Under the pieces are notes generated by a model, which saw only the letters and a list, made by a program, of their open reading frames with translations, did not search any database and had not been told where the DNA came from. Below, in pieces: positions 1 through 33,574 of a stretch of 33,574 bases of DNA (positions are counted from its first letter, which is position 1; each line of letters starts with the position of its first letter). This stretch comes from Candidatus Zhuqueibacterota bacterium (GTDB taxonomy: Bacteria; Zhuqueibacterota; Zhuqueibacteria; Residuimicrobiales; Residuimicrobiaceae): positions 1-33,574 of the forward strand of contig CAUJEL010000196.1 of the NCBI GenBank assembly GCA_963169875.1, written 5' to 3'. The position numbers and the translations under genes were made by a program.

Positions 1-351
1 TTTGACATCCCCAAAATTTACAAACACACCGTGGGCGCCAATGGCACCCCCGGCCCGCAGGAATTGGTGCTCGATTGGACTGCCACAGGCTCGCTGTCTT
101 CTCGCGTCATCAAAAATATCGCTTTCTCATCGGCTGACAAGATGCTCATTGCCACCGACTCTGCGGATCCTCTGCAGGTTTATGACCTCAATGCCAAAAC
201 GCTGGATCATTACTATAAAGGGATTTTGTCGGCCAATTGCAAATACATGAACTGGGGCGGACAGAACTATCTCTATCTGATTTGCGGCGATGAGACCGCC
301 GGTGTGGACTGGATGCTCCATCGTGTCGACATGGGTGTGACCGGATCTTGA
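1..351 (+). CDS. C-terminal part of a hypothetical propeller-like protein (5' end outside window)
   Basis: The reading frame is open from base 1 to a TGA at 349-351, giving the last 116 residues of a protein whose start lies to the left. The sequence alternates short hydrophobic strands with turns (for example IKNIAFSSADKMLIATDS and PLQVYDLNAKTLDHYYKG), which resembles the blades of a beta-propeller in which a value is tied to a 'YDLNAKT' element. There are no catalytic motifs and no sorting tail. It precedes a block of secreted glycoside hydrolases, so it could be a surface or periplasmic partner of them, but this is inferred only from position. A terminator-like hairpin follows 35 bases after the stop. 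I do not recognise the family. Confidence 0.6.
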   Translation, partial: FDIPKIYKHTVGANGTPGPQELVLDWTATGSLSSRVIKNIAFSSADKMLIATDSADPLQVYDLNAKTLDHYYKGILSANCKYMNWGGQNYLYLICGDETAGVDWMLHRVDMGVTGS

Positions 352-385
352 TGTCAAAACCGGATTTTACTGACTTGAATAAGAG

Positions 386-416
386 AGCCGGACCCGTTTC
401 CCGCGTCCGGCTTTTT
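386..416 (+). terminator. Rho-independent terminator-like hairpin between the partial gene and the GH31 gene
   Basis: A perfect 8-base stem (AGCCGGAC at 386-393, GTCCGGCT at 405-412) with an 11-base loop is followed by a run of five T. It lies 35 bases after the stop of the upstream gene but only about 15 bases before the ribosome binding site of the next gene. Confidence 0.7.
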
Positions 417-430
417 GCCGCTCTTTAATG

Positions 431-436
431 AAAGGA
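431..436 (+). promoter_or_regulatory. Ribosome binding site that sets the GH31 start
   Basis: AAAGGA lies 6 bases before the ATG at 443. It overlaps codons that would follow the other in-frame ATG at 428, which has no such site, so 443 is the better start. Confidence 0.6.
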
Positions 437-442
437 TTGAAC

Positions 443-3322
443 ATGAGATTTATCTCAATCACAAAGCGATTGATTTTGGCCGTTGTGTTGCTGTGTGCGG
501 TGTTCTCTCTGCCTGTTTTTGCACAACCCGGCCAGCGCAAGCCGGCCTTTGAAAAATTCGCCAACGGCATCACCCTGGAATTGGCGAAACAGCAGCCCAC
601 GGATGCGGAGTGGATGAAAATAACCGTGTGCAACGAGAATATCCTCCACGTGATCGCAGCCCCGGGCGATGCGTTCTCCAGCCGCGCCAGCCTCATGGTG
701 GAACGAACCGGGTGGCCCGCCGTCAACTGGTCGGCGGTACAGAAGGGTAATCATGTTGAAATTTCTACATCCTCTCTCAAGGCGCGCATCAACTGCACAA
801 CAGGCGCCATCTCATTTCATGACGCCAAAGGTAAGCTTCTCCTCAAGGAGAAAATGCCCGGCGGCAAGATCATCTCACCTGCTGAGGTGTTGGGCGAGAA
901 AACCTTTCATGTGCAACAGATTTTCGCTTCGCCGGCAGATGAGGCTTTTTATGGACTAGGCGGGCATCAGAATGATGTCATGAATTACAAGGGACATGAT
1001 GTCGATCTGCAGCAAATGAACATCGTCGATGTGGTCCCTTTCCTGGTTTCGAGCAAAAATTATGGCATCCTGTGGGACAACTATTCGCGCACAAAATTCG
1101 GCGACATCCGTGATTACCAATCCCTGGCCTCATTAAAAACTTGCAGCAAGCTGGGGCAGGAGGGCGGACTCACCGTGGAATATTTCAATGACCAGAACTT
1201 TTCTGCACCGCTTCTCACCCAACAGGAAAAAGAGATCGCCCACGATTTCATCGATCAGCCCGGCATCTACCCGCAGGGCTTTAATCTCAATCGCGGCAGC
1301 ATCCGCTGGAGCGGCGAAATCGCCTCAACGGAAAGCGGCGTCCATAAATTCAGACTCTATTCCTCCAGTTTTGTGAAAATGTGGCTGAATGGCGAGCTGG
1401 TGGTGGATGCCTGGCGGCAGAACTGGTTGCCATGGACCCATCTGCTGCGACTGCCCATGGAGGCCGGTAAACGCTATGCGATTAAAATCGAGTGGATTCC
1501 TTCCGGCGGCAGCATCGGTCTGAAATACCTGACGCCGGATCGCGCCGATTACGCCAACACCTTGTCGCTTTACTCCGATGTCGGCGACCAGATTGACTAT
1601 TATTTCATCAAGGGGAACAAGCTGGATGAGGTCATTGCCGGTTATCGCGAAGTTACCGGCGCAGTGCCGATGATGCCCAAGTGGTCCATGGGTTTCTGGC
1701 AATGCCGCGAACGCTACCAGACCCGGGATGAGCTGGTGGGCGTGGTCAAGGAGTACCGCAAGCGCCAGATTCCCCTGGACAATATTGTTCAGGATTGGCA
1801 GTATTGGCCCGAGGATCAATGGGGCAGCCATGAATTCGACCTCAAACGATTTCCGGATCCCGATGGTATGGTGAAGGAATTGCATGAGGATCTGCATGCG
1901 AACATCATGATTTCCGTGTGGCCCAAGTTCTACGAAGGCATTGAGCATTATAAAGAGTTCGAGGAAAAGGGTTGGCTGCACATGCACAATATCAAGCTGA
2001 AAAAACGCGATTGGGTCGGCCCCGGATACATATCCACCTTTTTTGATTCCTTCAGCGCCGACGCCCGGGAATTATATTGGCAGCAGATGAATGAGCATCT
2101 CTTCAGCAAAGGGTTCGATGCCTGGTGGCTGGATTCCGTGGAGCCTGATTTGGAGTCGAATATCTCCGACCAGGAGTGTTTGATCCGCGTCAATCCCAAT
2201 GCGCTCGGGACCGCGGCGCGCTATCAAAATGCCTATTCGCTGGTGCTGACCAAGGGCGTCTACGAGAAACAGCGCCAGACCAGGCCCGATCAGCGCGTCT
2301 TCATCCTGACGCGGTCCGCTTATGCTGGACAGCAGCGCTATGCCGCGGCCACCTGGAGCGGCGATGTGGCCACACGATGGTACGATCTCAAAGCGCAGAT
2401 CCCGGCGGGTTTGAATTTTTCGCTCTCCGGAATTCCCTGGTGGACCACCGACATCGGCGGCTTTGCCGTCGAACCGCGCTTTGAACGCAATGTCAAGGAA
2501 GCCGACCTCGAAGAGTGGCGCGAGTTGAATACGCGCTGGTTCCAGATGGCCGCCTTTTTGCCGTTGTTCCGCTCTCATGGCCAGTTTCCCTACCGGGAGA
2601 TGTACAACCTGGCGCCGGAAGATCATCCGGCGTTTCAAACCATGGTGGCCTATGACAAACTGCGCTATCGTCTCATGCCCTACATTTACTCCCTGGCGGG
2701 CATGGTCACGCAGAACCATTATACGGTCATGCGCGCTCTGGTGATGGATTTCGGCCATGACAAGAAGGTCCATGATATTGGTGATCAATATTTATTCGGC
2801 CCCGCGATTCTGGTTAATCCGGTGGTCACCTACAAAGCCCAAGTGCGGCCGGTCTATTTGCCCAAAGGATGTGGCTGGTACGACTTGAAAACGGGCCGTT
2901 ATAATCAGGGTGGCCAGACCATCCAGGCGGATGCGCCCTACACGGATATGCCGCTGTATGTGCGCGCCGGCTCGATCATCCCCTGCGGGCCGGAAATCCA
3001 GTATGTGGAGCAAAAACCAGCCGATCCGATCCGTCTTTTTGTCTACACCGGCTGCGATGGTGACTTCACGCTCTACGAAGATGAAAACATCAATTATAAC
3101 TATGAACACGGCGCCTTCAGCACCATTTCGCTGCGTTATTCGCAAAAGGATCATATCCTGAGCATCGGTGCACGTCAGGGCGAGTTCCCCGGCATGCTCG
3201 AAAATCGCACTTTTGAGATCGTTCGCATCGGTGATGGTAAAACAGGCGGACTCGACTTTAGCGGCAAGCCTGATTTCACCGTGAGCTATGAGGGCACGGC
3301 GCAGGAAATCAAATTATTTTAA
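443..3322 (+). CDS. Secreted glycoside hydrolase family 31 with PA14 insert, probable alpha-xylosidase
   Basis: A 959-residue exported enzyme. The N-terminus (MRFISITKRL, then a hydrophobic stretch ending near VFAQ) is a signal peptide. A GH31 N-terminal beta domain is interrupted at about residues 243-367 by a PA14 domain (begins EYFND, has the GVHKFRLYSSS and MWLNGELVVD strands), after which the catalytic barrel runs to about residue 760. The nucleophile is Asp564 in WWLDSVEPD and the acid/base is Asp641 in TWSGD. A C-terminal beta domain of DUF5110 type follows (FVYTGCDGDFTLYEDE). In the GH31 family this insert is known from xyloglucan-active alpha-xylosidases such as Cellvibrio CjXyl31A, so removal of xylose side chains is the best guess; alpha-glucosidase action is not excluded. 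The GH2 downstream fits xyloglucan processing. Confidence 0.88.
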   Translation: MRFISITKRLILAVVLLCAVFSLPVFAQPGQRKPAFEKFANGITLELAKQQPTDAEWMKITVCNENILHVIAAPGDAFSSRASLMVERTGWPAVNWSAVQKGNHVEISTSSLKARINCTTGAISFHDAKGKLLLKEKMPGGKIISPAEVLGEKTFHVQQIFASPADEAFYGLGGHQNDVMNYKGHDVDLQQMNIVDVVPFLVSSKNYGILWDNYSRTKFGDIRDYQSLASLKTCSKLGQEGGLTVEYFNDQNFSAPLLTQQEKEIAHDFIDQPGIYPQGFNLNRGSIRWSGEIASTESGVHKFRLYSSSFVKMWLNGELVVDAWRQNWLPWTHLLRLPMEAGKRYAIKIEWIPSGGSIGLKYLTPDRADYANTLSLYSDVGDQIDYYFIKGNKLDEVIAGYREVTGAVPMMPKWSMGFWQCRERYQTRDELVGVVKEYRKRQIPLDNIVQDWQYWPEDQWGSHEFDLKRFPDPDGMVKELHEDLHANIMISVWPKFYEGIEHYKEFEEKGWLHMHNIKLKKRDWVGPGYISTFFDSFSADARELYWQQMNEHLFSKGFDAWWLDSVEPDLESNISDQECLIRVNPNALGTAARYQNAYSLVLTKGVYEKQRQTRPDQRVFILTRSAYAGQQRYAAATWSGDVATRWYDLKAQIPAGLNFSLSGIPWWTTDIGGFAVEPRFERNVKEADLEEWRELNTRWFQMAAFLPLFRSHGQFPYREMYNLAPEDHPAFQTMVAYDKLRYRLMPYIYSLAGMVTQNHYTVMRALVMDFGHDKKVHDIGDQYLFGPAILVNPVVTYKAQVRPVYLPKGCGWYDLKTGRYNQGGQTIQADAPYTDMPLYVRAGSIIPCGPEIQYVEQKPADPIRLFVYTGCDGDFTLYEDENINYNYEHGAFSTISLRYSQKDHILSIGARQGEFPGMLENRTFEIVRIGDGKTGGLDFSGKPDFTVSYEGTAQEIKLF

Positions 3323-3346
3323 ACAGCCCTGTTAACTTGAATTATT

Positions 3347-3455
3347 CACCACCGAAAACACAGAGATACGCAAAGAAAAGAAAGGCTAAAAATAGTATCG
3401 ATGGATTTATTTACGTTTGATCGTTTTTCTTTTTTTCGTGTCTTTGGTGCGTTTC
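3347..3455 (+). repeat. Dispersed intergenic repeat with imperfect dyad symmetry
   Basis: The left part (CACCGAAAACACAGAGATACG, with A-rich tail) and the reverse complement of the right part (CACCAAAGACACG, with A-rich tail) are similar, giving a long imperfect hairpin. It resembles the 'caccacagagacacagag' type of intergenic repeat found in many environmental genomes, and a related element lies at 20203-20265. It sits in the 276-base gap before the GH2 gene. No gene is visible in this gap. Confidence 0.5.
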
Positions 3456-3598
3456 GTAGTTCAGCCAGTGGCTGAGCGGAATTCATGAGCTGAGAATGCT
3501 TGCTTTTTCGCTCATGTGCTCGGGCTGAATTGCCTATTCAGGTGCTGAAATCAAGAGCCGCTATGATAGAATTGTTACTACTAAAAGGGATAGTGCAA

Positions 3599-6013
3599 AT
3601 GAAACATTTTTTGGCTTTTGTGGCCATCTTCAGTCTGTTTTCCTGTTCAGCGGATTCGCCGCGCAAACGCGTGATTTCCGACTTTACAGGGAGCTGGAAA
3701 TTCCACCTGGGGGATGTTGTTGAGGGGCATAAACCTGATTTCGATGATAGCGGCTGGCGGGCACTCGATCTGCCCCATGACTGGAGCATCGAAGGCGCCT
3801 TCAGCAAGGAGCATCCGGCCACTCCGGGCGGCGGTGCCCTGCCGGGCGGCATCGGCTGGTACCGCAAAACATTCACCCTTGAGGAAGCTGATAGAGACCG
3901 GCTCTTTTTCATCGAATTCGACGGTGTTTACCGCAACAGCGAAGTTTGGATCAATGGCCATTCTCTGGGCGTGCGTCCCTATGGCTACAGCTCTTTTCAA
4001 TATGCTTTGACGCCATTTCTCAACTTTGGGGCGCAAAAGAACCTTCTCGCCGTGCGCGTCGATAATTCCCAACAGCCCAATTCGCGCTGGTATTCGGGCT
4101 CGGGGATCTATCGCAATGTGCGGTTGCTCAGCACCGGCAAGATATATGTCGACCATTGGGGCACGTTTATCACCACACCCCGGGTGAGTGCCACAGAAGC
4201 CAGGGTTGTGATACAGACGCGTGTGCGCAACGAGGAGCATCAGGAACGCAAAATAACACTGCGGACAACCATTCTCGATGCCGCTGGTGTAAAAATAGCC
4301 ACGGTTAAGAGCGAGCAGGTGATCCTGGCAGATGCGGCCGCTGTCTTTAATCAGACTGCGACCATAGCGCATCCGAAACTTTGGTCCGTCGAGGAACCGG
4401 TGCTTTATACAGCCGTGACCACCGTGGAAAAAGGTGGAATTCAGGATGAGTACTGCACCACCTTCGGCATCCGCACCTTCCGGCTTGACCGGGAGAGGGG
4501 ATTTTTCCTCAACGATCAACCAGTACAGATCAGAGGCGTGTGCAATCACCACGATCTCGGCTGCCTGGGCGCGGCCGTCAACCGCCGCGCGCTCGAGCGC
4601 CAGCTGGAAATGCTCAAGTCCATGGGCGTCAATGGCATTCGCACTTCGCATAATCCGCCGGCGCCGGAACTTCTGGATTTGTGCGATCGCATGGGGTTCA
4701 TCGTCATGGATGAAGCCTTTGACATGTGGAAGATGAAAAAGACCGAATATGATTATGCCCTCGATTGGGATGCCTGGCATCAACGTGACCTCCAGGATAT
4801 GGTGCTGCGCGACCGCAACCATCCCAGCATCTTTTTCTGGAGCATCGGCAATGAAGTGCTTGAGCAATACAATCCCAAAGACAGCAGCGGCATTTTTATC
4901 GCACGTGAACTGACGGCTTTGGTGAAGGCGCTGGATGATACCCGCCTGGTCACCGCCGCCTGCAATCACATCTATCCCGAGAACCCGGTCATCCGCTCGG
5001 GTGCCCTGGAGGTGATCGGTTTTAACTATCATCATGAACTCTGGGAGGAGCTGCCTACTAACTTCCCGGGGCAGAGCTTCGTCGGCACGGAAACCAATTC
5101 CGCCCTGGCGACGCGCGGGTCTTATGATATGCCCGCAACGCAGATCAGACGCTGGCCCATACGCTGGGATTTGCCCTTCACCACGGGCAATCCGGACAAT
5201 ACCTGCTCCTCCTATGATAACTGCAGCGCGCCGTGGGGCTCCACCCACGCGGAAACCTGGGAAAAAATGCAGAAATATCCCTATCTGACCGGGATGTACA
5301 TCTGGACAGGTTTTGATTACCTGGGCGAGCCGACGCCCTATTCTTGGCCGTCGCGCAGTTCCTACTTTGGGGTCATCGATCTCGCTGGATTCCCCAAGGA
5401 TGCCTATTATTTTTATCAGAGCGCCTGGACGGAAAAGCCCGTGCTGCATCTGTTACCGCACTGGAACTGGAAAGAAGGGCAGGCTATAGATGTCGTGGCC
5501 TACAGCAATTGCGATGAAGTCGAATTGTTTTTAAACGGCGCATCGCAGGGTGTGCGCAGAAAAGATGCCGCGAAATTCAGTTTTTCCTGGAACCTGGTAT
5601 ACATGCCGGGCACGCTCAAGGCAGTTGGCCGCAAGGGCGGGGAGGAGGTTCTCAGTCAGGAGGTCAAGACCGCGGGTGCGCCGGCCCGGATCGTCCTCGA
5701 GGCGGACCGCAATGCAATTCGCGCAGATGGCGTAGATCTCTCGTTTGTCACTGTGAAAATAGTCGATGCGGCAGGCATAGTGGCGCCCCGGGCGGATAAT
5801 CTGGTCCGGTTTTCCCTTCAGGGACCGGGAAAGATCGCGGGTGTCGACAATGGTCTGCAGACCAGTCACGAATCTTTCCAGGCGGATCATCGCCAGGCGT
5901 TTAACGGGTTCTGTCTGGCGGTGGTTCAATCCAATCAAGGGACCGGCAAAATTGTGCTTAACGCCGTTTCCGAAGGATTGCAGGGCGGCATGGTAGAGAT
6001 GGAAGCTAAATAA
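3599..6013 (+). CDS. Lipoprotein glycoside hydrolase family 2, beta-galactosidase-like
   Basis: An 804-residue enzyme. I chose the ATG at 3599 because AAGGGA lies 8 bases upstream and the new N-terminus is a lipoprotein signal peptide with lipobox LFSC (Cys16) followed by Ser, which favours the outer membrane. Domains in order: sugar-binding jelly roll (about 25-180, with LPHDWSIEGAF and YSGSGIYRNVRL), immunoglobulin-like domain (180-295), TIM barrel (295-590), then DUF4982/Ig-like domains to the end. Acid/base is Glu419 in SIGNE and the nucleophile is Glu498 in FVGTET; HNPP at 351-354 is the usual barrel motif. It resembles Bacteroides GH2 beta-galactosidases of xyloglucan loci. The substrate (beta-galactosyl side chains) is inferred from family and from the GH31 neighbour; another beta-glycoside is possible. 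Confidence 0.88.
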   Translation: MKHFLAFVAIFSLFSCSADSPRKRVISDFTGSWKFHLGDVVEGHKPDFDDSGWRALDLPHDWSIEGAFSKEHPATPGGGALPGGIGWYRKTFTLEEADRDRLFFIEFDGVYRNSEVWINGHSLGVRPYGYSSFQYALTPFLNFGAQKNLLAVRVDNSQQPNSRWYSGSGIYRNVRLLSTGKIYVDHWGTFITTPRVSATEARVVIQTRVRNEEHQERKITLRTTILDAAGVKIATVKSEQVILADAAAVFNQTATIAHPKLWSVEEPVLYTAVTTVEKGGIQDEYCTTFGIRTFRLDRERGFFLNDQPVQIRGVCNHHDLGCLGAAVNRRALERQLEMLKSMGVNGIRTSHNPPAPELLDLCDRMGFIVMDEAFDMWKMKKTEYDYALDWDAWHQRDLQDMVLRDRNHPSIFFWSIGNEVLEQYNPKDSSGIFIARELTALVKALDDTRLVTAACNHIYPENPVIRSGALEVIGFNYHHELWEELPTNFPGQSFVGTETNSALATRGSYDMPATQIRRWPIRWDLPFTTGNPDNTCSSYDNCSAPWGSTHAETWEKMQKYPYLTGMYIWTGFDYLGEPTPYSWPSRSSYFGVIDLAGFPKDAYYFYQSAWTEKPVLHLLPHWNWKEGQAIDVVAYSNCDEVELFLNGASQGVRRKDAAKFSFSWNLVYMPGTLKAVGRKGGEEVLSQEVKTAGAPARIVLEADRNAIRADGVDLSFVTVKIVDAAGIVAPRADNLVRFSLQGPGKIAGVDNGLQTSHESFQADHRQAFNGFCLAVVQSNQGTGKIVLNAVSEGLQGGMVEMEAK

Positions 6014-6037
6014 AATCAGCATATTTCACTTATTAAG

Positions 6038-6069
6038 TCTCGTTCCCAAGTCTTAGCTTGGGAACGAGA
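6038..6069 (+). repeat. Perfect 13-base inverted repeat (CTTGGGAACGAGA type)
   Basis: Arms TCTCGTTCCCAAG (6038-6050) and CTTGGGAACGAGA (6057-6069) flank a 6-base loop. An A-run follows rather than a T-run, so it is not a standard terminator for the GH2 gene. A decayed copy of the right arm (CTAAGCTTGGGTAGGAGAAA) is at about 6301-6320. Elements of this look are widespread intergenic repeats in several uncultured phyla. Confidence 0.7.
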
Positions 6070-6147
6070 AAAAACCATGTTGCCCTTATCTTGAAACAAT
6101 TCTGGCAGTTTAGTGTTCGTAGTTCCGTCTTCAGGCGGAAAATCATT

Positions 6148-6287
6148 CAGCCTGAAGGCGGAACTCAAACAATTTTCCCTGATTTCGGTACTTTGCTCGA
6201 GTACAAGCTTTAGCTTGTTATTGGTTTTCCAAAATAATCCAGCCTGAAGGCTGAACTCAAACAATTTTCCCAGATTTCGTGACTTTG
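6148..6287 (+). repeat. Two direct copies of a 48-base intergenic unit, spaced 92 bases apart
   Basis: Copy 1 (6148-6195) and copy 2 (6240-6287) both run CAGCCTGAAGGC-GAACTCAAACAATTTTCCC-GATTTCG-ACTTTG with few differences. The sequences after each copy (TACAAGCTTTAGCTTG and TACAAACCTAAGCTTG) are also alike, so the true period is about 92 bases. Just before copy 1, TTCCGTCTTCAGGCGGAA (6123-6140) is a near-palindromic relative of the CCTGAAGGCGGAA core. Confidence 0.75.
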
Positions 6288-6414
6288 TCAGGATACAAAC
6301 CTAAGCTTGGGTAGGAGAAATTTTCGCAACCACTGTATCTGCACAAAAATGTGCGGGCACATGGAAATATTTGCGCATGCTTTGTTAACATCATTACTGA
6401 AAGGTACTGCAATT

Positions 6415-8337
6415 ATGCAAAGATATTCCTGGTTGATTATCCTGGTCATGGCCGCAAGTCCGCTTCCGGCTCAGGATAGTTTGAATTGTTTTTTGCGCGA
6501 TTTTGAGCCCAAGACGGCCAACATACCAGCCTATACAGACGCCGAGAAGACCACGGCAGCCGCTACAGTGACGGTCAAAATCAACAGTGCCGACACCCTG
6601 GGCAAAATCTCAAAATATATCCTGGGCAATGCCATTGCCGTGTGGGTATCGCCGAATCAGAATAATTCGACGGTTGTCGGGCATCTGCAAAAAATGGCGC
6701 CTTCGCTCATACGTTTTCCGGGCGGCAGCTGGTCTGATATCTATTTCTGGCGCGGTGATCCGGGTGACCTGCCGCAGCAAATCCCCGACGGCACCCAGAA
6801 CGGCAAGATGATCCCGCTCTACCCGCAGTTCGGTCCGCAGCGCATGCCAACGCTGGATGGATACTATGACCTGCGTGACAAGATTGGCGGCGCCCAGGGA
6901 TTGATCACCATTAATTATGGCTATGCGCGTTACGGACTCGGCGCCAAACCGGTCGAGCGCGCCGCGCATCTGGCGGCCGAGTGGGTGCGATATGACGGCG
7001 GGCTGACCAAATTCTGGGAGATCGGCAACGAGAACGCCGGGCCTTGGGAAGCGGGCTGGCAAATTGATACGACCGCCAATAAAGATGGTCAACCCAAAAT
7101 CATCAACGGCGAGCTATATGGCAGGCATTTCAAGATATTCGCCGACTCGATGCGTGCCGCGGCCGCTGAAGTGGATGCGGAAATCTATATCGGCGGGCAG
7201 ATTATTCATTATAACGCATCTGACAGTTGGAATGTGGGTGATCGTGGCTGGAATGAGGGATTTCTCAGTCAGGCCGGTGAAGTGGCTGATTTTTACGTGA
7301 TGCACAACTATTTTGGCAACAGTACCAATACCGTCAAAAACCAGATCGACGTCGCTCGCAATGAGATCAACCGCAACATCACCTTCATTCGTCAGGATTT
7401 AGCGGCCAAGGGCGCCCCGATGAAACCGGTCGCCCTGACGGAATGGAACTGCGGCGGGCCGGATCTGGCCAAGACTTCCATCGCCAATGGCATGCAGGCG
7501 GTGGTCCTTTTTTGTGAGATGATGAAAAACAACTTTGGCCTGTCGGCGCGCTGGCTCGTGGCCAATTGGGAAGCGGACGGTTTGCTTTATTCCGGTAACA
7601 ACTCGGTCATACCGAAATGGAATCCGCGTCCGGATTATTATTACATCTATTACCTCAACCGCTTCGTCGGCGACCGAATGGTCAGCACCTCGGTCAGCGG
7701 CAGCAGCGATGTGCTGGCCTATGCCAGCACTTATTCGTCGGGCGAAGTGGCCCTCATCGTGCTCAACAAAGGCACAGCCGAGAAAGTGATTAAACTTGAT
7801 GCAGCCGGATTGGGCATTGGCGAGCGTTATTATATCTATTCACTGATTGGTGATGATGACTCTGTATTACCGCAGAATGTGGTGGTCAATGGTCATGGCC
7901 CGACGGGCAAAGCCTGGGGTCCTCTGGATAATCTCGAGAGCATCGAAGCCTTCGCCTTCCCAACCGCGGGCGAAATCAAGTTTGTCTCACCCGCGCGATC
8001 GACGCAGTATATCCTGATCGACAAGGGTGCGACAAATGTCACTGTTGAACCGGCCCCCGCTGCATTGGCCGATAGATTCATCTTGGCGCAGAATTTCCCC
8101 AACCCCTTCAATCCTCGTACGCAAATTGGATTTTCCTTGCGCGCCGCCGGCCCGGTGTATCTCAGCGTCTACGATGTCAATGGCCGATTGGTAAAGATCC
8201 TCATTCCGGGTGAACTCAAGGATGCAGGCGAATACGCCATCGCGTTCGATGCGAGCGATTTGCCGAGTGCAGTTTATCTGTACTGCCTGACAGTGAACGG
8301 CGAAATGGTAACGCGAAAGATGTTGTTGGTGAAATAA
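6415..8337 (+). CDS. T9SS-exported clan GH-A glycoside hydrolase, GH51 alpha-L-arabinofuranosidase-like
   Basis: A 640-residue secreted enzyme starting at the ATG at 6415, which has GAAAGG about 10 bases upstream and begins a signal peptide ending near PLPAQ. The earlier in-frame start at 6307 lies within repeat-derived sequence and lacks a signal. A TIM barrel spans about residues 55-450: LIRFPGGSWSD (98-108) resembles the GH51 strand motif, the acid/base is Glu206 in WEIGNENAGPW and the nucleophile is Glu343 in LTEWN. A beta domain follows (to about 545), then a T9SS type A sorting domain (QNFPNPFNPRTQIGFSL, ending MLLVK). Arabinofuranosidase is the best guess, but GH39, GH30 or GH79 relatives share this layout, so the substrate is uncertain. 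It continues the hemicellulase block of the two genes before it. Confidence 0.75.
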   Translation: MQRYSWLIILVMAASPLPAQDSLNCFLRDFEPKTANIPAYTDAEKTTAAATVTVKINSADTLGKISKYILGNAIAVWVSPNQNNSTVVGHLQKMAPSLIRFPGGSWSDIYFWRGDPGDLPQQIPDGTQNGKMIPLYPQFGPQRMPTLDGYYDLRDKIGGAQGLITINYGYARYGLGAKPVERAAHLAAEWVRYDGGLTKFWEIGNENAGPWEAGWQIDTTANKDGQPKIINGELYGRHFKIFADSMRAAAAEVDAEIYIGGQIIHYNASDSWNVGDRGWNEGFLSQAGEVADFYVMHNYFGNSTNTVKNQIDVARNEINRNITFIRQDLAAKGAPMKPVALTEWNCGGPDLAKTSIANGMQAVVLFCEMMKNNFGLSARWLVANWEADGLLYSGNNSVIPKWNPRPDYYYIYYLNRFVGDRMVSTSVSGSSDVLAYASTYSSGEVALIVLNKGTAEKVIKLDAAGLGIGERYYIYSLIGDDDSVLPQNVVVNGHGPTGKAWGPLDNLESIEAFAFPTAGEIKFVSPARSTQYILIDKGATNVTVEPAPAALADRFILAQNFPNPFNPRTQIGFSLRAAGPVYLSVYDVNGRLVKILIPGELKDAGEYAIAFDASDLPSAVYLYCLTVNGEMVTRKMLLVK

Positions 8338-8367
8338 TTTTACCATCATTTTCATCCGCATTCGACC

Positions 8368-8396
8368 AGGACGCAGTTTACTGCGTCCTTTTTTTT
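8368..8396 (+). terminator. Rho-independent terminator of the GH51-like gene
   Basis: A perfect 9-base stem (AGGACGCAG 8368-8376, CTGCGTCCT 8381-8389), a TTTA loop and an 8-base T-run, 30 bases after the stop codon. Confidence 0.9.
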
Positions 8397-8565
8397 GATA
8401 ATTATTATTTTTCTCCCCGAACTGTTCACCGTCGCTGATGTGGAGCCACGCGAAGAAACGAAAACCATAACAATTGCATCGATTATAATTTTACGGCTGT
8501 GATGAAATACAAAGAAAAACCTGTGCACTTATTCCAATAATTGCAGCTCGGCGGGATGTGCGCGC

Positions 8566-10629
8566 TCAGGGGCCGGGGATTAAAACCGGTAGCGTCGCCG
8601 CCGCCGCCTTGAAGGCGTTTGTCAGCCACAAATCATAATCCACCGTGTTGATCACACCATCCAGATTCAGGTCCGCGCCATCGTACGCCGTGCCGCCGTT
8701 AAACGATGCATTGTACCACATCACGTAATCCTGTGTGGTCACCTGACCATCCTGATTGGCGTCGCCGCTGCAGACGCCCCATACATTGGCGTCGATTTCG
8801 CAACAGCCGCCTCCTCCATATACTTTGGCGCTGCCCGTGCTAAAATCGTATGGGATGGCGGATGCAGCTTGCAAGGTAATGGCAGTGCTCGACATGATGG
8901 AGAGATGGTTGCGATGGCTAATCACCACATAATAATCACCGGCTGGGACATCAAGCGCCACTCCTTCTGATCCGCCGTCTCCCGTGAGCACGCCATCCTG
9001 GCGTAACAAAACGCTTTTTGAGAGGACTGCCGCGCCATCCGCGGTGCTGCGCAGCTGCACCAGCACCCAGTCGATGGTGCCCGGAGGCAGGCCGGAGAGC
9101 GTTCTTGCGTCTTCGGGATAGGGCGACGTCAGGGGGACGGTGTGTTGCGCGTTCATCTGACCCCTGCCCACGTCATAGGCGCCCTGCAAAAATAACTTCC
9201 CTTTCAACAGCACACTGGATTGCGGTTCTGACACCAATCCCTTGATGCAAAAATTGGCCGTGGCATTATCATCATGCAAATCAAGCCAGGCGACGTTTTT
9301 CCAATAGTAACTCTGTCCCGGCAGGGAGGCGGAGACCACAACGGTGCCCAGTTGCGGGGCAGCCGACTTGTAAAATTGCGGCGGCAATCCGTGGCTGCTG
9401 CTTACAAAATATTTATCATCCCTTTCGGCGTAGAGCAGGACCGGAATTTCTGAGGTGCGGTCATAGGCGTGTCCACCCGCTGAAAGCGTCAGCACTATGT
9501 AGAAGGGTTGGCCTCCGTGCAAATATACTGGATGGTCCAGATCAACGGAGTGAAATCCTCTGTGACCGGCGCTGCCGGATTGAATGGCCAGCCGGTATTT
9601 GAGCTGCTGCTCTGTAAAGGTGTCGAATACTTCGATTTGATAATTCACAGCGTCGGTTGCGGTATAAAAACTGACTGCGGCGAGCCATTCGTCTGCAACC
9701 GCTTGAAAAGCATTGAATGCCTTGGCAACCTCCGCGCGCGTGTCGCGCCAGCCGTGATAATCGTGATAATAGATACGGGCGAAGGACAAGGGCTCTACGT
9801 TTTGAAAGGAGACGGCGCCCATTTCAGGGTGTTTGCCGCAATGTTTATCATAATAAGAAATCCAAAAATAGCCAGTACCATTCCAGGAACTGCCCCAGCT
9901 GTTCTTGCACAGCCAGGCGCCAACCTGAGGCGCCTGGGTTACTTTGTTATCATCCCAGCCGACGATGGCGATGGCGTGATTGGGATCATTGGCATCGCCG
10001 GGCGGCTGATAGTGGGTACCGCCGGAATAAAAACCGCCACCGTAATACATGCTGGTGCCCATGACGCCGTAGGTCATTATTTTTTGCTTGATGAGCGCGA
10101 TGTTGCTGAGATCCGCTGCCAGGGTGTACCATTCAATGTTGCGCGGGTAATAATAATGAAAAGTGGGGCTGGAGCGTAAAGGCGGTGTGGAATAGGATTG
10201 CCCATCCACATCGCGCACCGCGCCTTCACCGCGCGAGAGGTAGGCGGCTGTCACCAGATAATCACCCCCCATATGAACTTCCAACCCACCGCCGCTGGGT
10301 GGATCGGCATCGTCATTGTTGTGCTGGTTAAAGCCATTCCACCAGTCGAGATGGTATTCGGCGAGGTTGGGTTCGCCGCTTTCGCCGGCTGCGGACCAGG
10401 CGCCGGTCATGAGCAGATTGCCTTCGATGGCTGCCATGGCGCCGTGGGTCCAGCACGTGCCGCCGGATTGTGATTTGACAGAGGTGACAAAGTTGATACC
10501 GCCAACGTTGCGAAGATCGTACACGGCGGGCGGTGTTTGCGCCGGCGCTACCCGTGGCAAGCTGAGTAAACAAGGAATGAGCAGCGGGATGAACGCTGCT
10601 GAATGACATAAAAATACACGCAGTCTCAT
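8566..10629 (-). CDS. Secreted papain-family (C1) cysteine protease with C-terminal dockerin domain
   Basis: 687 residues. A signal peptide ([13 protein letters not shown], ending near APAQ) leads straight into the protease, with little room for an inhibitory propeptide. Catalytic residues are visible: oxyanion Gln54 and Cys59 in [11 protein letters not shown], His218 in [11 protein letters not shown] and Asn243 in [10 protein letters not shown] lectin-like beta domain (about 280-460) and further beta sandwiches follow. The tail carries two EF-hand-like dockerin repeats, [17 protein letters not shown] and [17 protein letters not shown], each with the D-x-N-x-D-G-x-V/I-x-x-x-D calcium loop. 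There is no T9SS motif, unlike the hydrolase just before. The start has AGGTGA close upstream. Extracellular protein breakdown is the likely role; no cohesin partner is seen in this window. Confidence 0.88.
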
Positions 10630-10920
10630 AAATCACCTGATTGTGGTCTAACAAGCTTTTTGACCCGTTTAACCCGCTTCCGGGTAGACGCAACGCCGAG
10701 CTTCAGGCGCTTTTGCATTCCTGGCATCTATAATACAGCCAATGGTGTTCTCAAACCCGATCCATGCATGGCATGTGAGCAGGGAGGAAACGGGCTGATG
10801 CCCCACCTGATTAAAGATAAGAAGATAAACCATAGGCAGCAACAAAAAGATAAACGAACTCTTCCGTGGGACCAATTCGTCACAATACAGCGACACAGCG
10901 TCATCAATAGGTGACAGAAT

Positions 10921-10935
10921 CCTGCGTGATGCAGG
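10921..10935. promoter_or_regulatory. Operator-like palindrome upstream of the sigma-54 promoter
   Basis: CCTGC-GTGAT-GCAGG is a perfect 5+5 dyad with a 5-base spacer, 56 bases before the -24 element. The distance and shape fit an upstream activator site, but no factor is known for it. Confidence 0.4.
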
Positions 10936-10959
10936 ACGGGCGCGGGTTCGTTACTCCAA

Positions 10960-10979
10960 TATTCAAAACTGCTTGAATA
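10960..10979. promoter_or_regulatory. Second operator-like palindrome next to the sigma-54 promoter
   Basis: TATTCAA (10960-10966) and TTGAATA (10973-10979) form a perfect 7+7 dyad with a 6-base spacer, ending 12 bases before the -24 element. It could bind a regulator or a DNA-bending protein. Confidence 0.45.
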
Positions 10980-10991
10980 AACAAATATTTA

Positions 10992-11007
10992 TGGCATGTT
11001 TATTGCA
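10992..11007 (+). promoter_or_regulatory. Sigma-54 (RpoN) promoter of the C1q-like gene
   Basis: TGGCATG-TTTA-TTGCA matches the consensus TGGCACG-N4-TTGCW with one change, and the GG and GC pairs have the required 12-base offset. Transcription would start near 11018, giving a leader of about 45 bases before the ATG, with the ribosome binding site at 11051-11056. A Bacteroidetes-like TACTTTTG (11012-11019) overlaps the start region but lacks a -33 partner. Confidence 0.72.
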
Positions 11008-11063
11008 TAAATACTTTTGTGAGGAGTACCCGTTTTACAATACTATTTTGAAAGGAGCCCAAG

Positions 11064-12209
11064 ATGCAAACCAGACTGGTCGCATTTTGCGCCGTGTTAA
11101 TGTTTTGCTTTGGCCTCTCTTTCGGACAGATGATCATCAGGAGCAGCGATAATTCGGAGCTGATGCGGGTTACGGAAGCTGGCCGAGTCGGAATTGGCAC
11201 TTCATCGCCGGGAGCAAGAGTAGAAATCGATTCCAGAGCGGGCAACAACAGTGGCTTGCGGTTCACGCAGCTGACGGCCGCTTCACCACCCAGCCCCATA
11301 AACAACCTGGCGCTCTCCATCGATGCGGCAGGCAATGTGATCCTGGTCCCCAATCCACCGGCGCTGGGGGATAATCTCGGCAACCATGTCGCCAACCAGA
11401 ATCTGCAAATGAGCGGATTTTGGGTGAGCAATGATGGTGGCACCGAGGGACTCTGGGTCGATGCGGTGGGCAACGTGGGCGTCAATGTGCAGGGGCCTGC
11501 CACGGACCTGCACATTTTCAACAACAGCGGCACCGCCATCCCCGAATTGCTGATCCAACAGGTGGGCCCTGGCATCGCGGCCTTGAACTATGCCATTCCA
11601 CCGCAATCGGTCACTTCCGGCATAGATCCCGGCGATTTGAATTGCTACAAGATAACCGGCATTCCCGGATTTGCCGCCAATACCTACAAGGATCCATTGA
11701 CGCTCACGCGCATTCAGACCGCGCAAAACCTCTTCGGCATCACGGACATCAACCATCAGAGTCGCGCCGATGGTTGGCTCAGTTTCATGCAGCTGGTGCC
11801 GCCGGTGTGGACCCAGATCATGTTCGATCAAACGCTCTATGATGAACACCTGGAGTTCAACACAGCTGCGCCATCCTCGTTCACAGCGTTGCTGGAGGGG
11901 TACTATCAAGTGGAGGCGCGCACCGAGTTCAATCTGCTGGAAACGGAACAACCCCAATGGCGGCCCAATTGCTTTGTCGAAATAGCCATCCGGGTGAATA
12001 ATCAACCTTTTGCCAACGGCAACCGCCTGGCTGTGACCGATGCCAATGCCGTGCCCTTATTTTACAACAACGCCCCGGTGGTGACGCGCGTGGTTCATCT
12101 GCTGCCCGGACAGAGCGTCTCGATTTGGGTGCTGCACAATCTCGTGGCACCGGTTCTACTAATGCCAGGAGCCGTCGAGACCTATGTCTCGGTTCATAAA
12201 ATAAGTTAA
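11064..12209 (+). CDS. Secreted protein with tail-fibre-like repeats and a C-terminal C1q/TNF-like domain
   Basis: 381 residues with a clear signal peptide (MQTRLVAFCAVLMFCFGLSFGQ) and a strong AAGGAG site 7 bases before the ATG. The N-terminal half carries motifs found in bacterial adhesins and phage tail proteins (MRVTEAGRVGIGTSSPGARV, then NVGVNVQGPATDLHIFN). The last 130 residues look like a C1q/TNF jelly roll: FDQTLYDEHLEFN, GYYQVEARTEFNL, CFVEIAIRVNNQ, VVTRVVHLLPGQSVSIWVLHN and a final YVSVHKIS. C1q-like domains usually form trimers and bind other molecules, so an adhesive or structural surface role is likely but inferred. No T9SS tail is present. The gene stands alone between its own sigma-54 promoter and a terminator about 180 bases downstream. 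Confidence 0.75.
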   Translation: MQTRLVAFCAVLMFCFGLSFGQMIIRSSDNSELMRVTEAGRVGIGTSSPGARVEIDSRAGNNSGLRFTQLTAASPPSPINNLALSIDAAGNVILVPNPPALGDNLGNHVANQNLQMSGFWVSNDGGTEGLWVDAVGNVGVNVQGPATDLHIFNNSGTAIPELLIQQVGPGIAALNYAIPPQSVTSGIDPGDLNCYKITGIPGFAANTYKDPLTLTRIQTAQNLFGITDINHQSRADGWLSFMQLVPPVWTQIMFDQTLYDEHLEFNTAAPSSFTALLEGYYQVEARTEFNLLETEQPQWRPNCFVEIAIRVNNQPFANGNRLAVTDANAVPLFYNNAPVVTRVVHLLPGQSVSIWVLHNLVAPVLLMPGAVETYVSVHKIS

Positions 12210-12635
12210 CGGAGGAGGAGATTTGTCCGGTTGGCTGCAGATGCAGCCAATGCGTAGCGAGTGCTGCATCGCGGCGCTGGACATTGTGCGCCTGAGTCTT
12301 CTATTCACTCGGTTGAACCAGGCATCCGAACTGATTGGCTGCCTATCTGCGTTCAACCTCATCGCCGCGACCAGACCTTGATGTTTAATAGCCGCAAATT
12401 GCTTTCGGAGGATAAGCTTCCGCCCGGGGGATTTGCGGTTTTTTTATGCATTTTTTTTGGTTGGAAATACGCGAAAATATTCATTAATTATCAAACAATT
12501 AACATCATCTTGTCAATCAACCTGATTCGGTGTCAAATTCCGTATCAAGATCATCTCGCGCCACCCCTGGTGGGATGATTTTATGCTTGACGGTCTACTT
12601 GATACAGAATCCGGGAATCAAACTCCAGCAGAGAT
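12210..12635. other. Gap between the C1q-like gene and the pectate lyase
   Basis: A 426-base gap without a gene. It holds a palindrome (TTGGCTGC-AGAT-GCAGCCAA at 12231-12250), a branched terminator (12392-12445) and a small dyad (TCATC-TCGCG-CCACC-CCT-GGTGG-GATGA at 12551-12578). No firm promoter for the lyase was found. Confidence 0.55.
12392..12445 (+). terminator. Branched terminator downstream of the C1q-like gene
   Basis: The outer stem CCGCAAAT (12392-12399) / ATTTGCGG (12431-12438) encloses a small inner stem (CGGA 12406-12409, TCCG 12419-12422) and is followed directly by seven T. Confidence 0.65.
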
Positions 12636-14156
12636 ATGAAGAAACTTTTATTATTAATCCCCTTTCTCTATCTAGGCACATCCGTACAAGCCGCCTTGTA
12701 CGTCGCGCCTGATGGCAATGACGCCAATACAGGAACACTGGCATCTCCTTTCAAAACAATCCCCAGGGCCATCACCACAGCCGTGCCCGGTGACACCATC
12801 TACATCCGCGGCAGCATCTATGAACTGACCACAACCATTTCGATCGGATCCGCCAAAAACGGGTCGGCAAATATGCCCTATTGTCTTTGGGGTTATCCCG
12901 GGGAGACACCTGTGCTCGATTTTTCCAAACAGCCTTTCGGCAGCAAGGGCATCAGTCTCAGGGCCAGCTACTGGCATCTCAAGGATTTGATCGTACGGGG
13001 CGCTGGCGATAATGGCTTGTACATCGGCGGAGGATCGCACAATATTGTTGAAAACTGTTCCTTTTTTGAAAACCGCGATTCAGGCGTACAGCTCGACAGC
13101 GGCGCCAGCCACAACCGCATGATCAACTGCGATTCCTATCATAATGCCGACCCAACCGACTATGGCGACGCCGACGGCTTTGCGCCCAAGCTGACTGTCG
13201 GCACTGGCAATTATTTTTACGGCTGCCGCGCCTGGGGCAATTGCGACGACGGCTGGGATGGCTATATGCGCGGCGCTACGGATGTGACAACGACCCTGGA
13301 GCAGTGCTGGACCTGGGGCAACGGTTATCTCAAGAATGGCTCTGATCCCGGCCCGCAAGCCAATGGCAACGGATTCAAAATGGGCGGAGGCGACAACAGC
13401 AACAGCGAGCAGCTCATGCACCATTTCATCCTGCGCCATTGTCTGGCCTTCAACAACAAAGCCAAGGGCTTCGATCAGAACAACAACACCGGCTCCATGA
13501 CGCTGCTGCAATGCAGCGGATTTGCCAATCGCACGGCAAACTACCGCATCAGCAAAACCTTATCAGCAGGTCAGACTCTGGTGGTGAAAAATTGTTTGTC
13601 GCACGATGGCAGCGTCGAGTTGGGGGGCTTTGCCGTGCAGCAAAGCAACAGCTGGCTGCCGCCCTTTCAAGTCTCTGCGGCTGATTTCATCAGCATCGAT
13701 CCAGCGCTGGCTGCAGCGCCGAGAAATACCGATGGCTCCCTGCCCGATATTCCCTTTCTCCGTCTGGCGCCTGGCAGTGACCTCATCGATGGCGGCACGG
13801 ACTTGGGCTTGCCCTTCTTCGGCCCGGCGCCGGATCTGGGGGCATTCGAATCGAATTATGCAACCCGGATAGCGTACAGCCAGCAGCATGAAGTGATCTT
13901 TTCTCTGAAACAAAATTTCCCCAATCCCTTCAATCCGTCCACGCAAATCGGTTACACCATGTCCAGACCCGGACATGCCACTCTGCAGATCTTTAATATC
14001 AGGGGTGAATGGGTGACCACGCTGATCGATGGGCATCAGGCCGCCGGAGAGCACCAGGTGATATGGCGGCCTGCGAATGCACCGGCGGGGATCTATTTTT
14101 GCCGCCTTTCAGCAGCGGGCCATGTCGAGGTCAAGCGGCTGCTGCTGCAAAAATAG
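12636..14156 (+). CDS. Family 9 pectate lyase (right-handed beta-helix) with T9SS sorting domain
   Basis: 506 residues: signal peptide (MKKLLLLIPFLYLGTSVQA), a parallel beta-helix from YVAPDGNDANTGT, and a T9SS tail (QNFPNPFNPSTQIGYTM to LLLQK). Family PL9 markers are clear. The calcium ligands correspond to Asp180 and to Asp204, Asp205 and Asp208 in CDDGWD, and the catalytic base to Lys248 in GNGFKMGG. The 24-residue gap from the first Asp to the DDxxD group equals that in Dickeya Pel9A (209, 233, 234, 237; Lys273). The KAKGFDQNNNTG rung is also typical. The enzyme cleaves polygalacturonate by beta-elimination outside the cell. The ribosome binding site is weak. It fits the plant cell wall theme of the hydrolases further left. 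Confidence 0.9.
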   Translation: MKKLLLLIPFLYLGTSVQAALYVAPDGNDANTGTLASPFKTIPRAITTAVPGDTIYIRGSIYELTTTISIGSAKNGSANMPYCLWGYPGETPVLDFSKQPFGSKGISLRASYWHLKDLIVRGAGDNGLYIGGGSHNIVENCSFFENRDSGVQLDSGASHNRMINCDSYHNADPTDYGDADGFAPKLTVGTGNYFYGCRAWGNCDDGWDGYMRGATDVTTTLEQCWTWGNGYLKNGSDPGPQANGNGFKMGGGDNSNSEQLMHHFILRHCLAFNNKAKGFDQNNNTGSMTLLQCSGFANRTANYRISKTLSAGQTLVVKNCLSHDGSVELGGFAVQQSNSWLPPFQVSAADFISIDPALAAAPRNTDGSLPDIPFLRLAPGSDLIDGGTDLGLPFFGPAPDLGAFESNYATRIAYSQQHEVIFSLKQNFPNPFNPSTQIGYTMSRPGHATLQIFNIRGEWVTTLIDGHQAAGEHQVIWRPANAPAGIYFCRLSAAGHVEVKRLLLQK

Positions 14157-14329
14157 CAGCCACCAACCTTGGGGCTTTCCTGAACAAACTGATAGCGGCC
14201 AAAGCAGCCCTATAGCGCAGCGTGGCGATGTGCAATTCTTCCTGTACCGCGGATAGAGACAGGGCGACGCAGCCCTGCAAATCAGCATTCCGTGTTATAT
14301 CGATGCCATGACTATCGAAAGAGCATCCC

Positions 14330-17300
14330 TCAAAGCGACGGATTGAGTTCATGGTACCCTCTGTCGACGATTTGATCATCCCGGAACAACGCCCATTGCG
14401 GGAATCGCGGCAGCGCCTTGGCCATCTGGTGGAGCTGCAGGGCGCTGTTGGCCGCAATGATGGTGACCATTCTTTCAGGATTTTGCGGATTCGGAACCAC
14501 GATCATCAATCCCTCATTGGCCGCAGCATACGTCTTGCCCTGCCATTGGAACAAACCGTTGCCGAATTCTGCGCCGCTCCCCGCCGCCGCAGCTGTTACC
14601 CAGTGATTATCTCCCGCCAGGCTCAACAGGATGACGTCGTGCGACTGAATGTCGGCCTGATCGAATTCACAATCTTTTCGCAGCGGAAGAATCGTCTCAG
14701 TGAAGCGGTCTGCCGCGGCGCGGGCAAAACGCTGCGCCAGCGTATGATTGGCTTCGATTTGCCGGGCTGTTCCGTACACGATCATGGTATGATTGAAATC
14801 ATCGTAAAAATTGGTAAAGGTATAATAGCGCCCGTTTTCAACGGGGTAATCATTGCCCGCATTCAGCGTAACCTGCAGCGGCTCCTGCGCAAGATCCCAC
14901 GTCCATTCCTGCGTTGGCTGCGTGATCTCGATTTTTTTCCAGATCATCTTTGCAGTGGTTTTGATGCGTACCGAGGTCATCAACGGGTACGGCTGGCCAA
15001 TTTGCTGGACTGAAAACTTCAAGCGGTAGAGACTGTCGCCTGGTTCAATTTTATACGCTGCCTTTATATTTGGCAAGTCACTGCGATTGATCCAGGCATC
15101 GATCATCTCTTTCAATTTGCAGCCTGTAGAGGATTCCGCGAGTTGGATAAATTGCGCTGTGGTGATATTCTTTTGCTTATATTGGTCATGCACCTGGTTC
15201 ATCATTCGCGCAAAACGCTCATTTCCCAGCTTGAGGCGAAGTTGATGCAGCAGGTAGATGCCGCGAATTCTCGGGATATAGTAGTGTTTGGCCTGATGAT
15301 AGTTGGTCTGCGCTTGTGACGGCACCAGGGTGCCTTCAATGGCCTGGGTATAAAGCAGACGGCAGTTGAGTTCCGCCAGGTCGTTGGCCAGAAAGGTCCG
15401 GGCTTTGCCTGCCTCTTTGGGCAGATTATGCAGGGTCTGCCAGTAACCAGCTGTGGCGCTGATGAGCCAGTTCTCGCCGTTGGAGGCGGGGTACACGGTA
15501 TTGCTCCACAGATCCTCAGCCGCGAAGAGATAGATGGAATCGATGGCCGCCTCCGATTCCGTTTTAAGAAGCGGTGCTTTTTCTGTTTCTGCTCTTGGCA
15601 GCTTTCGTATCAATTCCGCCAGTGATAAGGGGCTGAAGGTGGTGTATCCCAGACTCAACCGCGGGATGGCCAGCGGCAGATCCGGAATGCGGCCGTTTTC
15701 GTTGACAAACATTTCTCGATAGGTCACCTTGCCGTAATGGGCGTGAAACATCATTTTTTCCGCCATGGCTGAGGTGGTGATTTTGCCATCGCAGGCATGG
15801 GGCCGATTTATGGGGGAGGAGCCCACCAGCTTCATGCCTCGCTCGGCGTTGATCTGCCCGCGGTTTTGTTCGTAAAAATTCCAGAAGGCGATGTCGCGGT
15901 CCCAGGGTCTGAACGAAAGGTCAAAAGGTGCATTTTCAGCGTTGCTGATGTATTCTTTGCGGATGTCGAGCGATTTGGGATTGTTATTGCTCCAGTACCA
16001 ATCCACCTGGCCGTCGTAGAAATCGCGTTGTGAACTGCGCCATAATTTGGCCGCGTTCGTGCCAAGACAATAGATGGCGATCTCGTCGGTTTTGCAATCT
16101 CCGATGAGCCAGTCGTTGGTGTAGAGTCCATTGTTGTTGGTGGAGAGGTATTTGACCACCTCATCGATGGAACCGGCATATTGCGCCGCCAGACGGATGC
16201 GGTTGGACTGCGGGGTGCCATCGGAATTAAAGGGGGTTTGATTGACCGTGGTTTCACCGATCATGATGCCGGCCGCGTTGATGTAAAAATCCGCGCCCGA
16301 ATGAATGCCTCCGGCAAAAGTCTCGTAAACCAGGCGATGACCTTTTTCCGGCACCACATCGACGAATACATCCCAGTTGGGCCCGGCATAGCCGTTCCAC
16401 ATGAACAGCTGGCCAAAGACGATGCGCTGATCGCTTGTGGCCGATTTATTGGCCAGAAATGAAGAACACTTGTGCAGCCGTTCCGGCATGTCCATTTCAT
16501 CTTCCGGCGTCTGGAATCGCTGTCCACTCAGCGCGTGCGGGGTTTTGGTGATGCCATCTGCTGCGTACGAAAGATCGACATAAGAATTGATTGTGACGAT
16601 ATCGAGCAGGTCGATGGCGCGATCGTAGATTTGCAGACCGGTCTTTTTGGCGCCATCCGCGATACCCTGCATCTCTTGCAGAAATTCTTTTTCATACTTG
16701 CGCAGAAAGAGCATGTCACTCTGAGAACGCAAATCCCGCCAGGCGGCGGCTGGATTTTCTTTGTTGCGGTTGATGGCCAGTTTGCTGATGTAATTTTTGA
16801 TCTCTGGCGCCGTCAGATAGCCATATTGAAATCCGCGGGTATGGGGCTGGCCTTCGATGTGGACATAAATCCAGCCCTGCTCCTCGAACCGGAAGGCGGG
16901 GCCGTACCACTTGACGCGTTCTGCAGGGAGGTACCTGGTGATCTCGTCTACCGGCTGGAGTTCGATATTATCAAACCAGGCCTGCCCAACAGCGTCGCCG
17001 CGATAACCGAGATGGAGACACACGCGATCTTGCGCCTGGCTGGCGAAAAAGAGCACGCGGATGTGACGCCAGTCCTGGTTGCCGCCAACTGCTGCGGAAT
17101 GCGCCGTGATGGGCATGGATTCCATGCGCAGGCACGCCGGAACGGGGGTGGGGTACTGCTGGCTGGAGTCGGTGCGCGCATCAGCTGTTTTGATCCAACC
17201 GGAGAGCTGATACAATTTGCCGATTTCGAGGGCAATTGGCTCAGAATAGACGCGCGTCTGTTGCGGCTTTGCATGATCAATATGAAGGCTGTACGCCCCT

Positions 17301-17524
17301 TTTTGACGTACGACCAGGTCGGGGGAAATCAATTTATTACCAGTGTCATCGCTTTGCCAATTGGCAACGGTGCCATTGTGGATGGTCTCAAAATCCGAAT
17401 TGATAATGAGGATTGATGGGCTGGATTCTGCGCATATCAGGTTCTGGTTTCCAAAGGGGTTACCCAAAAGAAAAACAATCATGAAATAAGACAGACGCAG
17501 CTGCACATTCTGAAAAGCGGTCAT
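14330..17524 (-). CDS. Exported three-part hydrolase: CBM-like, phospholipase B-like/C45 Ntn-hydrolase and degenerate M1-like domains
   Basis: 1064 residues with GGAGG 4 bases before the ATG and a signal peptide (to about residue 33). Residues 37-190 resemble a CBM4/9-type jelly roll (INSDFETIHNGTVANWQ, YQLSGWIKTADA, AWFDNIELQPV). Residues 215-570 look like a phospholipase B-like/acyl-transferase Ntn-hydrolase: GQPHTRGFQYGYL, EMQGIADGA, and HKCSSFLANK with Cys353 as the likely self-cleaving nucleophile, then GIMIGETTVNQTPF. Residues about 640-830 resemble the helical part of M1 aminopeptidases (ENWLISATAGYW; RGIYLLHQLRLKLGNERF; LKEMIDAWINRSDLPNI), yet no HExxH zinc motif exists anywhere. The substrate is unknown: amide or acyl-ester cleavage is expected of the Ntn fold. 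The gene is monocistronic and divergent from the M28 gene. Confidence 0.75.
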   Translation of the reverse strand: MTAFQNVQLRLSYFMIVFLLGNPFGNQNLICAESSPSILIINSDFETIHNGTVANWQSDDTGNKLISPDLVVRQKGAYSLHIDHAKPQQTRVYSEPIALEIGKLYQLSGWIKTADARTDSSQQYPTPVPACLRMESMPITAHSAAVGGNQDWRHIRVLFFASQAQDRVCLHLGYRGDAVGQAWFDNIELQPVDEITRYLPAERVKWYGPAFRFEEQGWIYVHIEGQPHTRGFQYGYLTAPEIKNYISKLAINRNKENPAAAWRDLRSQSDMLFLRKYEKEFLQEMQGIADGAKKTGLQIYDRAIDLLDIVTINSYVDLSYAADGITKTPHALSGQRFQTPEDEMDMPERLHKCSSFLANKSATSDQRIVFGQLFMWNGYAGPNWDVFVDVVPEKGHRLVYETFAGGIHSGADFYINAAGIMIGETTVNQTPFNSDGTPQSNRIRLAAQYAGSIDEVVKYLSTNNNGLYTNDWLIGDCKTDEIAIYCLGTNAAKLWRSSQRDFYDGQVDWYWSNNNPKSLDIRKEYISNAENAPFDLSFRPWDRDIAFWNFYEQNRGQINAERGMKLVGSSPINRPHACDGKITTSAMAEKMMFHAHYGKVTYREMFVNENGRIPDLPLAIPRLSLGYTTFSPLSLAELIRKLPRAETEKAPLLKTESEAAIDSIYLFAAEDLWSNTVYPASNGENWLISATAGYWQTLHNLPKEAGKARTFLANDLAELNCRLLYTQAIEGTLVPSQAQTNYHQAKHYYIPRIRGIYLLHQLRLKLGNERFARMMNQVHDQYKQKNITTAQFIQLAESSTGCKLKEMIDAWINRSDLPNIKAAYKIEPGDSLYRLKFSVQQIGQPYPLMTSVRIKTTAKMIWKKIEITQPTQEWTWDLAQEPLQVTLNAGNDYPVENGRYYTFTNFYDDFNHTMIVYGTARQIEANHTLAQRFARAAADRFTETILPLRKDCEFDQADIQSHDVILLSLAGDNHWVTAAAAGSGAEFGNGLFQWQGKTYAAANEGLMIVVPNPQNPERMVTIIAANSALQLHQMAKALPRFPQWALFRDDQIVDRGYHELNPSL

Positions 17525-17758
17525 GCGGCCTCCGGCATGTGGGATGGAGTATTATTTTTAAAAATGTAAGGGATTTACAGCGGGATATCAAGAAATATTT
17601 GAAGGGCCCTGCGATCCGATGCCACTATTTTACGCGCAAATGATACGTACGATTCTATCATTGATTTTTGTGCGCTACTTTACTAAATTTTGCAGGAAAA
17701 AAACTCTGTCAGTTCACACCACCGAATCCGAACACCCAATTGAAAGCTGCCAATCGCC

Positions 17759-20065
17759 ATGAAAAAAAATCTGTATATTTTCAGTCTTATACTCTCCATC
17801 CTTGTGGCTGATAGGCCGCTTGTACAAGCTCAAGAACGGTTTTCAGCTTCCAGGGCATTTTCCTATATCGAGTCGTTATGCCGGCCTGAATTCGCCGGCC
17901 GCATGACCGGTCAACCCGGTGGACGCAAAGCCGCCGAGTGGATCGCCGCGCAGTTTTCCGCCTGGGGTCTGCAACCCGCCGGGGACGATGAATCCTTTCT
18001 CCAGCTTTTCCCGATGCTGGCTTCTTCACAAACCAGACGCGCAACAATGACCCTGAAAAATGGCGCCTTTGGAACGGTGGCGTATCAGGAGGGTAACGAT
18101 TTCACCGTCTACATCAATTCAGGTTCTGCAAAGGTTGCGGCTGAAGTTGTCTTTGCCGGATATGGCATCTGTGAGCCGGACAAGGGCTGGGATGATTTTG
18201 CCGGGATCGATGTGCGCGGCAAGATCATGCTCATCTATCGCGGTTTGCCATCGGGCAAATCCGATTGGGAGTTCGCCAATGAACGGGACTACAAGATGCG
18301 CATGGCGGCGGGCAAAGGTGCCGCAGCCCTTCTCATGCTGGAGCGGGGGGAGTGGCCCATTCGCGGCGGCACCATTCATGAGGCCGGCTACCAACCGCAA
18401 ATTGCGGCTGTGAATGTTTCCAGAAAGATGGTGCGGGATCTGTTTGCGGGAACCGCTAAAGATATGGATATCGTCCTGCGCGAACAGGCGAAGAAGCCAC
18501 AATCCATGCCATTGGCCAAGTGGATGCAGATCAACGTGTCCGTGGAGCGCCTTAAAACGGGTGTGGGAGAGAATGTCCTCGGCGTGCTGCAGGGCTCGGA
18601 TCCACAATTGAAGCGCGAGTATCTCGTCATTGGCGGGCATATGGATCATACCGGCCTCGGTCAGGACGGCAAGCTCTACGCCGGCGCCAATGATAATGCT
18701 TCCGGCACGGCGGTGGTCATGGAACTGGCGCGCATCTTCGCCGCTGCGCCGCAACGGCCCAAACGCTCTCTGATCTTTGCTGCTTTCGGTGGAGAGGAGC
18801 AAGGTCTGTATGGATCAAAATATTTCGCCTACCATCCCACCGTTCCTGTGGAGAATATAGTTGCCATGTTGAACTTCGACATGCAGGGCCATGGCGACGG
18901 CGGCGCCCGATTCGGCGGCCGGAATTATCTGCCCGAGATCATCGAACCCTGGGTGTCAAGTTTCTCCGACTCGGTTCGCGCCAGGACGCGCAGCGGCAGG
19001 GGGTGGGGCATGGGCGGTTCGGACCACGCTCATTTTGTCGAACAAGGCATTCCCGCTTTCGGCTTCGGTTCCAGCGGCGATCACTTGTTTTACCACAGAT
19101 TCGAAGACCTGCCTGCCAATATTAATACGGCTTCGCTGCAGGCGGTCGGCGATCGCGCGACGGAGATGGTAACGCACATCGCCCATCATCCGGAACCGCT
19201 GGATTGTCCACCCGGACTTTTCTTCCTGCGACACGGGGATCAGATCGCCTTCAATCCGGCAATGGATATCGTCGCAACGCAGGATTTGCAGCGAAAGCAA
19301 CTCATCTTGCAATTGCAAAAAAATGGTGTGCGCATGCTCGCCCTGCCTGTGCCTGGTACCGCCTCTTCAACCGTGCCATTATACGCGCGCCTGGACAGCA
19401 TCGGACAATTCATCAAGACCTCGAGTGCTACCTTTTTGCGTTATGAGAATGCCGGCTCCCTGGACCGGGCCGCTGCGGATGGCAAAATCGCTCTGGCCAC
19501 CATGCTGAAAGGCACGGCCGCTGTGCGGGAAACGCCGTTTCAGCTGCGCCAGCTCGTCCAGCTGGGCCTCAATTACATCGAGATCGATGCAACCGATCCC
19601 ATTTTCCAGGATGCTGCGATCAGCGCCCAGGGAATGACGCTGCTGCACTCTATCAAAGATGCGCCGGTGGTTCTTATGGTTTCCCGGGTTGATTCGCAGC
19701 AGATTTCAGCCCTGCGGCAAAATTTCACGGGACGCATTCTATGGTCATTGGACCTGCCCGCCGTGATCGCACAACAGGCAGCCGTCAAGAGGGCGCTTCA
19801 GGCTGATAAAACCTTGCTCAGCCTGCAAGTGACAGCCCAGGATGATCCTGATCAGCTTTCTGAGCTGGTTGATGCCCTGCCGCGGCAGCGGGTTCACCTC
19901 GACGTTCATGCGGATGTGGATTTTTCCGATGCAGCGCTGGAAAAGAAGGTAGAAATGTTGCAGGCATTTTATTTGTTGCGCTGTCATGTCAGCTCCGTTG
20001 AAATGACCTATAAGGAAATGGAGGGCTGGTGCGGCAGAAATTTGAAAGCCTTGCTGGCGCCGTAA
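17759..20065 (+). CDS. Exported M28 metallopeptidase with PA domain and a C-terminal degenerate M19-like domain
   Basis: 768 residues with a signal peptide (MKKNLYIFSLILSILVADRP, ending near LVQAQ). The protease core has the M28 zinc ligands: His294 in IGGHMDH, Asp312 in GANDNASG, Glu346/Glu347 in GGEEQG, Asp374 in LNFDMQG and His446 in LFYHRFED. A PA-type insert lies at about residues 125-250 (VVFAGYGICEP, DVRGKIMLIYRG). From about residue 482 the protein continues for 285 residues beyond a normal M28. There, RHGDQIAF, GSLDRAAADGKIALATMLKG and LRQLVQLGLNYIEI recall M19 renal dipeptidase strands, but the metal-binding Glu of the 'EG' motif is Lys583, so this part is probably inactive. Aminopeptidase action on peptides is the likely role. 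The ribosome binding site is weak. Confidence 0.82.
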   Translation: MKKNLYIFSLILSILVADRPLVQAQERFSASRAFSYIESLCRPEFAGRMTGQPGGRKAAEWIAAQFSAWGLQPAGDDESFLQLFPMLASSQTRRATMTLKNGAFGTVAYQEGNDFTVYINSGSAKVAAEVVFAGYGICEPDKGWDDFAGIDVRGKIMLIYRGLPSGKSDWEFANERDYKMRMAAGKGAAALLMLERGEWPIRGGTIHEAGYQPQIAAVNVSRKMVRDLFAGTAKDMDIVLREQAKKPQSMPLAKWMQINVSVERLKTGVGENVLGVLQGSDPQLKREYLVIGGHMDHTGLGQDGKLYAGANDNASGTAVVMELARIFAAAPQRPKRSLIFAAFGGEEQGLYGSKYFAYHPTVPVENIVAMLNFDMQGHGDGGARFGGRNYLPEIIEPWVSSFSDSVRARTRSGRGWGMGGSDHAHFVEQGIPAFGFGSSGDHLFYHRFEDLPANINTASLQAVGDRATEMVTHIAHHPEPLDCPPGLFFLRHGDQIAFNPAMDIVATQDLQRKQLILQLQKNGVRMLALPVPGTASSTVPLYARLDSIGQFIKTSSATFLRYENAGSLDRAAADGKIALATMLKGTAAVRETPFQLRQLVQLGLNYIEIDATDPIFQDAAISAQGMTLLHSIKDAPVVLMVSRVDSQQISALRQNFTGRILWSLDLPAVIAQQAAVKRALQADKTLLSLQVTAQDDPDQLSELVDALPRQRVHLDVHADVDFSDAALEKKVEMLQAFYLLRCHVSSVEMTYKEMEGWCGRNLKALLAP

Positions 20066-20202
20066 AAGCGCGCTCCACAGCGCGATCGTTTGCAGGATCG
20101 GCCTCTGGAGAGGTCTCCCGCAGGGCTATTTCAAGATAACTCATTCCACCGCTCCGCGTGGAAATTCCAGCAAGCTGCTCCTGCAGCCGGTCCGGTTGTT
20201 TT

Positions 20203-20265
20203 CCTCTGTGCCTCGGTGTCCCGGTGGTTCATCTTTATCATCACGGAGGCACGGAGACACTGAGG
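20203..20265. repeat. Dispersed intergenic repeat with imperfect dyad symmetry
   Basis: CCTCTGTGCCTCGGTGTC at the left and the reverse complement of the right side, CCTCAGTGTCTCCGTGCCTC, are imperfect copies, so the element can fold back on itself. It is related in wording to the repeat at 3347-3455. Confidence 0.5.
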
Positions 20266-20403
20266 GATTTACACCGTCACCCACGATTTACAGGAACGCT
20301 CTCCAGAGCTCGGGCCAGCCGGGATGCGGTATACTGTAAGGATGCGGAGATATGCCGGTTCCACAAGTCCTTAAGGCATGCCGCAACTTGTAGAAATTAA
20401 AAT

Positions 20404-20410
20404 AAAGAGG
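20404..20410 (+). promoter_or_regulatory. Ribosome binding site that sets a GTG start
   Basis: AAAGAGG lies 5 bases before GTG 20416 and 17 bases before the next in-frame ATG (20428), so the GTG is the likely start of the aminotransferase. Confidence 0.6.
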
Positions 20411-20415
20411 TTATT

Positions 20416-21639
20416 GTGAGCAGTAACATGCCGGACATGGCGGGTTCTGAACTCGCCGGACACTGGGGATTGCGCGACGATATCGCGTTCCTGAACCATG
20501 GCTCTTTCGGCGCCTGCCCCGGGGCGGTGCTGGAGATGCAGACTGAATACCGCCGCAGACTGGAGGCGAGTCCCTGGCGTTATCAGGTCATGGAAATGAC
20601 CATGGCGTATCACGAGTCGCTGGCCAGACTCGCAGATTTTATCGGTGCTGATTTTGAAGATGTAGTTTTCGTCCCCAATGCCACCCATGGCGTCAACACG
20701 GTTTTGCGCTCGCTGGATTTCAAACCCGGCGATGAACTGCTGACCAGCAATCACGATTATTTCGCCTGCCGCAACGCGCTCGAATTCACCGCACGTCGCA
20801 GTGGTGCAACCTTGAGAATTGCGCACATACCCTTCCCGCTGCGGCATCCTCAAGAAATCATAGACGCCCTGCTTGCGGCGGTCACACCGCGAACCCGGTT
20901 GGTGCTGATCGATCATGTCACCAGTCCCACCGGCCTCATCTTCCCGGTCAAGGAATTGGTGGAGGCGTTCTCAGCCCTGGGCATCGAGACGCTGGTGGAT
21001 GGCGCGCATGCACCGGGAATGATCCCCCTGGCGTTGCGTACACTGGGTGCCACCTATTACACTGGCAACTGCCACAAATGGATTTGTGCGCCCAAAGGAT
21101 CTGCATTCCTCTATGTCCGTAAAGAATGGCAAGGAGATATTCATCCCATGGCCATCAGCCATGTTGCGGCGGAAGTGCAGGCGCCTGTGTCCGCTTTTCA
21201 TCATGAATTTTTTTGGGCGGGAACCGTCGATACCAGCGCCTATCTCTGTGTGGGGCATGCTCTGGCGTTTATGGAAAAACTGGTCCCTGGAGGATGGCCC
21301 GAGATTATGCGGCGTAATCGCACCCTGACGTTGGCGGCACGACAGTTGCTCTGCGAGTCCCTGCACATTGCGTCCCCGTGTCCGGACGAAATGATCGGCA
21401 GCCTGGCTTCGTTGCCCGTTGCTGCGGCCGAATCAGTTCCGCAGCCGCTGCCCCCGTATTACGTGGAACCCCTTCAAGAGCAGCTCTTTCATGACTATCA
21501 AATCGATGTACCGGTAGTTTTTTATCCCCAGCCGCCGCAGCGCATTCTGCGCATCTCCGGGCAGCTATATAACGACCTGCGTCAATATGTGAGACTCGCC
21601 CGGGCCCTGATGGAACTGGGCATCAGCAATCGAGTCTAA
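20416..21639 (+). CDS. Class V PLP-dependent aminotransferase, isopenicillin N epimerase-like
   Basis: 407 residues starting at GTG. It is a fold type I PLP enzyme of the CefD/NifS-like branch: FLNHGSFGACP near the N-terminus, PNATHGVNTVLRS (phosphate loop), Asp195 and His198 in LVDGAHAPGM (cofactor ring), and the Schiff-base Lys221 in TGNCHKW. WAGTVDTSAYL (about 265-275) is typical of the epimerase-like subgroup. No signal peptide is seen, so it is cytoplasmic. Members of this subgroup include racemases, desulfurases and C-S lyases; the name 'isopenicillin N epimerase' is usually only homology, and no beta-lactam genes are near. Its stop codon overlaps that of the convergent SixA-like gene by 4 bases. 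Confidence 0.82.
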   Translation: MSSNMPDMAGSELAGHWGLRDDIAFLNHGSFGACPGAVLEMQTEYRRRLEASPWRYQVMEMTMAYHESLARLADFIGADFEDVVFVPNATHGVNTVLRSLDFKPGDELLTSNHDYFACRNALEFTARRSGATLRIAHIPFPLRHPQEIIDALLAAVTPRTRLVLIDHVTSPTGLIFPVKELVEAFSALGIETLVDGAHAPGMIPLALRTLGATYYTGNCHKWICAPKGSAFLYVRKEWQGDIHPMAISHVAAEVQAPVSAFHHEFFWAGTVDTSAYLCVGHALAFMEKLVPGGWPEIMRRNRTLTLAARQLLCESLHIASPCPDEMIGSLASLPVAAAESVPQPLPPYYVEPLQEQLFHDYQIDVPVVFYPQPPQRILRISGQLYNDLRQYVRLARALMELGISNRV

Positions 21640-22277
21640 CGGGTGAGCTTTTTAACCAGTCTTATCATATGCCGGGTGATCAGCTGTCGTTTGGCCAAGT
21701 CCAGCGAGAGGCCTGACTGCTGCAAAACTTCCTGAACTGCATGCGTCGTGGTGTGTGCGAGTTCCCTGGTTGATTCTTCCAACTTGTCTTTTTCGTCCGG
21801 AACCATCACCTCAAGCAAACGCGCCTTCTGCACATCAGTTTCCTGCCACCGGGTGATGGCAAAATCCAGCACCGCGAGTCCGCCGGTGGGCAAATGAAGT
21901 GTGTACTGCCCTGAGACCCGTGCGGCCAGGGTCTCGAACGCCGGATTATGGCCGGCCAGCAGCACAGCTTCCTGGTTGTCCTGCATTTTTTGCAGCAACG
22001 CAATCAAACCATCCGCATCACACGTGTAAATTTCCGCTTCGATTTTAATCTCATTTTCCGGGAAATTTATCTGGCGTGCGAAAAGCTGTGCGCTTTCGAA
22101 GGCTCTTTCTGCCGGACTGCTGGTGATGCAGGAAACCTGGTACCCCTTTTTAATAAATGCTTTGCCGATTTTGATAATCTGATGTATGCCACGGCTTTGC
22201 AGCTTTCGTTCAAAATCCGCCATTCCAGCAGACTGAATTTCCGCCTTGCCATGCCGCAGCAGATAGACGCGTTTCAT
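21636..22277 (-). CDS. sixA: SixA-type phosphohistidine phosphatase with a helical C-terminal extension
   Basis: 213 residues, start supported by AGGAGG 5 bases upstream. It belongs to the histidine phosphatase superfamily: Arg8-His9-Gly10 in LLRHGKAE (His9 is phosphorylated), Arg58 in SSPAERA and His110 in LAGHNP. SixA in E. coli removes phosphate from histidine of HPt domains in phosphorelays. SixA proteins are about 160 residues; here roughly 50 more (DEKDKLEEST onward) form a charged, helical tail not expected in the family. It is cytoplasmic and divergent from a histidine kinase gene 230 bases away, which makes a role in histidine phosphate signalling attractive, but this is inferred from position. 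It could also act on a small phosphorylated metabolite. Confidence 0.82.
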   Translation of the reverse strand: MKRVYLLRHGKAEIQSAGMADFERKLQSRGIHQIIKIGKAFIKKGYQVSCITSSPAERAFESAQLFARQINFPENEIKIEAEIYTCDADGLIALLQKMQDNQEAVLLAGHNPAFETLAARVSGQYTLHLPTGGLAVLDFAITRWQETDVQKARLLEVMVPDEKDKLEESTRELAHTTTHAVQEVLQQSGLSLDLAKRQLITRHMIRLVKKLTR

Positions 22278-22359
22278 CGTTCCTCCTGCAAACTATTCCA
22301 ACAGCCACCATTATTACAAAAAATAATGATTCTATTCAAGTTGTTTTTAGCGCCAGACC

Positions 22360-22375
22360 TGGCACGGGAATTGCT
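22360..22375 (+). promoter_or_regulatory. Consensus sigma-54 (RpoN) promoter of the histidine kinase gene
   Basis: TGGCACG-GGAA-TTGCT is an exact match to TGGCACG-N4-TTGCW, with GG at 22361-22362 and GC at 22373-22374. The start of transcription would be near 22386, leaving a leader of about 120 bases that includes a small hairpin (TATGCG 22410-22415 / CGCATA 22425-22430). The DNA just upstream is A+T rich (ATTATTACAAAAAATAAT), as expected where an IHF-like protein bends it. Confidence 0.82.
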
Positions 22376-22497
22376 TTTTGCGCATAACAAGGATATAACT
22401 CTCGCAGAGTATGCGTGATGAAGGCGCATATGTGGCGCTGGATGGATGAGACATGTGGCGAAGCAGGGACACGCTTTTCCCGCTAGTATTCTTGAGT

Positions 22498-22502
22498 GGA
22501 GA
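22498..22502 (+). promoter_or_regulatory. Ribosome binding site that sets the kinase start
   Basis: GGAGA lies 5 bases before ATG 22508. It overlaps the alternative in-frame GTG (22496), which has no site of its own. Confidence 0.6.
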
Positions 22503-22507
22503 ATGAT

Positions 22508-23857
22508 ATGTATATCGGCAGTGATGGAATTGACCGCCTGGATGATGATCCGACACGAGATGCGGAACGTATTCTCGAGAATTTTCTCGCACAATGGCAA
22601 AAAGAAAAGATGGCCAATGCGCTGCAAACGGCCCATGGCGAGGCAGACCTGTTGCCCCGGCTGGCCAAAATATATAACGTCATGGCCAATTCGACGGATA
22701 TGCGTGCTGTCATCGGCCAGATACTGGATGCGTGCGTTGAGTCCGTGCCTGCAGATCGCGTCATGCTGCTGCTGCGTAATCAGGATGGCAAACTGAATAT
22801 TTCCCTTACACGGGGTTTGGGCACGACGGATCAGCTGCTGCAAAATCATCGTGCCGTCATTCAACAGGTCATGCGCAACAAGGAGCCGCACGAGCTTCCT
22901 GTCGAGGAAGGACGTCCGCCAGAATCCACCTGCCGGAAATGGTTTTTCCCCATCATCGCTGATAAAAACCTCTCCGGCATTCTCTATGTGGAAGGGAAAC
23001 CGCAAAAAGAGGGACAGCACCTGGCCATCGCGCAGCTCTTTTCTGAATTGATCGCCCTGGCACTGCATCATTCACAGCTCGTTCAAGGGAAACAACTCCT
23101 GGCCGGTTATCTCAAGAATATGCAGGAGAGGGTCCTCCACTATGACAGGCTGGCGCTGCGCGGGCGATTGGCTGCGCCTGTCGGTCACGAACTTAATAAC
23201 TTGCTCACGGTCATCTCCGGGAACATCGAGTTGGCCAAGAGTTGGATGCAAAACAGCGAGAAAAGGGAAGAGATAGATGCCAGGTTCGATTTATTGCAGT
23301 CCGTGATCGCACATGCGAGTCAACTGGCACAGGGTCTGGTCAGCCACGCAGAACAAAACTCACAATACATCCGCTGCTCTCTGACCATTCTGACCCATGA
23401 GATTATCGAGCTGCTCAAACCGATTTATTCAAGGCGGGGCGCACAGATTAATTTTCAGTTTTCCGACAAGGTCCCGGATATACTCGCCTGTCCGGGGCAG
23501 ATACGGCAGATCCTCCACAATCTTTTGCTGAATACGCTGGAGGCGCGCGCTGATGTTGAGATCAATGTATCGGCATTGCTTGATGAGCAGGCACAACGCG
23601 TCAAGTTATTCATCAGCAATCAAGGCGTCGGACTCGACAAGAAAGACGTACAGGTACTATCGGCCACGAGTTTCACCGGCTCAGAGAGCGGAATCGGTCT
23701 TGGATTGCTCATCTGCCGGCAGATCGTTGAGGAACACGGCGGATCACTCAGTGTAGATACGGAGCCTGGAAAAGGCTGCACCTATGTCATCAGTCTGCCC
23801 CGGTACGGTGCAGAACGGCAGCTCTATTTTCGTAAAAAAATCAATCGCGAGGAATAA
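22508..23857 (+). CDS. Cytoplasmic GAF-domain sensor histidine kinase (NtrB-like core)
   Basis: 449 residues from ATG 22508. It has no membrane segment. A GAF-like domain (about residues 55-190: LAKIYNVMANSTDM, DRVMLLLRN, SGILYVEGKP) is followed by the phosphoacceptor helix with His227 in APVGHELNNLLTVISGNIEL, the N box with Asn338 and Asn342 in ILHNLLLNTLEA, and the G2 box ESGIGLGLLICRQIVEEHGG. In the G1 box the usual DxGxG reads NQGVG, so Asn371 replaces the Asp that contacts adenine. No response regulator gene is next to it. The sigma-54 promoter and the SixA-type phosphatase upstream suggest a sigma-54-dependent phosphorelay. The ligand of the GAF domain is unknown. Confidence 0.88.
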   Translation: MYIGSDGIDRLDDDPTRDAERILENFLAQWQKEKMANALQTAHGEADLLPRLAKIYNVMANSTDMRAVIGQILDACVESVPADRVMLLLRNQDGKLNISLTRGLGTTDQLLQNHRAVIQQVMRNKEPHELPVEEGRPPESTCRKWFFPIIADKNLSGILYVEGKPQKEGQHLAIAQLFSELIALALHHSQLVQGKQLLAGYLKNMQERVLHYDRLALRGRLAAPVGHELNNLLTVISGNIELAKSWMQNSEKREEIDARFDLLQSVIAHASQLAQGLVSHAEQNSQYIRCSLTILTHEIIELLKPIYSRRGAQINFQFSDKVPDILACPGQIRQILHNLLLNTLEARADVEINVSALLDEQAQRVKLFISNQGVGLDKKDVQVLSATSFTGSESGIGLGLLICRQIVEEHGGSLSVDTEPGKGCTYVISLPRYGAERQLYFRKKINREE

Positions 23858-23877
23858 GAAGCGCATTAGTCCATCCT

Positions 23878-24021
23878 TCAGGACATGTCGATAATAACAG
23901 ACAGCATTTGCTGCCCAACGATGCGCTCTTTATGCATCACTCCTGCGGCGCGGGCCGGCTCCGCAACCGCCTCCGGGCCGAGCTGATCGACAAGGACGAT
24001 ATCGACGAACGCAATGTCACC
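23878..24021 (-). other. Open frame continuing past the stop of the T9SS propeller gene (possible gene remnant)
   Basis: After the TAA of the minus-strand gene the same frame stays open for 47 more codons (DIAFVDIVLVDQLGPEAVAE..., ending IIDMS before TGA). It has a protein-like, GC-rich look but no start codon and no ribosome binding site after the TAA. It may be a relic of a lost gene or chance; I do not recognise it. The rest of the gap 23858-24021 shows nothing else. Confidence 0.25.
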
Positions 24022-25755
24022 TTATTTAATCAATACCATCTTTCGGGTTTGCACCATATCATCCGCCTTAAGCTGGATGACGTAAATGCCGCTCGGCGCT
24101 CCCTGTGCGTCCCATGCCATCTCATACTCTCCGCTGCTCCTGCGCTCATGCACCATCGTCTCGATTTCCCGGCCGCTCATATCAAACACTTTGAGTGAGA
24201 GATTGCAGTCATGCTGCAATGAGAAGCGAATTTTGGCAGATGCGTTGAACGGATTCGGGTAAATCGGATAGAGCGTCATATGATCCGGTTGAACCGTTCT
24301 TTGTGCGACGTTTGTCGATTGCTGACCATGAACCAGAAAGCCCATGATGTCCGATTTGCGATTTAACGCTGGATCTTCGTAGGTGAAGGCGACCAGAAAG
24401 CTGTTCGACTCAGGGCTATAGGCGACACCGACGAGACTGCCTTCATACTTGTCGCTGGAAACAAAGTACGGGATATTTTCGGTGTCAGTGACGGTCGCGG
24501 CGCGATCATCCGCTAGGAAGGTCATTTCATTTTTGGGTCCATGTACCCATAAACGCTGGCCATAGAGGTCCTGTTTCTGCCATTTATTGGTTCTCGGATC
24601 ACCCCACGCGACGAGAAATTCGTTATCAGTGCGATTATAGGCAATATCTGCCACACCCATAAAGTCGGTTTGCTGGCTGATGGAGTGGTTTGACAGGGCC
24701 GCCTGACTCAAATCCCCGGCCAGGTTGACATACCAGACCACATACTTGTCGTTTTCCTTTGTGAAGGCGATGCGCTGTCCCCAGAGATCATTGTCCTTGC
24801 GGTCCGGGGGACGAATGCCTTTCCAGATTACTTCCGCCTCACACCAGCCGATTTGTGACATGTAATTATCGGAATTGAACTGCACTTTGGCTTGCATACA
24901 ATCCGGGCCATTGCTGAATAGATCTGAGATCATGAATGGTGTGCCGTTGCTGATGGTCGAGGTCGACTTGCCATTAAAGGCTATCAATTTGCCCGTATGA
25001 TCAACGCGCTGGCCGAGAACCAATCCGGTGCTTGTCCCGTAAACGACCAGGAATTCGTTGATGATGGGGCTGTAGCTCACGTCCGCCACACTTTCGTCAT
25101 AGGCCGGGTTGGCGGCAACCATAAAATTTTGATTGCCGTCCGCCGGCGTGGGCGGGGGCAGGAGTTCGCCGGTGTCGCTGACCAATTGGCCGAACACATC
25201 GGCGCCGGTGAAGCTTTTGTTGGTTGGATCATTTCTGAAATCGCCCCAGACCACCAGATAGACCCTTTCACGCCAGTTAAAGGCCACAGAGCAGGTATAG
25301 ATGTTCGCGGGGTTTGAGCAGATGAGAAAGGTGTCATCTGCCTCCGCGTTCGCTGGATGATAAAACGTTCCCATCTGGGTTACGAAGATGCCGCGGATAT
25401 CGCCATTGTTGGGGTCGCGCCAATCCTCAAACACGACCAGAAACCGGCCCCAATAGGAATCATAGGCTAAATGTGGCCAATACTGATCGCCGGCAGTCGT
25501 ACAAATCGGGAAATTATCCCCGCGGGGTGTTCCATTGGATTCGATCAGTTGGCCGTAAATATCCGCGTTACCGTTGCGGTAATCTTCCCAGACGACCAAA
25601 AAAACACCCATGGTTGGGGAAAATTCAACCTGAGGCCATCCCGCCATGGACGTATCCACGTCTATGTTGAACATATCGGAATGTCCCTGGGCGAAGAGGT
25701 TGAGGGTTAAAAACAACAGGAGCAGCAGAGATACAAAGAGAAAGCGAGGTTTCAT
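24022..25755 (-). CDS. T9SS-exported propeller-like surface protein of unknown function
   Basis: 577 residues, with AAGGAG 7 bases before the ATG and a signal peptide (MKPRFLFVSLLLLLFLTLNLFAQ). The body is built of repeats of about 55-65 residues whose core is Y-x-x-x-x-x-x-F-L-V-V-W-x-D-x-R followed by D-I-Y-G-Q: FLVVWEDYR (52-60), FLVVFEDWR (105-113), YLVVWGDFR (166-174), FLVVYG (235-240) and later FLVAWGDPR with DLYGQ, and FLVAFTYED. Six or so such units suggest a beta-propeller. The last 85 residues are a T9SS sorting domain with a divergent motif (YPIYPNPFNASAKIRFSL, ending MVLIK). The likely place is the cell surface or outside; ligand and role are unknown. It is probably transcribed alone. 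Confidence 0.75.
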   Translation of the reverse strand: MKPRFLFVSLLLLLFLTLNLFAQGHSDMFNIDVDTSMAGWPQVEFSPTMGVFLVVWEDYRNGNADIYGQLIESNGTPRGDNFPICTTAGDQYWPHLAYDSYWGRFLVVFEDWRDPNNGDIRGIFVTQMGTFYHPANAEADDTFLICSNPANIYTCSVAFNWRERVYLVVWGDFRNDPTNKSFTGADVFGQLVSDTGELLPPPTPADGNQNFMVAANPAYDESVADVSYSPIINEFLVVYGTSTGLVLGQRVDHTGKLIAFNGKSTSTISNGTPFMISDLFSNGPDCMQAKVQFNSDNYMSQIGWCEAEVIWKGIRPPDRKDNDLWGQRIAFTKENDKYVVWYVNLAGDLSQAALSNHSISQQTDFMGVADIAYNRTDNEFLVAWGDPRTNKWQKQDLYGQRLWVHGPKNEMTFLADDRAATVTDTENIPYFVSSDKYEGSLVGVAYSPESNSFLVAFTYEDPALNRKSDIMGFLVHGQQSTNVAQRTVQPDHMTLYPIYPNPFNASAKIRFSLQHDCNLSLKVFDMSGREIETMVHERRSSGEYEMAWDAQGAPSGIYVIQLKADDMVQTRKMVLIK

Positions 25756-25900
25756 GATGGACTCCTTTTCGTCTTTGATCCTGATAACATGAGAAGGATA
25801 GGGCTTATATTTCAGAATAACGATTCAGCCGTAAAAAATCAAGCGAAAAATGAATAATAGTGACGAAAATCAGGGCCGTGAATGATCAGGGGATTTGACG

Positions 25901-27838
25901 TTATTTGCCGGTGCCGTGCAAAGATTGCCACATTTCCCGGGCGGGCTGGAAATCGGGGGCATCGTGGAGTATGTCCTGCAGCACCCGGTTTGCATATTCC
26001 ACGCGATCAAGCGCGAGAAAGAATCCGGCCAAATCCAGTTTGGCGGTTCTTCTCTCCTGCGCCGGGAGGTCGGGCGCAGAAATCGCCATCTGTATGGTGT
26101 TGACCGCGGCGGCCATTTTCTTCTGTCGCCATTGCGCCCATGCCAGGCGGTGATAGATCATTCCCTTTTGCGCAGACCGGGCCAGGCTGGCTTGATAATA
26201 GGTCTCTGCTTCGCGCCAGTCATCGAGTTGCTCGAATGTTTGCGCGATTTTGAAAAGCGGTTCCGGCCGCTGCGGATAATAGCTGTTCACCGCCAGATAG
26301 TGCTGGCGCGCCTTTTCCGGTTGCTTGCGCGCGAGATGGTAATCCGCCATGGCATAGTGCGCTTTCACCCAGTTGTGATGCGAGAACACATATTCATAAG
26401 CGATCCTGGCGGCCTGCGGCTCGCCATGCGGAACGTATTTCCCATAATCCACTTTTTTATCCGCAAACGGCCAGCGATGCAATAATTTGTAGACGCGAAT
26501 CAGCCCCATGTCCCAATCCAGGTCCGTCACGGCAATGGGTGAATCAGGAGGATGATACGCGGCAGGCTTTTTGTCAAGCCATCCTGCCTGACTGATTTTT
26601 TCTGTAAGGACTTTAGCCATGAGATAATAACCTGCCGGATTGGGATGGAGATGATCGCAGATCAATTCCCTGCCGATGATGCCCTCTGGCGACGCTTTTT
26701 TAAAGGCTGCCTGTATGTCGGCAATGAGTGCTCCATGGGATGCGGCCACGTCGCGAATGATACGGTTGACATCCTGGCTGGCGCGGAATCGCACCACATC
26801 GCGATCACGCGCAGCCGCGAAATAAGCGCTCGCTGCCATGGAATCGCCAAGCGCCAGGCTGGCCTGGCCGAGATGAAACCAGTTTGCCGCCGCCGAAGAG
26901 TCTCGCTGCAGAATCGTCACTGCCTCCGTGTGGGCGGATGCAAATGCACCTATACGTAATAAGCTGTCAACGCGCGCGGCACCTGGAGCGTCGTTCCGTG
27001 TTGACATGGCACTGCCCAGCGGCGGCAAATCCTTGTCATTGGCCACCAGGGTGCCGAGGAGCACGGGTATTTTATTCTGCCGGCACTGCGCAACGATAGC
27101 CGACAAGTTGGTATGAAAATTTGCCAGGGTTCTGTTGTACTTATCGGACTGATAGACCACTTTTTTATCTGCAATCACTTGTTCCATCAACGTGGTGTTT
27201 TCCGGATCCTGCTGTTTTGCCGGTTTGAGCGAAGAGACCAGTGAACGAATCATTTGTACCGTGTGCAGTTTTTGCAGCTTCAGGTAAAAGCGAATGAGTG
27301 CGCCGTTCTGGGTGAAGGAGAAGGCCGAGGCGCTGCCATAGGCGCCGTAAAACTCATTGTGCCCCATATAGAGGATGATCAGATCGGGTTGATGATTCAT
27401 AACTTCCGTAATAAAATCGGCGACCGTATAGCTGCTGATGGCGGACATGCCCAGATTTATGACTTCAAATTTTACATCCGGGTAGTAATTCGCAAGGAGC
27501 AGCTTCATCTGGGCGGGAAAAGGGACCTGAAAATCAAACGGGAATCCGGCGGTGCTGGATTCGCCGAGGCAAAAAATGCGATAGATGTCAGAACTCTTTT
27601 CCCGGGCGAAGGTCTCCGGATACAGATTCGGAACGACGACCTGTTTGGGATCGAAATAGCGTTTGCCGACATCGGGATTGAGTTGATATACGTTTTGACC
27701 ATCCGCTTGCGTTTCGAGAAACAATGGTTCCTGCGGGAAGAGGTTCAAGAGCCGCAGGCTTAACTCAAAAAAAAGGATGAACAGAAAAGGAATCACTGCC
27801 AGCAGGCAGCGGAATATCAAGAGTCGTCTGTTTTTCAC
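25901..27838 (-). CDS. Membrane-anchored SGNH/GDSL hydrolase with C-terminal TPR repeats
   Basis: 645 residues from a GTG at 27838, chosen because AGGA lies 6 bases upstream and the protein then begins with a basic patch and one membrane helix (VKNRRLLIFR, then CLLAVIPFLFILFF); a longer frame adds 49 residues with no such logic. The SGNH residues are visible: nucleophile Ser94 in LGESSTAGFP, Gly130 in NLGMSA, Asn161 in YMGHNEF, and Asp395/His398 in CDHLHPN. Between these are TPR-like helices (about 290-345), and at least four TPR units follow (about 460-640, for example AHYAMADYHLARKQPEKARQ). Enzymes of this fold remove or add acyl groups on sugars or lipids, so an acylesterase or acyltransferase on the periplasmic side is likely. 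The exact substrate is unknown. Confidence 0.75.
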   Translation of the reverse strand: MKNRRLLIFRCLLAVIPFLFILFFELSLRLLNLFPQEPLFLETQADGQNVYQLNPDVGKRYFDPKQVVVPNLYPETFAREKSSDIYRIFCLGESSTAGFPFDFQVPFPAQMKLLLANYYPDVKFEVINLGMSAISSYTVADFITEVMNHQPDLIILYMGHNEFYGAYGSASAFSFTQNGALIRFYLKLQKLHTVQMIRSLVSSLKPAKQQDPENTTLMEQVIADKKVVYQSDKYNRTLANFHTNLSAIVAQCRQNKIPVLLGTLVANDKDLPPLGSAMSTRNDAPGAARVDSLLRIGAFASAHTEAVTILQRDSSAAANWFHLGQASLALGDSMAASAYFAAARDRDVVRFRASQDVNRIIRDVAASHGALIADIQAAFKKASPEGIIGRELICDHLHPNPAGYYLMAKVLTEKISQAGWLDKKPAAYHPPDSPIAVTDLDWDMGLIRVYKLLHRWPFADKKVDYGKYVPHGEPQAARIAYEYVFSHHNWVKAHYAMADYHLARKQPEKARQHYLAVNSYYPQRPEPLFKIAQTFEQLDDWREAETYYQASLARSAQKGMIYHRLAWAQWRQKKMAAAVNTIQMAISAPDLPAQERRTAKLDLAGFFLALDRVEYANRVLQDILHDAPDFQPAREMWQSLHGTGK

Positions 27839-28126
27839 GTCATATCCTGATAGATGAAGGATAACGTTGCAGATTATTTTCTTTAAATTAGCTTTTGCTC
27901 GGGAGATATGCAAGAAAAAAGGCGGCAGAAAGCGATCCATCGTTCTCCATTTTGGAGATGAGACCCGATTCGCATCAGTGCGCAAGGCTTACTTTTTATA
28001 TGGCAACCTGCAAGATTCATCAAATCCATTGGTCTACAGTGTGCATTTTCGGCTTGCTTTTCGTGCCATGATTGGCTAATTTGCAGGTGCGTTAGTTTAG
28101 GCCCGGGAAATGGGGTTCACTGCGTT

Positions 28127-28159
28127 TTTGCCGCTTGAATGTATCAAACAATACGTTTG
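28127..28159 (+). promoter_or_regulatory. Possible Bacteroidetes-type promoter of fhs
   Basis: TTTG (28127-28130), 21 bases, then TACGTTTG (28152-28159) fits the TTTG / TAnnTTTG pattern of primary sigma factors in Bacteroidetes. Whether this organism uses that pattern is unknown. The leader would be about 70 bases. Confidence 0.35.
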
Positions 28160-28224
28160 TGTCTATCACCGTGTGACCATGATGCCCTAATACGGCCTGG
28201 CCGCATGGACTCACCCGCTACAAG

Positions 28225-28229
28225 AAGGA
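28225..28229 (+). promoter_or_regulatory. Ribosome binding site that sets the fhs start
   Basis: AAGGA lies 7 bases before ATG 28237 but only 1 base before the in-frame ATG at 28231, so 28237 is preferred. Confidence 0.65.
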
Positions 28230-28236
28230 TATGACC

Positions 28237-29904
28237 ATGAAATCCGATATTGAAATCTCGCACGCCACCATCTTGAAACCTGTTCTCGAGATTGCCCGGG
28301 AATTGGGCATTGCCGAAGAGCAGGTCTCATTATATGGAAACTATAAAGCCAAAATAGATCTCGGAGTCATTGATCAGTCGATGCGGCAAGATGGTAAATT
28401 AGTATTGGTAACCGCTATCACACCGACCTCAGCCGGCGAAGGCAAGACCACCGTTACTGTGGGCTTGGCCGATGCCCTTAGAAAGATCGGGAAAAAATCG
28501 GTTGTCGCGCTCCGGGAACCATCCTTGGGCCCGATTTTCGGCATGAAAGGGGGCGCGGCAGGAGGTGGGCACGCTCAGGTCGGGCCGATGGAAGATATCA
28601 ATCTTCATTTCACCGGCGACCTGCATGCCACCGCTGCGGCAAACAACTTATTGGCCGCCCTGGTGGACAACCATATCTTTCAGGGTAATGCCTTAAACAT
28701 CGATCCACGGCGGATCGTCTGGCGCAGATGTCTGGACATGAATGACCGCCAGCTTCGATTTATCGTAAGCGGCTTGGGCGGCCGCGTCAATGGCGTTCCC
28801 CGGGAGGATGGCTTTGATATCACGGTTGCTTCTGATATCATGGCGGTTTTATGCCTCTCTTCCGGGATTCAGGATTTGAAAACACGCCTCTCCAGAATGA
28901 TCGTTGCATATACCTATGATGGCCTGCCAGTCACGGCCGGTGATCTGAAAGCGCAGGGCGCGCTTACGGCGCTGTTGCGAGATGCCCTCAAACCGAATCT
29001 GGTGCAGACCCTGGAGCATACACCCGCTTTCGTCCATGGAGGTCCCTTTGCCAACATCGCCCATGGCTGCAACTCACTGGTGGCTACGCGGATGGCCCTG
29101 GCCTTGGGGGATTATGCGATCACGGAAGCGGGGTTCGGAGCGGACCTGGGGGCGGAGAAATTCATCAATATCAAGTGCCGTATGTCGGGTTTGCGGCCTT
29201 CCGCCGTTGTTCTGGTGGCGACGGTTCGGGCGCTGAAACACCATGGCGGCGTCAAAAAGGAAAACCTGTCCCAGGAGAATCTTGATGCCCTGGAAAAAGG
29301 CTTGCCCAATTTGCAGCGGCATGTGGAAAATGTCACACGGGTTTATGGCTTGCCATGCGTCGTGGCCATCAACCGCTTTCATACCGATACAGAGGCGGAA
29401 CTTGGCTTCATCGCCGACCAGTGTCAACAGCTGGGCGTCAAAGCGGCGCTGGTTGACGTATGGGCCAAAGGGGGAGAAGGCGGCACTGATTTGGCCAGGG
29501 AAGTGGTCAAGCTCTGTGAATCATCCGGTCAATTTGCTTTCACTTATGATCCTGCACAAAGTATTGTTGACAAAATTGATGCGGTTGTAAAACGAATCTA
29601 TCGTGGCGCGAATGTGGTTGTGACTGTTGATGCGATGAAACAGGCGGCGCAAATTGCAGAGATGGGGCTCGAGCAGCTTCCCATTTGCATGGCCAAAACG
29701 CAGTACAGTTTCTCGGAAGATCCCAAGCTCCTGGGCGCACCGCAAGGATTTACCGTGACCGTTAGCAGTCTCCGCGTATCCGCCGGCGCCGGATTTATCG
29801 TCGCTTTAACGGGTGACATCATGACCATGCCGGGGTTGCCCAAGGTGCCATCGGCTGAAAAAATAGATGTTGACGAGCAGGGCAATATAACGGGCTTGTT
29901 TTAA
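28237..29904 (+). CDS. fhs: Formate-tetrahydrofolate ligase
   Basis: 555 residues, the usual length. The enzyme joins formate to tetrahydrofolate using ATP to give 10-formyl-THF in the cytoplasm. Family signatures are intact: P-loop [16 protein letters not shown] (63-78), [19 protein letters not shown] and [15 protein letters not shown], HDxF-like 'DNHIFQGN', [30 protein letters not shown] and the C-terminal [15 protein letters not shown]. No other folate or Wood-Ljungdahl gene is near, so it more likely serves purine and one-carbon supply than acetogenesis. It stands alone, 147 bases before an exported isomerase-like gene of different theme. Confidence 0.97.
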
Positions 29905-30038
29905 TGAGCAAACAGGGATCGGGCCGTCCATTGATCCGCCGTGAAAGAAAGGAGCCCCAATCCGAACAGTTCGTTTTCTCGCGCTTTGGATTGCATGGGA
30001 TGTGATATCAGAACAATGCATGGATTCAACCAAATGCT

Positions 30039-30043
30039 GGAGG
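30039..30043 (+). promoter_or_regulatory. Ribosome binding site that sets the isomerase start
   Basis: GGAGG lies 8 bases before ATG 30052; this places the twin-arginine motif at residues 8-9. Confidence 0.65.
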
Positions 30044-30051
30044 TTTGTTCT

Positions 30052-30897
30052 ATGTGGCAACACGAAATGAAACGTCGCGATTTCATCAAATCAACTGCCA
30101 TCCTCACGGCTGCCACTTCAGTGAGGTGCAATGCATTACCGGACCACAAGGCCCCGCTCGGTGTGCAGCTGTACTCGGTGCGCAAGGATTGCGCAGCCAA
30201 TTTCCCCGCGACGCTGTCCGCTGTCGCCGCGATCGGCTACCAGGGCGTCGAATTTGCAGGTTATTATAATTATTCGGCCAAGGATCTTCGAAAAATGCTG
30301 GATGATAATGGCTTGAAATGCTGTGGCACACATACCCAATTGGACACACTGAGCGGAGATGCTCTGAAGAAAACCGTAGAGTTTAATCAGATTCTCGGCA
30401 ACCAATACCTGATTTGTCCATGGTTGCCCGAAGAAAAACGCCGCACCATTCAGGATTGGCATGGTCTGGCGGAATTGTTCAATCAAATTTCCGAACAGAT
30501 TAATGACGTCGGCATGCGCGTCGGTTATCACAATCACACGTTCGAGTTTCAACCCATGGACGGACAAATACCATGGGACGTCTTCGCTCAGAACACGTAT
30601 AAAAATGTCATTCTGCAACTCGATACCAGCAATGCCTCTCATGGGGGGGCGGATGCGGTTGCGGTGCTTAAAAAATACCCCGGCCGCGCCGGCACCGTGC
30701 ATTTGAAGGAATATTCGCAGACCAATGACAAGGCGCTGATTGGCGAGGGTGATATCGATTGGCAGCAGGTCTTTGCTTTTTGCGAGTCCGCGGGCGGCAC
30801 CGAGTGGTATATCATCGAAGAGGAAAAGGACGCCTATCCGCCCATGGAGGCCATCGAGCGCTGTTTTAAGAATTACCAAAAGTTGCGCCAGGCGTGA
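30052..30897 (+). CDS. Tat-exported sugar phosphate isomerase/epimerase-like TIM barrel protein
   Basis: 281 residues. The N-terminus MKRRDFIKSTAIL (from residue 6) is a twin-arginine export signal, so the protein probably folds with its metal in the cytoplasm before export. The rest is an AP-endonuclease-2/xylose-isomerase-like barrel with likely metal ligands Glu67 (GVEFAGYY), His160 and His162 (VGYHNHTFEF), Asp191 (LQLDTSNASHGG), His217 (VHLKEYS) and Glu256-258. 'Sugar phosphate isomerase' is only a family label. In Bacteroides, exported relatives work with DUF1080 proteins on 3-keto-glycosides, and such a DUF1080 fusion lies 1.6 kb to the right, so lyase or isomerase action on an oxidised sugar is a reasonable guess. 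Confidence 0.8.
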   Translation: MWQHEMKRRDFIKSTAILTAATSVRCNALPDHKAPLGVQLYSVRKDCAANFPATLSAVAAIGYQGVEFAGYYNYSAKDLRKMLDDNGLKCCGTHTQLDTLSGDALKKTVEFNQILGNQYLICPWLPEEKRRTIQDWHGLAELFNQISEQINDVGMRVGYHNHTFEFQPMDGQIPWDVFAQNTYKNVILQLDTSNASHGGADAVAVLKKYPGRAGTVHLKEYSQTNDKALIGEGDIDWQQVFAFCESAGGTEWYIIEEEKDAYPPMEAIERCFKNYQKLRQA

Positions 30898-31007
30898 GAG
30901 GTAGCAGAGCGGGTAAGTACAACAAAAGCGACTGATTGTTCCCTTGTTAAAAAATACATCCGGAAAATAGTACCCGAACGAGGATGGGTTTTCCTGCACC
31001 CCCCTTA

Positions 31008-31757
31008 TTACATCAACTCATCATGCAGCTCTCTCGCCGCCGTCCCCAACAACACGCTGTCCATGCCAACCGCGATCAGGGTAACACCCTGATCGCGATA
31101 CGGCCGCACCGAGTCCGCGGTCATGCCGAATATCCCCAGCGGCCGGTCATACGCTTTGCATACCTGAATGATATGCGCAATGGCCTCTGTAACCACGGGA
31201 TGATCGACTTGCCCCGCATGACCAAGGCTGGCTGACAAATCATAGGGACCGATCAAAACCGCATCGATCCCCGGCACCGCTGCGATCGCGTCAATATTCT
31301 CAACAGAATCTGCGCTCTCTGCCTGGACGATCAGGACGACCTCCTCATTGGCTGAATCGGCGTATCTCTGCAGTGCGAATCCATAGCGCTGCACGCGCGC
31401 CACGCCCAGTCCCCTACCGCCCTGGGGCGGATAACGGCCCCAGCGCACGACCGCCTCGGCCTGCTCTGCAGTATGGATTTGGGGTACGATCACACCCGTC
31501 GCCCCGATGTCCAGCACTTTTTTGATGGCCGCCTCGTCCAGCGCTGGAATCCGCACAATGCAGGTTTTAAGGGAATCAGCAGCTTGTAAAACAGTCTGGA
31601 TGTTCGCAATGTCGAAAGCCCCGTGTTCGCCGTCGATGAAGAGCCAGTCAAACCCGGTCTCAGCCAGCAGTTCGGCCACTTCCGGTGAACGCAGGCTGAC
31701 GATGGTGCCCAGGAGGGTCTCACCCGCCACCAGGCGCCTGCGAAATTGATGATCCAT
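31008..31757 (-). CDS. HpaI/HpcH-family class II aldolase (2-oxo-3-deoxy acid aldolase)
   Basis: 249 residues. Family residues match those of HpaI nearly one for one: His45 in DGEHGAFD (general base), Arg69 in VRIP, Glu147 in VQAES and Asp173 in GPYDLSASLG (metal ligands). The barrel strand GATGVIVPQIHTAEQAEAVV is typical. It should split a 2-oxo-3-deoxy (or 4-hydroxy-2-oxo) acid into pyruvate and an aldehyde in the cytoplasm. 2-keto-3-deoxy-rhamnonate and 4-hydroxy-2-oxoheptanedioate are both possible substrates; nearby sugar genes favour a sugar acid. Its ATG overlaps the stop of the glycosyltransferase gene by one base (TAATG), with AGGAGA inside that gene, so translation is coupled. Confidence 0.88.
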   Translation of the reverse strand: MDHQFRRRLVAGETLLGTIVSLRSPEVAELLAETGFDWLFIDGEHGAFDIANIQTVLQAADSLKTCIVRIPALDEAAIKKVLDIGATGVIVPQIHTAEQAEAVVRWGRYPPQGGRGLGVARVQRYGFALQRYADSANEEVVLIVQAESADSVENIDAIAAVPGIDAVLIGPYDLSASLGHAGQVDHPVVTEAIAHIIQVCKAYDRPLGIFGMTADSVRPYRDQGVTLIAVGMDSVLLGTAARELHDELM

Positions 31758-32533
31758 TATATGTTTCTCCTGTCAAATTCTTTTTTCCATTCCCGACGCA
31801 ATCGCCATTTCAGAACCAGCGCATCACGGATGAGCAGGAACGGCATCCAGCGCAGCCGCAGACGGCTGTCCGGGTCGCTGGTCCAGGTGACGGGGAATTC
31901 GCAGATGCGATAGCTCGCCCGCCGGGCGCGGAGTATGACTTCCGCATCGAAGAGAAAGCCATCAGAAAAACAGGCTGCATAAAGCACGCGGCCGATTTCA
32001 CCACGATATACTTTTAGGCCAGCCTGGGTATCCGTGAGGGTGATTGGCAATCCGAGCAGGCGGGCAAAAAAATGGCGGAACAGCCAGCCCGAGAGACGGC
32101 GGGAGGGAGGGCGTCTGCGCACGATGACGCTCTGCGACAGCTGGCGCGAAGCATGGGCGATATCGCAGGCGCCCTCTTTGATCAACTGCAGTCCGCGCAA
32201 AATTTCAGCATACGGGATGCAATTGCCGCTGTCCATGAAGAGGATCAGGCGGCCCTGCGTGTGTATCATACCCTGACGCACCGCATGTCCCTTGCCGCGA
32301 TGGGGCTCAAGGCGCAGAACATGCAGGGGGACTGGACAGGAGGCTTTGAACAATTCCGCAACATCTGCCGTGCCATCGCGACTGCCATCATCAGCGACGA
32401 TGATTTCCCCGTTGAATTCATGACGCCGGAAAAAATCAACAGCCCCGCGGAGATCACGCTCCACCTTGTCACGCTCGTTGTAAACGGGAATGACCAGGGA
32501 GAGATCGATATCCTGACGGGGCTGTCTGTTCAT
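31757..32533 (-). CDS. Family 2 glycosyltransferase, dolichyl-phosphate hexosyltransferase-like, with altered DxD motif
   Basis: 258 residues. The GT-A fold is plain: SLVIPVYNER, Asp48-Asp49 in IIVADDGSRDGT and HRGKGHAVRQGM. TDTQAGLKVYRGEI (167-180) is typical of DPM1/ALG5-type enzymes that move a sugar from a nucleotide to a polyprenyl phosphate. Where these have D-A-D, this one reads FMDSGNCIP: Asp101 is kept but the second Asp is Gly. No membrane helix is clear, though a basic tail (LKWRLRREWKKEFDRR) may touch the membrane. The gene follows the DUF1080 fusion gene by 11 bases and is translationally coupled to the aldolase, forming an operon. The ribosome binding site is weak, suggesting coupling to the gene before as well. 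Confidence 0.85.
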   Translation of the reverse strand: MNRQPRQDIDLSLVIPVYNERDKVERDLRGAVDFFRRHEFNGEIIVADDGSRDGTADVAELFKASCPVPLHVLRLEPHRGKGHAVRQGMIHTQGRLILFMDSGNCIPYAEILRGLQLIKEGACDIAHASRQLSQSVIVRRRPPSRRLSGWLFRHFFARLLGLPITLTDTQAGLKVYRGEIGRVLYAACFSDGFLFDAEVILRARRASYRICEFPVTWTSDPDSRLRLRWMPFLLIRDALVLKWRLRREWKKEFDRRNI

Positions 32534-32544
32534 GTTAAAAAATA

Positions 32545-33574
32545 TTAAAGTTCCTTGACGAATATATTTTTAAAATAGACCTTTTCGTTGTGACCGTGAT
32601 TCTGCAAGCCGACATATCCTTCTCTGGCAAAGGAAGAAATCTTACCGCTCGGTTGAGCCAGCCAGTCCACCACCTGGACGCCGTTCAGTTCAACGGTGAT
32701 GCGGTCGCCGATAAAAGAAATCTTGTAATGATTCCATGCGCCGGTCTCGTTAAAGGCGAGAACGCCCGGCGCCACGGCATCATAGACCGATCCGGTGGCG
32801 TGAATGCCGCGCTGGGAATCATCGATCTGGATCTCAAAAGATTTGTAAATGTAATTGTCATCCACGGGCATCTCGGGAACGCGGAGAAAAATGCCTGAAT
32901 TGGCGTTGAACGAATCGGTCTTGTAATCCAGTTCCAGGACGAAATCCTTATACATCCTGCGGCTGTACCACAGCAAGCCCATGCCGCCATCCGTGGTGAG
33001 CACGCCGGTTTTTTCATCGATTTCGAAATGGCCGGGGCCATAATGGTTCCAGCCATGCTTGGAGTAGCGGCCCCATTCGCGCTGCAGCAACTGCTGATAA
33101 TCCTGGAAATAGGTGATGCTTTTGACATACTCCAGCCCTTTGGCGATGTTCGGCGAGGGGTTGGCCGATTCATCTTCGCGCTCGTGTTCGATGGAGAGAT
33201 AGCCGTCGTAATCTTGCAGCGTCAATTCCGCGAGAATATCGTGGATATTGGCTACCCCACTGCCGAACGGTACATCTGCGGCTTTCCTGGGGTCATTGAA
33301 AAGATCGAGATCCTTGAGATGGGTGTGGATGATGCGGCCGTGCAGCAGGTCCATGGCTTTGAGCGGTTCCCATCCCGAACGCATCCAGTGGCCGGTGTCC
33401 ATGCCGGCGCCGATGCGATAGTCCAGTCCCTTGACCTTGTCCAGCACCGACTGCGGCAGCGCGTAGCGGCTGGGCAGGGGATGGTTGTGGATGGCGACTT
33501 TGATATTGTACTCCTTGACCATGGCTTCGAGGGGATACCAGTTGTGAAAAGCGGGTTCGGTGTTGATCACCTCG
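32545..33574 (-). CDS. Sugar isomerase/epimerase barrel fused to DUF1080 (3-keto-disaccharide hydrolase-like), N-terminus outside window
   Basis: The frame is open to the right edge, giving the last 342 residues. The first 160 are the second half of an xylose-isomerase-like barrel: VAIHNHPLPSRY (metal and substrate His), GMDTGHWMRSG (Asp59), IIHTHLKDLD and LSIEHERED (Glu129). From about residue 168 to the end lies a DUF1080 jelly roll: GGMGLLWYSRRMYKDFVLELDY, NSGIFLRVPE, YKSFEIQIDD, GAWNHYKISFIGDRITVELNG and GYVGLQNHG. In known systems separate proteins of these two kinds act on 3-keto-glycosides, one as hydrolase and one as lyase or isomerase; here they are one chain. Export cannot be judged without the N-terminus. 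It leads an operon with the glycosyltransferase and aldolase. Confidence 0.85.
   Translation of the reverse strand, partial: EVINTEPAFHNWYPLEAMVKEYNIKVAIHNHPLPSRYALPQSVLDKVKGLDYRIGAGMDTGHWMRSGWEPLKAMDLLHGRIIHTHLKDLDLFNDPRKAADVPFGSGVANIHDILAELTLQDYDGYLSIEHEREDESANPSPNIAKGLEYVKSITYFQDYQQLLQREWGRYSKHGWNHYGPGHFEIDEKTGVLTTDGGMGLLWYSRRMYKDFVLELDYKTDSFNANSGIFLRVPEMPVDDNYIYKSFEIQIDDSQRGIHATGSVYDAVAPGVLAFNETGAWNHYKISFIGDRITVELNGVQVVDWLAQPSGKISSFAREGYVGLQNHGHNEKVYFKNIFVKEL

Follow-up and report, generated by a model that had tools for sequence, protein, structure and literature searches.

An exported bacterial protein joining a CBM-like domain, a C45/phospholipase-B-like Ntn-hydrolase and a zinc-less half of an M1 aminopeptidase

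Why would an exported bacterial Ntn-hydrolase keep half of an M1 aminopeptidase whose zinc site is gone? The question is posed by a gene at 14330-17524 in a 33,574-nucleotide stretch of Candidatus Zhuqueibacterota DNA (the window), and we approach it through the relatives of the protein, the state of its two enzyme-derived parts and the division of labor that these suggest.

One exported chain and its relatives

The minus strand of 14330-17524, on which all parts of the gene discussed below lie, is a single uninterrupted frame of 1064 codons; a plus-strand ORF overlapping it (16472-17416) is taken as spurious because the minus strand is the one conserved as protein. The product opens with a hydrophobic stretch, also present in most relatives, that we read as a signal peptide (residues 1-33, the end being approximate; 17426-17524), and a search of the 1064-aa chain found no internal TM-like stretch beyond this signal. 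Behind it follow a CBM_4_9-like jelly roll (residues ~36-195), a C45/phospholipase-B-like (PLB-like) Ntn-hydrolase domain (~205-645), an M1 half (~660-895) and an α/β domain (~896-1064). The sequence-only reading had proposed one exported chain with just such CBM-like, PLB-like and M1-like parts; sequence matches bear out this build and 13 full-length members conserve it, which excludes a chance frame or an assembly-made fusion. A full-length AlphaFold model from a three-sequence alignment (pLDDT 33) was left unused, and no domain arrangement was read from it. The CBM-like domain (residues 36-195; 16940-17419) matches PF02018 weakly at 39-116, with 23.8 bits against a cutoff of 25.9 (E 6e-5), and the family passes its cutoff in the relatives L074 (27.6 bits) and L069 (28.1 bits). 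Its mean pairwise identity among proteins of this build, hereafter the long forms, is 44%.

The long forms comprise 13 full-length proteins (1003-1181 aa) and two cut by contig ends, and they occur in the phylum of the window and in the class that holds a MAG named 'Ignavibacteria', hence in at least two bacterial groups. The close relatives are L003 from a different genus within the family (genome G002; 66% identity), L027 from the same genus (G001; 78%, cut by a contig end) and L028 from the MAG Ignavibacteria bacterium MH_R2_21 (52%). Searching 82 genomes of the phylum with A3, a profile built on the Ntn part, gave the long form in five (two of them contig-cut) and short forms in two. From the 294 genomes of the class to which the genome of L028 belongs, the profile retrieved 10 long forms at E < 1e-197 and nearly 50 short-form places at E 1e-44 to 1e-67, mostly in frames of 463-550 aa, with only two fragment hits scoring in between. 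A second profile, A4, covering residues 653-1064, is matched nearly end to end by all 13 full-length long forms (L077 in two pieces, L081 end-cut) and by none of 12 short PLB-like proteins examined. Residues 640-1064 thus do not belong to the usual make-up of PLB-like proteins, and homologs with the full build exist, two of the points on which the initial reading had asked to be checked. One of them, L074, carries PF02018, PF04916 (48.0 bits) and PF01433 (33.1 bits, cutoff 27.7) above their cutoffs in a single chain. In a tree of the Ntn part, a branch supported at 100/100 separates the long forms from the short ones; together with the shared build, this makes the fusion look like one old event, retained ever since. 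A literature search for a CBM + Ntn + M1-half build returned nothing, and no relative of the long form was found in a viral collection.

The viral sequences did hold a short counterpart: a 462-aa PLB-like Ntn protein with the motifs HCSAF and AHNSF is encoded in L093 (2983-4371, plus strand), and also in L094 and L095, IMG/VR contigs of 372, 497 and 87 kb. Its neighbors, named by eye, resemble RecA/UvsX, SbcC/gp46, Mre11/gp47 and a Cas4-like nuclease, and the surroundings read like a jumbo-phage replication cluster.

In the window, the gene is flanked by a pectate-lyase-like β-helix protein with a T9SS-type tail and by a divergent gene (17759-20065, plus strand) for an M28 peptidase with a PA-like domain followed by a weak M19 match. 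Further away, one chain combines a papain-type C1 peptidase with a Lectin_like domain and closes with a weakly dockerin-like stretch (8566-10629, minus strand). Across the 13 long-form loci no common neighbor gene was found, so the protein seems to act alone; the gene groups, compared by eye, are linked only through T9SS-type tails or widespread sensor domains, with ordinary synteny in two pairs.

An Ntn-hydrolase core with an altered active site

The core (residues 205-645; 15590-16912) reaches curated cutoffs for two families, C45_proenzyme NF040521 at 224-485 (85.0 bits, cutoff 85; E 6e-24) and Phospholip_B PF04916 at 273-478 (36.1 bits, cutoff 27; E 4e-9); relatives score 89.8-100.3 bits with NF040521, and profile A3 matches PLBD2/PLBD1 chains at E 4e-7 to 1.5e-5. 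By homology, an αββα Ntn fold is predicted, in line with the initial reading. The predicted nucleophile, which would also begin the β-chain after a putative self-cleavage, is Cys353 (16466-16468) in the motif HKCSSF, as initially suggested. The Cys is present in all 14 members that cover the site, as is the Ser that follows it; HKCS is kept in every full-length long form, and in short PLB-like proteins the residue aligned with Cys353 is the Cys of GCSAF. A nucleophile Cys/Ser dipeptide has been described for PLB-like proteins (PMC8053727). The 148 residues from Cys353 onward are the most conserved part of the long forms (73% mean pairwise identity, compared with 36-58% elsewhere), the pattern that a functional active site would show.

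In a model of a snake-venom PLB, the Cys is assisted by His242, Lys490, Asp285, Asp488 and Arg253 (PMC7419708), and the counterparts of these residues, mapped by alignment with short bacterial forms and not by structure, are kept only in part. The active-site His of the classic PLB branch is absent: its position holds Gln372 (16409-16411) in 15/15 long forms, where the aligned short forms read AHNSW, a point that goes beyond the earlier note and places the protein in the wider C45/PLB-like family, outside the classic PLB branch. The alignment with short bacterial forms shows no kept counterpart of the supporting Arg in the long forms. Asp412 (16289-16291), D in 15/15 long forms, is the likely counterpart of Asp285, and D579-G580-K581 (15782-15790), invariant in the long forms with the Lys aligned in the short ones, that of Asp488-x-Lys490. 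Directly before the latter lies N573-R-P-H-A-C578, invariant and confined to the long forms.

With the His replaced by Gln and the supporting Arg not kept, the chemistry may differ from that of PLB or be gone. Taken to its end, this would make the whole chain a catalytically dead binding protein, its Ntn domain as inactive as its M1 half; we consider that improbable, since Cys353 and the region behind it form the most conserved part of the protein and Asp412 and the D-x-K pair are kept. Moreover, to our knowledge a His at this position is not a requirement across the C45 family as a whole. If the domain is active, amidase or acylase chemistry appears likelier than lipolysis: PLB-like enzymes have been doubted as lipases, the majority of Ntn enzymes are amidases, and whether the true substrates of the PLB-like family are esters or amides is disputed (PMC8053727).

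A zinc-less M1 half and the domain behind it

The M1 resemblance of the C-terminal region, previously noted by eye, holds up in profile searches and structure comparison alike. Residues 660-895 (14840-15547) correspond to the helical part and β-sandwich that make up the latter half of an M1 aminopeptidase. The Peptidase_M1 match in the window protein itself, at 753-811, lies below cutoff (E 3e-4); profile A4 retrieves genuine M1 proteins across the phylum, best among them the zinc-bearing L043 (E 1.5e-23 over 371 residues, profile positions 19-393), and it touches Taf2 (6hqa) at E 0.17. An AlphaFold model of residues 655-900 (pLDDT 58.7, better after residue 755) matched 23 PDB chains by Foldseek at E <= 1e-3, all 23 of them M1 aminopeptidases (with an E of 4.7e-5 among them). 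Its helical part superposes on IRAP at 1.7 A over 71 residues (Z 7.3, middling alone) and its sandwich on malarial M1 at 2.2 A over 73 residues; the relative orientation of the two does not match M1 (joint alignments exceed 12 A rmsd), and we therefore claim no domain arrangement. Matches to β-mannosidase (GH2) fell mostly on the β-sandwich and were set aside as reflecting a common sandwich.

The alignment of L043 to A4 begins immediately after its HEICH zinc motif, and every genuine M1 protein matched by A4 has an HExxH upstream at the corresponding place. None of the 15 long-form members has this motif, in agreement with the first reading. Their aligned position, F667-A-A-E-D671 in the window protein (15512-15526), shows F/Y/V for the first His and D/A/P/N for the Glu, and the second His is missing; the third zinc ligand, Glu, is replaced by Ile688 (15461-15463; V/I/N in all members) and the catalytic Tyr by Arg752 (15269-15271; R/K in all members). 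By alignment, then, all zinc-binding and catalytic residues of M1 (ligands, base Glu and Tyr) are lost in every member. Also absent are the N-terminal saddle domain and the GxMEN motif: the residues before 650 belong to the Ntn domain, which in the long forms occupies the place of the missing N-terminal M1 parts. Invariant in the M1 half are W673, P679, N685, W686, R752, H760, Q761, R763, G767 and N768. Four of these, R752, H760, Q761 and R763, lie at and after the position of the catalytic Tyr and could in principle mark a metal-independent enzyme whose site arose anew in the former M1 cleft; we give this reading almost no credence, as the half that anchors the substrate through GxMEN is gone and we know of no M1 relative that functions without zinc.

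The remainder of the chain, residues 896-1064 (14333-14839), matches no Pfam family and forms an α/β domain with 49% mean pairwise identity among the long forms. A domain of this type also follows the sandwich in the zinc-bearing M1 proteins L043, L006, L009, L016 and L008, and we therefore treat residues 660-1064 as one block, probably acquired as such from an M1 protein of this kind. The earlier M1-like assignment is thereby refined: homology supports a C-terminal half made of an M1 half and an α/β domain known from real M1 proteins in this phylum. The α/β domain is, by its distribution, an unnamed module of the phylum; it appears near the N-terminus of L007 (a protein free of any Pfam match), L011 and L018, all of which lack the M1 zinc motif. 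The protein of L009 (496-3957, plus strand; genome G054) is itself an unusual assembly, a 1154-aa chain of a zinc-bearing M1, the same α/β domain, M28 and PDZ.

Proposed working and known relatives

Since the same three-part build has been retained by relatives belonging to at least two bacterial groups, the dead M1 half probably has a job in binding or scaffolding. The reading that we favor, with somewhat better than even confidence, is an exported, self-cleaving C45/PLB-like Ntn-hydrolase in which the CBM and the dead M1 half bind or present the substrate. After export, the chain would most likely cut itself before Cys353, yielding an α-chain (~34-352) with the CBM and a β-chain (353-1064) that would remain together; the freed Cys353 would then hydrolyze an amide (or acyl) bond, while the CBM-like domain and the M1 half, themselves non-cleaving, would bind, position or admit a substrate, probably peptide-like or an acylated amine, at the Ntn site. 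A more specific proposal, which we advance tentatively, is that the Ntn site has been rebuilt around Gln372 and a new His576/Cys578 beside the Asp-x-Lys pair, both residues being invariant in the long forms; with the half-M1 as the substrate-presenting part, the protein would be a peptide or acyl-peptide amidase of novel specificity.

The M1 half and the α/β domain might instead serve folding and stability, a scaffold holding the two chains together with no influence on substrate choice. Ntn precursors must fold correctly before self-cleavage, and the M1 half is less conserved (mean pairwise identity 47% in the helical part and 36% in the sandwich) than the Ntn core; its invariant residues, some near the old zinc cleft, nevertheless suggest a kept surface, and we regard a purely structural role as rather unlikely. 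What a dead peptidase fold does is thus a question amenable to experiment within a single soluble protein, through deletion or mutation of one half.

Each part of the protein has known relatives from which the long forms depart. With the C45 (NF040521) and PLB-like (PF04916) proteins, among them PLBD2 (3fgr) and PLBD1 (4bwc), they share the Ntn core, the Cys-Ser at the chain junction and, likely, the supporting Asp and the Asp-x-Lys; they differ in the Gln that replaces the active-site His, in the extra CBM and in ~420 additional C-terminal residues. Short bacterial PLB-like forms, with frames of ~460-550 aa, have neither the CBM nor the C-terminal addition. The M1 aminopeptidases (PF01433), such as PepN, the Legionella enzyme (5zi5) and the two-domain Deinococcus enzyme (6a8z), share the helical part, starting at the zinc helix, and the β-sandwich, whereas the long forms have shed the N-terminal domain and first catalytic half along with HExxH, the third-ligand Glu and the Tyr. 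Use of an M1 homolog for binding instead of cleavage has precedents, and the M1 pseudopeptidases known to us are all eukaryotic and intracellular; TAF2 is one such protein. Tma108 is another, also binding where its relatives cleave (PMC11266112). Unlike the long forms, neither is fused to an Ntn-hydrolase. The present family is bacterial and secreted, and across distant lineages it has kept a dead half-M1 on a live-looking Ntn-hydrolase, adding a branch beside the PLB-like family, whose substrates remain disputed (PMC8053727). The long forms are a new architecture made of known parts, an Ntn-hydrolase of the C45/PLB-like kind and half of an M1 pseudopeptidase.
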